The position numbers and the translations under genes are program-made. From Oscillospiraceae bacterium (GTDB lineage: Bacteria > Bacillota > Clostridia > Oscillospirales > SIG627): a DNA stretch of 64,000 bases. The notes beneath the pieces were generated by a model. The model did not search any database. It worked only from the letters and a program-made list of their open reading frames with translations, and was not told where the DNA came from. The stretch lies in assembly GCA_015064635.1 (NCBI GenBank), contig SVRV01000001.1, positions 1 to 64,000 of the forward strand, given 5' to 3'. Position 1 is the first letter of the stretch. Every line of letters starts with the position of its first letter. Of this stretch, positions 1 through 64,000 are shown in pieces.

Positions 1-84
1 TTGACCTCCGTTCTGGTTTCTAGTCAATTCCATTTTAACGGATTTCTTCCAAATATGCTCTACTTTTTTAGATTATTTTTTTGT

Positions 85-128
85 AGGCTCTTTGGGTTCA
101 CCCCAACATTTATTATAGAGCCTTTTTT
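85..128 (+). terminator. Intrinsic terminator of a plus-strand gene left of the window
   Basis: An outer stem AGGCTCT/AGAGCCT encloses an inner TTGGG/CCCAA stem and is followed by TTTTTT on the plus strand. No gene is visible between position 1 and here, so it probably ends a plus-strand transcript from outside the window. The rest of 1-205 is AT-rich with nothing else recognisable. Confidence 0.6.
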
Positions 129-205
129 CAATAGATATAAATATAATAAATCAAAATAATATCCCATTTACACAAACAACAATTACTACCAATATTTTAT
201 AACGC

Positions 206-239
206 AAAAAAGGCTTACACATAAAGTGTAAACCTTTTT
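206..239 (-). terminator. Intrinsic terminator of the tuf transcript
   Basis: A long imperfect stem (AAAAAGG.TTACAC against GTGTAA.CCTTTTT) with an ATAAA loop lies about 20 bp past the tuf stop codon. It is U-rich on the minus strand and closes the str operon. Confidence 0.85.
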
Positions 240-259
240 GTTATATAGCTATTTAATTA

Positions 260-1465
260 TTAGCCCTTGATTTCAGAAACAACGCCTGAACCAACTGTTC
301 TACCACCCTCACGGATAGCGAAACGAAGACCCTTTTCAATAGCGATAGGAGTGATAAGGTCAACGTTCATATCAACGTTATCACCGGGGTTGCACATTTC
401 AACGCCTTCGGGAAGAGTGATAACACCTGTAACGTCAGTTGTTCTGAAGTAGAACTGAGGTCTGTAGTTTGTAAAGAAGGGCTTGTGACGTCCGCCTTCC
501 TTTTCAGTAAGAACGTAAACCTGTCCTACGAATGAAGTGTGAGGATTGATTGAACCGGGCTTAGCAAGAACCTGTCCTCTTTCAATCTCGTTCTTCTGGA
601 TACCACGAAGAAGAAGACCAACGTTGTCACCAGCTTCAGCATTGTCCATGAGCTTATGGAACATTTCGATACCTGTAACAACAGTCTTTCTGCTCTCGTC
701 AGCAAGACCAACGAGTTCAACTTCGTCGTTCATGTTGATTGTACCACGCTCTACTCTACCTGTAGCAACTGTACCACGGCCTGAGATAGAGAATACGTCC
801 TCAACGGGCATAAGGAAGGGCATGTCAGCCTTTCTATCGGGTGTGGGGATGTAGCTGTCAACAGCGTCCATGAGTTCCTTGATAGGTGCATAAACTGCAT
901 CGTCAGGATTTGTAGAATCAGAAAGGAGAGCTTCTCTTGCTGAACCACGAACTACGGGGATATCATCTCCGGGGAAGTCGTACTCATCAAGAAGACCTCT
1001 GATTTCCATTTCAACGAGTTCAAGAAGTTCTTCGTCGTCAACCATGTCGCACTTGTTAACGAATACAACAAGAGCAGGAACACCAACCTGACGAGCAAGA
1101 AGGATGTGCTCACGAGTCTGCTGCATAGGACCGTCTGTACCAGCAACAACGAGGATACCGCCGTCCATCTGAGCAGCACCTGTGATCATGTTCTTAACGT
1201 AGTCAGCGTGGCCGGGGCAGTCAACGTGTGCATAGTGTCTGTTAGTTGTCTCGTACTCAACGTGTCTTGTGTTGATCGTGATACCACGTGCTCTTTCTTC
1301 GGGAGCGTTGTCGATCTGATCGTAAGCCATAGCCTCGTTCTTATCGTTACCGAGAGAAAGGAACTTTGTGATAGCTGCTGTAAGAGTTGTCTTACCGTGG
1401 TCAACGTGACCGATTGTGCCAATGTTAACGTGGGGTTTTGTTCTTTCGAATTTTGCCTTTGCCAT
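260..1465 (-). CDS. tuf: Elongation factor Tu
   Basis: Translation GTPase that delivers aminoacyl-tRNA to the ribosomal A site. The 401-residue length is normal. Visible GTPase motifs are GHVDHGKTT (G1, residues 19-27), DCPGHADYV (G3, about 82) and NKCD (G4, about 137), followed by the two beta-barrel domains ending in [11 protein letters not shown]. It is the last gene of rpoB-rpoC-rpsL-rpsG-fusA-tuf, 42 bp after fusA, and is followed at once by a terminator. The ribosomal-protein operon that follows tuf in many bacteria is not here. The start is preceded by an AGGA-type ribosome site. Nothing is unusual and the identification is certain. Confidence 0.99.
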
Positions 1466-1507
1466 TGTAATTTTCCTCCAATTTTATAAGTTTTTTTGTT
1501 TTTTTAT

Positions 1508-3631
1508 TTATGCTTTTGCCTTGCCGGCAACAATTTCGTCCTGAATGCTCTTAGGAACTTCCTGATAGTGGCTGGGTTCCATTGTATACTGTCCACGACC
1601 CTGTGTCTTTGAACGAAGGTCGGTAGCGTAACCAAACATACATGCAAGAGGAACGAATGCGTTGATTTCCTGAACGCCCTGACCTACCTGCTCCATACCC
1701 TGAATCTGACCACGGCGAGAGTTGATATCACCGATAACATCTCCCATGTAGTCGTCGGGTACTACAACAACAACCTTCATGATAGGCTCTGTGAGAACGG
1801 GGTCAGCCTTTCTCATACCTTCCTTGAATGCCATTGAAGCAGCGATCTTGAACGCCATTTCAGAAGAGTCAACTTCGTGGTAAGAACCGTCGTAAAGTGT
1901 TACCTTAACGTCAACTACGTTGTAGCCTGCAATAACACCGGATGTCATAGCACCCTGTACACCTGCATCAACTGCGGGGATGTATTCCTTGGGAATGTTA
2001 CCGCCAACAACCTTGTTGATGAATTCGTAACCCTTGCCGGATTCGTTGGGTTCAATGATCATCTTAACGTGACCGTACTGACCCTTACCACCGGACTGAC
2101 GTGCATACTTGTGGTCAACATCTGCGCTCTTGCGGATGGTTTCCTTATATGCAACCTGAGGCTTACCAACGTCTGCTTCTACGTGGAACTCACGGAGAAG
2201 TCTGTCTACGATAATTTCAAGATGAAGCTCACCCATACCTGCGATAATGGTCTGACCGGTTTCTTCATCTGTATAGCAACGGAATGTGGGGTCTTCTTCA
2301 GCAAGCTTCTGAAGAGCGATACCCATCTTTTCCTGTCCTGCCTTTGTCTTGGGCTCGATAGCAACTCGGATAACGGGTTCGGGGAACTCCATTGATTCGA
2401 GTATGATAGGAGCGTTTTCTACACAAAGAGTATCACCTGTGGTGGTATTCTTTACACCAACTACAGCGGCAATGTCACCTGCGTAAAGCTCTGTGATATC
2501 AATTCTGTTGTTGGAGTGCATCTGCACGATACGTCCAAGACGCTCGCGAGACTGCTTTGTAGCGTTATATACTGTCTCACCTGCTGTAATCTTACCTGAA
2601 TATACACGAACGAAGCAAAGCTTACCAACGAAGGGGTCTGTCGCAATCTTGAATGCAAGAGCTGCGAAAGGTGCGTTATCATCGGTAGGTCTTTCTGCTT
2701 CCTCACCTGTAATCTGGTCAACACCCTTGATGTGAGGAATGTCGAGAGGTGAAGGCATATAATCGATAACTGCGTCAAGGAGCTTCTGTACGCCCTTGTT
2801 CTTATATGATGTACCGCAGCAAACGGGAACTATCTTGTTAGCGATAGTAGCTCTTCTGAGAGCTGCCTTGAGCTCATCAATTTCAAGCTCTTCGCCTTCA
2901 AGGTACTTCATCATAAGCTCGTCATCTGTTTCAGCTATCTTTTCGATAAGGTCTGCATGATATTCCTCAGCCTTATCCTTCATATCTGCGGGAATGTCCT
3001 CCTCGATAATGTCTGTACCAAGGTCGTTGGTATAGATATAAGCCTTCATTCCGAAAAGGTCGATGATACCCTTGAACTCTGCTTCAGCACCGATGGGGAG
3101 CTGAATCGGAACAGCGTTAGCCTTAAGACGGTCATGCATCATTCCTACAACTCTGTAGAAATTTGCACCCATGATATCCATCTTGTTTACATACGCCATA
3201 CGGGGTACATGATACTTGTCAGCCTGACGCCATACGGTTTCAGACTGGGGCTCAACGCCTCCCTTTGCACAGAATACTGTAACTGAACCGTCAAGTACTC
3301 TAAGTGAACGCTCAACTTCAACTGTAAAGTCAACGTGACCGGGAGTGTCGATAATGTTTATACGGTGCTTGTTATCTTCAACACTCTTCTTGTCTGTGTG
3401 GTACTTTGAATGAGCCCAATAACAAGTTGTAGCAGCAGATGTGATAGTGATACCACGCTCCTGCTCCTGCTCCATCCAGTCCATTGTAGCTGAACCTTCA
3501 TGAGTTTCACCGATTTTATGAGTTTTACCGGTATAGAAAAGAATACGCTCTGTTGTGGTAGTCTTTCCGGCGTCGATATGCGCCATGATACCGATATTTC
3601 TTGTTTTTTCAAGTGAACAATCTCTTGGCAT
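1508..3631 (-). CDS. fusA: Elongation factor G
   Basis: Ribosomal translocase GTPase (707 residues, normal length). G1 is [13 protein letters not shown] near residue 17, G3 is DTPGHVDFT near 95 and G4 is NKMD near 150. The domain IV segment has the [12 protein letters not shown] motif, and the C-terminal EF-G domain ends near SMTQGRG-like [14 protein letters not shown]. The ribosome site GAAAGGAG precedes the ATG. It lies 69 bp after rpsG and 42 bp before tuf, so it is co-transcribed with them. It has the canonical domain set of a housekeeping EF-G rather than a TetM-type protection protein. Confidence 0.99.
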
Positions 3632-3700
3632 TTTTTATCTCCTTTCAATATTTTTAATAATTTCCGAATTTTGTGATTTTTATGACCGCGAAAACGGAAA

Positions 3701-4171
3701 TTACCACTTGAAATGAGAGAAAGCCTTGTTGGCTTCTGCCATCTTGTGTGTGTCTTCCTTCTTCTTTACGGCGCTACCTGTATTGTTGATAGCATCCATG
3801 ATTTCGCCTGCGAGTCTCTCAGCCATTGTTCTCTCGCCTCTTGCTCTTGAATAGGTGATGAGCCATCTGAGACCGAGTGTCTGTCTTCTCTCAGGTCTTA
3901 CTTCCATGGGCACCTGGTAGGTTGAACCACCAACTCTGCGAGCCTTAACTTCGAGAGTAGGCATGATGTTCTCAAGAGCCTTCTGGAATGTTTCGAGAGG
4001 ATTCTCTCCTGTCTTACCTTGCACGATTTCGAAAGCATCGTAAACGATACTCTGTGCAATACCCTTCTTGCCGTCCAGCATAATGTTGTTAACAAGCTTT
4101 GTTACAAGCTTTGAACCGTATATAGGATCCGGCAGAACGTCTCTTTTTGAAATTTGACCTCTTCTTGGCAC
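3701..4171 (-). CDS. rpsG: Small ribosomal subunit protein S7
   Basis: Primary 16S rRNA-binding protein that nucleates assembly of the 30S head. It is 156 residues, the usual length, counted from the GTG at 4171 ([21 protein letters not shown]). An in-frame ATG at 4189 would add six residues, but its codons AAG GAG GGA are the ribosome-binding site (AAGGAGGG) of the GTG, so the GTG is the real start. The typical [10 protein letters not shown] and [11 protein letters not shown] segments are present. The 159-bp gap to rpsL is where S7 feedback control acts in other bacteria, but I see no clear conserved site here. Confidence 0.98.
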
Positions 4172-4330
4172 TGAACTTCCCTCCTTCATAAAATGATATC
4201 AGCGGTACTCGGTGCAGTCTGTCTGCCCCGTAAGTGCTTGATCAAACTTCATGTATATGTGAAAAAGCATGCCGTTTGCATTTCAAGCACAAGCTGTATT
4301 AGTTGTCTGTGTCAGGTCATTTGGAAAGGC

Positions 4331-4753
4331 TTACTTCTTAGCTGCCTTTGCCTTCTTTGCTCCGTACTTGGAGCGTGACTGGTTTCTGTTAGCCACACCC
4401 TGTGTATCAAGTGTACCACGGATAATATGGTAACGTACACCGGGAAGGTCCTTAACTCTTCCGCCTCTGATCATTACGACTGAGTGCTCCTGAATGTTAT
4501 GACCGATACCGGGGATGTAAGCTGTAACTTCCTGTCCGTTTGTAAGTCGAACTCTTGCTATCTTACGAAGAGCTGAGTTAGGCTTCTTAGGTGTCTTTGT
4601 CGTAACCTTGGTGCACACGCCTCTCTTTTGAGGGGAAGGAACATTTGTAGCTTCTTTCTTAAGTGTGTTGATACCTGTCTGAAGAGCAGGTGACTTCGAC
4701 TTATAAGAAACCTGTTCGCGACCGTGTCTGACAAGCTGGTTAAATGTCGGCAT
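4331..4753 (-). CDS. rpsL: Small ribosomal subunit protein S12
   Basis: Decoding-centre ribosomal protein, 140 residues from the [12 protein letters not shown] start. The longer frame to 4792 has no ribosome site, whereas AAAGGAGGAAAAAGA directly precedes the ATG at 4753. The loops that carry streptomycin-resistance changes read [11 protein letters not shown] and PGVRYHI and look wild type. The C terminus is a lysine/alanine-rich tail. It has its own promoter in the 219-bp gap behind rpoC and leads rpsG-fusA-tuf. Confidence 0.98.
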
Positions 4754-4798
4754 TCTTTTTCCTCCTTTGTCCAGATTTTTATATAGACACACTGATGC

Positions 4799-4821
4799 TC
4801 GCAGAGAAAACCTCTGCGAGA
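4799..4821 (-). promoter_or_regulatory. Stable hairpin in the rpsL leader
   Basis: A perfect stem CTCGCAGAGG against a CCTCTGCGAG-type arm with a short AAAA/TTTT loop lies between the rpsL promoter and its ribosome site. It has no U tract, so it is not a terminator. It may act in mRNA stability or ribosomal-protein control; that role is inferred. Confidence 0.45.
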
Positions 4822-4872
4822 CAGCAGTATTTCTAACTTGTAATAAACATAATTGCGCAGAATTACTAATAT

Positions 4873-4901
4873 ATTTTACATTATTGCGTTTTCAAAGTCA
4901 A
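4873..4901 (-). promoter_or_regulatory. Sigma-A-type promoter of the rpsL operon
   Basis: On the minus strand, TTGACT, a 17-bp spacer and TAAAAT. The -35 is at 4896-4901 and the -10 at 4873-4878, giving a leader of about 115 nt to rpsL. Confidence 0.8.
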
Positions 4902-4972
4902 CAATAACATAAAATTTATTTTATTTTCTGCGTTTTGCACAAATTTAGCTATTGAGCAAAACCTTTTTACTG

Positions 4973-7900
4973 TTAATATTGCTCTGTGCTCACCGATGAG
5001 CCTATGATATCATTGGGCTTAACCTCGATATCTCTGTAAATATCAAGACCTGTTCCTGCAGGAATAAGCTTACCAATAATAACGTTTTCCTTGAGACCGA
5101 GAAGCGGGTCAATCTTACCCTGAATAGCAGCCTCGGTAAGAACCTTTGTAGTTTCCTGGAATGAAGCCGCCGACAGGAAGGATTCTGTTGAAAGTGATGC
5201 TTTTGTGATACCCTGAAGAATAGGAGTGTAAGTAGCTGTGCGGAGCATTTCCTCTCCTGCAGCAATTCTTGCTTCTATCGCTTCGTTAGCAGTAATTATC
5301 TCGGAAACGTCTGTAAGAGCTCCTGCGATAAGGTTTGTATCACCGGAATCGTCAACTCTTGCCTTTCTTGTCATCTGACGTGCAATAACCTCAATATGCT
5401 TGTCGCTGATATCAACGCTCTGGAGACAGTAAACCTTCTGTACCTCACGGATGATATAGCTGTATACAGCGTCCATACCCTGTATTCTTGCCACATCTGT
5501 GGGGAAGAGTGTACCCTCTGTGAGTCGCTGACCGTGAACTACATAATCTCCGTCCTCGGCAAGTATTCTCGCACTCATTGCAACGGGATAGGACTTCTCC
5601 TCACCTGTTACATCGTTTCTTATGATAAGTCTGTTCTTCTTGGTATTGTCAATGATAATCTTACCGTCGATTTCAGCAATAATAGCTGTCTTCTTGGGAC
5701 GGCGTGCTTCAAAGAGCTCTTCAACTCTGGGAAGACCCTGTGTAATATCGCCTCCGGCGATACCACCTGTATGGAAGGTTCTCATGGTAAGCTGTGTACC
5801 GGGTTCACCGATTGACTGAGCAGCAAGGATACCAACAGCTTCACCGATGTTAACCTGCTTGCCTGACGCCATGTCCGCGCCGTAACAATGTGCACAGATA
5901 CCGTGCTTTGAACGGCAGTTGAGAATTGAACGGATGTGAACGCCGGGGAAGTTTGCCTTCTCTTCATCGCTCATATCGTTAACAGCCTTCTGAATTGCGA
6001 TTGACTGCTCCTCGGAAATGAGGTCGCCGTCACGAGCAATAATGTTTCCGTCCTTATCAGCGAAGTCACCGATAATGTATCTGCCCACTATTCTTACCTT
6101 CAAGGGCTCAATAAGCTCGTTGCCCTCTCTGATTTCGGTAATATATGCACCTCTTGTGTCTCCGCAGTCTACCTGACGGATAATTACCTGCTGAGCTACG
6201 TCAACAAGACGACGTGTCAAGTAACCCGAGTCAGCAGTACGAAGCGCTGTATCGGCAAGACCCTTACGAGCACCACGGGCTGCAGTGAAGTATTCAAGTA
6301 TTGTCAAACCTTCACGGAAGTTTGCCTTGATCGGGATTTCAAGTGTACGACCAGAGGCGGTAGCCATAAGACCACGCATACCTGCAAGCTGTCTTATCTG
6401 CTTGATTGAACCTCTCGCACCGGAGTCAGCCATCATGAATATGGGATTGAATTTATCAAGGTTGTCCTGAAGAGCTTTCGCAACATCGTTGGTAGCAACC
6501 TCCCATGTCTTGATAACCGCACTTCTTCTTTCCTCATCTGTCGCAAGACCTTTACGGTAAAGCTTTGTGATGTGGTCAACCTTTTCGTCTGCCTTGGCAA
6601 GAATATCCTTCTTTACAGGAGGTACTGTCATGTCGGAGACAGAAATGGTTATAGCACCCTTTGTGGAGTACTTAAAGCCCATTGCCTTGATATCGTCAAG
6701 AAGCTTTGATGTTCTTGCAATACCGCAATACTTGATTGAAGCATCAATGATATTACCAAGATCATCCTTCTTTACAACGTGGTTTATTTCAAGAACAAAT
6801 GCATCTTCGGGAGTTACTCTCTCTACAAAATGAAGATTCTGGGGAATAACCGAGTTAAATATGAATCTACCGAGAGTACATGAAACAAGACCTGTTATCT
6901 TCTGACCATTAAACTCACGCTCCGTTCTGATCTTGATGGGAGCATGGAGTCCAAGGTAGCCGTTTTCATATGCCATATTAGCTTCATTGAAGTCACGGTA
7001 AACATTTCCCTCGCCCTTTTCACCCGGCTTTTCATAGGTCAGATAGTAAGAACCGAGTACCATGTCCTGGGTGGGAACGGCAACAGCACGTCCGTTAGCG
7101 GGTTTGAGAAGGTTGTTAGCAGAGAGCATAAGGAATCTTGCTTCTGCCTGAGCCTCACTTGAAAGGGGTACGTGAACGGGCATCTGGTCACCGTCGAAGT
7201 CGGCGTTAAACGCTGAACATACAAGGGGATGAAGCTTGATTGCACGTCCTTCAACAAGGATGGGCTCGAATGCCTGAATTGAAAGTCTGTGAAGTGTGGG
7301 AGCTCGATTGAGAAGTACGGGATGCTCTTTGATTACTATTTCAAGTGCGTCCCAAACCTCTGTCATCTGATGCTCAACCTTCTTCTTGGCATCCTTTATA
7401 TTGGTTGACTTGCCTGTTTCAACAAGTCTCTTCATAACGAAGGGTTTAAAGAGCTCAAGTGCCATTTCCTTGGGAAGACCGCACTGATAAATCTTGAGCT
7501 CGGGTCCTACAACGATAACCGAACGTCCGGAATAGTCAACACGCTTACCGAGAAGGTTCTGACGGAAACGTCCCTGCTTACCTCTGAGCATCTCGGAAAG
7601 AGACTTGAGAGCACGGTTGTTTGGACCTGTTACGGGTCTGCCTCTTCTTCCGTTGTCGATAAGTGCGTCAACAGCTTCCTGAAGCATACGTTTTTCGTTC
7701 TTTATAATTATCTCGGGAGCCTTCATTTCGAGAAGCTTCTTGAGACGGTTGTTACGGTTAATAACCCTTCTGTACAGGTCATTGAGGTCTGATGTAGCAA
7801 ATCTTCCGCCGTCAAGCTGTACCATAGGTCTGATTTCGGGAGGAATTACAGGGAGCACGTTGAGTATCATCCATTCGGGCTTGTTGCCTGAAAGTCTGAA

Positions 7901-8542
7901 GGCTTCAACAACCTCAAGACGCTTTACAACTCTCGCTCTCTTCTGTCCCGAAGCGGTAGCAAGCTCAATCTTGAGCTCTTCCGCAATCTTTTCAAGGTCC
8001 ATATCGGCAAGAAGCTTCTGAACTGCCTCAGCGCCCATTCCCGCTTCAAACTGTCCCTCAAATTTTTCCATTGCTTCGCGGTATTCCTTTTCCTCAAGCA
8101 CCTGCATCTTCTGAAGTGAGGTTGCCTTGGGGTCTGTTACGATATACTGTGCGAAGTAAAGAACCTTTTCAAGCTGTTTGGGAGAAATATCAAGAAGAAG
8201 TCCCATTCTTGAAGGAATAGCTCTGAAATACCAGATATGTGACACGGGAGCCGCAAGCTCGATATGTCCCATACGCTCTCGTCTTACCTTCTTGGTTGTT
8301 ATCTCAACGCCGCACTTTTCACACACCTTGCCGAGATATCTTACCTTCTTGTATTTTCCGCAATAACACTCCCAGTCCTTTGTCGGACCAAATATCTTTT
8401 CACAGAAAAGACCGTCACGCTCGGGCTTGAGTGTTCTGTAGTTGATGGTTTCAGGCTTTGTAACCTCGCCATGAGACCATGAACGAATCATTTCGGGAGA
8501 AGCAAGACCAATTTTAATTTTGGCAAATTCTTTGTTATCCAT
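4973..8542 (-). CDS. rpoC: DNA-directed RNA polymerase subunit beta'
   Basis: Catalytic large subunit of RNA polymerase, 1189 residues, close to the 1200 usual in Firmicutes. The N-terminal zinc site CYCGKYKK...CEKCGVE lies near residues 58-80. The Mg-binding loop [12 protein letters not shown] carries the three catalytic aspartates; a Pro replaces the more common Ala after DGDQM. The second zinc cluster reads [13 protein letters not shown]. The start codon overlaps the rpoB stop (TAATG), indicating translational coupling. No large lineage-specific insertion is apparent. Downstream there is only a weak GTTTTGC/GCAAAAC hairpin without a U tract, so read-through into the rpsL operon is possible. 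Confidence 0.99.
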
Positions 8543-11500
8543 TATAAATCCTCCTCCTCTGAATACATTTCATCTTCAAAATCGTCCTCGGAATCATCCG
8601 ATACATCGTAGACATCCTGATATTCGTCATCCATCAAAGGATCCTCCATATCATTTACCGTCTCACCTATCAAGGCTGTATCAAGATTGTCTTCTGCGGC
8701 GCGTATCTTTGCACTTTCTTCTTCAATGTTCTCATGAAGCTCAATCTCATCACCGTTATGGTCGAGTGCCTGGATGTTAAGACCCAAGCTCTGAAGCTCC
8801 TTAACAAGAACCTTGAAGGATTCGGGAATGCCGGGTGTGGGTATATTCTGTCCCTTGACAATAGCTTCAAACGCATTTACACGTCCTACGATATCGTCGG
8901 ACTTAACAGTAAGAATTTCCTGAAGTGTATAAGCTGCACCGTACGCCTCAAGAGCCCAAACTTCCATTTCTCCGAAACGCTGTCCGCCAAACTGCGCTTT
9001 ACCGCCGAGAGGCTGCTGCGTAACAAGTGAGTAAGGACCTGTTGAACGTGCGTGAATCTTATCATCAACAAGATGGTGAAGCTTAAGGAAGTACATAATA
9101 CCTACGGTAACGGGATTATCGAAGGGCATACCCGTTCTTCCGTCGTAAAGAACTGTCTTACCGTCTATTACCTTATATTTGCCGTTTGCACTGAGAGCCT
9201 TGAGATATTCCTCATCCTGTCTCTCTTCGGGAGTGAGACGGCGAAGAATCTTCTGTCCGTTTTCCTCCATTGCTTCATAAACGTTCTTACCGTCTACATT
9301 TTCACCGGGTATAACATCACGGTCGAGACCTGCAAGACGCTGAAGTTCTGCAATGTTTTCCTCTTTTGCTCCGTCGAATACGGGAGTCATAATCTTGAAG
9401 CCAAGCTTACGAGCCGCAATACCGAGGTGAACCTCAAGTACCTGACCGATGTTCATTCGGGAAGGAACGCCCAGAGGATTAAGCACGATATCAAGAGGAG
9501 TACCGTCGGGAAGGAAGGGCATATCCTCGGGGGGAAGTATTCTTGATACGACACCCTTGTTACCGTGACGACCCGCCATTTTATCTCCGACAGAAATCTT
9601 TCTCTTCTGTGCTACGTATACCTTTACTACCTTGTTTACACCGGGAGCAAGCTCATCCTGATTTGCTCTTGTATAAACCTTTACGTCTATGATTATACCG
9701 CTTTCACCGTGAGGAAGCTTGAGTGATGTGTCTCTTACTTCTCTTGCCTTTTCTCCAAAGATGGCTCTGAGAAGTCTTTCCTCCGCTGTAAGCTCGGTTT
9801 CACCCTTGGGAGTTACCTTACCTACAAGGATATCACCCGAGTGTACCTCTGCACCGATACGGATTATACCGTCAGCATCAAGGTCCTTGAGTGCTTCGGG
9901 ACCAACGGACGGAATTTCACGTGTAATCTCTTCGGGACCGAGCTTTGTATCTCTTGCCTCGTGAGAATACTCTTCTATATGAATTGATGTATAAACGTCG
10001 TCTCTTACAAGGCGCTCATTGATAAGAACAGCGTCCTCGTAGTTGTAGCCTTCCCATGTAACGAAGCCGATAAGGGCATTCTTACCAAGGGAAACTTCAC
10101 CGTTCTGTGTAGCAAGACCGTCGGCAATAACCTCTCCCGCCTCAATTCTCTCTCCCTTTGAAACAATGGGACGCTGATTGTTGCAGGTGCCTTGGTTGGT
10201 ACGCTTGAACTTGATAAGCTTATAGACGTCCTTGATGCCTTCGTCATTCTTGATGATGATTTCATCTGCGGATACCTTGTCTACGATACCGGCCTTCTTT
10301 GCAAGTACAGTAACACCTGAGTCAACAGCTGCCTTGTACTCCATACCGGTACCGACAATGGGAGAATCGTTAACCATGAGAGGCACTGCCTGCTTCTGCA
10401 TGTTAGATCCCATGAGCGCTCTGGAGTTGTCATCGTTTTCAAGGAAGGGAATGAAGGCTGTTGCAACCGACACCACCATCTTGGGAGATACGTCCATGTA
10501 GTCTATATCTTCAGCATCTACTACGACGATTTCCTCACGCTGACGTGCAGTTACCTTCTTGTTTATGAATCTTCCGTTTTCATCAAGAGGCTCATTAGCC
10601 TGTGCTACGATAAATTCGTCCTCTTCATCGGCTGTGAGATATCTTACCTCCTTGGTAACAATACCTGTTTCCTTATCTACTCTGCGGTAGGGCGCTTCGA
10701 TAAATCCGAAGTGGCTGATACGTGCAAAGGTAGAAAGGTATGATATAAGACCGATGTTGGGACCTTCGGGTGTCTCAATGGGACACATTCTTCCGTACTG
10801 TGTATAGTGTACGTCTCGAACATCGAATGAAGCTCTGTCACGGGAAAGACCGCCGGGACCGAGTGCGGAAAGACGTCTCTTGTGAGTAAGCTCACCAAGG
10901 GGATTACCCTGGTCCATAAACTGTGAAAGGGGTGATGAACCGAAGAAGTCCTTGATAGCGGACACAACGGGACGAATATTGATAAGAGCCTGAGGAGTAA
11001 CCGACTCCATATCCTGGATGGTCATTCTCTCCTTAACTATCTTATCCATTCTCATAAAGCCGATACGCATCTGGTTCTGGAGAAGTTCACCTACCGAACG
11101 GAGTCTTCTGTTACCAAGGTGGTCGATATCGTCCTTAGTTCCTATATCGTGGAAAAGACATACAAGATAGTTGATTGATGAAAGTATGTCAATGCGTGTA
11201 ATATGCTTGGGAATAAGCTCGTCTCTGCGACGTGTGATAGCCTCACAGATTGCATCCTCACCCTCTGCCTCTTCCATTATTTCAAGAAGGACATCGCGGT
11301 TAACCATTTCGGTTATTTCAAGGCGTTTTGCAACAGCGGGTAGAATCTTATCAAGGTGAACCATGTTGTTGGAGAATATCTTGATTTCTTCTCCGTCCTT
11401 TTCACCTTCTACCCAAACCTCTGTGATACCTGCATATTCCATAAGCTCGCCCTTTGCACGGTCAAGCTTTTCACCTGCATCAAAGATAACCTCACCTGTG

Positions 11501-12477
11501 AAGGGAGATACAACAGGGCGTGAAAGCACTCTGCCCGCAACACGGCGCGAAACAGCAAGCTTCTTATTGAATTTATAACGTCCGACAGTGGATATGTCGT
11601 ACTTCTTTGCATCGAAGAACAATGCCTGAAGAAGGCTCTCGGCACTCTCTACAAGGGGAGGATCACCGGGACGGAGCTTTCTGTAAATTTCCTTGAGAGC
11701 TTCGTCATAAGCCGAAGTATTCTTGCCTTCACTCTTGAAACGGCTCACGGTTTCGTCGATAAGGTCCTTTGCAAGAGTATTCTTGATAACGCTGTCATTA
11801 CCGAAAAGCTCAAGGACATCAGCGGTCTCACTGTACTCGCGTGCAAGAGCACGTACAAGAACGGTAACGGGAAGCTTACGGTTCTTATCGATTCTTACGT
11901 AAAAGATGTCATTTACGTCGGTCTCATATTCAAGCCACGCACCTCTGTAAGGGATAACGGTAGCCGAATAGAGCTTCTTATCCATCTTGTCAACTTCTAT
12001 GTTGTAATAGATACCGGGTGAACGCACTATCTGAGAAACGATAACACGCTCCGCACCGTTGATGACAAATGTACCGTTATCTGTCATTACGGGGAAGTCA
12101 CCCATGTAAACAACAGATTCCTTTATCTCTCCTGTTGCTTTATTGGTCAGTCGAACATTAACTTTGAGGGGACAAGCGTAGTTAACATCACGCTCCTTAC
12201 ACTCCTCTACGGGATACTTGGGATTATTGTCGATAGTAAAGTCAACAAAATCAATGTACAGCGTTCCCGAATAGTCAACAATGGGAGACACATCACGGAA
12301 TACCTCCATGAGACCTTCCTTGAGAAACCACTCATAAGAATTCTTCTGCACTTCGATGAGATTGGGCATATCGATGGCTTCATCGATCTTTGAAAAGCTC
12401 ATTCGGATGTTTCTTCCGAGCTGCTTTTTCTTAAGGCCCGCTGACTTCAGCTCTCTTTCATTGAGTTCTACAGCCAT
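8542..12477 (-). CDS. rpoB: DNA-directed RNA polymerase subunit beta
   Basis: RNA polymerase beta subunit of 1311 residues, longer than the roughly 1200 of Bacillus. The extra length includes a very acidic C-terminal tail of about 70 residues after the normal RpoB end ([13 protein letters not shown]), with runs of D/E up to the stop. The rifampicin pocket reads [28 protein letters not shown], which is wild type. The conserved [15 protein letters not shown] segment is present. Translation starts at ATG 12477 behind GGAG with long spacing. rpoB directly precedes rpoC with a 1-bp overlap. rplJ/rplL, usually upstream, are absent; an unrelated gene lies there and rpoB has its own promoter. Confidence 0.99.
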
Positions 12478-12658
12478 TAAAACAAATCACACTCCATTTC
12501 TTTATATTCCGGCGACTCCAGTCGCAAAATGGTGCTTTATACAATGGAAAAATGCCATTTTTTATAAAATTTTCAAATAGTCTTATGAATGTTTACAAAA
12601 AATTTACTTATGCGTTTCTCGCAAAAAGGGCATATTTCGCATTTTAATGCAGTATATA

Positions 12659-12687
12659 AGTATATCAGCATTTTTTGTTTTTGTCAA
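12659..12687 (-). promoter_or_regulatory. Promoter of rpoB-rpoC
   Basis: TTGACA (12682-12687), 17 bp, TATACT (12659-12664) on the minus strand. The transcript should carry a leader of about 175 nt that fills most of the gap 12478-12650. That leader is AT-rich with a small AATGG/CCATT hairpin and no other recognised motif. Confidence 0.85.
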
Positions 12688-12758
12688 TAGTTTTTTTGGA
12701 AAATCTTACAAAAATAAAAAAGTTATATTATCTATTATGTCAATTGCTTTTCTCTTTT

Positions 12759-12798
12759 AAAAAACAAAACACACAGTACATTTTTACTGTGTGTTTTG
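12759..12798 (-). terminator. Terminator of the sugar isomerase pair
   Basis: A perfect 14-bp stem (12765-12778 with 12785-12798, core AAAACACACAGTA) and a 6-nt loop, followed on the minus strand by TTTTTT. It lies a few bases past the stop codon of the gene ending at 12804. Confidence 0.92.
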
Positions 12799-12803
12799 CG
12801 ACT

Positions 12804-13640
12804 TTATAAATTCTTTATTATTTCATCAATCATTCGTGAGTAAAGTTTATAGTGCTCAAATATAACAGACTCGGGAACCTTACTGAGATTAAGCTCAAGA
12901 TTGAAAGTTCCGTCATAACCGGCATCAAGCATAGGTTTCAATCGTTCCTTCCAGTTTACGTTACCGAAGCAAGGGGCAAGATGCCAATCCATATTTCCGT
13001 AGTTTGACGCTCCGTGGAAAACCTTTACATATTTCGCAATCTTTTTAACCGTCTCTGTTCTGTCTCCGTCGGAGATATTCAGATTTTGATGACCGAAATC
13101 CCAACAAGCTTGGAGCATGGGCGAATCGATTCTTTCGATTATCTCAAGATGGCTGTCGATATCGGCTGTAATGAAATCATACTGAGGACAATCACCGAAG
13201 CGAGGAATATTCTCGACAGCAATGCCCACACCGTATTTCTCTGCAGTCTCAAGATAACGAACAAAGTTCTCCACATTCTTCTTTATTACCCACTCTCTCG
13301 GATGGTCCTTGTCAACAGTTCCCATTGTATGCACCACCGCCCACTTTGTACCAAGCTTTGATGCAACTTCAAAGGACTTGTGAATATCCGCCTCGGTACT
13401 TTCGTCGGTTTGGTCGGGTTGTAAAAAGATATTATAACATGGCAGGTGTATCTGATAGCATTCTATCCCCGCCTCTGCAAGGTTTTCAGCCGCTTTTGCT
13501 GTTTTCTCATCGCTGTCGCTTCCGAGAAGATGTCTCCATCCCACGGAATAATCCACCGCATCAAAACCTGCGCTCTTGAGTCCCTTCAGGTGTTCAAGAT
13601 TCAAGAAAAATCTGTCGTCAATTCCTATGGACTTTTTCAT
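12804..13640 (-). CDS. Sugar phosphate isomerase/epimerase family protein
   Basis: TIM-barrel protein of the xylose isomerase-like/AP-endonuclease-2 superfamily, 278 residues. Recognisable strands carry the family's metal-site residues: IHLPCYN near 67, VAVENIPRFGD near 145, CWDFGHQNL near 189 and VFHGASNYGNMDWHLAPCFGNVNW near 210-235, ending in FNLELN. It is presumably a cytoplasmic isomerase or epimerase of a sugar or inositol derivative; the substrate cannot be read from sequence. A longer frame to 13712 exists, but AAGGAAGTGG precedes the ATG at 13640, and that ATG overlaps the upstream gene's TGA (ATGA), a typical operon junction. It is a paralogue of the gene upstream. Confidence 0.85.
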   Translation of the reverse strand: MKKSIGIDDRFFLNLEHLKGLKSAGFDAVDYSVGWRHLLGSDSDEKTAKAAENLAEAGIECYQIHLPCYNIFLQPDQTDESTEADIHKSFEVASKLGTKWAVVHTMGTVDKDHPREWVIKKNVENFVRYLETAEKYGVGIAVENIPRFGDCPQYDFITADIDSHLEIIERIDSPMLQACWDFGHQNLNISDGDRTETVKKIAKYVKVFHGASNYGNMDWHLAPCFGNVNWKERLKPMLDAGYDGTFNLELNLSKVPESVIFEHYKLYSRMIDEIIKNL

Positions 13641-14389
13641 TGCGCCACTTCCTTTCCGAGCAGAATATTGCATACGTTTGCAATAAATCTTATATAGTCG
13701 TCTCGGAGGCAATATTCTTCGAAATCAAGTTCACAGTTAAGAGAAAACGCACCGTTAAAGCCAATGTCCTTCAATGCATCTATTATCTTACCCCACTCCA
13801 CGCTACACACCGCATTTGCCACCGTAGGGCAAAGACGTCTGTCAACATCCCCGTGGTTATCATTCACATGAAGCATCTTTATTCTGTCGCCGACTTTTCT
13901 CAAAGCCTCCGCCTTATCAACGTCAAACTTCTTTATTCCGAAGTCATCGCTTCCTGCAAGATTTGCATGTCCGATATTATAGCATACTCCAATAAACTCA
14001 CTGTTAAAGGAATCGGCATATATGCAAAAGGTGTCCGTTATATCATCATGTGTTGCGGGATTTTCTATGGCTATACCTACATTGTATTTTTCTGCAAGAG
14101 GTATCGCATTACAAATAATATCGGAATCGTAATTTATAACAATAGGAAGGCATGCCCATTTTACTCCAAGAAGAGAGGACACAGCCAGTCCGTTTTCGAT
14201 GTTCTCTTTATCAAGCTGTGTGTGAGCCACATACAGACCGCTTTCGGATACGTTTTTCTTTATAGTTTCGGCATCCCCTACCTCGCCATCAAGCAGGAGC
14301 TCCACTCCGTCATATCCGCATTTCTTTAAAAAGGCAAGATACTCCTTATCAAAAGCCTCGCTGTACTTTATCTGTAATACAATATCCAT
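13637..14389 (-). CDS. Sugar phosphate isomerase/epimerase family protein (second paralogue)
   Basis: A 250-residue TIM-barrel protein of the same superfamily as its downstream neighbour. It shows YDGVELLLDGE at the N terminus, VGIAIENPATHDD near 115, CYNIGHANL near 150, MLHVNDNHGDVDRRLCP near 185 and a terminal FSLNCELDF. The ATG at 14389 follows AAGGGG, and upstream in-frame codons lack a ribosome site. The 4-bp overlap with the next gene and the shared promoter and terminator make a two-gene operon. The proteins may act on successive or alternative sugar substrates, or as a complex; none of this is shown by the sequence. No transporter or kinase is adjacent to suggest a pathway. Confidence 0.85.
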   Translation of the reverse strand: MDIVLQIKYSEAFDKEYLAFLKKCGYDGVELLLDGEVGDAETIKKNVSESGLYVAHTQLDKENIENGLAVSSLLGVKWACLPIVINYDSDIICNAIPLAEKYNVGIAIENPATHDDITDTFCIYADSFNSEFIGVCYNIGHANLAGSDDFGIKKFDVDKAEALRKVGDRIKMLHVNDNHGDVDRRLCPTVANAVCSVEWGKIIDALKDIGFNGAFSLNCELDFEEYCLRDDYIRFIANVCNILLGKEVAQ

Positions 14390-14409
14390 AACCACACCCC
14401 TTTTTTTAC

Positions 14410-14438
14410 ATTTTATCACACATAATATAAAAAGTCAA
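14410..14438 (-). promoter_or_regulatory. Promoter of the sugar isomerase operon
   Basis: TTGACT (14433-14438), 17 bp, TAAAAT (14410-14415) on the minus strand, giving a very short leader before the ATG at 14389. Confidence 0.8.
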
Positions 14439-14441
14439 CAC

Positions 14442-14480
14442 AAAAAACAAGGAGTGACGCACCAATCGTCACTCCTTGTT
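14442..14480 (-). terminator. Terminator of the mfd-foldase operon
   Basis: A perfect 14-bp stem (14446-14459 with 14467-14480, core ACAAGGAGTGACG) and 7-nt loop, followed by a U tract on the minus strand, immediately behind the stop codon at 14485. Confidence 0.93.
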
Positions 14481-14484
14481 GCTT

Positions 14485-15582
14485 TTAAACAACGGGGATA
14501 TCTTCAATCTTACACAAAGCAATGATATCTTCGTGAATCGTTACCTCGGGCTTATGGTCTACGTATATATCATACTGTGTGTCTTCATATACAACACTGG
14601 TAATAAACTCATCATAATTTTCACGGTCAGCTTCAGAAAGCTCTTCACGGAATATAACGTACATACCGCCGTTGACTCCGTTGAACGTTGTATACTCACC
14701 CGGCTTCAGCTTTTTCAGTGCATCCATATATCCTGCTTCTGCAAGACCGTCAGTGAGAGTGAAGCCATCGGGATACTTCACTGACATTTCGTCCTCGCTG
14801 AGGAGATAAAGAGTTTCAAAATCCACTCCGTCTCCAAGGTCAGCACATATATTATCAAACTTTTCTTTCTTTTCTGCCTTTTCCTCTTCGGTAAGCTCTA
14901 TGGGATTTCCCTCTTCGTCCTCTTTGTAAACATCATTTATAAAAATGTGCTTTACAGTGTAGAAATTATCAGTATAATACTTATCAAAAACCTCATCGGC
15001 AACATAGTAATCCGCACCCTCGGCTACAAGAAGGTCGAATCCCTTGTCATACATCAATGTAAGCTCAAGGTACTTTCTTATGCTCTCTTCGGTAAACTTC
15101 AAGCTTCCGAGATAGCTTAAAAATTCTTCCTCGGTTTCAAATTCAGCCCTATAAGTATTATATGCCTCATCAATTTTCACCTTATCTTCATACTGTAAGG
15201 TAACACCATTCTTTCTGGCGTATTCAACAACCCAGACAAACTGTACCATATCTTCAATAACTGTTCTCGTCATTGATTCGCCAAATGTTTCGGCTCTGCC
15301 CTCGGGTGAATCCTGAGACCAAATCTTCGGGTCATCCTCGGTAAGTCCGAGATATGCTGTCAGTATATCCATCTTGGTTGAGAAAAGCTGCGCATAATAT
15401 GCCGCACCCGGGAGTTTAGTTTCTCCACATTCCATTACAATGTCGTCACCAAGCATTTCGGTTTTTGTATTGTTAGCCGCTGCTTCACCCGGCTTCGCTT
15501 TTTCTGTCTCTTCCGTATCAGTACAAGCTGCAAAAGAGAAAACCGATACAATTACAAGAAATAAAGCTATAATTCTTTTCAT
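14485..15582 (-). CDS. PrsA/SurA-like peptidyl-prolyl isomerase lipoprotein
   Basis: Predicted membrane-anchored foldase outside the cell. The N terminus is a lipoprotein signal (hydrophobic stretch, then FAAC with the modified Cys near residue 19). A helical N-terminal region of about 180 residues is followed by a parvulin-like segment (TVKHIFIND near 220, then DFETLYLLSED and a GMYVIFREEL strand), matching the PrsA plan. It lies 11 bp after a paralogue of the same design and downstream of mfd, an arrangement I associate with other Clostridia. The rotamase domain is divergent, so chaperone activity without isomerase activity is possible. Confidence 0.75.
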   Translation of the reverse strand: MKRIIALFLVIVSVFSFAACTDTEETEKAKPGEAAANNTKTEMLGDDIVMECGETKLPGAAYYAQLFSTKMDILTAYLGLTEDDPKIWSQDSPEGRAETFGESMTRTVIEDMVQFVWVVEYARKNGVTLQYEDKVKIDEAYNTYRAEFETEEEFLSYLGSLKFTEESIRKYLELTLMYDKGFDLLVAEGADYYVADEVFDKYYTDNFYTVKHIFINDVYKEDEEGNPIELTEEEKAEKKEKFDNICADLGDGVDFETLYLLSEDEMSVKYPDGFTLTDGLAEAGYMDALKKLKPGEYTTFNGVNGGMYVIFREELSEADRENYDEFITSVVYEDTQYDIYVDHKPEVTIHEDIIALCKIEDIPVV

Positions 15583-15593
15583 AATACTCTCCT

Positions 15594-16667
15594 TTATCCC
15601 AGGACAGGAATCATTTTCATATTATAGGAGTCTACAAGCTCCTGATTTATTTTAAAATTCTTCTCATTGTCAAGCACAGCCTGAGCAGATGCCGCATCAA
15701 CAAGAGAGGTCATTATGACCTGATAGCAATTTCTGAAATCGTTTTCGGAAAGAGGCATTCGCTGAATGATATAAGTGCCTGTTCCCTCAAGCTCAAATAC
15801 GTCATACTCACCTTCTTTGAGTGAATACGCTATTTTTTCATAACCCGCCATAGCAGTACCCAAAACGCCCTTTGTTATGGTATATCCGTTGGGATTGCTT
15901 TCCGAAAAACCGTCTTCGCTGAGCATCTCATACTTTTCAAAGGATTCACCGCTGTCAAGACCTGCACAGATTTCTTCTATTATCTTCTTTCTGCCTTCTT
16001 TTTCTTCCTCTGTGTAATAGATCTTGTTGCCATCCTCATCAACGCCCGCATACTCGGTACCTATTGCTATGTGACGGACGGTTACATAATTGTTTTTGTA
16101 ATAGGTCATTGCGTCCTCAAGAGGTACTTCATATTCTCCACCCTCGGAAAAAGCCATTGACATTCCCTTGGCGTAGAGAGCTTCAAGCTCATAATACTTT
16201 TCGAGCTTATCATAATCCATAGTAAAGGTTTCAAGGAATTTATTCAGTGCCGCCTCCGAGCCTCCAAACTGCTCGCTGTTTATGATGGTATCAAGCTGAG
16301 ACTGTATTTCCTTTTTTTCATCATCGGTAAGCTCACCTCCGTGAGAAAGAGCATAGTCGGCAAAGAACAGCTTCGTCTTTATATCAAGCTGTTGGTCAAT
16401 ATACGACATTTTTCCGTAGGTTACTATCTCTCCGTTTGAGTCCTTTCCCATTTCCTGGTCCCAAAGCGCGGGAATATCCGCAGTGCTTCCCGAAAAGTTC
16501 TGGAGTACGGTGCTTTTTCCCAGTGCAAGCATATAAATATAGAGATTCTCTGTTACAGAAGCCTCTCCGTATGACATAACGACCTCGCCGTCATCGGATG
16601 AGCAGGAGGCAAGAAGCATCGCCGCCGCAAGAAGCATGCATAACAGTGCTGACAGTCTTTTTTTCAT
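15594..16667 (-). CDS. PrsA/SurA-like foldase lipoprotein (paralogue)
   Basis: A 357-residue lipoprotein with the signal MKKRLSALLCMLLAAAML and a lipobox LLASC (Cys near 22). A SurA/PrsA N-terminal helical region is followed by a divergent parvulin-like part starting TVRHIAIG near residue 200, with SFEKYEMLSEDG and a GTYIIQRMPL strand. It shares length, layout and several motifs with the gene just downstream (ending at 14485), so the pair is a tandem duplication. The ribosome site GAGAGGATAGAAT precedes the ATG. Its likely job is folding of exported proteins, of which this genome encodes many large ones. Catalytic activity is unproven. Confidence 0.75.
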   Translation of the reverse strand: MKKRLSALLCMLLAAAMLLASCSSDDGEVVMSYGEASVTENLYIYMLALGKSTVLQNFSGSTADIPALWDQEMGKDSNGEIVTYGKMSYIDQQLDIKTKLFFADYALSHGGELTDDEKKEIQSQLDTIINSEQFGGSEAALNKFLETFTMDYDKLEKYYELEALYAKGMSMAFSEGGEYEVPLEDAMTYYKNNYVTVRHIAIGTEYAGVDEDGNKIYYTEEEKEGRKKIIEEICAGLDSGESFEKYEMLSEDGFSESNPNGYTITKGVLGTAMAGYEKIAYSLKEGEYDVFELEGTGTYIIQRMPLSENDFRNCYQVIMTSLVDAASAQAVLDNEKNFKINQELVDSYNMKMIPVLG

Positions 16668-16736
16668 ATTCTATCCTCTCAAATTACATTTCTTCAACAA
16701 TTGTACTATATAAATGTGAAAATTTCTACATATTTT

Positions 16737-19700
16737 TTAATTTTTCTGACTTTCTTCAAATCGCCTTATCACTTCTGCGTACTCTGTAGCAAAAAGCTCA
16801 ATGTCCTCAAGCACGGTTTTTTTATCCGTTTTCATAACAAAAAATGGTTTCGCCGACGAGCGGAAGGAAAGCTTATTCTTCCATATAATACACATTGCCT
16901 CACAAGGCTTTAAATGAGAAATATCTGTGTAAATATAAAGGGATTCTCCGTTTTGCACCGCCTTTGTTACACCCAGCTTTGACAGTGCATGTCTGAGCTT
17001 TGATATTTTGATAAGGTTCATAATCGCCTTCGGCGGCTCGCCGAAGCGGTCAATAAGCTCATCTGTCAACTCAAATATATCGTCCTCGGTTTCAAGCTCG
17101 GCTATCTTCTTATAAATATCAATTCTCAGCTTTTCCGAGGTTACATAATTCTTCGGAATGAACGCATCAAGTGTCAGGTCGATAACAGTGTCATTATCAT
17201 CGGAGGAAACCTCTACATCTTCGCCCTTTTCAAGCTTCATTGCCTCGTCAAGCATTCTGATATACAAATCGTATCCAACGCTGTCCATGTGTCCGTGTTG
17301 CTCGGAGCCGAGAAGATTACCCGCACCTCTTATTTCAAGGTCACGCATTGCAATTTTAAAGCCCGAGCCGAACTCTGTGTACTCTTTTATTGCCGACAGT
17401 CTCTTTTCGGCTATTTCGGTAAGCACCTTGTTTTTTCTGTAGGTCAGATATGCCCATGCTTTTCTGGTGCTTCGTCCGACACGTCCTCTTATCTGGTGAA
17501 GCTGACTGAGTCCGTAGTGGTCGGCATCCTCGATAATAAGTGTGTTGGCATTGGGGACATCAACGCCCGTCTCAATGATAGTGGTACATACAAGTACATC
17601 TATCTTTCCGTCGTACATATCACGCCATATTTCGGAAAGCTCATCCTTATCCATATGACCGTGTGCAGTTGCAACTGTTACACCCTCAACATTGTTTATT
17701 ATCCTTGCGGCTCTGCCCTCGAGAAGCTCGGTGTTGTTAATAAGATAAAATACCTGTCCGCCGCGTCTCACCTCACGTCTTATCGCCTCATAAACAGTCG
17801 CCTCATCAAACTCCATAACGTAGGTCTGTACAGGGAAACGGTCGCCGGGTGCTTCCTCAAGAAGTGACATATCCCTTATACCGCTGAGTGCCATGTTGAG
17901 AGTTCTGGGAATAGGTGTTGCAGTAAGTGTAAGCACGTCAACACCCTTTGACATCTCCTTGAGCTTCTCCTTATGACTTACACCGAAGCGTTGCTCCTCG
18001 TCCACCACCAAAAAGCCAAGTCTCTTGAATTCAACGTCCTTTTGAAGGAGTCTGTGTGTTCCCACAACGATATCCACAGTACCGTCCTTAACCCCTTCAA
18101 GCGCTTCCTTTATTTCAGCTCTTGAAGAGAATCTTGAAAGCAAGGCAACCTTTACAGGAAAGCCTCTGAATCTGGAAATTATGGTATTGTAATGCTGCCA
18201 TGCAAGTACTGTTGTGGGAGCAAGAATTGCCGCTTGCATAGAGTCCATAACGCATTTGAAAAGTCCCCTGAGCGCCACCTCGGTTTTGCCAAAGCCAACG
18301 TCTCCGCAAAGAAGTCTGTCCATGGGCACTTCGCTTTCCATGTCGCGCTTTATTTCATCCACCGCCTGAAGCTGTCCGTCGGTTTCGTCATATTCAAATG
18401 CGCCCTCAAATTCCGCCTGCCAGGGAGTGTCCTCCGAAAAGGCGTGTCCCTTGACGGCGCGGCGTGCGGCATACAGCTTTATTAGCTCCTTTGCAATATT
18501 ACTTGCCGCCGCTTTTGCACGGCTCTTTGCCTTTTTCCATTCGGGCGAGCCAAGTCTGTTAAGCTTTACGCTTCCCTCTGCTCCGCCGCCGATATATTTG
18601 GATATGGAATCCAGATTATTACACGGAAGATATAAAATATCATCTGCAGCATATTTGATTACAAGATAGTCCTTTTGTACGTTGTCAACTATCATGCTCT
18701 TGATACCGTTATATATACCGATACCGTGATTTACGTGTACAACGTAATCTCCAACCTCAAGGTCATTGTAGGACATAATTCTTTCTTTTGAATTACTCTT
18801 GTACTTGACCTTATGACGGCGGGATGCTCTCGCCTCCGCTCTTCCCACCTGGTCGGTGAGCAAAACAAAACCGCTTCTCACAAGCTCAAATCCGTCCTTG
18901 AGAGCAATGACGGTTTTATCCTTGTCCATAACGGACATAACGGCTACACTGCCGCTTTTCCACTCACTGTCGGGTGATGTTATATAAGCGGATATTCCAC
19001 GTGAGTCAAGAGACTCCTTAAGGTTGTTTGCGGATATGGTATTTGCACTGAGAATAGCCACACTGCAACCACGTCCCACAAAGCTTTCTATATCGTCAAA
19101 AAACAGGTCGGCATTCTGTGCCATTGATACTGTCTTTCTACTCTCTATCTTGAAAATATCACGGTATTTCATATCCTCGCCGGTAACGAAGCTGTTAAAC
19201 ACCGCCACTGTATGCTCGGATATACAATCCTTCAGATAGGTATAATCTCTCTGCCCCACAGCGGTACCCACCGCCCAAAGCTCTGGACGTGCTTCACAAA
19301 GCCCTTCAAGCGCTTCGCTGACAAGTCTGCACGCCGAATCAAGCCTGTCTTTGATTTTTGAAGTCTCAAAAACACAAACGCAGGTATCACCTTCGATATA
19401 ATCGGCAAAGGTTTCGGTCTTTTTATAAATAATATCGGCGTAGAATTCAAAATCAAGCTCGCCTGTATTCTCCAGCTTTTCCTTTTGACCTCTCAGCGCA
19501 TTCTTTACCTCTTCCCTTTTCTCACTTTTCAAAAGCTTATCAAATGTCTCAACAAGCCTTTTCTTGGCTTCGTCATCAGCATATATCTCCATTGCGGGAA
19601 GAATACTAACACGCTTGAGTGTGTCGATTCTTCGCTGAGTCATAATATCAAACGCCGAAACAGTATCTATTTCGTCTCCGAAAAACTCTATTCTCAAAGG

Positions 19701-20261
19701 GAAATCAATGTGTGATGGATATATATCCACAATTCCGCCTCGCTTGGAAAACTGACCCTTTCCGTCAACAAGCTCACATCTCTTATATCCAAGTCCCGAA
19801 AGCTTTGAACAAAGTGCTTCTATATCTATAATGTTTCCGGGGCAAATTTCCAGTGAGGGATCGGATAAAGTAAAATGAGGAATTGTAGTCTGGCAAAACG
19901 CCTCTGCAGTTGTAACCACCACATCCCATTCACCCCTTGCCACCTGGGAAAGCACAGTGAGTCTTTCGTAATCGAAATCATGTCCTCGTGCATCTACTTT
20001 GCCAAAAAACATATCTCTTGACGGCAGAAAAAGGCTTCTCACTCCAAAGCTCCTGAGCTCTCCGTTGACGGCGACAGCTTCTTTTTCATCGGGAAATACA
20101 GCTGTTATTCTTTTGCCGCTGTCCTGAAAAAGTGATGCAAGAACAACGGAATTCATGGCATCGCATATGCCCGAAACCAGGTATGTGCCCTTCTTTCCCA
20201 TTGCATCAAGTAATTTACCGTATTCTGTCTCTTTCCTTAAAGCATCAAGTATAATGTTCAT
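16737..20261 (-). CDS. mfd: Transcription-repair coupling factor Mfd
   Basis: A 1174-residue DNA translocase that removes RNA polymerase stalled at lesions and recruits UvrA. Domains in order: UvrB-like N-terminal modules (1 to about 350), the RNA-polymerase-interaction CarD-like domain beginning LEVGDYVVHVNHGIGIYNG near 500, then the RecG-like helicase with Walker A GDVGFGKTEVALR near 650, the DEEQ box (VVDEEQRFG near 740), the TATPIPRTL motif and the QIRGRVGRS motif VI, and a C-terminal TRCF domain. Length and motifs are normal. It heads an operon with two foldase-like lipoproteins 69 bp and 11 bp downstream. Its promoter is followed by an attenuator-like hairpin. Confidence 0.98.
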   Translation of the reverse strand: MNIILDALRKETEYGKLLDAMGKKGTYLVSGICDAMNSVVLASLFQDSGKRITAVFPDEKEAVAVNGELRSFGVRSLFLPSRDMFFGKVDARGHDFDYERLTVLSQVARGEWDVVVTTAEAFCQTTIPHFTLSDPSLEICPGNIIDIEALCSKLSGLGYKRCELVDGKGQFSKRGGIVDIYPSHIDFPLRIEFFGDEIDTVSAFDIMTQRRIDTLKRVSILPAMEIYADDEAKKRLVETFDKLLKSEKREEVKNALRGQKEKLENTGELDFEFYADIIYKKTETFADYIEGDTCVCVFETSKIKDRLDSACRLVSEALEGLCEARPELWAVGTAVGQRDYTYLKDCISEHTVAVFNSFVTGEDMKYRDIFKIESRKTVSMAQNADLFFDDIESFVGRGCSVAILSANTISANNLKESLDSRGISAYITSPDSEWKSGSVAVMSVMDKDKTVIALKDGFELVRSGFVLLTDQVGRAEARASRRHKVKYKSNSKERIMSYNDLEVGDYVVHVNHGIGIYNGIKSMIVDNVQKDYLVIKYAADDILYLPCNNLDSISKYIGGGAEGSVKLNRLGSPEWKKAKSRAKAAASNIAKELIKLYAARRAVKGHAFSEDTPWQAEFEGAFEYDETDGQLQAVDEIKRDMESEVPMDRLLCGDVGFGKTEVALRGLFKCVMDSMQAAILAPTTVLAWQHYNTIISRFRGFPVKVALLSRFSSRAEIKEALEGVKDGTVDIVVGTHRLLQKDVEFKRLGFLVVDEEQRFGVSHKEKLKEMSKGVDVLTLTATPIPRTLNMALSGIRDMSLLEEAPGDRFPVQTYVMEFDEATVYEAIRREVRRGGQVFYLINNTELLEGRAARIINNVEGVTVATAHGHMDKDELSEIWRDMYDGKIDVLVCTTIIETGVDVPNANTLIIEDADHYGLSQLHQIRGRVGRSTRKAWAYLTYRKNKVLTEIAEKRLSAIKEYTEFGSGFKIAMRDLEIRGAGNLLGSEQHGHMDSVGYDLYIRMLDEAMKLEKGEDVEVSSDDNDTVIDLTLDAFIPKNYVTSEKLRIDIYKKIAELETEDDIFELTDELIDRFGEPPKAIMNLIKISKLRHALSKLGVTKAVQNGESLYIYTDISHLKPCEAMCIIWKNKLSFRSSAKPFFVMKTDKKTVLEDIELFATEYAEVIRRFEESQKN

Positions 20262-20283
20262 TGTTCCTCCGCAAACGCCGAAA

Positions 20284-20306
20284 AGGACAAGTTTTTTACT
20301 TGTCCT
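20284..20306 (-). promoter_or_regulatory. Attenuator-like hairpin in the mfd leader
   Basis: A 9-bp perfect stem AGGACAAGT/ACTTGTCCT with a 5-nt loop, followed on the minus strand by TTTT, lies between the mfd promoter and its ribosome site (GGAGGAAC). The stem is short and the U tract only four long, so it is at most a weak terminator. It may tune mfd expression. Confidence 0.45.
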
Positions 20307-20320
20307 GAATTGTTTTTTGT

Positions 20321-20349
20321 ATTATAGCATATATTTTTCTTTTATTCAA
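20321..20349 (-). promoter_or_regulatory. Promoter of the mfd operon
   Basis: TTGAAT (20344-20349), 17 bp, TATAAT (20321-20326) on the minus strand. It is divergent from the plus-strand promoter at 20380-20408. Confidence 0.8.
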
Positions 20350-20379
20350 GCAAAAAAAGCAGAAACGCAAAAAAAGTTA

Positions 20380-20408
20380 TCGACATATCACACATCTTCT
20401 GCTATAAT
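20380..20408 (+). promoter_or_regulatory. Promoter of the TPR-DUF4037-esterase operon
   Basis: TCGACA (20380-20385), 17 bp, TATAAT (20403-20408) on the plus strand, directly before a strong AAAGGAGG ribosome site. Confidence 0.75.
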
Positions 20409-20430
20409 TATGACAAAAGGAGGTAATGAA

Positions 20431-21183
20431 ATGAACAACGGAATTTCACTTGATAAAATACTTGCAAAGCTTGACTCACATCTTCATAAGAATGATTACG
20501 AAGCCGCCGAAAGACATCTTTTATATTGGCTTGACGAGGTGAGAGGCGTAAAATCATATCATACAGAAATACCTCTTTTGAATGAGCTGATGGGACTTTA
20601 CCGGAAGCTGGGCAAAAAAGAAAACGCCATTGAGTGTGCAAGGTGTGCGCTTGAAAGAATTGAAGCCTTGGGCATTACACATCAGGTTGGTGCCGCCACC
20701 ACATATCTGAATTCGGCAACGGTTTTCAAGGCTTTTGAAATGCCCTCGGATTCACTCCCTCTCTTTGAAAAGGCAAAGGAAATATATGAAAAAGAGCTTC
20801 CCTCAGACGATGCACGTCTCGGAGGACTATATAATAATATGGCTTTAACTCTCGTTGACCTTGGACGCTATGACGATGCCAAGGAAAGCTACAACAAGGC
20901 AATTGAAGTTATGGAGAAGGTTGAAAACGGCTCTTTGGAGGTTGCAATAACCTATCTCAACATTGCAAATGTCATCGAAGCGGAATTCGGGCTTGAGGAC
21001 TCGGAGACCGCAATAAAAGAATATCTCGACCGTGCAGAAAAGCTGTTGGATTCATATCCGATAAAGGACGGTCACTATGCCTTTGTGTGTGAAAAATGTT
21101 CGTCAGTATACGGATACTACGGCTATTTCCTCTACGAAAACGAACTAAAGGAGCGCTCACGGAAGATATATGAAGGGAATTGA
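20431..21183 (+). CDS. Tetratricopeptide-repeat protein
   Basis: A 250-residue cytoplasmic protein built of TPR-like helical pairs: LLNELMGLYRKLGKKENAIECA, the AATTYLNSATVFKAFE unit, the LYNNMALTLVDLGRYDDAKE unit and the AITYLNIANVIEAEFG unit. The start at 20431 follows AAAGGAGGTAATGAA. A longer frame reaching back to 20155 runs through the promoter and into mfd, so it is rejected. The gene overlaps the next by 14 bp, implying coupled translation. TPR proteins beside DUF4037 proteins recur in Firmicutes as far as I recall, and the TPR protein may dock that partner. No enzymatic motif is present and the function is unknown. Confidence 0.8.
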   Translation: MNNGISLDKILAKLDSHLHKNDYEAAERHLLYWLDEVRGVKSYHTEIPLLNELMGLYRKLGKKENAIECARCALERIEALGITHQVGAATTYLNSATVFKAFEMPSDSLPLFEKAKEIYEKELPSDDARLGGLYNNMALTLVDLGRYDDAKESYNKAIEVMEKVENGSLEVAITYLNIANVIEAEFGLEDSETAIKEYLDRAEKLLDSYPIKDGHYAFVCEKCSSVYGYYGYFLYENELKERSRKIYEGN

Positions 21184-22090
21184 ACTTTCGGAAAAGTTTT
21201 ATAACGAATACGGCGTAAAAATGCTGGAGGAACAGTTTTCCGACATTGTATTTGAGCTTGCGATAGGTCTTGCGGGAAGCGGCTCGGAGTGCTTTGGATG
21301 GGATGACGAAATATCCCGTGACCATGACTTTGAACCAGGCTTTTGTATATTCATCACCGACAGCATTGACCGAAAAACCGCATTTGCTCTTGAACGTGCC
21401 TATGCAAAGCTCCCACGTGAATTCATGGGCTTTAAGAGAAGCACTTTGAGCCCCGTGGGAGGAAACCGTCACGGAGTTATAAATATAGGTGATTTTCTTC
21501 TCGATAAGACAGGCACTCCCGACGGAAGCCTTTCACTCCTTGACTGGATGAATCTGCCCGAGCAATCGGTTGCGGAGGCTGTCAACGGCAAAATTTTCCG
21601 TGACGACAGCGGTGTATTCACATCAATACGTGAAGAGCTTACATATATGCCGGAGGAAATAAGGCTGAAAAAACTGTCGGGTGAGCTTCTTATGATGGGG
21701 CAAACAGGTCAGTACAACTTTCCTCGATGTCTCGCACGTGGTGAACATGCCGCCGCACAACTGACCCTGAATGAATTTGTAAAGCACTCGCTTCACGCAG
21801 TATTTCTCTTGAACAAGCACTATCTCCCCTATTATAAATGGTGCTTCAGAGCATTAAAAGACCTGTCAAAGCTTTCTCATCTCTCCAAAGCTTTGGAAGA
21901 GCTGCTGTTCGGTAACTCCGCAGATATACAGAATACAGTTGAAAGCGTTTGCCTTGAAATAATAAGCGAAGCAAGAAATCAAAATCTCACTACCTATCAC
22001 GGTAACGAAGCCGAAGGTCACGCCTACTCGGTTAATGATAAAATAGAAAACGAAGAAATAAGAAATATGCATATTTTAAGCGGGGTATAA
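21170..22090 (+). CDS. DUF4037 domain-containing protein, nucleotidyltransferase-like
   Basis: A 306-residue protein. Near residues 30-55 it has LAGSGSECFGWDDEISRDHDFEPGF, which reads as the GS...D-E-S-x-D-H-D signature of the DUF4037 group with a polymerase-beta/nucleotidyltransferase fold; the acidic residues would bind metal. The C-terminal half is helical (LNEFVKHSLHAVFLLNKHYLPYYKW), as in substrate-binding halves of such enzymes. The start at 21170 lies inside the end of the TPR gene. It is followed 4 bp later by an esterase-like gene. An antibiotic- or sugar-nucleotidylating role is conceivable but not shown. Confidence 0.75.
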   Translation: MKGIELSEKFYNEYGVKMLEEQFSDIVFELAIGLAGSGSECFGWDDEISRDHDFEPGFCIFITDSIDRKTAFALERAYAKLPREFMGFKRSTLSPVGGNRHGVINIGDFLLDKTGTPDGSLSLLDWMNLPEQSVAEAVNGKIFRDDSGVFTSIREELTYMPEEIRLKKLSGELLMMGQTGQYNFPRCLARGEHAAAQLTLNEFVKHSLHAVFLLNKHYLPYYKWCFRALKDLSKLSHLSKALEELLFGNSADIQNTVESVCLEIISEARNQNLTTYHGNEAEGHAYSVNDKIENEEIRNMHILSGV

Positions 22091-22094
22091 AGAT

Positions 22095-23183
22095 ATGAAT
22101 ATCAAAGACGAGCTTATAAAAAGAAATTTGCCCGATATTCTTTTGATGAATGACGGTAGTGTTGTCACAGAAAAGAACTGGGCACAAAGAAAAAAAGAAT
22201 TACTTGATATTTTATCCGAGAATCTGTTCGGCATCACTCCTCCGCCACCAAAGAAGGTTGAAGGAATCGAGGGAGTGGCAAACAGATTCAAGCATTTCGG
22301 TGGAAAAGCCGTAAGTGAAACACGAATAATCACCTTTGATACACCTAAAGGAGATTACAGCTTCCCTGTGGAAATAACAATTCCCACAGGCAGAAAGAAT
22401 CCGCCCGTTATCGTATACTTAAGCTTCGGACCGAATTATCCCTTTCCCGAAGAGGAAATAATCGAAAGAGGCTTTGGAGTGGTAACAGTCAATTATCAGG
22501 ATATTACTCCCGACACCGTATTCGGTGACTTTTCAAGCGGTCTTGCGGGAATGTTCATCGGCGACAGAGAAAGAAGTCTCAGCGAATGGGGACTTGTTGG
22601 ACTCTGGGCATATGGAGCAAGCCGAATTATGGACTATCTTGTAACAAGAGGTGACATAAACACCGAAAGAATAGCCGTTGCGGGACATTCAAGACTCGGA
22701 AAGACCGCCCTTTGGTGCAGAGCGCAAGACTCAAGATTTTATATGGCTTACGGAAACAACGGTAATTACGGAGGTGCCGGCATTATAAGAGGTCACATAG
22801 GCGAGGATGTTCCCGCCTTTTTGAGAGTGGGAAGCTACAATTTCTTTTGTGAGAAATTCAAAACCTTTGAGAATGTACCACACGCCGAGCTACCCTACGA
22901 TATGAACTTTTTGATGGCTTGTCAGGCACCCGGATATGTCTTTGTGACAGGCGCTACCAATGATGGCGGCATGGACCCTTTGTCGGAGTATTTGTCCATG
23001 GTCGACGCAAGCCGTGTTTACAGAATGCTTGGAGGTAATGGTCTCATTTCGGACGAAAAAATGCCCTCCCCCGGCGAGCCCTTAATAGACGGCGAAATGG
23101 GATTCTACGTTCGTCAAGGCCGTCACTTTATGTCCAGAGAAGACTGGAATGTGTTTATGGATTTCTTTGAAAAGAATTTGTAA
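22095..23183 (+). CDS. Glucuronoyl esterase-like alpha/beta hydrolase
   Basis: A 362-residue protein resembling carbohydrate esterase family 15. The nucleophile elbow reads GHSRLGKTALW (Ser near residue 200), and the C-terminal histidine segment reads YVRQGRHFMSREDWNVFMDF, like the family's R-x-G-x-H...DW end. The N-terminal part WAQRKKELLDILSENLFG is also typical. There is no signal peptide, so the enzyme appears cytoplasmic, unusual for xylan-degrading relatives. The stretch after the elbow that is usually NDSGCGGAAL-like reads NNGNYGGAGI here, losing the Ser/Cys. It could be a de-esterase of imported oligosaccharides, or a member with altered chemistry. It closes the TPR-DUF4037 operon. 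Confidence 0.75.
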   Translation: MNIKDELIKRNLPDILLMNDGSVVTEKNWAQRKKELLDILSENLFGITPPPPKKVEGIEGVANRFKHFGGKAVSETRIITFDTPKGDYSFPVEITIPTGRKNPPVIVYLSFGPNYPFPEEEIIERGFGVVTVNYQDITPDTVFGDFSSGLAGMFIGDRERSLSEWGLVGLWAYGASRIMDYLVTRGDINTERIAVAGHSRLGKTALWCRAQDSRFYMAYGNNGNYGGAGIIRGHIGEDVPAFLRVGSYNFFCEKFKTFENVPHAELPYDMNFLMACQAPGYVFVTGATNDGGMDPLSEYLSMVDASRVYRMLGGNGLISDEKMPSPGEPLIDGEMGFYVRQGRHFMSREDWNVFMDFFEKNL

Positions 23184-23198
23184 ACTGATTATATGCAA

Positions 23199-23236
23199 AA
23201 AAGCCCGAATCAAATTTTAAACGTGATTCGGGCTTT
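23199..23236. terminator. Bidirectional terminator between convergent genes
   Basis: A perfect 13-bp stem (AAAGCCCGAATCA at 23200-23212 with TGATTCGGGCTTT at 23224-23236). The minus-strand side ends in TTTTTT and the plus side in CTTTAGTTT. It can end both the esterase operon and the broken XRE gene. Confidence 0.85.
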
Positions 23237-23292
23237 AGTTTCGGAATAGTGAGTGAAAGGAACACCTATAAACCTTGATGTCAAATTGGGAT

Positions 23293-23823
23293 TTACTTTT
23301 TCAATACTTTTTTGCACCAAGTCCATTTGTTGCATTTCGGACAATTTAAGTGACGGGTAGTTCCTCTATGCATTGCCCATAATGCTTCTGAATAGGTAGG
23401 CACAATCTCGTAACCGCAATTTTTGCACTTGTAAGCACCCACACTGACTTCAAGCTTTAATGCATAGAAACACGGTATCAAAAACACGATACAAACAACA
23501 AGAATGGTGACAAGCTGCCATACTCCTTCAGGAATCAAAAATGCAGCAATAAAGATACCTGCCATTAGGGCTGTCATGCTTACAATCATAATCGCCCACA
23601 TAGAAGACCAAATTGTTTTGTTTTTCTTCTCTAATTCTTTTGCCATATCAAGCAAAAGCTGCTCATTTTTCTGATTGTTATTTTCCATGTTGTTTTTCTC
23701 CCCACTTAATAATTCATTTACACTGATGCAAAGAATATCACAGAGTTCAAGCATTATCGAAGTATCGGGCATTGCCACGCCGCGTTCTCATTTGGATATT
23801 GCTTTATCGATGATACCCACCAT
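23293..23823 (-). pseudogene. XRE-family regulator with membrane/zinc-ribbon tail, broken by an in-frame TGA
   Basis: The open part (GTG 23778 to 23293, 161 residues) starts inside the end of a helix-turn-helix domain: AMPDTSIMLELCDILCISVNELLSGE is the classic tail of XRE regulators. Immediately upstream, in frame, lies DKAISK, then TGA at 23788-23790, then ERG. Relatives normally read KAISKWERG, so a Trp TGG has become TGA. Further upstream the HTH start is not recognisable. The remainder has a coiled segment, two transmembrane helices (about 60-105) and a CxxC...CxxC zinc ribbon. Re-initiation could still make a DNA-binding-dead membrane fragment. It sits in an accessory patch next to hairpin arrays. 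Confidence 0.7.
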
Positions 23824-23917
23824 TGGTTTAGTGAGGAGAAGTAAACCTATGGTAGAGTGAGAACTGACCGTTAAATTCTTATTTGTCTAACTGTTCGACC
23901 TATTGGAATTTGACATC

Positions 23918-24478
23918 TTAACCATAATACTTGTCTATTCCGCCAAAACCGATAATCAGCTTCCCATCACGAGTCTTTTTAATAAAACTTTCAAGGCGTT
24001 TTTTGAACTCGTTGGGTCGTTTTCTCGCCGCATCAATGTAAGCAATACGAATGCGTTTGTATGGCTCGGATAATTCCTCATAGTTTTCCCACGCAACAAT
24101 GTCTTCTTTTATAGCATCAATGATATCATTAGGAAAAATATACGGTGTATGAATCAAAGGCAATACACTATCTCTTATGCTTGGATGAAGCATCCCCTGT
24201 CTTTCAAGCCAAATCAGTCTTTCTATATTCGGGCGTGAATACGGACTACCTTTCTTTCTCGGTGTAAATCGCTGTGCACGATGCGTAGGATCAATGTGTT
24301 TTATGGTACTATCAATCCAACCAAAGCATAGTGCTTCTTCTACTGCATCATTATAGGTAAGCGCTTTATCGCCTGATTCCTTCATTGGAAATACAAACCA
24401 TATTTCACTCTCCGTTTCAAAGTGTTCAGCAAGCCACTTTCGCCATATATCTCGTTCGCTTGTATAAAATATCTTCAT
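23918..24478 (-). CDS. YdeI/OmpD-associated family protein
   Basis: A 186-residue cytoplasmic protein. The family features I recognise are the SEIWFVFPMKESGDKALTYNDAVEEALCFGWIDS segment, where the FGWIDS box is diagnostic, the QRFTPRKKGSPYS motif near 90, and the C-terminal AYIDAARKRPNEFKKRLESFIKKTRDGK (bacteriocin-protection/YdeI-type end). The biochemical role of the family is not established; some members are linked to stress or antimicrobial-peptide tolerance. It has its own promoter and stands alone between the broken regulator and hairpin array 1. No clear terminator is visible behind it. Confidence 0.85.
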   Translation of the reverse strand: MKIFYTSERDIWRKWLAEHFETESEIWFVFPMKESGDKALTYNDAVEEALCFGWIDSTIKHIDPTHRAQRFTPRKKGSPYSRPNIERLIWLERQGMLHPSIRDSVLPLIHTPYIFPNDIIDAIKEDIVAWENYEELSEPYKRIRIAYIDAARKRPNEFKKRLESFIKKTRDGKLIIGFGGIDKYYG

Positions 24479-24513
24479 CCTTTTATCCCTACAAATTCTT
24501 ATTTGTCAAACTG

Positions 24514-24542
24514 ATTATATCACAAAATTATATATATTACAA
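24514..24542 (-). promoter_or_regulatory. Promoter of the YdeI-family gene
   Basis: TTGTAA (24537-24542), 17 bp, TATAAT (24514-24519) on the minus strand. Confidence 0.65.
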
Positions 24543-24576
24543 TAATGCATTATCCGAAAAAAGCAAAATTCAAAAT

Positions 24577-24697
24577 CAACGGCAAAGCCGTTGTATATCA
24601 TCAATTTCGCAGAAATTGCATATCATCATTGCGAAGCAATGTATATCATCAAGACGAATGTCTTGTATATCATCAACACGAAGTGTTGTATATCCCC
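24577..24697. repeat. Mini-hairpin array 1 (linker TATATCATCA)
   Basis: Five palindromes in a row with starts 23-25 bp apart: CAACGGC-AAA-GCCGTTG (24577-24593), CAATTTC-GCA-GAAATTG (24602-24618), CATTGC-GAA-GCAATG (24627-24641), CAAGAC-GAAT-GTCTTG (24650-24665) and CAACAC-GAA-GTGTTG (24674-24688). The linker is TATATCATCA (one copy CATATCATCA), and the array ends in TATATCCCC. The linker is constant while the stems differ in sequence but keep perfect pairing and a 3-4 nt loop. It lies between the four-helix gene's terminator and the YdeI-gene promoter, with no coding potential. The rest of 24479-24770 contains only those two elements. Confidence 0.9.
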
Positions 24698-24749
24698 TAA
24701 CTGTCACAGGTCTTAAAGTTCATACACGGGAGTTATAAAGTACTTAAAG

Positions 24750-24784
24750 AAAAATAAAGCAAGGCTTAAATTAACCTTGCTTTA
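24750..24784 (-). terminator. Terminator of the four-helix-bundle gene
   Basis: Stem TAAAGCAAGG/CCTTGCTTTA (24755-24764 with 24775-24784) and a 10-nt loop. The minus strand continues TTTTTCTTT. The right arm overlaps the last codons and stop of the gene. Confidence 0.85.
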
Positions 24785-25124
24785 ACTTGTTTTCGATTGT
24801 AATACATGAGGAGGTTAGCATTCTCCGTATTCTCCCACACATATTTCTATGCTTTTTAAAAGTATCTTCATTAATGCTACCGGCAGAAAAAATCAATTTA
24901 AGCCAACCTTCTGTCTCTGCGCATTCTTTGCGAGCAATTTCAAATTTAGACAACATATCGGCAAGACTTTGCGGATATTGAGCCTCGGAAACATTGGCAA
25001 AAATACTTGACGAAGATTTTTTAATCTGATAAACCGTGTTAGAATCAATTTTATGATTGTTACAAAGCACAAGAATATCGCAAGCCAACTTTTCGGAATA
25101 CTCAAGTAATAAATTTTTCGCCAT
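24771..25124 (-). CDS. Four-helix-bundle protein, S23/23S-rRNA intervening-sequence family
   Basis: A 117-residue all-helical protein. The family's core SSSIFANVSEAQ box (normally SSxxANIxEG-like) is near residues 37-48, followed by the FEIARKECAETEGWL helix. These small basic proteins were first noted in rRNA intervening sequences, and the retroelement accessory protein Avd has the same fold. The role of stand-alone copies is unknown; RNA or nucleic-acid binding is the usual guess. The ribosome site AGAGGTGAG precedes the ATG. The gene sits exactly between hairpin arrays 1 and 2, with its own terminator and no partner gene, which looks like a small mobile or accessory unit. No reverse transcriptase is nearby. 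Confidence 0.8.
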   Translation of the reverse strand: MAKNLLLEYSEKLACDILVLCNNHKIDSNTVYQIKKSSSSIFANVSEAQYPQSLADMLSKFEIARKECAETEGWLKLIFSAGSINEDTFKKHRNMCGRIRRMLTSSCITIENKLKQG

Positions 25125-25214
25125 AATAACTCACCTCTAAATTTTTTTATTTGTGTGACAAAGTTAGAAGCAATTTACAAATATTAGATTTTGTTTTCAT
25201 TAGCACATTTGAAT

Positions 25215-25378
25215 CACGCCGATAGGCGTGTATGGAATCCGCAACTTGTTGCGGTATGGAATTGCGACAAAGTCGCGTATGGAATCAAGCCGCAATATAT
25301 ACACCTTTGGTGATGCCATGCGCCTACGGCAATGCCATGCACGCTGACGCGTGATTCCATACCAAGCCTGCGGCTTGG
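25215..25378. repeat. Mini-hairpin array 2 (linker TATGGAAT)
   Basis: Palindromes CACGCC-GATA-GGCGTG (25215), CCGCAA-CTTG-TTGCGG (25239) and TGCGAC-AAA-GTCGCG (25263) are spaced exactly 24 bp and separated by TATGGAAT. A degenerate stretch follows (CACC-TTT-GGTG at 25302, GCC-TAC-GGC near 25323, linker ATGCCATG), then CACGC-TGAC-GCGTG (25340) and CCAAGCC-TGC-GGCTTGG (25362), separated by ATTCCATA, the reverse complement of the first linker. It has the same architecture as array 1 with a different linker. It lies between the four-helix gene and the tRNA terminator. Confidence 0.88.
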
Positions 25379-25380
25379 AT

Positions 25381-25419
25381 AAAAAATAACATCCGAAACG
25401 AATTCGGATGTTATTTTTT
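25381..25419 (-). terminator. Terminator of the tRNA-Met/tRNA-Glu transcript
   Basis: A 17-bp perfect stem (25381-25397 with 25403-25419, core ATAACATCCGAA) whose distal arm is U-rich on the minus strand, adjacent to the CCA end of tRNA-Glu. Confidence 0.9.
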
Positions 25420-25494
25420 TGGTGACCCGTACGGGAATCGAACCCATGTTACAGCCGTGAAAGGGCCGTGTCTTAACCGCTTGACCAACGGGCC
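25420..25494 (-). tRNA. tRNA-Glu (UUC)
   Basis: A 75-nt cloverleaf on the minus strand beginning GGCCCGTTGGTCAAGCGG. The anticodon loop is CTTTCAC (anticodon TTC), the T-loop GGTTCGATTCC, the acceptor end ACGGGTC and the CCA is encoded. It is 3 bp from tRNA-Met, in the same transcript. Confidence 0.96.
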
Positions 25495-25497
25495 ATA

Positions 25498-25574
25498 TGG
25501 TAGCGGAAGTCGGACTTGAACCAACGACCTGTCGGGTATGAACCGAATGCTCTAGCCAGCTGAGCTATTCCGCC
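25498..25574 (-). tRNA. tRNA-Met (CAU)
   Basis: A 77-nt cloverleaf on the minus strand beginning GGCGGAATAGCTCAGCTGG. The anticodon loop is TTCATAC (anticodon CAT), the T-loop GGTTCAAGTCC and the CCA is encoded. It looks like elongator Met; a lysidine-modified Ile tRNA cannot be wholly excluded from the anticodon alone. The pair at the base of the anticodon stem is a mismatch. Confidence 0.93.
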
Positions 25575-25609
25575 TTATCGCTTATATGGGCACTCCAAAG
25601 TGCTTATAT

Positions 25610-25638
25610 ATAATATCATAAGAAGTTCGAAATGTCAA
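25610..25638 (-). promoter_or_regulatory. Promoter of the tRNA-Met/tRNA-Glu operon
   Basis: TTGACA (25633-25638), 17 bp, TATTAT (25610-25615) on the minus strand. A short GCACT-TTGG-AGTGC hairpin lies in the precursor leader before the tRNA 5' end. Confidence 0.88.
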
Positions 25639-25695
25639 TACCTTTTTGAAAATTTTTTTGAAAAAAGAAAAGTTTATTTTTGGCGCAAAGGTGAT

Positions 25696-25726
25696 AAAAA
25701 GACGGTGTCCGAAGCACCGCCTTTTT
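25696..25726 (-). terminator. Terminator of pheST
   Basis: Stem AAAAAG.CGGTG/CACCG.CTTTTT (25696-25707 with 25715-25726, one mismatch) with a 7-nt loop, U-rich on the minus strand, 14 bp past the pheT stop. Confidence 0.88.
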
Positions 25727-25739
25727 ATCTTTATTGCTT

Positions 25740-28184
25740 TTACTTTGTTCTCATTTCTCCACCAATGTTCTTGGTAAGGAACTTGATAACGGTATTAGCG
25801 CAAGACTCAATTTCATTTGAGGTGAGAGTCTTTTCGTTTGAGCCGAGTACAAGTCTCATTGTAACAGACTTCTTACCCTCGGGCACCTGAGCACCCTTAT
25901 ACTCATCAACAAAATCAACATCCTGAAGGAAGCTGTCGCTGTTCTTTTTCTTGAGAACAGTTGCCTTGATATCCTCCCACTTTGTATCACGGTCAAAGAG
26001 CATTGACACGTCATATTCGATAGTAGGATACTCTGCAATGTGAGTAAATGTGTTTGTTCTCGATGTGAAGGGCTTGAGCGAATCTGTATCAAGTTCAAAG
26101 AGTATTACGCTGAGATTCTTGATACCGCAAGCAAGCGATGCCTTCTTTGAAAGAAGCGCCATATTACCTACCTGCTCGTCGCCAAGCTTAATATTCAACC
26201 ATACAACATCGTCTGCCCATACAGGCTTGTTGTCTCTTGCAAATGTGAGAGCTTCCATGTGTGTATAGCGTGACATACTTTCAATTACACCCTTAGCCTT
26301 GCGGAAGAGTGCGGGTACTGTATCGGAGGGAGCTGCGAAAGCACCTGCGATATTTCTGCGCTGTGAGGGAAGCTTTTCCTTTTCATCGTAAGGAGATGTA
26401 TAATTTTCATCCTTGAATATCTGCGCCTCCTCGAATATGGAGAATTCGCTGTAGAATCTCTCATTCTTCACAACAGCCTTACAAAGGTTGGGAAGAAGTG
26501 ATGAACGGATATAGCTTTCATCGGGTGAGGGAGGCGTGGAAAGCTTGAGGATTCCGTCTGTTGACTGAAGCACTGCATGAACAAAGGAATCTGTCATCCA
26601 GGGGTAAGTGAACACCTCCTGCATGCCGCAACGAATTGCAAGATATTCCTTTATCTTTCTTACAAGGTCAACATCAAGCTGATTTACGGCCCCCTCAAAG
26701 CTTGTAACAATAGGAGTGGGCTCGAAGTTCTCGTAGCCGTACATACGTGCTACTTCCTCCATGATATCCGCCTTGATGGAAACGTCACCTGTTGAACGCC
26801 ATGTAGGAACAACAATGTGCATTTTTGTATCTGTAAATGTTACATCATAGCCCATGAGGCCGAGCTTCTTTGAAATATCCTCGTTGGAGATTCTCTTACC
26901 GAGACGGCGTTCAAGCCAGCTGAGCTCAACGTCGATTTCCTTTCTCACAAGCTTATTCGGATATACGTCATTGAAGGCAAGAACCTTCATATCGGGATAA
27001 AGCTCTGCAAAAAGCTTCATTGTCATAGAAAGTGCAAGGTCACATCTTTCGGGGTCAACCGCCTTTTCGTATCTTGACGAAGCCTCTGTTCTGTTGTCAT
27101 AGCGAAGAGCTGTTCTTCTCACGCCTGTGGACTCAAAGTTTGCAACCTCGAGAATAACCTTTTCGGTCTTGGGAAGGATAGAATCCTTTGCACCGCCCAT
27201 AACGCCGGCAAGAGCAACTGCACCCTCGGAATCGGCAATAACAAGGTCATCGGATGAAAGGGCGAGCTCCTTATCGTTGAGAAGGAGAAGCTTTTCACCG
27301 TCATTTGCACGTCTTACCGTAATATGGTCGGAAATATTGTCCGCATCAAAAACGTGAGTGGGCTGACCAAGTGCCATCATAACATAGTTTGTAACGTCAA
27401 CAAGAGCATTTATAGGTCTCTGACCTACTCTCCACAAACGGCTCTGCATTTCAAAGGGAGCGGGCTTTACAAAGAGTCCCTCCATCTTTACACCCATGTA
27501 TCTGGGGCAACGCTCTGTATCAACGATTTCAAGAGGAAGTGTTTCAACATTTCCTGCATCAAAAGGTGCAAACTCTGCAAGAGGAAGGTCGTAAAGAGCC
27601 GATATCTCACGTGCTATACCGTAGTGACCCCAAAGGTCGGGACGGTTTGTCATTGATTTATTGTCTATTTCAAGAATAATATCGTCAAGTCCAAAAGCCT
27701 TTGCAACGGGAGTGCCTGCGGGAATCTTAAAGGATGTTACATCCATTATTTCATGCTCTTCAGCCGCGGGGAAAAGGTCAGCAAGACCTACCTCGACAGA
27801 AGCGCATATCATACCAAAGCTTGCAACACCGCGAAGCTTTGTGTTCTTTATTTCAACGGGCTCACCTTCACCGTGCCAACGTACCATGGCACCGGGACAG
27901 GCAACAACAACGCTCATTCCCGCCTCAAGGTTTGAGCCGCCGCAAACGATGTCATGAATCTCACCGTCGGCAATATCAACCTTACAAACACGAAGCTTGT
28001 CTGCGTTGGGATGGGGCTGTACTTCCTTAATTTCACCTACAACGATACCGTCGAAACGACGTGCAAGCTCCTCGGCACCTTCTACCTCAACAGTGGACAT
28101 AGTAAGGTCAAAGGCAAGCTGCTTCAGGTCCATATCGTCGGGTAGCTTTACATAGTCCTTTATCCAATTCAAAGATAATTTCAT
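25740..28184 (-). CDS. pheT: Phenylalanine-tRNA ligase beta subunit
   Basis: The 814-residue beta subunit of the (alpha-beta)2 enzyme that charges tRNA-Phe. Domains in order: N-terminal LSLNWIKDYVKLP, the tRNA-binding OB fold (GEIKEVQPHPNADKLRVCKVD, about 50-150), the B3/B4 editing region (about 210-390), B5 (about 400-475), a degenerate catalytic core, and the C-terminal FDX-ACB anticodon-binding domain with the YPTIEYDVSMLFDRDTKWEDI stretch near 715. Length is normal. It starts 15 bp after pheS and shares its T-box leader. Nothing is unusual. Confidence 0.98.
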   Translation of the reverse strand: MKLSLNWIKDYVKLPDDMDLKQLAFDLTMSTVEVEGAEELARRFDGIVVGEIKEVQPHPNADKLRVCKVDIADGEIHDIVCGGSNLEAGMSVVVACPGAMVRWHGEGEPVEIKNTKLRGVASFGMICASVEVGLADLFPAAEEHEIMDVTSFKIPAGTPVAKAFGLDDIILEIDNKSMTNRPDLWGHYGIAREISALYDLPLAEFAPFDAGNVETLPLEIVDTERCPRYMGVKMEGLFVKPAPFEMQSRLWRVGQRPINALVDVTNYVMMALGQPTHVFDADNISDHITVRRANDGEKLLLLNDKELALSSDDLVIADSEGAVALAGVMGGAKDSILPKTEKVILEVANFESTGVRRTALRYDNRTEASSRYEKAVDPERCDLALSMTMKLFAELYPDMKVLAFNDVYPNKLVRKEIDVELSWLERRLGKRISNEDISKKLGLMGYDVTFTDTKMHIVVPTWRSTGDVSIKADIMEEVARMYGYENFEPTPIVTSFEGAVNQLDVDLVRKIKEYLAIRCGMQEVFTYPWMTDSFVHAVLQSTDGILKLSTPPSPDESYIRSSLLPNLCKAVVKNERFYSEFSIFEEAQIFKDENYTSPYDEKEKLPSQRRNIAGAFAAPSDTVPALFRKAKGVIESMSRYTHMEALTFARDNKPVWADDVVWLNIKLGDEQVGNMALLSKKASLACGIKNLSVILFELDTDSLKPFTSRTNTFTHIAEYPTIEYDVSMLFDRDTKWEDIKATVLKKKNSDSFLQDVDFVDEYKGAQVPEGKKSVTMRLVLGSNEKTLTSNEIESCANTVIKFLTKNIGGEMRTK

Positions 28185-28199
28185 TTCTCTATTCCCTCC

Positions 28200-29237
28200 T
28201 TAATGGAACTGTTCCAAAAATCTGAGATCTGTGCCGTGGAAGAGACGAACATCGTCTACTCCGTAGCGCATCATAACAAGACGGTCAAGACCGATATTTA
28301 CATAAAAGCCTGTGTACTCGTCGGGGTCAAGTCCCGCTGCACGAAGTACATTGGGGTGAGGTGTGCCGCCGGGCATTATCTCAATCCAGCCAACATGCTT
28401 ACAAACACTGCATCCCTTACCTCCGCAAACAAGACATCCCATATCAATTTCAAAGCCGGGCTCAACGAAGGGGAAGAATCCCGCTCTCATACGAACAGGC
28501 ACGTCTGTACCGAACACCTTTGAGAGGATGCTCTTTATCATTACCTTACCTGCTGTGAAGGTGAAGTCCTTATCAACGATAAGCGCCTCATACTGGAAGA
28601 AAGCTCTTTCGTGGCGGGCATCTGTGGTCTCATTTCTGTAAACGTGTCCGGGATATACAAATCTGTAAGGGGGCTTGTGAGTCTGCATATAACGAACAGA
28701 GCCACCTGTAAGGTGAGGTCTGAGACAAAGCTTGTCCTCCGGCTTACCCGTATCGTGTCCCTCTATCCAATAGGTATCCATGCTCTCACGTGCGGGATGG
28801 TTGGGAGGGAAATTGAGGTTATCAAAAGCGTAGTACTCTGTGGTGATATCGTCCTCGGAGTAAATCTCAAAGCCCATTGAACGGAAGGCATCGTCAAGGT
28901 CATAGCGCATCTGTGTAATGGGATGAAGTCCTCCTGCAGGAGGAAGAGTTCCGGGAAGTGTATAGTCAAAATCAGCGGGAATCTCAGAAGCCTTGAGACG
29001 AAGCTCCTCACGGCGTGCTTCTATTGTCTCTGTGAGCTTATTCTTTACCTCATTTACTGCCTTGCCCATTTCGGGTCGAAGTGACGGATCAATTTTGGGA
29101 AGCTCCTTCAATATTTCGGTAAGCGAACCCTGTTTACCAAGGAAAGCTACCTTAACTTCCTGAAGCTGAGCTTCTGTCTTCGCTTCAAGAATTTTAGCTT
29201 CTGCATCCGTTTGTATCTGCATCAACTTTTCTTTCAT
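28200..29237 (-). CDS. pheS: Phenylalanine-tRNA ligase alpha subunit
   Basis: Catalytic alpha subunit, 345 residues, the usual length. A coiled-coil N-terminal arm (1-85) is followed by the class II core with HPITQMRYDLDDAFRSMGF (motif 1), VYRNETTDARHERAFFQYEALIVD (motif 2, about 205-228) and GLDRLVMMRYGVDDVR (motif 3, about 315). The Phe pocket residue region reads FPFVEPGFEIDMGCLVCGGKGCSVC and includes four cysteines in a CxxC-x(n)-CxxC pattern that may bind zinc. It is first in the pheST operon behind a T-box riboswitch. The ATG at 29237 follows an AAAGGAATGATAT-type leader. Confidence 0.98.
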   Translation of the reverse strand: MKEKLMQIQTDAEAKILEAKTEAQLQEVKVAFLGKQGSLTEILKELPKIDPSLRPEMGKAVNEVKNKLTETIEARREELRLKASEIPADFDYTLPGTLPPAGGLHPITQMRYDLDDAFRSMGFEIYSEDDITTEYYAFDNLNFPPNHPARESMDTYWIEGHDTGKPEDKLCLRPHLTGGSVRYMQTHKPPYRFVYPGHVYRNETTDARHERAFFQYEALIVDKDFTFTAGKVMIKSILSKVFGTDVPVRMRAGFFPFVEPGFEIDMGCLVCGGKGCSVCKHVGWIEIMPGGTPHPNVLRAAGLDPDEYTGFYVNIGLDRLVMMRYGVDDVRLFHGTDLRFLEQFH

Positions 29238-29286
29238 TTTATATCATTCCTTTCTAATATTATCTGAAGTTTCTGCCTTTTGCTAA

Positions 29287-29504
29287 AAAAATCCGCCCCT
29301 GCACATACAGAGGCGGATGACCGCGTTACCACTCAAATTTATAACTCTCGGGTCCTATAACGGAGACTGCCGTGTACAGCTACTGTAAATTTCACCGTAC
29401 CCACTCCCGAGTGAAGTGCTGTTACCGAAAGGACGGGTATTTCCACCATCTACCCTCTCTTTTGACCTTTTTGTCGGTAAAGCTATCTCGTTCACAGTGT
29501 TTAC
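29287..29504 (-). promoter_or_regulatory. T-box leader of pheST with its terminator
   Basis: The minus strand between the promoter and pheS contains the T-box antiterminator sequence GAGTGGTAACGCGG (29320-29335 region), followed by a terminator ATCCGCC...GGCGGAT (29291-29318) and a run of seven T. Upstream lie GGTGGAAATACC-type stem I elements and several hairpins. T-boxes sense uncharged tRNA; in front of pheST that is tRNA-Phe. A TTC triplet occurs in an unpaired-looking stretch (CACTTCACTC, near 29415), but I could not fold stem I well enough to prove it is the specifier. Confidence 0.88.
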
Positions 29505-29510
29505 CGAGAT

Positions 29511-29539
29511 ATTTTACCACACAAAGGCTTACTTGTCAA
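29511..29539 (-). promoter_or_regulatory. Promoter of pheST, embedded in the end of the upstream gene
   Basis: TTGACA (29534-29539), 17 bp, TAAAAT (29511-29516) on the minus strand. The -35 hexamer is formed by the last codons of the acyl-CoA synthetase gene (CTT GAC AAG TAA). Confidence 0.88.
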
Positions 29540-31229
29540 GAGTTTTGTTTCCGGGATCCTGTCTTCTTATTTTGTTAGTGGTTGTCTTTATAAATTCATT
29601 CTTTCTTACAACGACCTTTGAAATCTGCTTATACACGGGAAGTGCCGCACAAGCATCCTTAATATCAGTCTTGAGTCTTGCCTGAATGTCAACACCATCG
29701 CCAAGCTCCTCAACTGCCTTATTGTCAAGGAATACTTCGGCGCAAAGTCCGACTTCCTGACCGTTTTCTTCGATTCCATACACCATTACCTCCTTGATAT
29801 AGGGTACGGAAGCAATGTAGTTTTCGATTTCTTCGGGATAAATGTTCTTACCGTTTTTAAGAACAATAAGATTCTTTTTACGGCCTGTAATAAGAAGCTG
29901 ACCCTTCTTGTTCATTGCGCCGTAGTCACCTGTATGGAACCAGCCGTCGGGCTCAAGAACCTTCTTTGTCTCCTCTTCATTCTTATAGTAACCAAGCATT
30001 ACAGTGTCACCCTTAACACAGATTTCACCGTTACCGTCCTCGTTTACATCATCAAATTTAACTTCAATGCAAGGAAGAATAACACCAACGGTTGCGGGAT
30101 CGTTAAAGTCCTTCTGGTTAACACTTACAAGAGGCGAACATTCTGTAATACCATAGCCGTTAAGAACGGTAATTCCTATGTCATCAAAGAATTTTGCAAC
30201 CTCGGCTCTGAGCGGTGCTCCTCCGCATACTATCTGACGAAGCTCTCCGCCGAAAGCGTTGTGAATTGCCTTGAAGAGCTTACGTCTCATGTCAATGCCT
30301 ATTTTTCTGAGTACGTTTGACGCCTTGATTGCCGCCTTTATCATACCTGCCTTGCCCTGAGCTTCAATATTCTCCCATACCTTCTTGTAGAATACATCAA
30401 GGAAAGCGGGAACAAGACAAATGTGCTCGGGCTTGTAAAGAAGCATATTCTTGAGAGTTGCCGCACGTGAATCATTAATGCAAATTGTTACGTTCTCTCT
30501 GAGTTCAACAAGGATACCTGGAATTGCCTCATATGTGTGATGGTAAGGAAGCACTGAAAGAGTCTTGGCATAATAGTGAGCTACCTGAAGTCCGTGCTTG
30601 ATACATGCAACGATATTATGTTCGGAAAGCATAACACCCTTTGAAAGTCCTGTGGTTCCCGAAGTGAATGAAATAAGCTTCAGAGCATATTCGTCACGAG
30701 TCTCCTCAAGGAACTGAGTTGAACCCTCTTCAAGAAGCTTTGCACCTTCTTCAACAAGCTTATCAAAGGAAAGCCATCTTCCGTCATCCTCTTCTCTGTC
30801 AAAGCAGATGAAATACTTAATGTTCGGATATTCGTTCTCTGATTCCATAAAACGTGTTTCGTGCTTCTTTGAGCAAAAACATACTGTTACATCACCCTCT
30901 TCGAGAATGTGTTCAACATCCTTCAAAGGAAGCTCGGTGTCAATGGGAACAAAAACGCCCTTCGACTGAAGAACAGTCAGAAAAGTAAGAAGCCAGCTGT
31001 AGCTGTTCTCACCGATACATGCAAGGTGTCCGTCAGTAAGTCCTCTGTGTGCAAGTGCTGTACCGAGCGCTTTTGTAGCATCATAAAATTCCTGATAAGT
31101 AACTGTGCACTGTTCACCCTTCTTCTTAAAGCAAAACGCTGCTCTGTCGGGTGCCTTTGCAGCAGATGTCTGAATAAGCTCTTTAATAGAGCTGAAATCG
31201 TTTAGCGGTCTATACTTATACTTTGCCAT
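29529..31229 (-). CDS. Long-chain acyl-CoA synthetase-like AMP-binding protein
   Basis: A 566-residue adenylate-forming enzyme. Motifs: P-loop-like SFTSGTTGLSKGVMLSEHNI near 188, YGITECSPLVSVN near 350 and GWFHTGDYGAMNKKGQLLITGRKKNLIVLKNGKNIYPEEIE near 430-470, which carries the conserved Asp and hinge. The C-terminal lysine in VVRKNEFIKTTTNKIRR is positioned like the catalytic Lys. It activates a fatty or other carboxylic acid to acyl-AMP/CoA; the substrate is not deducible. There is no membrane segment. It is a single gene with its own promoter, ending inside the pheST promoter with no terminator between, so some read-through into the T-box is expected. Confidence 0.9.
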   Translation of the reverse strand: MAKYKYRPLNDFSSIKELIQTSAAKAPDRAAFCFKKKGEQCTVTYQEFYDATKALGTALAHRGLTDGHLACIGENSYSWLLTFLTVLQSKGVFVPIDTELPLKDVEHILEEGDVTVCFCSKKHETRFMESENEYPNIKYFICFDREEDDGRWLSFDKLVEEGAKLLEEGSTQFLEETRDEYALKLISFTSGTTGLSKGVMLSEHNIVACIKHGLQVAHYYAKTLSVLPYHHTYEAIPGILVELRENVTICINDSRAATLKNMLLYKPEHICLVPAFLDVFYKKVWENIEAQGKAGMIKAAIKASNVLRKIGIDMRRKLFKAIHNAFGGELRQIVCGGAPLRAEVAKFFDDIGITVLNGYGITECSPLVSVNQKDFNDPATVGVILPCIEVKFDDVNEDGNGEICVKGDTVMLGYYKNEEETKKVLEPDGWFHTGDYGAMNKKGQLLITGRKKNLIVLKNGKNIYPEEIENYIASVPYIKEVMVYGIEENGQEVGLCAEVFLDNKAVEELGDGVDIQARLKTDIKDACAALPVYKQISKVVVRKNEFIKTTTNKIRRQDPGNKTLDK

Positions 31230-31275
31230 AATTACACCTCTGTTTTATAAATTACTTTTGCTTGTTTTCAATACT

Positions 31276-31304
31276 ATGTTACCATATTTTTATTGTTATG
31301 TCAA
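31276..31304 (-). promoter_or_regulatory. Promoter of the acyl-CoA synthetase-like gene
   Basis: TTGACA (31299-31304), 17 bp, TAACAT (31276-31281) on the minus strand. Confidence 0.8.
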
Positions 31305-31340
31305 GAACTAAATAATAATTTATAAAAGTTTTTAATACTA

Positions 31341-31369
31341 TTGACTCCAAATTCAAATTATGATATACT
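31341..31369 (+). promoter_or_regulatory. Promoter of the DUF1836 gene
   Basis: TTGACT (31341-31346), 17 bp, TATACT (31364-31369) on the plus strand. It occupies the 5' part of a longer open frame and so supports the downstream start codon. Confidence 0.82.
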
Positions 31370-31400
31370 ATATTCGAAAAATAATTTAAAGGATTTTAAT

Positions 31401-31913
31401 ATGAAAACAAGAGAAGAATATTTAAACTATCACTGCCCGAGATGGGAAGAGTTCCCCGATGTCGAACTATACGCAGACCAAGTGTTGTCGGTCATACAGC
31501 GCCACGTTTCTTTTTTCGAAGATACGGTTGAAATGTCCTTCACATCAAATATGATAAACAATTATGTGAAGCAGAAGATTGTAAAACCTCCCATAAATAA
31601 AAAATATGACAGAGTACACCTTTCCTACTTCACCGTCGTATGTCTTTTGAAAAGCTTGTTTTCTATTTCCGAATTATGCAACGGAATAGAATTTATGATG
31701 AAAACAAGCACAGTAAAAGATCTTTACGGCATATTCTGTGAAGAACTGGAAAAGGCAATAAAAACAGTCTTTGCTCCCGACAAATTCCCAAAAGCACCTG
31801 ACAAGGATTGTACCAAAGAGCTTGAAATAATACGCGCTGCCTGCTTTGCCTTTGCAAGTCTTGTATATACAAAGCATGTAATAAAAGAAGCAACAGAAGA
31901 TAATAAAGAATAA
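31401..31913 (+). CDS. DUF1836 domain-containing protein
   Basis: A 170-residue protein with the DUF1836 core: the MSFTSNMINNYVKQKIVKPPINKKYDRVHL stretch near residues 45-75, then YFTVVCLLKSLFSISELCNGIEFMM. The region resembles a MerR-like winged helix in which a YVKxKxVxxPxxKKY strand-turn contacts DNA, so a transcription regulator is likely, but no target is known. The ATG at 31401 follows AAAGGATTTTAAT; the frame extends upstream to 31341 only through the promoter. It is monocistronic, followed by about 430 bp of hairpin-rich untranslated DNA ending in a plus-strand terminator at 32346. Confidence 0.8.
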   Translation: MKTREEYLNYHCPRWEEFPDVELYADQVLSVIQRHVSFFEDTVEMSFTSNMINNYVKQKIVKPPINKKYDRVHLSYFTVVCLLKSLFSISELCNGIEFMMKTSTVKDLYGIFCEELEKAIKTVFAPDKFPKAPDKDCTKELEIIRAACFAFASLVYTKHVIKEATEDNKE

Positions 31914-31982
31914 ATTAAAATGGGTTGTAGCAATATTTGCAATATACACAAATTACGGACCGTCGGGGACAAGCGTTATGCA

Positions 31983-32076
31983 ATGAAATCCATCCTTCGG
32001 ATGGGTGAAATCCGCCTATGGCGGATGAAATTCAGCAAAGCTGAATGAAATGTTGCCCCAAACGGGCAACGTTATG
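31983..32076. repeat. Mini-hairpin array 3a (linker ATGAAAT)
   Basis: Four palindromes spaced 20-21 bp: CCATCC-TTC-GGATGG (31990), TCCGCC-TAT-GGCGGA (32011), TTCAGC-AAA-GCTGAA (32031) and GTTGCCC-CAAAC-GGGCAAC (32052). They are separated by ATGAAAT, with one GTGAAAT. The array is framed by GTTATGCA before and GTTATGGA after. The arms vary and the linker is fixed, as in arrays 1 and 2. It lies in the untranslated region behind the DUF1836 gene. Confidence 0.9.
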
Positions 32077-32183
32077 GACAATTTCGGCATAAAAATGCCA
32101 AAATTTCCAATTTGATTGTATGCGGAACAGTTACGAACCGTTCCCTACGAAAATCGTGATTTTGCTACCATATTTTAATGGAA

Positions 32184-32308
32184 GAAAACGAAGTTTTCAA
32201 CCAAAACTATACGGCAATGCCGTATAACTTCATTTTTGGCAAAGCCAAATACTTCACTCTTCACGCACCTTTAGGTGCACTTCACTTCATAACAGCCTCT
32301 GCTGTTAT
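32184..32308. repeat. Mini-hairpin array 3b (linker ACTTCAYT)
   Basis: Palindromes GAAAAC-GAA-GTTTTC (32184), TATACGGC-AAT-GCCGTATA (32208), TTTGGC-AAA-GCCAAA (32235), GCACC-TTTA-GGTGC (32265) and ATAACAGC-CTCT-GCTGTTAT (32289). The later ones are joined by ACTTCATT/ACTTCACT. Between 32076 and 32184 less regular inverted repeats occur (for example GGCAT-AAAA-ATGCC). There is no gene anywhere in 31914-32476. Confidence 0.82.
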
Positions 32309-32345
32309 GCCCGCAATTTATTTGTTATTTTGTACAAAAATTCGG

Positions 32346-32379
32346 GGTTGTAGCAACGTTTTGCTACAGCCTCTTTTTT
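32346..32379 (+). terminator. Terminator closing the DUF1836 transcript
   Basis: GGTTGTAGCAA-CGTT-TTGCTACAGCC (11-bp stem) followed by TCTTTTTT on the plus strand. The same hairpin sequence recurs as the terminator at 53241-53276. Confidence 0.88.
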
Positions 32380-32416
32380 GTATGTAAATAAAGGAATACC
32401 TATTCCATATTGCTTA

Positions 32417-32450
32417 AAATAAGGCACACTCCCTTTCGGAAGTGTGCCTT
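32417..32450 (-). terminator. Terminator of the 2431-residue surface protein gene
   Basis: Stem AAGGCACACT/AGTGTGCCTT (32421-32430 with 32441-32450) extended by CC/GG, then ATTTTAAG on the minus strand. The U tract is short. Confidence 0.75.
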
Positions 32451-32476
32451 GGTTTAATTTGTATAGCTTTTTGCTA

Positions 32477-35400
32477 TTATTCTTCTGTTGAAATGATTAC
32501 GTATGTTTCGCCAAATGTCTTGAACATTACCCATCCGTTTTCAACTGTAGCTGACTCAGCCTTACGAAGCTTACCGATTCTCTCGTTGTAAGTTCTGAGT
32601 TCAACTTCCTGACCGTCATACTTAGTACCAACATAAATGTAGAGTTCAGCATCCTCGAAGGGAACACCGTCAACAGACTCTGTGAAGAATTCTGTTACGT
32701 AGTCATCACCTGCGAGCTTAACTATCTCTTCATATGTTGTGTCATGTCTGCTGTCGCCGTTGAAGGTCATTGCAAGGTTGTAGTAGTGAATAGCCTTTTC
32801 AGTGCTGATGTCTGAAGCTACTGCAACGTACTTGAAGCCGTCACCGATAATTGTAAGAGTTGAGTCGGGAGCAACTGCCTTGATGTTATCAAGCGCAAGT
32901 CTTGCAATCCAAATCTTGCTCTTAGCATCGATTTCATAGTTAGCCTTAAGCTCGATGAAATCGTTGGGAAGGTGAATCTTCTTGGTTTCGTTCTGAAGTG
33001 ATTCGCGAGCCTCGTTTGACTGCTTAACTTCTATTTCAACTGCATCGGAAACTGTGAAGTTTCTTGATTCAGCAACTCTGATGTAGTACTTGTCTGCCTT
33101 GATTCTGTAGGATGTGATGTTTGTGGGAAGCTTTGTCCATTCGCCTACATAATCCTGAGCATCTTCGTCCCAAACCTTGTACTCATATTCCATATTAGAA
33201 TTGAGTCCTGCGATTTCACCAAGTCCGCCTACAGGAGCATCGAAGGTATAAAGTTCGGGAGCTGCGGGCTGAAGCTTGATTACATAGCCTGTAAGGTTGA
33301 ACTGAGCCATTGTGTTGTACTTGTTAGCGTCGAGAACTACTACGTTATCGCCATTAACCTTTGTCCAAGGATTGATGTCAATTGCTACAACATAGCCGTC
33401 CATAGGCCATCCTTCGATTGACTGAACGTCAATGTCATGTACAGTCTTAGAGGTTGTGCTTGTAGCTTCTTCCCAAACGTACTCGCCGATTGAGCCGTCA
33501 GCTTCAATTACGTAGAATGTAACCTTTGCTGTTACGCCTGCACCGAGATTGAGTGAACCCATTCTCTTCTGAAGCTCAAACTTAAAGTTGAGAAGCTCGT
33601 TTGAAGGAATTACTTCATCATTTGCATATGCATATCTGAAGAGAACTGTAGCTGCTACATCTTCGATAGCCTTTCTTGCTGCTGCTTCTGCTGCTTCATC
33701 TTCAGCTGCAATTGCTGCTGCGAGATTGCCTGCATGTGTTCCTGTTACGTGTCCGCCAAGTGTGGAAAGACCGTTTGTACCGAAGGATGAGTGAGTAGCT
33801 GCTCCGTTACCTGTGAATGAACCCTGAACGAAATCAGATGTTCCGGAACTTGCTACAAAGTAGCCGTCGCCTCTGTCTGTACCGAGAGTCTTTCTTGCTT
33901 CTTCATCGCCTCTTACGAATACGAGGTAAGGAAGTGAATCAGCGAATTCGGGATCATCTGATACAAGACCGATTCCCCAAAGACCTGTTTCGAGTGAAAG
34001 TGTTTCACCTGTGTGATACTTCTTTTCACCTACACCGTTTACAGTGTAAGGAGCGTAGTAGTATTCAGCGTCAACATCGAAGCCTTCTACAAGCTGTGTC
34101 TTTTCGTTGAATGTGAGAGTTGTAGGAGCGTCGATTCTGGGAAGCTTAACCTGGTAATCAAGGAACTTAGCCTCGTAGTCCTGACCTGTTGTTCCTGATA
34201 CCTTGAAGGTTGTTGTTTCGGGAATATAACCGAAGGGATATACATCAATAGCTACGATATATCCGTTTACATCCTCAAAATCAGCTGCGCTGATAGTATG
34301 TGTTGTCTTTGTTGCTACAGCTGAGTAGTCAGCCTTGAGAAGGAGCTCACGAGTTTCAACTTCGCCGTAGTCGTTTGCAATATAGAATACAAACTTTGTG
34401 AATACGTCGCCCTGTGCGATAAGGTGACCCTGACGAGGACCTGTACGAACCTTGAATGCTTCAAGATCTGTAAGAGGAATGATTTCTGTGTTCTCGTATG
34501 CATACTTGAATACGAATGTTGAAACAAATTCTCTTACCTCTTCCTGTGACATTGTACCTGCAGTGATCTTAGCACCGAGGTCGGTATGTGTAACGTAATT
34601 TGTTGAACCGATTGCTGTAAGCCAATCCTGTGCCCAATAAGGAAGGTCGCCAACTCTCCAGCCTGACCAACGTCCAACTGAGAACTCAGGGTTAGCCTTG
34701 TCAGCATAGCTTGTCCACTTAAGAACATCAAGGCTTCTGAGATTCTTATCCCAGTTTGTACCGTTTGCATAAGCCTTTGTCTCGAGGTTGATGATTGTAC
34801 CTCTGTCTGCAATCTTACCAAGTACGTTGAATACGAGACCTGTTGATGCCTCTTCTGTACCGGTAGCTGCAAGTCTTACAAGGTAGAGACCGGGCTCTAC
34901 GAATGTGTACTCTGTACCTGCGGGGATTGCAGTCCAGTTGTCGTTAATACCGAGGTAGTTAACGTTTGCGAACTCATATGCAAGTGTTGCATCAAGTCCT
35001 GTAAGTGTTGTGCCGTCAAATTCAAGAGCCTTGATAGCCTGAGGAACTTCAACTGCCTTGAATGCTGTTGTAGCGTATCCGTCATAAACGTTACCGCCTG
35101 CACGGATTGTATACTGACCGCCAACGTAGATAACGAATGACTTCTCTCCTGCGGGAACTGCTGTCCAATCAGCTTCTTCGTCAAGCTTATACTCATATGT
35201 GTAAAGGTCTGAGAAGTTCTTGATTGTAATTGTGAAGTCAGCGCCTTCGCCGGGTACTACTGATACCTTGGGAGCTTCGGGAGTTGCAAGTGCAACATCA
35301 ATGCTTGCTGTTGCATATCCGTTCCAAACCTCACCGGTTGCACGAACCTCATATGTTCCTGTTGCTGCAACTACGAAGGAGTTACCTTCAACTGCTGTCC

Positions 35401-38400
35401 AATCAGCGTCTGCTGCTGCCTTATACTCGTAAGTGTAAAGCGCGGATGCATTCTTGATTGTTACCTTGAAATCGTCAGCAGAGTTAACTGCATATTCAAG
35501 TGTGGGAGCTGTAGGAGTAAGCTTTTCTACTACACAGTCAGCTTCAGCTGTACCAATAAGAAGGTCGCCTGAAACCTTTACTGTGTATGTGCCTGTTTCA
35601 GCTACTGTAAACTTGCCATCTGTTACAGTTGTCCATGTAGCCTCACCTGCTGCCTTGTACTCGTATACGTTTGCTGAACTGTAGTCTGTAATCTTGACAT
35701 CATATCCTTCGCCGTTTGCGTTAGCTGATACCTCAAAGGTAGGAGCTTCAGCGGGTGCAAGGATTACGTAGCTTGTATAGGGATCATAGTAGTAACCCAT
35801 ACAAACGTGATGCTGTGTGAATGAGTATGCAATGTTAGAAGCGTCAACTCTCATATCGGTCTTTGAGAACACGATCGATTCAGCTTCAACTTCGCCGTAG
35901 GGATAGAACTTAACGCCAACTACATAGCCTTCTGTAGGCCAGTTTTCGATTGACTGAACGTCAACTGTTGTCTTGTTCCATACGCCTACCTTGTTTTCGA
36001 TTGCAAGACCCATTGTTTCATACTCTGTTACTGTACCGTCAAGGTCCATTACATAGAATACTGTCTTGGGAGTTGCTGTGAATGTGAAGTCTGTCTGTCT
36101 TGACTTGTGTGTAAATGACATTTCAATAAGCTGGCTTACAGGGATGATTTCTGTTTCATCGTATGCGTAAGCGATGTATCTTGTCTCAAATGCACTTGCA
36201 ATCTTCTGCTGATGTGCTGCCTTGTTTGCTTCAAGAGTTTCAGCATAATCAGCTGCCGCATAGTGAGAATCAATTACTGCCTGAAGTCTTGAGGGCTTCG
36301 AAGTTACATTGTTGTTTGTCCAAGCTGAGGGAACGCCGTCTGCTGCTGATTTATCTGCGTCTGCATCAAGTCTTGCCTGTGCCTGTTCCTTGGTGTTCTG
36401 GTAGAGCCAAAGCTTTTCAGCATCACCTGCAGCAACACCGGCTGTCTGGTCAAGGAATGAATATGCACCTGTTGTCTGGTCGTGCCATGAGAGGTATGAA
36501 CCTGTCCATGTGCCGGGAATCCATTCTGAGCTTGTCTTGAAAGCGGGTTTGTCCGCTGTGATCTGACCGATAGTTGCTCTGTCGTTCGCAGAACCGGGAA
36601 CGTAGAAGAGAATGGGGTCAGAGTTAGCTGTTGTAATGTTGTCACCTGCTATCATGATAGAAAGGAGACCTGTCTTACCGCTGATTTCTGTTGTACCTGC
36701 GGGAAGTGTTGTTGAAGCACTCTGTGAATCAACATACTGATATGCCCATGCATATGTCTTGCTTGCATTAAGTCCCTTAACTACACCGTTTTCGATGTAA
36801 AGACCTGTGGGCTTGGGCTGCTTGGGAAGAACTACCTTATATGTGTTTTCCATAAGGATAAGGTTGTAGTCTACCGCAGTCTTGGATGAAGGTGTGAGAA
36901 CAGTTCCTTCGGGAGCGAAGTAAGGCTGAATCTTCATACCTACAATGTAGCCGCTGTTGTCAGCGAAGTCTTCCTGCTTGATTGTGATAGTCTTGCCTGA
37001 TCCATCGTAAACTGTGTCGTAAAGAGCAACTCTTTCTTCAACATTGCCTTCAAGGTCAGCAACAAAGAGTGTAACTCTTGTCTTGAGCGCGCCGGCTGTT
37101 ACAGCGAGACCGCCCTGACGCTTTGTTACCTTGAACTGGTAGCTTGCCCAGTCCTTCATAGCGATGATCTCATCGGGTTCATAGCCGTATGAGAAGTATA
37201 CACCGCTTGAAATTTCCTGAGCCTGAGCCTGCTTTTCAGCCTTAACTGTTGCATCTGTTGAATCAAGATAGTTTGCAATTTCTGTGTAGAGGTAACAGCT
37301 TGTACCACCCATGATGAGAGGAGTGAAGCCGTATGATACCTGAAGTCCGTGACCGATGGAGAAGCCTGACCACTTACCTGTGTTGAAGGTGTTTACCTTA
37401 ACATTTGCAGTAGTAGGACCACCGATGTTAACAAGCACGGGAACGTCCATTACTCTACCGTTATTTGATCCGCCTGTACCTGTCTTCTGCTCTGTGTGAA
37501 GAATGTTATTAAGGCTTGTACCTGCAATGTAGAGCATATCTGACCATGCAGTGTAGTTTGTTGCTGCCGCATTTGTCTCACGAACTACGAAGAGACCCAT
37601 GGGAGTTGCAGCACCGTCAAGAGCTACGGGAGTACCAACTGTAAGCACGCCACCTGTTGCAAGTGTAACGGGTGCATACTGATAGTAGCTGCCGTCCTTG
37701 AGACCGGAAATCTTGTTATCAACTACTTCGAGTCCCTTAGGAGCGGGAAGTGTTGAAGCCTTAAGAGTAAGCTTGTTTACACCTGCGTTGAGACCGAAGT
37801 GTGCATAACCGTTTGCAGCATTAAGGTCGGTTGAAGCACATACGAGAAGGTCGTCAGCACTCTTTGCGAAAGGAGCAAATGCAAAACCAATAACGTATCC
37901 GTCTTCATTGCTTGCCATAGCTGCGGGAGCTGTGAATACCTTCTGCTCGCCAACTGTGTCAACGTCGTAGGTTGTTGTTTCGCCTGTCACAGGATTGTAT
38001 ACATAGAATGTAAATGTACCCTTATGATCAGCTGATGTCTTGCCTGTGTTGTATGAGCAAGCACCTGTTCTTGTTGTCATTGAACGAACGGTCAAATCCT
38101 GAACCATTGAAGCGGGAACAACCTGCTCTGCTGTGAAGCCGTAGTAAATAACGGATTCCTGAAGCTTGTTGTCAGCACCTGTCTTAGGAGTTGAGCCTGC
38201 GTAGTTTGTAGCACCTTCTGCCTTGTTAAGGAACTTGTCCTTGTTGAAGTGGAGACATACAGATTGGTCTGTACCCTGACCGTTTGAGTATGTAGTGATA
38301 GTTACATAAGCACCGTCAGCGCTTCTTGTCCACTGACCTGCTACAGGAGCTGTGCTTGTTGTGTTATTAATATTGAAGGGCTTGTTGTTTGCGATATCCC

Positions 38401-39772
38401 AGTAAGTGATCTCACCGGACTTTTCGCCTGCCATGAATACATAGCCGCCCTTTTCACCGTTTGAAACGTACCAAAGACCTGCATCTATAACAGTTGTAGC
38501 GTCAAGAGCTGACTTTGCGCCCTTTGTGCCGGTGATGATGTCATATGACTGGATTGTATATACCTTGCCTTCCTCGAGACCGTCAACTGTACCTGCAAGA
38601 GTTACACCGAGGTTCTCGTGGTTGGGAAGAGCGGGTTCAGCTGTAACTGTAACAGTACATGTTGCACTCTTATCGTTAACTGTCTTAACTGTGATAGTAG
38701 CAGTACCTGCACTTACAGCTGTAACGAGACCGTTATTAACTGTTACTGCAGCATCATTGCTTGACCATTTAACAGTCTTTACAGTTGTGTTTTCGGGAAG
38801 TACTGTTGCTGTAAGCTGGTATGTGTCGCCTACGCTGAGGTTAAGTGTTGTCTTGTTGAGAGATACACTTGCTGCTTCAACGTCAGCTGCTGCATACTTA
38901 AGTGTGTAACCAAGAGTATTTACACCCTTGTTAAGCTTGATTGTTGCGGGGAGGTTCTTATCGCCGTAAAGGTTTGTACCGTCTGTCCAATTAGCCCAAG
39001 GCTGGAAGCCGATACCTACGATATAACCGTTTGAAGCTGTAAGAGCTGCGGGAGCTGAAATAGCGAGTGAGCCGCTATCAACACCTGCGATAGGAGTTGT
39101 GATAGCTGTGGGCTCTGTGTCACCGGGATTCTTTACATAGAATGTAAATGTACCGGAGAGGTTGGCTGCGCTGTAACCTGTTGCATACGCTGTGGGGAAT
39201 GCTACTGTAACATTCCATGATGTAAATGCGTTTGCGGGGATTACCTGATTCTTTGTAAAGCCGTAAAGGAGCTCTGTCATTGAAAGAGACGCCTTCTGTG
39301 CTGTTGTTGTACCAAGAACAACTGATACACCGTTTTCATCAACGGTAATAGGACCTGTTGTCTTGTATGAACCGTTGTCGCCTCTTGTCCAGAGACCTGT
39401 TGTAAGTCCCTTGGTGCTTCTATCGCCTGCTACTGCAAGAGCAACGTTGTTTGTTGTATCCCAGTATGATACTTGTCCGGACTCTGCGCCCTTAACAAAT
39501 ACATACTCGGTTGTTGTGCCGTCTGAAACAGCCCAAATGCCGGCTCCAAGAGTATCGAAATCGGTATTCTTGTCAACCGACTGTGCTGTGCCTGTGGTGT
39601 TTGCAATGATGTCATAGGGTGCTGCTGTGTAAGACTTGCCAATGGTGAGACCTGCAAGCTTACCTTCTTCGGTAAGTCCGATGGCAGCAAACGACGAAAC
39701 TGCAAGCACTGCGCAAAGCATAAGAGCCATAACCGCTGTCAAGAGAAAGCGGTTTGCAATTCTTGATTTCAT
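32477..39772 (-). CDS. Giant secreted modular protein with Ig-like domain
   Basis: A 2431-residue exported protein with a Sec signal (MKSRIANRFLLTAVMALML...SSFA, cleavage near 30). Six large modules of roughly 300 residues can be followed by paired landmarks: a (F/Y)xYG(F/Y)-x5-(I/V)(I/V)P box and then GY(I/V)(V/I)G-x4-P(W/F/Y), near residues 250, 630, 943, 1280, 1836 and 2127. A Big_2 Ig-like domain lies at about 296-377 (SLNKTTLNLSVGDTYQLTAT). Three tandem repeats of about 85 residues with the EYKAA.ADWT pattern occupy about 1340-1570. A unique acidic C-terminal domain of about 140 residues follows. No SLH, LPxTG or membrane anchor is seen. GGAGGAAAC precedes the ATG. It lies behind three SLH genes, so a cell-surface or matrix role is likely; its ligand is unknown. 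Confidence 0.8.
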   Translation of the reverse strand: MKSRIANRFLLTAVMALMLCAVLAVSSFAAIGLTEEGKLAGLTIGKSYTAAPYDIIANTTGTAQSVDKNTDFDTLGAGIWAVSDGTTTEYVFVKGAESGQVSYWDTTNNVALAVAGDRSTKGLTTGLWTRGDNGSYKTTGPITVDENGVSVVLGTTTAQKASLSMTELLYGFTKNQVIPANAFTSWNVTVAFPTAYATGYSAANLSGTFTFYVKNPGDTEPTAITTPIAGVDSGSLAISAPAALTASNGYIVGIGFQPWANWTDGTNLYGDKNLPATIKLNKGVNTLGYTLKYAAADVEAASVSLNKTTLNLSVGDTYQLTATVLPENTTVKTVKWSSNDAAVTVNNGLVTAVSAGTATITVKTVNDKSATCTVTVTAEPALPNHENLGVTLAGTVDGLEEGKVYTIQSYDIITGTKGAKSALDATTVIDAGLWYVSNGEKGGYVFMAGEKSGEITYWDIANNKPFNINNTTSTAPVAGQWTRSADGAYVTITTYSNGQGTDQSVCLHFNKDKFLNKAEGATNYAGSTPKTGADNKLQESVIYYGFTAEQVVPASMVQDLTVRSMTTRTGACSYNTGKTSADHKGTFTFYVYNPVTGETTTYDVDTVGEQKVFTAPAAMASNEDGYVIGFAFAPFAKSADDLLVCASTDLNAANGYAHFGLNAGVNKLTLKASTLPAPKGLEVVDNKISGLKDGSYYQYAPVTLATGGVLTVGTPVALDGAATPMGLFVVRETNAAATNYTAWSDMLYIAGTSLNNILHTEQKTGTGGSNNGRVMDVPVLVNIGGPTTANVKVNTFNTGKWSGFSIGHGLQVSYGFTPLIMGGTSCYLYTEIANYLDSTDATVKAEKQAQAQEISSGVYFSYGYEPDEIIAMKDWASYQFKVTKRQGGLAVTAGALKTRVTLFVADLEGNVEERVALYDTVYDGSGKTITIKQEDFADNSGYIVGMKIQPYFAPEGTVLTPSSKTAVDYNLILMENTYKVVLPKQPKPTGLYIENGVVKGLNASKTYAWAYQYVDSQSASTTLPAGTTEISGKTGLLSIMIAGDNITTANSDPILFYVPGSANDRATIGQITADKPAFKTSSEWIPGTWTGSYLSWHDQTTGAYSFLDQTAGVAAGDAEKLWLYQNTKEQAQARLDADADKSAADGVPSAWTNNNVTSKPSRLQAVIDSHYAAADYAETLEANKAAHQQKIASAFETRYIAYAYDETEIIPVSQLIEMSFTHKSRQTDFTFTATPKTVFYVMDLDGTVTEYETMGLAIENKVGVWNKTTVDVQSIENWPTEGYVVGVKFYPYGEVEAESIVFSKTDMRVDASNIAYSFTQHHVCMGYYYDPYTSYVILAPAEAPTFEVSANANGEGYDVKITDYSSANVYEYKAAGEATWTTVTDGKFTVAETGTYTVKVSGDLLIGTAEADCVVEKLTPTAPTLEYAVNSADDFKVTIKNASALYTYEYKAAADADWTAVEGNSFVVAATGTYEVRATGEVWNGYATASIDVALATPEAPKVSVVPGEGADFTITIKNFSDLYTYEYKLDEEADWTAVPAGEKSFVIYVGGQYTIRAGGNVYDGYATTAFKAVEVPQAIKALEFDGTTLTGLDATLAYEFANVNYLGINDNWTAIPAGTEYTFVEPGLYLVRLAATGTEEASTGLVFNVLGKIADRGTIINLETKAYANGTNWDKNLRSLDVLKWTSYADKANPEFSVGRWSGWRVGDLPYWAQDWLTAIGSTNYVTHTDLGAKITAGTMSQEEVREFVSTFVFKYAYENTEIIPLTDLEAFKVRTGPRQGHLIAQGDVFTKFVFYIANDYGEVETRELLLKADYSAVATKTTHTISAADFEDVNGYIVAIDVYPFGYIPETTTFKVSGTTGQDYEAKFLDYQVKLPRIDAPTTLTFNEKTQLVEGFDVDAEYYYAPYTVNGVGEKKYHTGETLSLETGLWGIGLVSDDPEFADSLPYLVFVRGDEEARKTLGTDRGDGYFVASSGTSDFVQGSFTGNGAATHSSFGTNGLSTLGGHVTGTHAGNLAAAIAAEDEAAEAAARKAIEDVAATVLFRYAYANDEVIPSNELLNFKFELQKRMGSLNLGAGVTAKVTFYVIEADGSIGEYVWEEATSTTSKTVHDIDVQSIEGWPMDGYVVAIDINPWTKVNGDNVVVLDANKYNTMAQFNLTGYVIKLQPAAPELYTFDAPVGGLGEIAGLNSNMEYEYKVWDEDAQDYVGEWTKLPTNITSYRIKADKYYIRVAESRNFTVSDAVEIEVKQSNEARESLQNETKKIHLPNDFIELKANYEIDAKSKIWIARLALDNIKAVAPDSTLTIIGDGFKYVAVASDISTEKAIHYYNLAMTFNGDSRHDTTYEEIVKLAGDDYVTEFFTESVDGVPFEDAELYIYVGTKYDGQEVELRTYNERIGKLRKAESATVENGWVMFKTFGETYVIISTEE

Positions 39773-39852
39773 AATGTTTCCTCCATATTTTTGTTGGAAT
39801 TAAACTTCAAATACTGTTAATTCTTGTACCTCTTTTTACATCTTCTTCACTC

Positions 39853-39893
39853 ACACTCCCGCCACAGGGAAGGCGTTCCGCCTTCGCCCGTGA
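39853..39893 (-). promoter_or_regulatory. GC-rich nested hairpin before the giant protein gene
   Basis: A core GAAGGCG-TTC-CGCCTTC (39869-39885), nested in outer CTCAC/GTGAG arms, lies in the 180-bp gap between the SLH gene ending at 39953 and this gene. On the minus strand the loop is GAA, as in the mini-hairpin arrays. There is no U tract. It could be a weak terminator, an mRNA-processing site or a solitary array unit. A poor TTGACG...TATGAA promoter lies upstream. Confidence 0.5.
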
Positions 39894-39952
39894 GGAATGT
39901 ATTTAGGAAGTTTCAATTCATATGTATAAAGAGGTTTTCGTCAAGTAGGTTA

Positions 39953-42900
39953 TTATTCGTCGATTTCTTCTGCAATAATAAGCTTGTTTTCTTCTGCATC
40001 GTACTCTACCCAATCAATAAGAACATAAGCAATCATAGTATTCTCATCTTCTGTGTATGTACCGATTGTTGCTGTAAGCTTTGCGGGTGTAAAGCCAACA
40101 GTTTCTTCATTATCTTCGTTATACTGTGCGATTGTGTCGTATACAGCAACGAGGTCTTCAAATGTAATAGCCTTGATTGTAGCTGTTTCTCTGTCTGTTA
40201 CTGCTACAATTTTAACAGTATCGTCAATCTTCATGCCTTCGCCGAAGCTTGTTGTAAAGACTACCTTCTTATCAACGTAGATATCGCTGACAACTTCGTT
40301 TGTCTTAAGTGCTTCGCAGTTTAATGTAGTTACTTCAACGTAATCCTTTTCAACTGCATCCCATGCATAAATCTTGTTCTTTTCAGCCTTGAGTGCTGCC
40401 GCATACTCAAGAGACTTGTTGATACCTTCAAGAGGATCGAATGTCGAAAGAGTTATGAATGAATAGCTTGCGTATATCTCTCCATCTTCAGCAACTGCTT
40501 CTGTGTCGAGGATTGCATAGAGATGCTCACGTGCATCCTTTCTCCAGTCGCTCTTGACTGTACTTGTACCACCAAGCTTCGAATCAAGAACGAGAGTTCC
40601 AAGCTCATAGAGACCTGTTTCTTCATCATATGTAAGGTAGATATCACTTCTTACAAATGTTGGTTCAAAGTCAGCGGGGATTTCGCTTCCTCTGTAATAA
40701 TCAATGTGCTCATGAACACCGGTTGTATCCTTTGTGTAAGGATAGTACATAAGTGAGTTAGCACCGAGAATAATCTTAGACTGAACAGTTACACCGTTAT
40801 TTCTGATTGAAATGATACCGGTTGACTGGTCAATTGAAATCACGTTCTTCTCATCTGCGGGAACTACCATCTCAATAACATCGCCTGTTGTAGCATCTGT
40901 CATTGTATCATTATCTGTGTAAAGTGTGTAGTAACCGTTGGAGTCGATTGAGTATGTAACAAGCTTGTTTACATACATAACACGGTTGATACCGTTATCG
41001 TTAACAACAGATGCTCTGTAGGGTGAACCATCCTGAGCGATTGTCTCTGCTGAGAACTTATCAATTGCGAAATCAGGGTTAAGGTTTACGAGAATTGTTC
41101 TGCCATTGATAACAAGGTATGCAGGGTAGAATATTTCGTGTTCCTTAGTTGCTTCGTTGATCTGAGGCTCTGTGGGCTCTGTTACATAGAGAAGGAGCGC
41201 CTTGTTGTAACCGTTGCCGGCATCGCCTGCTTCTTCAGCTGAAATGGGCTCCATCCAAATAATCTTGTCTTCGATGGTCCAGTACTTAGCGTAATTGTAG
41301 TTACCTGAAGCACCGATACCGATGAGGGGATCCATTGCTTTATTGAAGTTTGAGAACATTGTAGGAGCATATGAGTCAGAATCCCATACTCTCCAGTCTG
41401 TATAGTCGCCGCCGAGTGTTCTGCCGTTGTCAAGTGTGTACTTGAGGTTTGTGGCATCATACTTTACGCAGTATCCTGTTTCGATCAAAGCTTCAGCTGT
41501 AACTGTGAATGTATCACCAAGCTGATAACCCTGGATAATCATACCTTCTTCAAGGGGTGACATAACAGCTACATTTTCCTTGGGGAATACGAGGTCAAGA
41601 CCTTCGTAAAGCACTGTACCTGTTGCGGGATCCTTATAATCGGGAACAGGTCTCCAAGTTGCATTCTGATTTGCATGGAGATATTCAAGCTCGATTGTCT
41701 TGGATGTTATCTTCTTAACTCTGAAGAGTTCCTTGAACTCGATAATGAAGTAATCGAACCATCCGTCAGAATCAGCATCAATAGCGTTTTGGATCTTGTG
41801 GTATCCCTGTGTGAAAGAGAATGTTGATTCATTCCATCTGGTGTGAGCTGTGTTCCATGAGTAAAGAATCTTAAACTCGTTTACAATCTTTCCTGTGCCG
41901 TCAACGTGAGGGTTGGTAGCAAGAACAAAATCTTCGAAGTATGTAAGTCTTCTAAGGTTAAGGAAGCGCTCATTGTAGTAGTTTACACCTTCGATCTTAA
42001 CACCATATTTTGCAAACTTTGAGCCGCCGCTTGTGAAGTACTCAACGCCGTCGGTACTTGCATATCCACTGGTGATATCGTTCTTACGTGTACCCTTGAG
42101 TGAGCATGAAATGTACTTGTCACCCTGAGCAATGATGTCGATGTAGAGGATAAGGAGGTCATCGGAAGAACCAATGTATGAGCTAAGTCCGATATCCTCA
42201 AGGTTGATAAGCTTATCTTCTGTTGTTTCGTCATCATATGTGAGACGAACAAGGATTGTACCTTCGTCTTCTGTCTTCTTACCCTGAATATTCTTTTCAA
42301 GGTCAATAAATCCATAGTTCTCTGTACCGATGATCTGAGCTGAAATTTCCTTAACACCCCAAATAGCATCCTTAACGCTTGTAACGGGCTTAAGTGTTAC
42401 TGCTCCGATGTTGGAAAGAGGACCGTCAGCTGCTTCAATCTCCTGGTAAAGAGGCTTATCAAGAGAGTTGTAAACAAGCTGAACTATCTGTGCACGTGTA
42501 AGTGCTGTGTCACCGGTGATGCCTTCAAGACCTTCACCGAGTTTGAGTTCGATAAGACCCTTGGTTCTAACGTCAACAGGCCACAAATCTGATTTGAAAT
42601 CTGTGTAGCCGAGCATTGCGCAAACCATCTTAAGTGCTTCATCGTATGTGATGTTGCCTTCGGGCTTGAATGTTCCGTCTTCATAACCGCCAACAATGTT
42701 CTTGCCGGCGCACCATGAGATGTATCCCTTAGCCCAGCTGTTTTTAGGAACATCGGGGAAAGTTAATGTGCCTTCGCCTGCGTCTGTGTAAGTTGTGTAA
42801 GTAACAAATACGATCTTTGCCATCTCATCACGTCTTACAAGATTATCAGGTCTGAAGGTTCCGTCCTCGTATCCACCAAGGATACCGAGGTTGGTCATTG

Positions 42901-43027
42901 TGCTAATGGCGCTTGCGTGAACGTTATCACTTGCTACGTCAGGAAATGCAGCTGACACCGCAGAAAGTGAGCAAACTATCATCACCACAGCAAAAACGAC
43001 CGCTAAGTAACGCATACATGTTTTCAT
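39953..43027 (-). CDS. SLH-domain surface protein (S-layer paralogue A)
   Basis: A 1024-residue exported protein with signal peptide MKTCMRYLAVVFAVVMIV...VSA. Three N-terminal SLH repeats lie at about 28-195: FPDVASDNVHASAISTMTNLGILGGYEDG, then FPDVPKNSWAKGYISWCAGKNIVGGYEDG, then a divergent WPVDVRTKGLIELKLGEGLEG...LTRAQIVQLVYNSL. SLH repeats bind pyruvylated wall polymer, anchoring the protein. The remaining 830 residues are beta-rich and acidic without a recognised domain, and would form the exposed lattice or adhesin part. It lies 63 bp after the next paralogue, with the shared ribosome site TTTAGGAGGTTTTC. Similar composition and length to its two neighbours show tandem duplication and divergence. 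Confidence 0.88.
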   Translation of the reverse strand: MKTCMRYLAVVFAVVMIVCSLSAVSAAFPDVASDNVHASAISTMTNLGILGGYEDGTFRPDNLVRRDEMAKIVFVTYTTYTDAGEGTLTFPDVPKNSWAKGYISWCAGKNIVGGYEDGTFKPEGNITYDEALKMVCAMLGYTDFKSDLWPVDVRTKGLIELKLGEGLEGITGDTALTRAQIVQLVYNSLDKPLYQEIEAADGPLSNIGAVTLKPVTSVKDAIWGVKEISAQIIGTENYGFIDLEKNIQGKKTEDEGTILVRLTYDDETTEDKLINLEDIGLSSYIGSSDDLLILYIDIIAQGDKYISCSLKGTRKNDITSGYASTDGVEYFTSGGSKFAKYGVKIEGVNYYNERFLNLRRLTYFEDFVLATNPHVDGTGKIVNEFKILYSWNTAHTRWNESTFSFTQGYHKIQNAIDADSDGWFDYFIIEFKELFRVKKITSKTIELEYLHANQNATWRPVPDYKDPATGTVLYEGLDLVFPKENVAVMSPLEEGMIIQGYQLGDTFTVTAEALIETGYCVKYDATNLKYTLDNGRTLGGDYTDWRVWDSDSYAPTMFSNFNKAMDPLIGIGASGNYNYAKYWTIEDKIIWMEPISAEEAGDAGNGYNKALLLYVTEPTEPQINEATKEHEIFYPAYLVINGRTILVNLNPDFAIDKFSAETIAQDGSPYRASVVNDNGINRVMYVNKLVTYSIDSNGYYTLYTDNDTMTDATTGDVIEMVVPADEKNVISIDQSTGIISIRNNGVTVQSKIILGANSLMYYPYTKDTTGVHEHIDYYRGSEIPADFEPTFVRSDIYLTYDEETGLYELGTLVLDSKLGGTSTVKSDWRKDAREHLYAILDTEAVAEDGEIYASYSFITLSTFDPLEGINKSLEYAAALKAEKNKIYAWDAVEKDYVEVTTLNCEALKTNEVVSDIYVDKKVVFTTSFGEGMKIDDTVKIVAVTDRETATIKAITFEDLVAVYDTIAQYNEDNEETVGFTPAKLTATIGTYTEDENTMIAYVLIDWVEYDAEENKLIIAEEIDE

Positions 43028-43090
43028 AGCGAAAACCTCCTAAAATCTTTATGCCGTTTTTGTTTATTTACTTATTTGCTGACTTTGATA

Positions 43091-45871
43091 TCAGCCTGCA
43101 AAGGAATTAAAGAGTGTTCTTGTGTTGTAAGCAGGATCTCCTGAAGAATTGTATACAACCTGCTCAATGATAACAACGGAAGCTATTTCCTCACCATTAT
43201 CATCAAGTGAAGTACCGATTATAACTCTTGTTGTAAGTTCGCCTTCTTCTGCTATGTCAAGAGATGTCTGGATACCCTCTACCGTAAGAGTCACAAATGA
43301 TGTTGCTGTACCGCCAAGACACCAAATGCTTGCATCGGGAGCAATCTTAATACCGTCTGCATACTTGCTGCCTGCTTCGGTGATGATGCATCCGTTGATG
43401 AGGTCATCAAAAGTATACATACCAATTGAAGTTACACCAAGTTCCTCAAGAGTTGACTTGGAAATCTGAACATAGTTCTTGGTTTCCTCATCCCAAGCAT
43501 AGAGTGAACCCTGCTTAGCATTTGTAGCGCCTTCCTTAGCGGTAAGCTCTGTGTTAACACTTTCTACAAGGTTTCCACCGTTGTAGATAGGTCTCATAAA
43601 GTATGAATAGTTAAGATTCTTGCTATCCTCTGCCATTACCTGGTTAGAGTTCTGGTAGCAATAGAAAATCTGACGTGCATCTGTTCTGAAGTCAGCGGTA
43701 GCATCCTTCTGATACTCAATAGATTTTCCGTCAACCATAGTAAATGCAATCTCAATGAATATTTCATCTTCGTCTGCCTTCGCATATATAGGACTTGTAG
43801 TTGTCATCTTTGCGAAGTTTTCAGGAAGAGTTGTAGCTGTGTAAGCGCCAAGGTATGTATACTTGCCTGTTGTTTCCTTCTGATAAGTGTAGTAGATTAC
43901 TGCAGTATCAGCGAAAACTGCTCTGTTTGTAAGAAGTATGCCTTCAGCATTATAGAGCTTGTAGATACCTGTCTTCTTATCATATTCAACAGTTGTACCT
44001 GCAGGATATACTATGTAATCCTCTGTTTCAGGCGCTGTAGTGAATGTGTAGAAGCCGTCTTCATCTACAGTGTAAGTAACAAGAATGTTGCGGTTGAGTA
44101 TGTACTTGCCTATACCTTCAACTGCATCAACACCGTTGTTGGTATAAACCTTACCATACTCTGCAAGGATAGCATCTTCATTATCCGCGATACCAAGCTC
44201 GTCGATTGTATCGTCAGGATTGAGATCTACTGTCTTTTCCTTGCCGTCGATTGTAACAACAGCAGTGTAAAGAGTTTCATTATCCTTTGTTATTTCGTTA
44301 AATACATTCTTTTCGGGTGCATTAATATACGAAAGAACTGCGAACTGAAGTTCTGAATCATTTACAATTGTATCAGATCCGAATACCTTACCGTCGTAAA
44401 TGTAATAATTATACGCGGTAGTTTCACCCTTATCGTTAAGCTCCATAACATCTTCATAAATCATGCGAATGCTATTGGGAACGAATACTTCCTTGTTGAT
44501 CTGAACTTCGCCTACATCAGCAAGCGTAAGCTTTGTTCCGCTGTACTTAGCAGCAGCCGCTGTTACGGGAGCGACAACCTTTTCAACGTAAAGGTCATTG
44601 TAAATGAATTTACCGACAAATACGTCTTCTTCCTCAAGCACACCACTTGAAAGAACTATGTTTTCGTTCTTAATTGCGAAAGTTGTGTTCGGGTCTCCGT
44701 AGAGCGCAATTCTAGTTTCCTTGTCTGTCTTGCCGGTAACTACAAATGCTGCAAGATAATCCCAGTAAACTATATCAAACTTTCCATCCTCGTCGAGGTC
44801 ATAAGCGATTGATGTATAGAGTGAATCCTCGGCCGGAACCTGTTCACTTGTCAAAGGAGAATAAACGATGTTGCCTCTAACGTCAACTGAAATAACACGA
44901 GCATCATCGTCGATTTCTTCATCACCGACAATCACCTTATCTTCTTTTTCGTTATAAACAATAGCTACCTCTTCTTCTGCAGCTACAACAAGAGATGAAG
45001 CAATGATAGATTCTGTATCAAACCCCTGCTTTGCATCATAGATAAGTTTTACGTTTGCAAAGAGAATGTCTGTAAGCTCGTTAGCATACTCGCTGAGTCC
45101 AAGCTCTTCAAGTGAGAACTCGCCAAGTCCATCAAGGGTAACATCCTTATCCTCGATGTTCATACCGATTCCATCAACAGCGGTAATGCGAGTGTACACC
45201 TCACCGAAGTTCCATGTATCAACCGCAAGAGTCTTGGGAACAGAAACAGGGAACAAAAACTCTGTGCCGGGTAATTTCTGTTCAATGGTCTTTGTCTCAT
45301 TCATAGGTGCAAAGAGTGCATTGTATACAATTTGAGCAACCTGTGCTCTTGTAACATAGTCACCGCCTGCAACTCCGGTAATGTTTTCACCGAGATTAAG
45401 GTCTGTGAGAGTCTTCATTCTGACATCAACGGGCCAGAACTTTGAATCCCAGTCTGTGTAACCGAGGGCACCTGCAACCATCTTGAGTGCCTGGTCATAT
45501 GTAACGTTGTCGTCGGGTCCGAAATTGCCGTCACCGTAACCGCCAACAATACCCTTTGACGAACACCACGAAATGTAGCCGGCAGCCCAGTTATCCCCAG
45601 GAACATCCTTAAAGGTCGCTGCACCAGCACCAGCATCTGTAAATGTGGTGTAAAGTACGAAAATGATTTTCGCCATTTCGTCACGCTCTACCAGTTTCTC
45701 AGGCTTGAGCGAGCCGTCGTCATACCCTCCGAGGATACCGAGGTCAACGAGAAGTTGAAGTGCCTTATCGTTTTCCTTTTTTTCGGTTCCTGCTGCGGAG
45801 GCTGTGAGAGCTGCACCTGCTATCATAAGAATCGCAAGGAGCATGCTTAAAAAGCGTACGCTTGTTTTCAT
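43091..45871 (-). CDS. SLH-domain surface protein (S-layer paralogue B)
   Basis: A 926-residue exported protein with signal MKTSVRFLSMLLAILMIAGAAL and three SLH repeats (about 30-195): LLVDLGILGGYDDGSLKPE, then FKDVPGDNWAAGYISWCSSKGIVGGYGDG, then WPVDVRMKTLTDLNLGENITG...VTRAQVAQIVYNAL. Right after SLH-3 comes NETKTIEQKLPGTEFLFPV, nearly the same as in paralogue C. The mature part is acidic and beta-rich. The promoter and upstream 18-mer are shared with paralogue C. It probably heads a transcript that also includes paralogue A. Its role as an S-layer or surface-coat subunit is inferred from the SLH repeats, size and copy number. Confidence 0.9.
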   Translation of the reverse strand: MKTSVRFLSMLLAILMIAGAALTASAAGTEKKENDKALQLLVDLGILGGYDDGSLKPEKLVERDEMAKIIFVLYTTFTDAGAGAATFKDVPGDNWAAGYISWCSSKGIVGGYGDGNFGPDDNVTYDQALKMVAGALGYTDWDSKFWPVDVRMKTLTDLNLGENITGVAGGDYVTRAQVAQIVYNALFAPMNETKTIEQKLPGTEFLFPVSVPKTLAVDTWNFGEVYTRITAVDGIGMNIEDKDVTLDGLGEFSLEELGLSEYANELTDILFANVKLIYDAKQGFDTESIIASSLVVAAEEEVAIVYNEKEDKVIVGDEEIDDDARVISVDVRGNIVYSPLTSEQVPAEDSLYTSIAYDLDEDGKFDIVYWDYLAAFVVTGKTDKETRIALYGDPNTTFAIKNENIVLSSGVLEEEDVFVGKFIYNDLYVEKVVAPVTAAAAKYSGTKLTLADVGEVQINKEVFVPNSIRMIYEDVMELNDKGETTAYNYYIYDGKVFGSDTIVNDSELQFAVLSYINAPEKNVFNEITKDNETLYTAVVTIDGKEKTVDLNPDDTIDELGIADNEDAILAEYGKVYTNNGVDAVEGIGKYILNRNILVTYTVDEDGFYTFTTAPETEDYIVYPAGTTVEYDKKTGIYKLYNAEGILLTNRAVFADTAVIYYTYQKETTGKYTYLGAYTATTLPENFAKMTTTSPIYAKADEDEIFIEIAFTMVDGKSIEYQKDATADFRTDARQIFYCYQNSNQVMAEDSKNLNYSYFMRPIYNGGNLVESVNTELTAKEGATNAKQGSLYAWDEETKNYVQISKSTLEELGVTSIGMYTFDDLINGCIITEAGSKYADGIKIAPDASIWCLGGTATSFVTLTVEGIQTSLDIAEEGELTTRVIIGTSLDDNGEEIASVVIIEQVVYNSSGDPAYNTRTLFNSFAG

Positions 45872-45922
45872 ATTGAAAACCTCCTAAAAAATTTTGCCCA
45901 GTATTTATTTTTTGGCATTATT

Positions 45923-45951
45923 ATTCTATCATATGTGGTTAAAAAAAACAA
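45923..45951 (-). promoter_or_regulatory. Promoter of S-layer paralogue B
   Basis: TTGTTT (45946-45951), 17 bp, TAGAAT (45923-45928) on the minus strand, with the ribosome site AGGAGGTTTTC. Confidence 0.75.
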
Positions 45952-45965
45952 GAGTTTTTTTTGTT

Positions 45966-45983
45966 TGTAACACAACTGTAACA
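45966..45983 (-). promoter_or_regulatory. Conserved 18-mer upstream of S-layer paralogue B
   Basis: TGTAACACAACTGTAACA (plus-strand text) starts 14 bp upstream of the -35 box. It is identical in sequence and spacing to 49753-49770 in front of paralogue C. It contains two TGTAACA heptamers 11 bp apart, which suggests an operator. Confidence 0.7.
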
Positions 45984-46206
45984 CTTTGATGGATTTTTTA
46001 AAAATAAACTGTGCACAATGTACAATATAACTGGAAAATATTTGGCACAACTCGTATGTCGGTACCTTTTTTAACTGTTTTTCGTAAAAATTAACAACAA
46101 ATTTCCTGTTTTTAATAGTTGTTGCACTTCATAACTTTAAAAAGTGCAATTAAAACCGTTCATAATGTAAATAAGTCGCCTTTGCTAACACTCACAGTTT
46201 GATAGG

Positions 46207-46506
46207 TAGACTTGCTATAGCCGAAGGGAGCCGAACTCTTGTCGGTTTCAAGGGTGATTTTCGTCCCTATCTTCGTTACTTTCCCTTGTAATACATAGAG
46301 TATTACTTCGGAAAAGATGCCTTGATATGAACAAAAATTACCTCTTGAAACTTTCCTCGAACCGAGGAAAGTTGATTTTCGAGGATAAATTTTTCAGCGA
46401 AGTGTAGGAATACTATATGTATTCCAAGCGACAATGGAAAATTTAGACCAAAAAGGGCTTTGCTCGGCGATAATAGTTCGGCTCTCTTCGGCTATAGGCA
46501 ATTCTA
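46207..46506. repeat. 300-bp imperfect palindrome (MITE-like or structured-RNA element)
   Basis: The outer arms 46207-46245 and 46465-46506 are near-perfect inverted repeats (shared core CTATAGCCGAAG.GAGCCGAACT). Inner palindromes TAATACATAGAGTATTA (46289-46305) and GGAATACTATATGTATTCC (46407-46425) pair roughly with each other. The centre is a perfect 11-bp hairpin AACTTTCCTCG/CGAGGAAAGTT (46349-46373). There is no open reading frame. It lies in the 923-bp gap 45872-46794 between S-layer paralogues; the flanking 45990-46200 is plain AT-rich DNA. It could be a non-autonomous transposon remnant or a large structured RNA. Confidence 0.75.
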
Positions 46507-46533
46507 AAGCAATTTCCTACACAATAAAATAAA

Positions 46534-46592
46534 AGAAGAAAAGAGACGCTTCCTCGCATCCCTCAACACTTGGAGAACTTCTCTTTTCTTCT
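46534..46592. terminator. Second inverted repeat behind S-layer paralogue C
   Basis: AGAAGAAAAGAGA (46534-46546) pairs perfectly with TCTCTTTTCTTCT (46580-46592) across a 33-nt loop, followed on the minus strand by TTCTTTTATTTTATT. It may be a back-up terminator. The stretch 46600-46740 shows only a small TTTTAG-AAATTTTC-CTAAAA repeat. Confidence 0.5.
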
Positions 46593-46740
46593 CTTTTGGA
46601 GTTGACCCCATTAAATGCTCTTGTGGTCATTCCATGTCCGTTTTAGAAATTTTCCTAAAAGGCTCACCTTTAACTCATCACGCCGGAGGTTTTTCTTCTG
46701 CGTAAGATCTTCTACTTCTTTCGCTCTCGATTCTCCTGCC

Positions 46741-46771
46741 AAAAAAAGATGCTTCCCTTTCGGGAAGCACC
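46741..46771 (-). terminator. Terminator of S-layer paralogue C
   Basis: GGTGCTTCCC-GAAAG-GGAAGCATC followed by TTTTTTT on the minus strand, about 24 bp past the stop codon. Confidence 0.92.
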
Positions 46772-46794
46772 TTAATTAACTCATAATCTTTTGA

Positions 46795-49659
46795 TTACTT
46801 GTTGAAGTTGTTGATAAGAGTGGGATTTACAGAGTAAACAACACCATCTTCATCTGCTTCGAATATTTCAACGATGATTGAAGAAACTACATAAACGTCA
46901 TTTCCGTCAGAATCCTTTACAGAATCCTTGTAAGAAAGCATAATCATTCTAACTTCAAGATCGGTGTATTCTTCGCCTTCTTCAAGCTCTTCTCTCTGAG
47001 CCTTGTTGTATTCGTCAACGAGGTCATACATATCAGCAAGCTCTGCAAGAGTAAGCTGTGTATAAACACCGTTGTCATCCTTATCTGAGAGACCCCAGAT
47101 AACTACAGAAGAATCAATCTTTTCGAGGTCTGCTGATTCCTTGTATCCAATAAGATCCTTAGTTGTGATAACACTTGTAAGAGTTGCACTCTTAGCAGTC
47201 TTGAGACCGCTCTTGCTTGTTATCTTCTCATAAACTTCGGATGAGTTGTTGAATCCATAGAGGTAACCAGCTTCAGTACCCTTGTTTGTAACCTTGTCAT
47301 ATTCCTTGTTGGTATCAATAGCCTCTTCCTTGTTTGTAAGAGTCTCATTGTCCATGAATGTGTATGCGTTGTAAAGCTTGCCTTCCTTAGGAAGAACTGA
47401 GCTTGCTACAGGAGCATAGAGAACAAGGCGTCCGTCGCTTGTGTAATCCTTGATTGCATCAGACTGACCTTCAATCTCGTCATCAACGATTGTTGCAAGA
47501 AGAGTATATGTCTTGTCTGCTGTGTTGTATGCAAGGTATGTTGTGCCGTATGTGATAGCTGTGAATGACTTATCTGTGATGCTATCCTGTGTATACTTGC
47601 CAAGATACTTGAATGAACCGGAAGCTGTGCCTTCCTTAGCGTATCTGTAGTATACAGCTGATGTCTCATCAAGGTCAACCTTGTTTACAGAGAGATCATC
47701 ATGAGTGATTGAATAAAGGTCATTCTTTGCATTGTACTTAAGAGTTGCACCTGCGGGAATCAATGTGTATACTTCTTCATCGAGGTTAGCATCGATTGTA
47801 AGAACGTAACCATTTTCATCCTCTTCGTATGCAGCAACGAGTGTGTAGTTGTACTCTCTCTTACCGTCGCTGTTTTCACCATGTGTATACGCATCAAAGA
47901 ATTCTGCTGCTGAATATTCAACACCACCGATAACTGCAGCAACGTCGCTTGCAAGAACTACTTCAAGTTCTTCGCCGTCAACGAGAAGAGTTGCAACATA
48001 AGCTGTATCTTCCTGCATTGTTACGGGGTTGAATTCGCCTTCAGTCTTTTCTACGTCCTGGAAGATTACAAAGTTGTAATCTGTGAGAGAACCTGTAGCA
48101 TTTGTATAGATGATTTCGCCTTCGTAGATGTAGTATGTCTGAACATTCTTGTCACCAAGTATGCCTACGCCGAGTTCCTTAACTTCTACACCTGCAACTG
48201 TGAGCTTGTTGAACTTAACTTCACCAACTTCGTTAAGAGTAACCTTACCGTCCTTAGAGTTAAGCTTTGTTGCATATGTGTCAACGGGAGTTACAACATC
48301 TGCATAGAGTGTGTCGCCCATTGTAGCGCCTACGAAGATGTCATTCTTCTGAAGTGATACTTCGTATACGTTTGTAACAAGTGTGCTACCTGTCTTTGAA
48401 CCGTCAAGTGACTTGTAGTTAACATACTTGTCACCGCTCTTGGTAGAAACTGATGTTACCTGGTATGCATACATAGGCTCGATAACGAATGCATCAACCT
48501 TGCCGTTGCCGTCAAAGTCAACGATACGAACGAGGTTCTTAGCGTTAGGAGCAAGAGTCTTGTAGAAATCCTTAACAAGCTTGTCATCTTCGTCGAAGAT
48601 AACAGTGTCAAGCTTGTTACCCTTTACGTCGTAAAGAGCGATGGGATCTGTTGCATCTTCTGCAAAATCCTTAGCTGTGTAAGCAACACCGTTGATCTTA
48701 AGAGTCTTGTGATCGCTTGTGTAAGAGATGCTTACTCTATCTGTTACAGAACCGTTGATAGATGCACTTGCGAGCATTTCTTCGTTCTTAGAGATAGTAG
48801 TGATATGAAGGTTGATGAGGTCATCTGTCTTGTCAGCGAAAGCTTCGAGACCGAGATCCTTGAGTTCAACTGCTTCGGCAGAACCGATGCCGTCTTCTGT
48901 AACTTCAGCAATAGCGATCTTGTCGCCATCGTTTGTCTTAGCACCGTAGTTTTCTGTACCTACGATTGCGAATGTTGCTTCAGTGAAGTTCCAAACGTCA
49001 ACTGCAAGAGTCTTGTTCTGCTCAACAGGGAGATAGAACTCTGTGCCGGGGAGCTTCTGGTTGATTGTCTTAGTCTCCTTCATGGGAGCCTGAAGAGCGT
49101 TGTACATGATCTGAGCAACCTGACCTCTGGTAAGCTTGTCGCCGCCCTTAACAGTAGTGGGGATGCCTTCACCGAGTTTGAGGTCGTTGAGAGCCTTCAT
49201 TCTTACATCAACAGGCCACTGAGCGGGATCCCACTCGTTGTAACCGAGAGTACCTGCAACCATCTTAAGAGCCTGGTCGTATGTAACGTTGTCTGAAGGA
49301 CCGAAGTTACCATCGCCGTAACCGCCGATGATGCCCTTGCTTGCACACCATGAGATGTAGCCTACAGCCCAGTTGTCAGTCTTAACGTCGTTAAACTTAA
49401 CTGTGCCTGCACCTGCATCTGTGAATGTGGTGTAAAGAACATAAACGAGTTTTGCCATCTCAGCACGTGTAACGTTCTGATCGGGCTTGAATGTACCGTC
49501 TTCGTAACCGCCGATAACGCCGAGCTGGTTAAGAACACTGATTGCTGTAGCGTGATCTACACCTGCTGTAACGTCTGAAAACGCGGATACTGAAAGTGCT
49601 GCGCCTGCAATCATGAGAACTGCAAGGAGCATTGCTAAAAAGCGTGCGCTTGTTTTCAT
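46795..49659 (-). CDS. SLH-domain surface protein (S-layer paralogue C)
   Basis: A 954-residue exported protein. Signal MKTSARFLAMLLAVLMIAGA is followed by three SLH repeats: FSDVTAGVDHATAISVLNQLGVIGGYEDG, FNDVKTDNWAVGYISWCASKGIIGGYGDG and WPVDVRMKALNDLKLGEGI...LTRGQVAQIMYNAL (about 27-195). Then comes KETKTINQKLPGTEFYLPV as in paralogue B. The mature part is acidic, Thr/Val-rich and low in Cys, as expected of an S-layer lattice protein. The strong U7 terminator, AGGAGGTTTTC ribosome site and elaborate upstream region suggest high, regulated expression, making this the best candidate for the main S-layer subunit; that rank is inference. It is separated from paralogue B by the 300-bp palindrome. 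Confidence 0.9.
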   Translation of the reverse strand: MKTSARFLAMLLAVLMIAGAALSVSAFSDVTAGVDHATAISVLNQLGVIGGYEDGTFKPDQNVTRAEMAKLVYVLYTTFTDAGAGTVKFNDVKTDNWAVGYISWCASKGIIGGYGDGNFGPSDNVTYDQALKMVAGTLGYNEWDPAQWPVDVRMKALNDLKLGEGIPTTVKGGDKLTRGQVAQIMYNALQAPMKETKTINQKLPGTEFYLPVEQNKTLAVDVWNFTEATFAIVGTENYGAKTNDGDKIAIAEVTEDGIGSAEAVELKDLGLEAFADKTDDLINLHITTISKNEEMLASASINGSVTDRVSISYTSDHKTLKINGVAYTAKDFAEDATDPIALYDVKGNKLDTVIFDEDDKLVKDFYKTLAPNAKNLVRIVDFDGNGKVDAFVIEPMYAYQVTSVSTKSGDKYVNYKSLDGSKTGSTLVTNVYEVSLQKNDIFVGATMGDTLYADVVTPVDTYATKLNSKDGKVTLNEVGEVKFNKLTVAGVEVKELGVGILGDKNVQTYYIYEGEIIYTNATGSLTDYNFVIFQDVEKTEGEFNPVTMQEDTAYVATLLVDGEELEVVLASDVAAVIGGVEYSAAEFFDAYTHGENSDGKREYNYTLVAAYEEDENGYVLTIDANLDEEVYTLIPAGATLKYNAKNDLYSITHDDLSVNKVDLDETSAVYYRYAKEGTASGSFKYLGKYTQDSITDKSFTAITYGTTYLAYNTADKTYTLLATIVDDEIEGQSDAIKDYTSDGRLVLYAPVASSVLPKEGKLYNAYTFMDNETLTNKEEAIDTNKEYDKVTNKGTEAGYLYGFNNSSEVYEKITSKSGLKTAKSATLTSVITTKDLIGYKESADLEKIDSSVVIWGLSDKDDNGVYTQLTLAELADMYDLVDEYNKAQREELEEGEEYTDLEVRMIMLSYKDSVKDSDGNDVYVVSSIIVEIFEADEDGVVYSVNPTLINNFNK

Positions 49660-49709
49660 AGTATTGAAAACCTCCTAAATTATTTTTTCGCCTTTCTTTT
49701 GGCATTATC

Positions 49710-49738
49710 ATAATAGCACACTGTTTTCAAAAAAACAA
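49710..49738 (-). promoter_or_regulatory. Promoter of S-layer paralogue C
   Basis: TTGTTT (49733-49738), 17 bp, TATTAT (49710-49715) on the minus strand. Confidence 0.78.
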
Positions 49739-49752
49739 GTGTTTTTGCGTTT

Positions 49753-49831
49753 TGTAACACAACTGTAACATTAGACAATGTTTTGTTACATACTTTGTTG
49801 CTTTTGTTACAAAGCATGTCATTTTGTTACA
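49753..49831. promoter_or_regulatory. Conserved 18-mer and phased TGTTACA heptamers
   Basis: TGTAACACAACTGTAACA at 49753-49770 is identical to 45966-45983 and holds the same position relative to the -35. Three further heptamers in the opposite orientation (TGTTACA at 49784, 49805 and 49825) follow. Successive starts are 11, 20, 21 and 20 bp apart, close to whole helical turns. The cluster lies between divergent genes and could bind an oligomeric regulator of paralogue C and perhaps of the capA operon. Confidence 0.65.
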
Positions 49832-49876
49832 ACAAATGAAATATTTTCCTTTTTTAAAAAGACTTACTTCGATTCC

Positions 49877-49905
49877 TTGACAATTCCGTCAACTTATTAT
49901 ATCAT
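49877..49905 (+). promoter_or_regulatory. Promoter of the capA-HAD-dehydrogenase operon
   Basis: TTGACA (49877-49882), 17 bp, TATCAT (49900-49905) on the plus strand. Confidence 0.72.
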
Positions 49906-49938
49906 ATATATAACATAAATGAAAGGATTGATATAAAA

Positions 49939-51435
49939 ATGGTTCAAAGAAGACGAAGAAGACATATGAGACCGGGCGCCGTAGCCGTTATAGGTATTTT
50001 GATAATAGCATTACTTTTCGGTGCCCTTTACATTTTCGCACCCGGCAAGGATGACGGAGAAAAAACTCCGATAAAAGAAGAAACAAATCTCCCTGACGAA
50101 AATAAAAATAAAACCGAAGCTGAGCCTCCCGTTCAGCAGGAAAATCCCGGCGAAGCAGTGACTCCGGAAGCTCCCGAAGAGCCAACCATTCCTACCGAGC
50201 CCGAAAACCCCGCTGAACCCGAAAAGCCTGTTGAGCCTGAGACACCCACCGAGCCTGAAACTCCAACACAGCCTACAACTCCAACACAGCCTACAACTCC
50301 AACACAGCCTACAACTCCAACACAGCCTACAACTCCCGAAAAGCCAAAGCCCTCGGGCAACGAAACCAGACTCTCCTTTGTGGCCTTCGGTGACAACCTC
50401 ATACACAGTGCGATTATCGAGGACGGAGAAACTCTTGCAAAGAACAGCGGAAGCGATAAGAAATACTATTTCGAGCCTATGTATGAAAACTTCAAGGGAA
50501 TCATCTCAGGTGCAGACATAGCATTTATAAATCAGGAAACACCCATTGCGGGACCCGACTTCCCTGCGGCGGGATATCCTAACTTCAACACCCCCGTTGA
50601 AATGGGCGACTGCCTTGTAAATCTTGGCTTTGATGTAATCAACACAGCTACAAACCATATGCTCGACTGCCGTGGAGCAGGACTTATCCACCATGTTGAC
50701 TATTGGGAAAGTCAGAAGAGCAAGGGCGTAATCCAGGTAGGTAGCTATAAGAATAAGGAAGATTATAATAATATCCGAGTATACGAAAAGGATGGCGTAA
50801 AGATAGCTTTCCTCGCTTACACCTACGGTACAAACGGAATGACCGCCGGTAGCTCATATCCCGACATATACGTTCCCCTTCCCACAGAAAGCGAAATGAC
50901 AAGACAGGTTAAGGAAGCAAAAGAGCTTGCCGACCTTGTTTTCGTATCAATGCACTGGGGCGACGAGGACTCCTTCACCCCCAACGCAACACAGCGCAGC
51001 TGGGCACAGGTGCTTGTAGATGCGGGAGCCGACGTAATAATCGGTACTCACCCCCACGTTGTTCAGGAAGTCAAGTGGAAGGAAAATGCCGAGGGACACA
51101 AGACACTTATCGTTTATTCACTTGGTAACTTCATTTCAACAATGTACTATCCTTGGAATATGTTCGGCGGATATCTCAGCCTTGAAATTGTAAAGGACGG
51201 AGATAATGCATGGATAGAATCTCCCCTCTTCAACCCCACAATGTGTCATTACAGTATGCAAAGACGTTCTCTCAAGCTGTACACACTGGACAATTATTCT
51301 CAAGAGCTCTATGACACACACGGCACAACACTCAAGAGCTCAGCCTATAGCTACAACAAAATCATCGCAAAAATCAAATCGGTAATATCGGAAGAATTCC
51401 TTCCTAAATACTATATAGAGTATAACGCAAACTAA
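49939..51435 (+). CDS. CapA-family metallophosphoesterase-like protein, membrane anchored
   Basis: A 498-residue protein. A basic N terminus (MVQRRRRRHMRPG) and one transmembrane helix (about 13-34) are followed by a Pro/Glu/Thr linker to about residue 140, then the CapA fold: FVAFGDNLIHSAI near 147, FINQETPIAG near 195, INTATNHMLDCRGAG near 235, MHWGDED near 335 and VIIGTHPHVVQEV near 365. These match the metal-binding D-N-H-H set of poly-gamma-glutamate capsule protein CapA. The linker contains TPTQPT repeated from a near-perfect 18-bp DNA repeat (50263-50334), prone to length change. There are no capB/capC neighbours, so capsule synthesis is not implied. It leads an operon with two metabolic enzymes. 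Confidence 0.85.
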   Translation: MVQRRRRRHMRPGAVAVIGILIIALLFGALYIFAPGKDDGEKTPIKEETNLPDENKNKTEAEPPVQQENPGEAVTPEAPEEPTIPTEPENPAEPEKPVEPETPTEPETPTQPTTPTQPTTPTQPTTPTQPTTPEKPKPSGNETRLSFVAFGDNLIHSAIIEDGETLAKNSGSDKKYYFEPMYENFKGIISGADIAFINQETPIAGPDFPAAGYPNFNTPVEMGDCLVNLGFDVINTATNHMLDCRGAGLIHHVDYWESQKSKGVIQVGSYKNKEDYNNIRVYEKDGVKIAFLAYTYGTNGMTAGSSYPDIYVPLPTESEMTRQVKEAKELADLVFVSMHWGDEDSFTPNATQRSWAQVLVDAGADVIIGTHPHVVQEVKWKENAEGHKTLIVYSLGNFISTMYYPWNMFGGYLSLEIVKDGDNAWIESPLFNPTMCHYSMQRRSLKLYTLDNYSQELYDTHGTTLKSSAYSYNKIIAKIKSVISEEFLPKYYIEYNAN

Positions 51436-51446
51436 AGGAGACAAAA

Positions 51447-52250
51447 ATGCTTAAAGATTTAGTTATAAAAGACGCCACCGTGTTTCAGAAAAAGGAAGGC
51501 TTCATATGCGACATGGACGGAGTTATCTACCATGGCAATAAGCTTTTGCCGGGCGTACCCGAATTTGTGGATTGGCTTAAAAGAGAAAATAAAAAATTCC
51601 TCTTCCTCACCAACTCCCCCGAGCGCTCCCCCAAGGAGCTCAGCCTCAAGCTTGCACGCATGGGCCTTGATATTGACGAAAGCCATTTCTATACAAGCGC
51701 ACTTGCCACAGCCGCCTTTCTTGCTTCGCAAAAGCCCGGATGTACCGCTTATGTTATAGGCGAGGCAGGACTTATAAATGCGCTTTACGACCAAGACATC
51801 TATATGAACGACGTAAACCCCGACTACGTTGTTGTGGGAGAAACACGTTCTTACAGCTACGATAAAATCGAGCGTGCTGTCCGTTTTGTATTCAACGGAG
51901 CAAAGCTTATCGGTACAAACAGCGACCTGACAGGCCCCAGCGAAAACGGAATTGTCCCCGCTTGCCGTGCCCTCACCGCACCTATTGAAATGACCACAGG
52001 CAAAGAGGCTTACTTCATCGGAAAGCCCAATCCCCTCATTATGCGCCACGCCATTCATCAGCTTGGCTGTCACAGAGCGGATACTCTCATTGTAGGTGAC
52101 AGAATGGATACAGACATTGTTGCGGGCATTCAAACAGAGGTTGATACAGCTCTGGTACTTACAGGCGTTACAAACGATGAAAACTTCGACACCTTCTCTT
52201 ACAGACCTCACTACATACTTAACAGTGTAGGAGACATTGCAGGGAAATGA
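51447..52250 (+). CDS. HAD-IIA family hydrolase (NagD/pNPPase type)
   Basis: A 267-residue cytoplasmic phosphatase. HAD motif I is ICDMDGVIYHGN (nucleophile and acid/base Asp near residues 22 and 24), motif II is LTNSPE near 54, the cap domain follows, then GKPNPLI near 200 (motif III Lys) and VGDRMDTDI near 220 (motif IV). It likely dephosphorylates a sugar phosphate or nucleotide; the substrate is unknown. AAAGGAG precedes the ATG, 11 bp after the CapA-like gene, and the stop overlaps the next start (ATGA). Family membership is clear. Confidence 0.92.
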   Translation: MLKDLVIKDATVFQKKEGFICDMDGVIYHGNKLLPGVPEFVDWLKRENKKFLFLTNSPERSPKELSLKLARMGLDIDESHFYTSALATAAFLASQKPGCTAYVIGEAGLINALYDQDIYMNDVNPDYVVVGETRSYSYDKIERAVRFVFNGAKLIGTNSDLTGPSENGIVPACRALTAPIEMTTGKEAYFIGKPNPLIMRHAIHQLGCHRADTLIVGDRMDTDIVAGIQTEVDTALVLTGVTNDENFDTFSYRPHYILNSVGDIAGK

Positions 52251-53194
52251 AGATAGTTTATCTCGATAAATACGCTCTCAACCCGGGTGACCTTGACTTT
52301 TCAAGCCTTTTGGAGCTTGGAGACATAACACTTTATGACAGAACGCCCACCGCCGCCGAAGCCATCAAGAGAATAGGTGATGCAGAAGTTGTTATTGTCA
52401 ACAAAGTGCCTATGACAAGGGAAATATACTCGGCTTGCAAAAACTTGAAATTCATAACCGTAACCGCAACCGGCTACAACACCGTTGATACGGAGAGTGC
52501 AAAAGAATACGGAATCACCGTTTCAAACGTACCCGCCTATTCTACCCCATCGGTTGCACAGCACATTTTTGCGCTGATTTTAGAGCTTTGCATCAGAACA
52601 GGAGACCATGCAAGAAGCGTAAACGAGGGTATGTGGCAGAGCTGTCCCGACTACACCTACCATATATCAAATCTCACCGAGCTTTCTGGCAAAACACTTG
52701 GACTTATCGGCATGGGTGCTATCGGATGCGCCACCGCAAATATTGCAAAAGCTTTCGGAATGAAGGTCATATGCTACCATTCAAGACAGCACGTTGACGG
52801 CGTCGAGCATGTTAGCCTTGATGAGCTTCTGGAAAACAGCGACATAATCTCCCTTTGCTGTCCCTTAAAAGAGGACAACAAGAGAATTATAAGACGGGAA
52901 ACCATTGAAAAAATGCGTGACGGAGTTATGATAATCAATACCGCAAGAGGCGGACTTATAGACGAGGACGACCTCGCCGAAGCAGTAAAATCAGGTAAGG
53001 TATCGGGTGCAGGACTTGATGTCCTCACAAACGAACCCCCGACAAATTCATCCCCGCTTATCGGACTTGAAAATGTCATCATCACGCCCCATATAGCCTG
53101 GGCACCCTTGGAATCAAGAACACGTCTCCTCGACGTCACAATCGGCAATATAAAAGCGTATATGGACGGAACACCGCAAAATGTAGTGAACTGA
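52247..53194 (+). CDS. D-2-hydroxyacid dehydrogenase
   Basis: A 315-residue NAD-dependent dehydrogenase of the D-isomer-specific family. The nucleotide site reads LGLIGMGAIGCATANIAKAFG near 147-167. Catalytic regions are NTARGGLIDEDDLAEAV near 230 (Arg), DVLTNEPP near 260 (Glu) and ITPHIAWAP near 282 (His). The N-terminal KVPMTREI and TATGYNTVD segments resemble hydroxypyruvate/glycerate dehydrogenases. The reaction is 2-keto acid to D-2-hydroxy acid; hydroxypyruvate or glyoxylate is the most likely substrate, by resemblance only. It overlaps the HAD gene by 4 bp and is last in the operon. No plus-strand terminator with a proper U tract follows. Confidence 0.92.
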   Translation: MKIVYLDKYALNPGDLDFSSLLELGDITLYDRTPTAAEAIKRIGDAEVVIVNKVPMTREIYSACKNLKFITVTATGYNTVDTESAKEYGITVSNVPAYSTPSVAQHIFALILELCIRTGDHARSVNEGMWQSCPDYTYHISNLTELSGKTLGLIGMGAIGCATANIAKAFGMKVICYHSRQHVDGVEHVSLDELLENSDIISLCCPLKEDNKRIIRRETIEKMRDGVMIINTARGGLIDEDDLAEAVKSGKVSGAGLDVLTNEPPTNSSPLIGLENVIITPHIAWAPLESRTRLLDVTIGNIKAYMDGTPQNVVN

Positions 53195-53240
53195 TTCATA
53201 TATCGCACGCAAAAAATCAAACAAATAAAACAAAACAAAT

Positions 53241-53276
53241 AAAAAGGGGTTGTAGCAAAATGAATTGCTACAACCC
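53241..53276 (-). terminator. Terminator behind the receptor kinase gene
   Basis: A 12-bp perfect stem GGGTTGTAGCAA/TTGCTACAACCC (53247-53258 with 53265-53276) with TTTTT on the minus strand. It closely resembles 32346-32379 on the other strand, including flanking sequence. Convergent with the dehydrogenase gene, it may stop both. Confidence 0.85.
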
Positions 53277-53305
53277 AAAATTTGTATACATTTAACAATT
53301 TTCGT

Positions 53306-53435
53306 ACAGGTCGGTTTTACATCGACCTGTTATTTTTGTGCAAACTGCGAATTTTGCTACAGCCCCAATTTTTCAAAAAAATTTCGTCTCCTCCTTACGG
53401 CGGTTTTTGTTATTGCGCCTTACGGCGCTGATTGG
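53306..53435 (-). repeat. Hairpins between the kinase stop and its terminator
   Basis: Minus-strand order: GCGCC-GTAA-GGCGC (about 53417-53430), an imperfect CCGCC-GTAA-GGAGG (about 53390-53403), a solitary GGGGCTGTAGCAAAA arm (53351-53365) and ACAGGTCG...CGACCTGT (53306-53330). The first two look like mini-hairpin array units. The gap 53195-53455 holds no gene. Confidence 0.65.
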
Positions 53436-53455
53436 ATGATTTGAGATTTGAAGAT

Positions 53456-56155
53456 TTAAGATTCCAGATTTATCCATAAAGCGGGGCGGACGGCGTAGTA
53501 CCCGTGGTGGAAAATGGTCCCGCCGGTGCTGACCAAGCCACCACGGTTGACACGGACACCGTAGGTGCCGACCGAGCCACCATAGTCGACACCTGCGGCA
53601 TAGCGCTGACTGTAGCCGGGCGAACGCAGCCACCAACAACAGTTACCCATGTAGTCTTCCGAAACACCATTAGCAACCGCATAATCCGTAGGCTTGCAAA
53701 TCATATCTGCACTCGACGAAAAGTACTTATTTGCTTCGTTTATGCTCAAAAGGAATACTTTGTCCTGCGTTGCGTTTCCTGGATTTGTACTATATTCCGG
53801 ATTCTTGTCTGCTGTCACCGTAACAGTGGGAATCATAGCCTTTTCGTCGGATGTGAAGGCTGTGTTTAAAAATTCGTTGTTAAGCCACCTTCTCAGCATA
53901 CAAGTTTCCCATGCAACATCCTCCCATTTTTCATTATATGCCTTTGCATCAAGTCCATATTTACTTATCACAAGTGCTCGACCGTCTTTTACTTCAAGGA
54001 CGCGCCACTCTATTTCTTCCTTGCCGTTAGAGGTGTTGTTGTCCTGCTCGTATCTTCCAAATTTGATATAGTCGCCTACCTTTACAGATGTTGGTAAAAC
54101 AACTTTGGGTTCCTCAACTTTGGGTTCTACATCCTTGGGCTCCTCAGCTATAATCTCGGGTTTTACCGTAACAATACATGTTGCACTCTTTCCGCCCGAG
54201 GTTGCTGTAATTGTCGCCGTACCTGCATTTTCGGCTGTTATCACTCCGTTTTCAATGCTTGCAACAAGCTCGTTTGAAGTTGACCACGTGACTGTTTTGT
54301 CCGTCGCATTATCCGGCGTTACCGTCGCTTTAATTGTCGTAGTTTCACCCTCGGTAAGAGTCACACTTGTTTTATCAAGAGTTATATCAGTAACTGCAAC
54401 GTTTTTTGCTTTGACTGTAACGTTGCACGTAACATTTATTGTACCGACTGAAGCGGTGATTACAGTCGTACCCGCTTTATGCGCAGTGATTACACCATTC
54501 TTTACGCTGGCTACGGATTCATTGTAGCTCGTCCAGCCGACGGTTTTATTTGTTGCGTTACTCGGTTCGACTGTTGCAGTAATAGTCACACTCTCCCCTT
54601 CGGTTAGCGTTACGCTTGTATGACTAAGTTTTAAACCCATCGGTTCAATCTTTGCTTCCTCCTTAGGCTTTTCAACCTTAGTCTCTTCCTTTGGTGTCTC
54701 TTCCTTTGGTGTATCTGTTTTAGGTTCCTCAACCTTTGGTTCCTCAACCTTTGGTTCCTCTGCCTTAGGAGGCTCAATGGATTCGGGCTCTGTCTTGGGC
54801 TCTTCCGGTTCCTCCGTCGGATTTTCCTGTTCGGTAGGCTCCTCAGGCTCATTCTCTATCGGCTCATCCGCTTCGGGTTCATTTTCGGGTGCTTCCGAGG
54901 GTTCTTCGGGATTTATTTCCACAATCGGATTGTAGGGTGTTGGGCTATTGTCAAGTGTCACATTACCCTGAACGGGTACGGATACTTCGTCATTGTCCTG
55001 TCCTTTAAGCACAAACACAGCCGCAACTGCAACAATAACCACAAGGAAAAGCGATGCTATCAAAAGAGGCAACAGCTTTTTCTTTTTATTTTCGGGAGTA
55101 GCTGTCGGAGGATTTGCGGTAGGTATTGCAGGCTTTTGTGTCGGTTTTTCGTTTTTTTCCTCCTTTGGCAAAGCAGGAGCAGCAGGAATTATTGGGGAAG
55201 ACTTAAATTTTCCAAAAACCGCTTTAAGCTCGGCGGTGTTCTGATATCTCTCCACATACTTTACCGCAAGCATTTTTACGATTATCGGCTGTAATTCCTT
55301 CGGTATGCCCGCCATATCAAGGGTGTCATCCTCCATTCTCGACATGACGTCATCAATAATTTTGCCCGTGAGAGCAAAGTAAAGCGTTGCACCGAGAGCA
55401 TAAATATCCGTCCAAGGACCTTGATTTCCCTTACGGTGATATTGTTCGGGCGGCGCAAAGCCCTGCTTTAGGATAACCGAAAGGCTCTTTGAAGCCTCAC
55501 CCAGCACAAAGCGTGCGGCACCGAAGTCAATGAGCTTTACGTCACCGTTTTTGCAGATAAATATGTTGTCGGGTGCAATATCACGGTGCAATACACCCTC
55601 GGCATGTACAACAGAGAGTGCGTCAACTACCTTTGATGTAATTGAAACCGCCTCGCTTGCATCAAGACTTCCGCCGTTTTTTCGGATATAGCTTTTAAGG
55701 TCGATGCCCTCAAGATATTCCATGACAAAGTAAGCGGTTTTATTCTCGTAAAAAAATTCATTTACGTGGATAACATTGGGAGCCGTCTTGAATTTGGAAA
55801 CGGTCTGCGCTTCCTCGTAGAATTTACGTGCCCCCTCTTCGAATGCTTCTCTTTTGTCCTCACTTATGAGATTTACAACCGTCTCACCTGTATTACGTGA
55901 CACAAGAGAATCGGGGAAGTATTCCTTTATAGCAACCTTCTCACCGTTTTCAAGATTAAAACAAAGATATGTAACACCAAAGCCGCCCTTACCAAGCACT
56001 CGTCCCACGGCATATTTGCCTGCAAGGACCGTGCCCTCCTTCAGGGCGGTAGTATACCTTGACAAATTGGATATTCCGTCACAGCTGACACAAGCCTCGT
56101 TGATAACCTCTTCGAAGCATAGGTCACACAGCTTTTTATCGCCTAAATCAAGCAT
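53456..56155 (-). CDS. Receptor-like Ser/Thr kinase with Big_2 and DUF6273 domains
   Basis: An 899-residue type-II-like membrane protein. A short CxxC zinc-ribbon-like N terminus (CDLC...CVSC) is followed by a full kinase domain (about 39-310) with GKGGFG, VAIKEYF, HRDIAPDN, DFGAARF and GFAPPEQY, so it looks active. A transmembrane helix (about 358-387) leads to an outside part: a Glu/Pro/Lys-repeat stalk (390-505), two Big_2 Ig-like domains (505-665) and a DUF6273 domain (688-899) with WWLRSPG and a terminal RPALWI. The last 46 codons of that domain differ in composition from the rest (see findings). Presumably it senses an external ligand and signals by phosphorylation. It has its own promoter and TTGATAAAAAGGAG leader. 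Confidence 0.88.
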   Translation of the reverse strand: MLDLGDKKLCDLCFEEVINEACVSCDGISNLSRYTTALKEGTVLAGKYAVGRVLGKGGFGVTYLCFNLENGEKVAIKEYFPDSLVSRNTGETVVNLISEDKREAFEEGARKFYEEAQTVSKFKTAPNVIHVNEFFYENKTAYFVMEYLEGIDLKSYIRKNGGSLDASEAVSITSKVVDALSVVHAEGVLHRDIAPDNIFICKNGDVKLIDFGAARFVLGEASKSLSVILKQGFAPPEQYHRKGNQGPWTDIYALGATLYFALTGKIIDDVMSRMEDDTLDMAGIPKELQPIIVKMLAVKYVERYQNTAELKAVFGKFKSSPIIPAAPALPKEEKNEKPTQKPAIPTANPPTATPENKKKKLLPLLIASLFLVVIVAVAAVFVLKGQDNDEVSVPVQGNVTLDNSPTPYNPIVEINPEEPSEAPENEPEADEPIENEPEEPTEQENPTEEPEEPKTEPESIEPPKAEEPKVEEPKVEEPKTDTPKEETPKEETKVEKPKEEAKIEPMGLKLSHTSVTLTEGESVTITATVEPSNATNKTVGWTSYNESVASVKNGVITAHKAGTTVITASVGTINVTCNVTVKAKNVAVTDITLDKTSVTLTEGETTTIKATVTPDNATDKTVTWSTSNELVASIENGVITAENAGTATITATSGGKSATCIVTVKPEIIAEEPKDVEPKVEEPKVVLPTSVKVGDYIKFGRYEQDNNTSNGKEEIEWRVLEVKDGRALVISKYGLDAKAYNEKWEDVAWETCMLRRWLNNEFLNTAFTSDEKAMIPTVTVTADKNPEYSTNPGNATQDKVFLLSINEANKYFSSSADMICKPTDYAVANGVSEDYMGNCCWWLRSPGYSQRYAAGVDYGGSVGTYGVRVNRGGLVSTGGTIFHHGYYAVRPALWINLES
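53480..53617 (-). other. NNY-codon, high-GC candidate variable region
   Basis: This covers 46 codons (residues 847-892, GYSQRY to CRPA-like VRPA). Of these, 40 end in C or T, 90 of 138 bases are G or C, and Tyr, Gly, Val, Arg, Asn, Asp, Thr and His dominate. Adjacent parts of the gene are about half A/G-ending and AT-richer. This pattern is what AAY codons give after adenine-directed mutagenesis in diversity-generating retroelements. No template repeat or reverse transcriptase lies in the window. Confidence 0.55.
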
Positions 56156-56193
56156 TTTTACTCCTTTTTATCAACCGATATAATTTTAAGTTA

Positions 56194-56222
56194 AATATAA
56201 CATATTTTTGCAGAAAAATCAA
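56194..56222 (-). promoter_or_regulatory. Promoter of the receptor kinase gene
   Basis: TTGATT (56217-56222), 17 bp, TATATT (56194-56199) on the minus strand. Confidence 0.78.
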
Positions 56223-56233
56223 CATTTTTTTAC

Positions 56234-56268
56234 AAAAGAGAAAGCGAAGGCTCAATACCTTCGCTTTC
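56234..56268 (-). terminator. Terminator of the SpoIID/peptidoglycan-binding gene
   Basis: Stem GAAAGCGAAGG/CCTTCGCTTTC (56240-56250 with 56258-56268), a 7-nt loop, then TCTTTTG on the minus strand. Confidence 0.85.
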
Positions 56269-56273
56269 AGCTT

Positions 56274-58736
56274 TTACCTAAAAATCTCCGTCCAGGTTTC
56301 TTCGTCAACTCTGCCTGTGGGATTCAGTCCGCTCTCTCTTTGGAGAATTTCAACGGCACGTCTTGTGGCAATGCCGAAAATATCGCCGTTTGAGGCGTTA
56401 TTTGCAAGAATTCCCTTTTCGCAAAGTGCCTTCTTCATCTTTTCTACGTCCGCACCCACACACCCCACACGGAGTGGTCTTTCAAAACGCTCACATCTGC
56501 CAAGCATCTTGATACGTCGGTGAGTTGTATTTTCAACACTCACCGCACTCGCTTCGGGAGTCTTCTCTTCTACGGCAGTCTCCGTTGCAACGCTCTCTGT
56601 TTTTTCCTCTGTGCTCACCTCGGACAGCGTCGGCTCTGTATCAGCCAAAACATCTCTGGGCGTTACGGGGGTCGCTATATTCTCTATTGCCTGATTGAGT
56701 GTATCCCATGTAAACTTACCCACAATTCCGTCGGGAAGCAATCCGAAGAGCCGCTGAAACGCACGCACGGCACTTTCGGTATCGGTTCCGAAAACTCCGT
56801 CAACTCTCACCTGCGGAAGCTCGGGATATTTTACTCTCACTCTCTCAAGTCCTCTTTGCAGGTACCTGACATTTTCACCCCTTGCACCTCTCTGCAATGC
56901 TCTGCCGGGGAAGGGACGCTCACCAAGGTCGGGGAAATAGCTTGACGCCTCTTTTCTGTAAAGGTCATTCAGATAATTCCACGTTTTCTCATCCACGACA
57001 CCCGTTTCGGGAAGTGATACAAGTCCCTGGAAGGCTCTCACCTGACGGGCGAGCTCCTCGTCATAAACATTTGTAATATTTATAGGAGATATGTCCGCAT
57101 AAATATTACTGAGGGCATCAAGAAGCTTCCTAACATAAACCACAGTGTTACCCTCAGCACCCAAATTCAGGGGAGCACCGGGATAAGGCTGAAGCTGAAC
57201 AGTTCCACCCACCGGAGGCACCTGCACGTTATTTTTTATTCCGTTGTACACATCCACAAGCCTGTCCCATGTAACTCTTCCCACAACTCCGTCGGGGTCA
57301 ATTCCGTATGCCCTTTGGAATGATACCACAGAATTCAAGGTGCTCTGTCCGAACACTCCGTCAATTGCCACCGTCTTTACCTCGGGATTGTACAGTGCTA
57401 TTGTGCTGAGATAAAGCTGTATTTCAAGCACCTCAACGCTTCTGTCGCCCAGCTTCAGAGGTGTTCCGGGGTACTCTTGAGCAGCATAGTCCACCCGCTC
57501 TCCTTCACTGGTGAGCTCGGCAAGATCCTTTACCGCAACATAAACCCTGGAAATTGCATACCACGTGCCCTTTCCTACAATTCCGTCGGTGTCGAGGTTG
57601 AATATTTTCTGGAACTGTCTGACACTTCTCTCGGTAGACTCTCCGTACACGCCGTCAACAGAAATAAAGGGAATAGACGGATAATTTAAGGCAATTCGGT
57701 TAAGCTGTTCCTGTATTCTCCTTACAGGCTCACCGCTTGTGCCTACCCGCAAGGGATTACCGGGATACGATTCAAAGGGACCGCGCAGGTCATCGGTTTC
57801 CACAAGCTCTATATCACCGTAGTAATATTCCAATATTGACTGTGCATCAAGTCCGTCATTGGCAAGAGTTACCGTACCCCATTGAGAAAGTCCGTCACAC
57901 CTTGATGTGGTACCGTTGCAATAGCGAGCAAAAAACGGCTCCTCTCTGCCCGGCTTTTGCATATAAACGTTGAAAATATCGTCTACAATTTGGCTTATGT
58001 TTTTGAAAATGTTTCTGCCCTCAACAAAGTATTGGTCAAAGGCAGTATCATTGGTTATGTCGAAATCATAGCCTCGGCTTCTGTACCATTCGGTGTAAAC
58101 TCGGTTTAAAACAAAGGAAATCTGAGCTATAATATTGGCTCTCAGTGACTCCTCCGGCCAGGTTGGGTAAATTTCCGAGCTTGCTACGTTCTTTATGTAA
58201 TCCTGGAAGGTAACAGTCACATTACGAGCCGAAAAATCGGTGGGTGAACCCAGATGCACCGTGATGTACTCGGGGATATAGGGGAAAGCGTGTAGCTGTG
58301 AGGAGGGAGACTGCGGAAAAAGTGTTGCAGTGTCCCCTTCGGGCTTTGGAGGAAGCCGAAGAGCGTTGGGCGGTATATTAAAGGTGTTTGGCTGATTTGA
58401 GGAAGGAAACGCCTCTGTCCTTGGTTGGAGCGGGATTTGTAAAAGCGCTTCCATTCCCGCAAATACCTGAACTCCGTTTATAAAGGTACCTATAAAGTCA
58501 CCCGTGAGTACCTCTACATCAAAAAGTCCGTAGGGAGCAGATACTTCCTTTTGATTGAGAGAAAGCACCATGTCGGGCACTTCAAGCTCAAACGAGGAGC
58601 TAATTCCTTCATCTCCAACCGGGATTGCCTGCTCATACAACAATTCACCCGATATGGTTTTAACTCTTACAACCGCATCGTTGACAGGCAGAGCGCCGCC
58701 GGTAGTCAATTCTATTTTAAGTGTTCCTGTTTGCAT
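56274..58736 (-). CDS. SpoIID-like and multi-PG_binding_1 protein
   Basis: An 820-residue protein. After a beta-rich N-terminal domain (1-115) comes a SpoIID/LytB-like region (about 150-300: TVTFQDYIKNVASSEIYPTWPEESLRANIIAQISFVLNRVYTEWY and RCDGLSQWGTVTLANDG). Then come five peptidoglycan-binding_1 repeats, each with VDGVYG or an equivalent, T...V..FQ and DG(I/V)VG..TW, near 325-400, 420-500, 520-600, 620-695 and 750-820. A Thr/Glu-rich linker separates the last. No signal peptide is visible, odd for a wall-acting protein. Related proteins occur widely in spore-forming Clostridia and may act on cortex or septal peptidoglycan. It has its own terminator and lies 56 bp behind the DUF421 gene. 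Confidence 0.85.
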   Translation of the reverse strand: MQTGTLKIELTTGGALPVNDAVVRVKTISGELLYEQAIPVGDEGISSSFELEVPDMVLSLNQKEVSAPYGLFDVEVLTGDFIGTFINGVQVFAGMEALLQIPLQPRTEAFPSSNQPNTFNIPPNALRLPPKPEGDTATLFPQSPSSQLHAFPYIPEYITVHLGSPTDFSARNVTVTFQDYIKNVASSEIYPTWPEESLRANIIAQISFVLNRVYTEWYRSRGYDFDITNDTAFDQYFVEGRNIFKNISQIVDDIFNVYMQKPGREEPFFARYCNGTTSRCDGLSQWGTVTLANDGLDAQSILEYYYGDIELVETDDLRGPFESYPGNPLRVGTSGEPVRRIQEQLNRIALNYPSIPFISVDGVYGESTERSVRQFQKIFNLDTDGIVGKGTWYAISRVYVAVKDLAELTSEGERVDYAAQEYPGTPLKLGDRSVEVLEIQLYLSTIALYNPEVKTVAIDGVFGQSTLNSVVSFQRAYGIDPDGVVGRVTWDRLVDVYNGIKNNVQVPPVGGTVQLQPYPGAPLNLGAEGNTVVYVRKLLDALSNIYADISPINITNVYDEELARQVRAFQGLVSLPETGVVDEKTWNYLNDLYRKEASSYFPDLGERPFPGRALQRGARGENVRYLQRGLERVRVKYPELPQVRVDGVFGTDTESAVRAFQRLFGLLPDGIVGKFTWDTLNQAIENIATPVTPRDVLADTEPTLSEVSTEEKTESVATETAVEEKTPEASAVSVENTTHRRIKMLGRCERFERPLRVGCVGADVEKMKKALCEKGILANNASNGDIFGIATRRAVEILQRESGLNPTGRVDEETWTEIFR

Positions 58737-58792
58737 AATAACTCATCCTTTCTGGGTGTTATAATGCATTATATGAAAAATCAAAAAAAATG

Positions 58793-59455
58793 TTACTCAA
58801 ACAGCTTGCTTTTTTCGCCTTTTTCAAGAAAAGGATAAACATTCAAGGTGTTGTTTTCCACTGTGGCAAGCATTATATTTTTTACCTTCGCACCTCTTTT
58901 GTCAAGCTCATTCATCAGCCACATACGGCTTTTTTGGATGCTTTTGAGATTGTCCTCCATAATGTTTCCGTCAATTATAACATTTGCAGAAAGAGTAGCT
59001 GTATTCCCCTGACTTTTTTCCAGAAAGCTGAGCTTACCGTTTGATTCCATAATGACGCAGGACACGTTTTGCAGCGAAAAATAACCGTTGGTTCTGCACT
59101 GTGTGAGAAATTCCCCCATATCCATACGCACCTTTGACATATTCTTTCTGTAAAAAATGTCATTTCTGAAGAGTATCACGGGTTCACCGTTGAAAAAATG
59201 TCTCGCCTTTACTGATTTATTGCAGGTATAGGAAATAAAGAAAGCCGCAACACCGTACACAAATGTGGTAACAGCAGCAGGTAAGAAAACATCTCCACCT
59301 ATTGCCATCTCCGCCGCAGACGAGCCGATTGTTATTCCCGCAATATAATCGAATGCCGACATTTGAGATATCTGCTTATCACCCGTCAGCTTAGTCATTA
59401 AAAACAAAAGAATTATGGAAAGAATACTTGTAAGTACCGCCTTAAATATAATCAA
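58793..59455 (-). CDS. DUF421/YetF-family membrane protein
   Basis: A 220-residue protein. Three N-terminal transmembrane helices (about 5-25, 33-53, 57-78, with the family's MSAFDYIAGITIGSSAAEMA motif) precede a cytoplasmic YetF domain (RHFFNGEPVILFRNDIFYRKNMSKVRMDMGEFLTQCRTNGY and a C-terminal FLEKGEKSKLFE). The start is TTG at 59455 preceded by AGAGGTG; the earlier GTG hits a stop at once. In Bacillus, relatives (YetF, YdfS, YrbG) are spore-membrane proteins linked to lipid or germination functions. Together with the SpoIID-like gene downstream this hints at sporulation or envelope work, but no sporulation promoter was identified. Confidence 0.88.
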   Translation of the reverse strand: MIIFKAVLTSILSIILLFLMTKLTGDKQISQMSAFDYIAGITIGSSAAEMAIGGDVFLPAAVTTFVYGVAAFFISYTCNKSVKARHFFNGEPVILFRNDIFYRKNMSKVRMDMGEFLTQCRTNGYFSLQNVSCVIMESNGKLSFLEKSQGNTATLSANVIIDGNIMEDNLKSIQKSRMWLMNELDKRGAKVKNIMLATVENNTLNVYPFLEKGEKSKLFE

Positions 59456-59503
59456 AATATCACCTCTGAATGATATTTTGCTCCGAAAAAATCTCTATAT
59501 ACA

Positions 59504-59545
59504 AAAATATCAGACTCATCACAAAAGTAACAAGTCTGATATTTT
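59504..59545. terminator. Terminator of the lipoprotein-serpin operon
   Basis: A perfect 13-bp stem AAAATATCAGACT/AGTCTGATATTTT (59504-59516 with 59533-59545) and a 16-nt loop, U-rich on both strands, directly after the serpin stop. Confidence 0.88.
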
Positions 59546-59552
59546 ATTTAAA

Positions 59553-61646
59553 TTATTCCATATTCGAGATAAGAAGATTGCACCTATCTCTTGTGTAGCT
59601 TGTCCCCACCGAGTTCATTGCCATGGGAGCGCCCGAGCCACCTTCCCACAAAGCACCTTCCGCTTCAATGGCTTTTTCTCTCTCCGCTCTCCACTCGGTA
59701 TCATTTTCCATCAAATCTGTGTATTCATCAGGAGACATTACAGTGTAAAAATATGCGTATATTTCCTCAAGAAGGTCTTGCCACTTAACATAAACATTGT
59801 AGGATTCCTGGTTAAGGTCACGCTGTGTCATTGCGGTTTCAAAATTTTCTCTGCTGTATTTGTCAATCGCCGCAGCCTTGTTCATAAACTCAGCTTTTTT
59901 GCCTTCTTCCAATACCTCTTCCTTGCTTTCCTCAATGTCCATAGCTGTACCGATGAAGAAAGGAAGATTCTTTTCGCAGTCAATAAGCATATAAACAAAG
60001 GGTCTGTCAAGATATACTTCCTTCGGAGGCTCGGGGTCGGGCATCATTGCACTTTCAGCCTTCATTTCAACAACGGTTGCCGCACCCGCCTTTGTACCCT
60101 TGCCATCAACGTTTATATAAGTCTGGTGAATAACACGGCTTATACAAATGTTTCCTTCACTCGACTTGCCCATTTTTGAAAAGTCGGCAAGATATTCATT
60201 AAAGGCGTTCTTCATACCCATATTTTGAAGAATTTCGCTCATTTCAACCTTGTATTCGGTCTCAAATCTCGGTATAGCCGCACTGACAACACAGCTTTCA
60301 GGGTTTGCAAGCATTTTATTCAGCTTCTCGCCGTTGAGTGACGCAATATAATCCGAAACAGTCACGCCTTCATTTGGAAGAAGTGCGGCAAATGCATACT
60401 TGCGGTCCTTGTAATACTTAATAAAGCCTGTGGCGTTCTCATCGGAAAGATACTTGTTCTCCGAGGAATACATAAGCTTGACATCACGCTTTGTACCGTC
60501 CTCGGTAGTAAATTCACCGTCTCTTATGAGATACTCGTCATACATTTTCTGCCATTCGGCATCAAAGGCAAGAGCGTTTACAAGGTACATTATAGCCTCG
60601 GGAGGAATCTCGTTAAGGATATCCTTTATCATTCCGTCGGTCTTTTCCTCAACCCAGGAGTTTATCTCCTCAAGAGTAGTGGAATCAAATGGAGCCTCAA
60701 AGATACCTGCGCCATAGTAATCTTGATTTTTCTTTATGAAAGCCTCTTCAACTGTAAATGTAGGTGTCTTCTTTATCCATATTGAATTTGCAAGGCTCAG
60801 CTTATACTTGTCGGTTTCGGGAAGAGCCTCCATATATGCCTTTACCCATGTATTCAAATCATCAACAGGCATACCAAGTACCGCTTCCATTTGTGAAAGC
60901 GTTTCGGCATCTGCACCGTTTGCAGTCATCGAAAGAGCAACAAGCACCGAAAGAGGTGATATGAGAGTATTCTCACCACTGTCAAGACTCTCCTTGAAAA
61001 GTCTTACCGCAAAATCCGTCACCGCAGAATCGCTCACTTCTTTAAGCTCAGCGTTGACTTCAACCTTTTCGGGAGCATCTGCTCCACCGACACCACTTAT
61101 GTCCTTTGTGTCTGTAACGGTAAATTCAACCGTGTAAATTTCCTTGTCATAGTCACCCGCACCTCGGAAGTTCATTACCTCCTTTGAAAGTCGGTAAAGA
61201 CCCGCTTCAAGCTCTCCGTAAAGGAACTCCCAGTTGATATCAAGCTCGGTTTCCCCGTCCTTTGGTATCAGATAGGCAATGGCGTCCCACGCAACCTCGG
61301 CATACATATCTGCATCCTGCCACGCTCCGTCCACATTCTTTTCTATCTTATACCATGAGCCTGTCTGAAGCTCTCCCGTGAAATCTCCTCCGTTTTGCTC
61401 GAAGACAACAGTCAAGCCCGTAGCGGTTACGTTTTTTGCTGTCAGCACAAGTCCCCATTCATTCTCGGATTCTGTCGCCTCGTTCATCGCCTCTTCTTTT
61501 GCGTCATTGCCTTCATTCTTGTCTACAAGTTCATCGGGAGATGCCTTGTTATCTGTTTTATCGGGAGTTTCCGGTACAGATGTTGTACATCCCACCATTG
61601 ATAACATAAACACCACCACAAGTAAAAATGCTAATATCCTTTTCAT
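59553..61646 (-). CDS. Serpin lipoprotein with N-terminal Ig-like and C-terminal LprI-like regions
   Basis: A 697-residue lipoprotein: signal plus lipobox SMVGC (Cys near 20), acidic linker, an Ig-like domain (EWGLVLTAKNVTATGLTVVFEQ..., about 60-180), a complete serpin domain (about 203-572) and a C-terminal LprI/DUF1311-like segment (about 590-697: MTQRDLNQESYNVYVKWQDLL...EWRAEREKA...GSGAPMAMN...YTRDR). The serpin hinge reads GKGTKAGAATVVE, compatible with an inhibitory, inserting loop; counting from it puts Glu-Ser near P1-P1'. It would trap extracellular serine proteases at the cell surface. The ATG at 61646 is chosen at 6 nt from GGAGG; the ATG at 61649 is also possible and the frame to 61682 has no site. 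It is 11 bp after the next lipoprotein gene. Confidence 0.85.
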   Translation of the reverse strand: MKRILAFLLVVVFMLSMVGCTTSVPETPDKTDNKASPDELVDKNEGNDAKEEAMNEATESENEWGLVLTAKNVTATGLTVVFEQNGGDFTGELQTGSWYKIEKNVDGAWQDADMYAEVAWDAIAYLIPKDGETELDINWEFLYGELEAGLYRLSKEVMNFRGAGDYDKEIYTVEFTVTDTKDISGVGGADAPEKVEVNAELKEVSDSAVTDFAVRLFKESLDSGENTLISPLSVLVALSMTANGADAETLSQMEAVLGMPVDDLNTWVKAYMEALPETDKYKLSLANSIWIKKTPTFTVEEAFIKKNQDYYGAGIFEAPFDSTTLEEINSWVEEKTDGMIKDILNEIPPEAIMYLVNALAFDAEWQKMYDEYLIRDGEFTTEDGTKRDVKLMYSSENKYLSDENATGFIKYYKDRKYAFAALLPNEGVTVSDYIASLNGEKLNKMLANPESCVVSAAIPRFETEYKVEMSEILQNMGMKNAFNEYLADFSKMGKSSEGNICISRVIHQTYINVDGKGTKAGAATVVEMKAESAMMPDPEPPKEVYLDRPFVYMLIDCEKNLPFFIGTAMDIEESKEEVLEEGKKAEFMNKAAAIDKYSRENFETAMTQRDLNQESYNVYVKWQDLLEEIYAYFYTVMSPDEYTDLMENDTEWRAEREKAIEAEGALWEGGSGAPMAMNSVGTSYTRDRCNLLISNME

Positions 61647-61657
61647 CATTTTCCTCC

Positions 61658-63418
61658 TTATTTTACCACTGCTCCGCCCCATTCGATAGCTGTGAAGCCT
61701 TCACGCTCGGGGGATGTGAGTATTTGTTCTTCGATTTCCACATATTCGTCAAGCACCTTGTATGCCATAAACACACGGATAAGGGTGTCGGGTGCGGGCG
61801 TTATGTCAAGCCTTGCCGATTCGGTGTAAGCCTCACTCTGGAATGAGATGAGATTGTACTCGTTTTTCTCCATGAGAGGCAACCAATAAACTATAAACTC
61901 ACAGGCTTCACGGCGGTTGAGTCCAAGCAAAGGAAGTGCGTATTCAAAAAACTTCGCCGTATCACTGCCTTTTATACAAAAGCCCTTTGAAAAATCATAC
62001 TCTGCACGAGTCACACCTTCCCAATAAAGGTAATTGTAGGTCTGACCACTCTCATCTGTAAGTGTGCCATCGGGGCTTGCCACAACACTCCAGCCGTTAT
62101 TATATGCGGGATAAGTGCAGGTAAATCTGCCGTTGAGTGAGAGTTTCACATCTACCTTTGTTTCCTTTTCGGGATAGAGATATATAACAGGCTTTTCGGG
62201 TTCGGCAATTTCCTCAAAATAATCCTTTACACCTTCGATTATTTTAATTATGTTTCCACGGTTGTCTATGACAAAGGTAGCCTTTTCGCCATTGGTGTTT
62301 TCACCCGCAACAGTGATTCTCCACAAGCCTTCACAGAAGTAGAAGTCAACTTCGGCAGCTTCATATGTTGAGCCTGCTTTCTGCCTTGCGATCCTTACAG
62401 CCTCAGCCTCGTCGATATAGCCTTCGCCAACCTTAAGGGTTGCCAGAATCTCCATTGCCTCGTCACCGTATTCGCTCCACCATGCCTTACCATCATTGAT
62501 AATGGCATAATCTCCGTATGTGCCGAGAATATTAATAAAGTCCCAGACCTCGCCGCCGTCATACGTGCCCATTCGTGCACTGTATCTGCCAAGGTCATAT
62601 TCTTCTCCCACAAGACCTGTTCCGCAAACTCCGAAAAGCTCATAAAAGCCTATTCTGAGCTTGTTTTTCTCATGCCCCGATGGATAGATATTTACCGAAA
62701 ATTCAACACTTTCTTCGTTATCCGTAATGTCATACTCCCAGCCCTCTTTCAAGGTGACGGAAATATTGCCGAAGCCTTTTTCGTAAAAAACCTCGGTGGT
62801 CTTCTCTGTTACATCCTTGCCGTTGAGAAGCACCGTTATGCTGTCCGCATCCTTGACATCAACACCCGCCTCGGGCTCGATCAGAATATGCCATTCTGCC
62901 ATATCATCTGTGCCCACTTCGGGAACAATAGTTTTTATTTCAACCGTCATCTCTCCATCAAGAGTGCTCACGCCTTCAACCTCGTGACGAATCGAACCGC
63001 TTCCCTCTTCAAGAAGCACCATTATAAGTATTTGAGATTCAAAATATTTTTCATCATACTTGTCACATGCATCAAGAAAGCCGATGGTGGAATCCGAGTA
63101 GATTGTACCCGTCCGTCTTTCAAGGGAATATTTGTGACGATTTGCTTCATAGTAAGCCTGAAGCTCATCTGTTGAGCGGATAAGTGTTACAACGGGATAT
63201 TTCACATCATCATGGTAGCCGTCTGTACGGATGTATTGAGCCTCAAACGAACACTTCTTAGGAGGTGCCTTTTCCTCTGTCTTTTCCGCCACATCTTCGT
63301 TTTCTGTCTTTTCCGTTGTATCTGTTTTCGGAACAGGCTCTATTTTATCGGATGTACAGGAAACAAAGCAAAAAGCAAGAACAAAAGCTAAAATCAGCAA
63401 AATACATATTTTTTTCAT
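61658..63418 (-). CDS. Multidomain lipoprotein of unknown function
   Basis: A 586-residue lipoprotein with signal MKKICILLILAFVLAF and lipobox FVSC (Cys near 21). After a Glu/Lys linker, the first domain (about 55-180, CSFEAQYIRTDGY...PVVTLIRSTDELQAYYEAN...ILIMVLLEEGSGSIRHEV) resembles PrcB-C-type protease-complex-associated domains. A PepSY-like stretch follows (EAVRIARQKAGSTYEAAEVDFYFCEGLWRITV...VIDNRGNIIKI, about 340-400). The C-terminal region begins KPVIYLYPEKETKVDVKLSLNG and continues GWSVVASPDGTL...YNYLYWEG, a module I recognise as recurrent in Firmicute lipoproteins but cannot name. AAAGGGAG precedes the ATG. It is co-transcribed with the serpin, so an extracellular protease-related role is plausible. 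Confidence 0.7.
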   Translation of the reverse strand: MKKICILLILAFVLAFCFVSCTSDKIEPVPKTDTTEKTENEDVAEKTEEKAPPKKCSFEAQYIRTDGYHDDVKYPVVTLIRSTDELQAYYEANRHKYSLERRTGTIYSDSTIGFLDACDKYDEKYFESQILIMVLLEEGSGSIRHEVEGVSTLDGEMTVEIKTIVPEVGTDDMAEWHILIEPEAGVDVKDADSITVLLNGKDVTEKTTEVFYEKGFGNISVTLKEGWEYDITDNEESVEFSVNIYPSGHEKNKLRIGFYELFGVCGTGLVGEEYDLGRYSARMGTYDGGEVWDFINILGTYGDYAIINDGKAWWSEYGDEAMEILATLKVGEGYIDEAEAVRIARQKAGSTYEAAEVDFYFCEGLWRITVAGENTNGEKATFVIDNRGNIIKIIEGVKDYFEEIAEPEKPVIYLYPEKETKVDVKLSLNGRFTCTYPAYNNGWSVVASPDGTLTDESGQTYNYLYWEGVTRAEYDFSKGFCIKGSDTAKFFEYALPLLGLNRREACEFIVYWLPLMEKNEYNLISFQSEAYTESARLDITPAPDTLIRVFMAYKVLDEYVEIEEQILTSPEREGFTAIEWGGAVVK

Positions 63419-63461
63419 GTCAGACTCCCTTTCTTGTTTGTATTTGTCCCTTTAGACGGAA

Positions 63462-63490
63462 AATATAAAAATTTGTTCCAAAAAATTCAA
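63462..63490 (-). promoter_or_regulatory. Promoter of the lipoprotein-serpin operon
   Basis: TTGAAT (63485-63490), 17 bp, TATATT (63462-63467) on the minus strand. Confidence 0.75.
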
Positions 63491-63511
63491 AATATGTTTT
63501 CGGGAGTAATA

Positions 63512-63547
63512 AAGGGGAGTGTGCTTGTTTAAAAGCATCCTCCCCTT
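63512..63547 (-). terminator. Terminator of the gene running off the right edge
   Basis: GGGGAG.ATGCTT...AAGCA.ACTCCCC stem (63514-63545 core), followed by TTTATT on the minus strand, just behind the stop at 63557. Confidence 0.82.
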
Positions 63548-63556
63548 CTAAAAAGA

Positions 63557-64000
63557 TTATTTGATTTCCTTGCCTGTAAAGCCAAAGGTTACCTGTGCAC
63601 GAGGTGTCATGCGGTTAAGAGACTTGGCGGTAAGCTCTGCTGTGAACTTTCCGCGAGGAACCTTGATGCTGCCCGAGAACCAAATAGGTCTCTCGTTGCC
63701 GTAACGGTCAAGCACCTTTGCCTCTTTTCCGTCGAACTCGATAAAGTCTGTTGACTTGAGCTCACATTCGAAGGTAACAACCTGGTCGCCCACCTTGAGA
63801 GTTGGGTTCTTAAGCATATCATATACATGCTCACAAGCGGTAATAGATGACATTCTGACCCCTGTCATATCACCAAGAGTGTCAATGTCAATACCGGTTG
63901 TTCTGTCATGGTTGAGTCCCGAACGGAAGATTGCATAGTTGCCCTGGTCGGGGAATGCTCTGTCGGGTCTTTCGCCGTTGTCGGATTCGATGAAGATAAA
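63557..64000 (-). CDS. C-terminal part of an unidentified protein (5' end outside the window)
   Basis: The frame is open from 64000 to the stop at 63557, giving 148 residues. The Met at 63868 is internal: the preceding 44 codons (FIFIESDNGERPDRAFPDQGNYAIFR...) read on smoothly in frame and no ribosome site precedes that ATG. The visible part has a mixed segment DQGNYAIFRSGLNHDRTTGIDIDTLGDMTG and a beta-strand-rich end (VGDQVVTFECELKSTDFIEFDG...IKVPRGKFTAELTAKSL), like a C-terminal beta-sandwich of a larger enzyme. I do not recognise the family. A terminator follows, so it is the last gene of its transcript. Confidence 0.7.
   Translation of the reverse strand, partial: FIFIESDNGERPDRAFPDQGNYAIFRSGLNHDRTTGIDIDTLGDMTGVRMSSITACEHVYDMLKNPTLKVGDQVVTFECELKSTDFIEFDGKEAKVLDRYGNERPIWFSGSIKVPRGKFTAELTAKSLNRMTPRAQVTFGFTGKEIK

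Follow-up and report, generated by a model that had tools for sequence, protein, structure and literature searches.

Hairpin arrays and the genes beside them

The window, that is, the whole 64,000-nt stretch of Oscillospiraceae DNA analysed here, carries four arrays of short hairpins separated by constant words, together with a tRNA operon and a gene for an IVP protein. The features are as follows.

24572..24731, plus strand: array 1, a copy without an IVP gene, with the word TATATCAT, GNA-loop hairpins and the tail TGTCACAGGNCTTAAAGTTCATACACGGGA
24771..25124, minus strand: IVP gene, 117 aa, PF05635 / TIGR02436
25215..25378, minus strand: array 2, TATGGAAT plus hairpins, then an inverted half with ATTCCATA plus hairpins
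25285..25294, minus strand: distal X' (GCGGCTTGA), which can replace the 3' arm of the X hairpin as the partner of its 5' arm
25362..25378, minus strand: X hairpin, CCAAGCC-gca-GGCTTGG, the first hairpin past the terminator
25383..25417, minus strand: terminator hairpin, AAAATAACATCCGAA-loop-TTCGGATGTTATTTT, abutting the tRNA
25420..25574, minus strand: tRNA-Met (25498-25574) and tRNA-Glu (25420-25494), with the element site directly behind the tRNA-Glu CCA
31973..32113, plus strand: array 3, Gut-1 match, word GTGAAAT (ATTTCAC on the GNA strand), linker ATGAAAT, without an IVP gene
about 32184..32308, minus strand: array 4, same design, word RTGAAGT (ACTTCAY on the GNA strand)

All four arrays lie where an earlier, sequence-only reading had placed them and have the linkers that it gave; array 3 was confirmed at 31990-32113. 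First-order Markov shuffles of the window (n=10) produced no array of at least five hairpins and two arrays of four, whereas the same mechanical count on the real window returned arrays of 5, 6, 6 and 9 hairpins. The nine-hairpin run is array 4 merged with adjoining chance hairpins, and one of the two six-hairpin runs, at 49767-49913, lacks a constant linker and resembles a chance product of AT-rich sequence. The earlier description of perfect stems of 5-8 bp needs correction for array 2, where certain units pair imperfectly or have stems of a mere 4 bp.

Array 2 comes immediately after the operon of tRNA-Met and tRNA-Glu, next to a gene that was read as pheT; this contradicts the earlier statement that the arrays flank accessory genes only. 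Its linker TATGGAAT is present both forward and inverted, in two inverted halves around a long-range repeat, and the array is the leader of an element that runs from tRNA-Glu through the terminator and the hairpin array to the IVP gene. The terminator hairpin probably belongs to this element, judging from a ACATCCGAA stem that recurs behind another tRNA-Glu, in genome G005. Arrays 1, 3 and 4 have no IVP gene; the words they carry are seen again next to further IVP genes of this genome, and the three arrays look like IVP-less relatives of the full element. The sequence-only reading had missed the tRNA, terminator and IVP context, the long-range pairing of X with X', the inverted halves and the IVP-less status of these three arrays.

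Array 1 has five hairpins (24577-24688) with the linker TATATCAT, and a second copy, 99% over the array, stands directly after an AraC-type gene (G000:C17). The idea that its tail terminates a larger family of repeats was dropped, since the tail was found in two copies only and in none of the relatives. Arrays 3 and 4 share one intergenic region, in opposite orientations. Genome-wide, arrays were sampled by search plus stretches around matches; a 202 bp unit is present there as a tandem triplication (G000:C1:88.6-89.1 kb). At a relaxed threshold, Rfam matches in the region were limited to Gut-1 and tRNAs, apart from a T-box that scored below threshold and a snoRNA match put down to chance.

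The IVP protein

Described since the 1990s, IVP proteins are passengers on intervening sequences of 23S rRNA and have no assigned role. The protein encoded in the window belongs to this family, with profile scores of 64.3 bits against a curated cut-off of 33.8 and 67.8 against 24 (PF05635 / TIGR02436). Its structure is predicted as a four-helix bundle (pLDDT 96.7) and the best structure matches of this model are 2rld, 2gsc and 4dwl, from S23/IVP and Avd proteins, which gives the predicted structure an S23/Avd-type fold. Avd has been reported to resemble PF05635 (PMC10053308). Among close relatives dN/dS is 0.01-0.08 where computable; by this sequence measure, the IVP gene is under purifying selection. 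The genome of the window holds eight IVP genes, six of which adjoin hairpin arrays. Three IVP genes inspected on Nostoc plasmids are in operons, without repeats. We found no report of a link between IVP and repeats or between IVP and tRNA in the open literature searched.

Many IVP genes lie behind tRNA and tmRNA genes

Among relatives, in a comparison made mostly of MAGs, a tRNA or tmRNA gene of one of 16 kinds lies upstream of 47 of 97 IVP genes on the same strand and of none of the 97 on the opposite strand. Among 62 IVPs closely related to that of the window, taken from an independent set of named genomes, 55 have a tRNA or tmRNA upstream. Rfam models run on 40 IVP loci without an upstream tRNA call revealed tmRNA in two (L201 and L165), a few tRNAs elsewhere in the loci and no other class of RNA gene; a 23S rRNA context was found neither at these 40 loci nor in the window, where the site is a tRNA. 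Hairpins concentrate upstream of IVP genes, at 4.28 per 300 bp; the density is 1.98 on the downstream side and 1.26 at a greater distance upstream, and shuffles give 1.09. About one third of IVP leaders are without hairpin arrays, and several have tandem words only. Tandem heptamer-like repeats also precede IVP genes in Bacteroidota, Spirochaetota and Cyanobacteriota.

Related genomes differ in what they carry at equivalent sites. The site behind tRNA-Glu holds a TATGGAAT element in G000, a GATGAAAT element in G004 and none in G001 and G003, and the site of arrays 3 and 4 is array-free in G001 and occupied by a different array in G004. Near-identical IVPs sit behind different tRNAs in different families, the terminator largely moves with the element (identity 0.77 vs 0.58), and many copies are dispersed in both orientations. 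The same element at different sites, with empty sites in relatives, is what marks a mobile element; no target-site duplication or excised form was found. The arrays belong to an element that is widespread in gut Clostridia and apparently mobile, is placed after tRNA genes and has IVP as its small gene.

Sequence rules of the repeated unit

Differences in the repeated word follow differences in the linked IVP protein (Mantel r 0.56, permutation maximum 0.26). In the subfamily of the window, the commonest word is TATGGAAT for most IVPs that are 77-88% identical to the window IVP and mostly TATGTAAT for those at 63-73% identity. Because the word tracks the linked protein, a recognition track for a nucleic-acid-binding protein, one of the options offered before, is now the favoured one. 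A correlation of word and protein is also expected from linked inheritance alone, without recognition.

The arms of the hairpins obey pairing rather than sequence. We counted 196 compensatory double changes against 39 expected, which bears out the earlier claim that the arms are free and the pairing is kept. The loops, mostly GNA triloops followed by GNNA tetraloops, are polar: relative to the word, GNA was found 64 times on one strand and twice on the other and GNNA 35 times and 4 times in a first set, and GNA 79 times and 0 times in a second. The GNA-bearing strand also shows tandem G.A mismatches. Long-range pairing of X with X' over at least 9 nt was found in 93% compared with 2.5% under the null, in 67 distinct sequences.

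Word orientation and loop polarity flip between the two halves of one array. A single RNA transcript is therefore not the likely functional form; the flip favours a unit of word and hairpin that is recognised as a folded strand, like the DNA hairpin targets of retroelements that bear Avd. Likewise, the suggestion that these are RNA-processing arrays is weakened, because loop polarity follows the word rather than the transcript. We had considered the asymmetry of G.U and A.C changes as a test of RNA versus DNA. Single changes were equal in pairwise comparisons on the tRNA-to-IVP strand (80 vs 80) and standing mismatches leaned to G.T over A.C (17 vs 8); this was indecisive, and loop polarity was used instead.

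Relation to Gut-1

Since 2010 Gut-1 has counted as an orphan among RNA families. Array 3 matches its Rfam model (RF01706) at 72.3 bits, above the gathering cut-off of 50 bits, over model positions 1-77 and window positions 31981-32056. Array 4 reaches 23.4 bits, under that cut-off, and arrays 1 and 2 have no match to the Gut-1 covariance model. The earlier view that no described class fits therefore fails for array 3, and part of the class has already been described; that the arrays form a coherent class stands, distinct from CRISPR in that the variable parts are palindromic and from classical REP in that the arms vary. The Gut-1 consensus consists of hairpins linked by GUGAAAU and is filed as a free-standing RNA from metagenomes (Rfam RF01706; Weinberg 2010, PMC2864571). 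It is like array 3 over its full length, with hairpins joined by GUGAAAU, but the model spans one word and one half only, whereas the arrays here are tied to tRNA/tmRNA and IVP.

Gut-1 and IVP co-occur across 98 genomes (odds ratio 35, p 8e-13). Seven of the 98 have Gut-1 without a detected IVP and seven have IVP without Gut-1, several of these being incomplete assemblies. Furthermore, when the best Gut-1 match of each genome is taken, 15 of 29 begin 23-39 nt behind a tRNA or tmRNA.

A probable mobile element with an IVP gene, and the alternatives

We think it probable that the arrays act in cis within a small element that moves horizontally and whose one gene is IVP. A full copy comprises the 3' CCA end of a tRNA or tmRNA, the terminator hairpin, the X hairpin, word-hairpin units, distal X', inverted word-hairpin units and the IVP gene. 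In the window, array 2 and the IVP gene (24771-25124) together form such a copy, and arrays 1, 3 and 4 would be IVP-less derivatives. The putative functional unit is a word of 7-8 nt beside a short hairpin whose GN(N)A loop lies on one defined strand; each array keeps to one word, which goes with the IVP subfamily, whereas the stem needs pairing only and the loop is constrained. By analogy with the DNA hairpin beside targets of diversity-generating retroelements (DGRs), an IVP oligomer may bind word and hairpin as folded single-stranded or cruciform DNA. Such binding would keep the element mobile or maintained and, in trans, do so for IVP-less copies that share its word. We infer that the folded strand is DNA rather than RNA.

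If Gut-1 is taken as annotated, the arrays would encode non-coding RNAs that fold into rows of hairpins and serve some function in the cell. Rfam files Gut-1 as gene/sRNA and array 3 matches at the score given above, the arms covary, and the standing mismatches slightly favour G.T. Yet polarity and word flip between the halves, so that no single transcript shows the constrained strand throughout; many arrays lie past a tRNA terminator, the dispersed copies occur in both orientations, and presence is patchy even among congeners. We regard this reading as unlikely. Retromobility of the group IIC-intron or DGR type, with an RNA copy reverse transcribed and inserted beside terminator hairpins and IVP acting like Avd, draws on the Avd-like predicted fold and on an insertion beside terminators that recalls IIC introns, but no RVT_1 reverse transcriptase was found in the genome of the window and inverted halves are not an intron structure; we consider it very unlikely.

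The arrays might have no function, with template switching during replication keeping short inverted repeats perfect while the arms drift, and slippage expanding repeats. Quasipalindrome correction, by which a change in one arm is copied into its partner, is established, both types of change are equal on the plus strand, and the tandem triplication of the 202 bp unit also fits. Such upkeep may be how arms change, but it leaves the strand-polar GNA loops (79:0), the fixed words tied to IVP and the placement at tRNAs unexplained, and as a full account it is very unlikely. About as unlikely is a REPIN/RAYT-like system, in which palindromic repeats are moved by an IS200/IS605-type Y1 transposase and IVP is merely a passenger. 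A word beside a hairpin on one strand does recall the conserved tetranucleotide and hairpin of REP, and the words are common to IVP-less dispersed copies and IVP-linked ones; against this, no Y1_Tnp was found in the genome of the window (about 90% complete), the arms vary freely between units and loci, and the word tracks IVP. A guide-RNA array akin to CRISPR or TIGR, with the variable arms as guides, is the least plausible. A constant element does alternate with variable sequence, and a large survey of CRISPR associations mentions IVP in the legend to a figure (PMC10910872). This reading was set aside because the variable parts are self-complementary in each unit; they are 5-8 nt long, change by compensation and are palindromes, unlike the non-palindromic unique spacers between constant repeats of CRISPR, and no nuclease partner was seen.

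The element with IVP recalls several known systems. Intervening sequences of 23S rRNA with an IVP/S23p ORF occur in Coxiella and Leptospira (PMC4990558) and are, like the elements here, small and selfish-looking; both have inverted repeats and an IVP ORF, are patchily distributed and show horizontal transfer. However, they sit within 23S rRNA helices and are excised by RNase III, whereas the present elements lie behind tRNA/tmRNA or protein genes and have word-hairpin arrays. DGR target hairpins have free stems that must pair and a conserved GRNA loop on one strand, and DGRs have been compared with group IIC introns for insertion beside terminators (PMC3240598). The free stem, the kept pairing, the polar loop and Avd, which shares the IVP fold (PMC10053308), are likenesses to our elements. 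In these, the loops are mostly GNA triloops, with GNNA tetraloops second, rather than uniformly GRNA; they also differ in having no reverse transcriptase, template or variable repeat and in their many-hairpin arrays with a constant word. Group IIC introns likewise insert beside terminator-like stem-loops, but the genome has no reverse transcriptase and the region no Rfam intron match. REP, BIME and REPIN share dispersed palindromic units beside a short conserved word and a presumed cognate protein gene; REP arms are conserved and RAYT is a Y1 transposase, whereas here the arms are free and Y1 is absent from the window's genome.

More tentatively, and with somewhat less than even confidence, the elements may represent a new class of mobile DNA in which IVP, its only protein, reads a subfamily word of 7-8 nt joined to a polar GNA hairpin of free stem sequence, places elements behind tRNA/tmRNA genes and serves IVP-less arrays in trans. 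As part of this joint reading, pairing of IVP with the word without hairpins would explain the tandem heptamer-like repeats of Bacteroidota, Spirochaetota and Cyanobacteriota. Co-location and co-variation tie together three things of unassigned role, namely Gut-1, IVP proteins and short tandem-word repeats. If IVP binds its own word-hairpin, a large protein family would gain a function and Gut-1 would be reclassified, and hairpins selected for structure and free in sequence would act as the sites by which a mobile element of a new kind, directed at the 3' ends of tRNAs, is recognised.

Arrays and the Rfam motif Gut-1

A sequence-only reading had described four mini-hairpin arrays in the window, each combining a short repeat fixed within the array (the word, 7-8 nt) with variable stems, and all four were located as described (arrays 1 to 4, at 24577, 25215, 31983 and 32184). 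A mechanical hairpin scan (perfect stem of at least 5, loop 3-6, gaps up to 25) recovered the arrays, and ten first-order Markov shuffles of the window gave no runs of at least five hairpins. Rfam identifies array 3 as Gut-1 (RF01706; 72.3 bits, cut-off 50) and array 4 as a sub-threshold relative, whereas arrays 1 and 2 have no Rfam match. Thus, the statement that no described class fits is true for arrays 1, 2 and 4 and false for array 3. Gut-1 was originally reported as a candidate RNA, "human gut only" and probably non-coding (PMC2864571).

The genome of the window spans 2.47 Mb in 57 contigs and is about 90% complete. It holds 35 Gut-1 matches with E values of 0.001 or lower, of which some form inverted pairs and some are nearly identical. 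Array copies occur in two settings, dispersed between genes (arrays 3 and 4) or directly behind a tRNA and its terminator, as in array 2, where the order is tRNA-Met, tRNA-Glu, terminator, array. Array 1 has one further copy, directly 3' of an AraC-type gene. In relatives, 15 of the 29 best Gut-1 hits (one per genome) start 23-39 nt behind a tRNA or tmRNA; most genomes are MAGs, and arrays beyond the search hits were sampled rather than exhaustively counted. A further dispersed repeat (GTGCACCTTGCAC...TGCATTG, TTTGGGT-loop-ACCCAAA) lies next to several dispersed Gut-1 arrays of the window's genome (loci L035 and L042, contigs C5 and C1).

Two other features of the window were recorded:
29306-29504, minus strand: T-box leader, 89.4 bits (slightly below the 93-bit cut-off), upstream of the minus-strand gene 28200-29237, read as pheS
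50259-50336: perfect tandem repeat of period 18, 4.3 copies (AACTCCAACACAGCCTAC), within a 498-aa ORF (49939-51435)

Arrays beside IVP genes and behind tRNA genes

Array 2 adjoins a gene for a four-helix-bundle protein (IVP):
24771-25124, minus strand: PF05635 "23S rRNA-intervening sequence protein", 64 bits

Six of the eight PF05635 genes in the window's genome adjoin hairpin arrays, and 98 relatives, mostly of the same order, gave more than 150 PF05635 matches. Presence of Gut-1 and of IVP agrees in 84 of these 98 genomes (49 with both and 35 with neither; odds ratio 35, p 8e-13). Across 97 retrieved IVP loci, an order-level sample whose Pfam-ranked choice favours high-scoring IVPs, hairpins average 4.28 per 300 bp upstream of IVP, compared with 1.98 downstream, 1.26 in the stretch 1-1.3 kb upstream and 1.09 in shuffled sequence. 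A tRNA or tmRNA ends at most 750 bp upstream of IVP on the same strand in 47 of the 97 loci and on the opposite strand in none. Scanning named GTDB genomes for IVPs closely related to that of the window yielded 72 loci, nearly all from MAGs labelled Clostridia or Oscillospiraceae, chiefly of ruminant gut. In 55 of the 62 analysed, a same-strand tRNA, of twelve kinds in all, lies 189-471 bp upstream of IVP.

The figure legend of one survey names IVP in CRISPR association (PMC10910872). IVP genes are also lodged inside defence-like operons (loci L314, L317, L318 and L319):
Monoglobus: HsdS-IVP-HsdR
Chlorohelix: helicase-IVP-N6 methylase
Gloeocapsa: DUF1156-IVP-HEPN
Pseudanabaena: IVP next to cas1

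Anatomy of the element and its words

From the tRNA CCA end, the element runs through a terminator hairpin and a further hairpin (X) into word-hairpin units and then a distal copy (X') to which the 5' arm of X can pair. Inverted word-hairpin units come next, and last the IVP gene, which in many loci is preceded by a promoter-like sequence (by eye). A complement of at least 9 nt between array start and middle, part of the matches being the inverted words themselves, occurs in 93% of 96 loci (67 distinct sequences) versus 2.5% in shuffles. Each array uses one word, and words vary between arrays: ATTTCAC, ATTTCAT, ACTTCAC, ATATCAC, ATATCAT, ACATCAC, ACATCAT, GCTTCAT, ATATAAC, ATTTAGC, AATTCAT, TATGGAAT and others. 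Some IVP genes are accompanied by tandem words but lack regular hairpins. At L106 (G000:C1:88600-89130, in the window's genome), the whole array, which lies between tRNA-Pro and an IVP gene, is tandemly triplicated with a period of 202 bp and a partial second terminator-arm copy at two junctions.

Word distance tracks IVP protein distance (Mantel r 0.56 over 65 loci; maximum of 5000 permutations 0.26). Within the window subfamily, most IVPs 77-88% identical to the window IVP use TATGGAAT, and those 63-73% identical mostly use TATGTAAT. In the window's genome, the first 100 matches listed (of 162) show hairpins between AYWTCAY-type words almost only where the word also occurs beside one of its IVP genes. 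The correlation could be the outcome of linked inheritance alone, but the hairpin arms within the same few hundred bases are not kept fixed.

Stem pairing and strand polarity

Pairwise comparison of related arrays, in which pairs are not independent, gave 196 compensatory double changes versus 39 expected under independent arm change. On the strand reading A-Y-W-T-C-A-Y, triloops are GNA in 64 cases and the complement TNC in 2, and tetraloops are GNNA in 35 and TNNC in 4. This orientation was picked after data inspection. A second count covered the 62 independent loci that use the window's word; there the ATTCCATA strand carries 79 TNC loops and no GNA, showing that GNA is always on the TATGGAAT strand. 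Mismatches on the AYWTCAY strand comprise 6 G.T, 1 A.C and 22 G.A/A.G, the last mostly as tandem pairs (e.g. CT-GA-GGC-aaa-GCC-GA-AG), a pattern seen in folded single strands.

As an array consists of two inverted halves, the constrained strand switches within it; a single transcript would show the wrong strand in one half. Mainly on this evidence, we take the word-hairpin unit to be recognised locally; folded DNA is the simplest form for this, and a route through RNA is conceivable. Two nearly identical arrays (L036 8236-8398 and L037 3997-4186) differ by replacement of one complete hairpin (GTTTTGAC/GTCAAAAC for CCGTC/GACGG), which suggests that units are exchanged as modules.

Apparent movement between sites and genomes

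At the tRNA-Glu locus beside a gene read as pheT, the window's genome has a TATGGAAT element and a congener (G004) has a GATGAAAT element; the relative G001 has no array there. The matching tRNA pair of G003, on another contig that ends soon after, has a terminator and no array, and in G005 a window-type element sits behind another tRNA-Glu. The gap between genes that holds arrays 3 and 4 in the window is arrayless in G001, where flanking genes look conserved, and contains a different array in G004. Different genera and families have near-identical IVPs, which lie behind tRNA-Pro, -Ser, -Gly and -Arg. Terminators of such pairs have a mean identity of 77%, versus 58% when the tRNA type is shared but the IVPs are unrelated, and in one pair are identical over 42 nt, indicating that the terminator largely travels with the element. 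No target-site duplication was identified.

The IVP protein and a proposed mechanism

Purifying selection acts on IVP, with dN/dS at 0.01-0.08 wherever it could be computed. Its confident structure model (pLDDT 96.7) matches first the S23/IVP structures 2rld and 2gsc; next comes Avd from the Bordetella phage retroelement, both by itself and within the retroelement complex. PF05635 is already regarded as homologous to Avd (PMC10053308). That retroelement needs a DNA hairpin or cruciform beside its target, in which stem structure matters and stem sequence may vary, with a GRNA loop on the sense strand (PMC3240598). The arrays resemble this target in their free stem sequence and polar loops; their loops are more often triloops than tetraloops. 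Searches of the window's genome (about 90% complete) gave no Y1 transposase and no reverse transcriptase. We think that an IVP oligomer would recognise the word together with its GN(N)A hairpin and in this way place, protect or mobilise the element in cis, and it may also act in trans on IVP-less arrays. The drift of the arms would probably come from compensatory changes or template switching, along with replacement of whole units.

Gut-1, IVP and IVS are each already known. In the open-access literature searched, we found no report that connects them, and none of the position behind tRNA/tmRNA genes, of the correlation between word and protein or of the strand polarity. We file the element among the IVP-coding elements of IVS type, and there is a fair chance that it forms a separate class.

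Tandem words of 7-8 nt also precede plasmid-borne IVP genes outside the phylum, in Bacteroidota, Spirochaetota and Cyanobacteriota (L310 1336-1500; L311 1074-1401; L315; L316). The repeats are GATTAGT in Bernardetia and GTGAAAG/GCGGAAAG-like in Treponema saccharophilum, with similar words in Planktothrix, Dolichospermum and Euhalothece; IVP genes inspected in some Nostoc operons, Gloeocapsa and Chlorohelix have no gap and no repeat. Tandem words before IVP genes may explain some cyanobacterial short tandem repeats.
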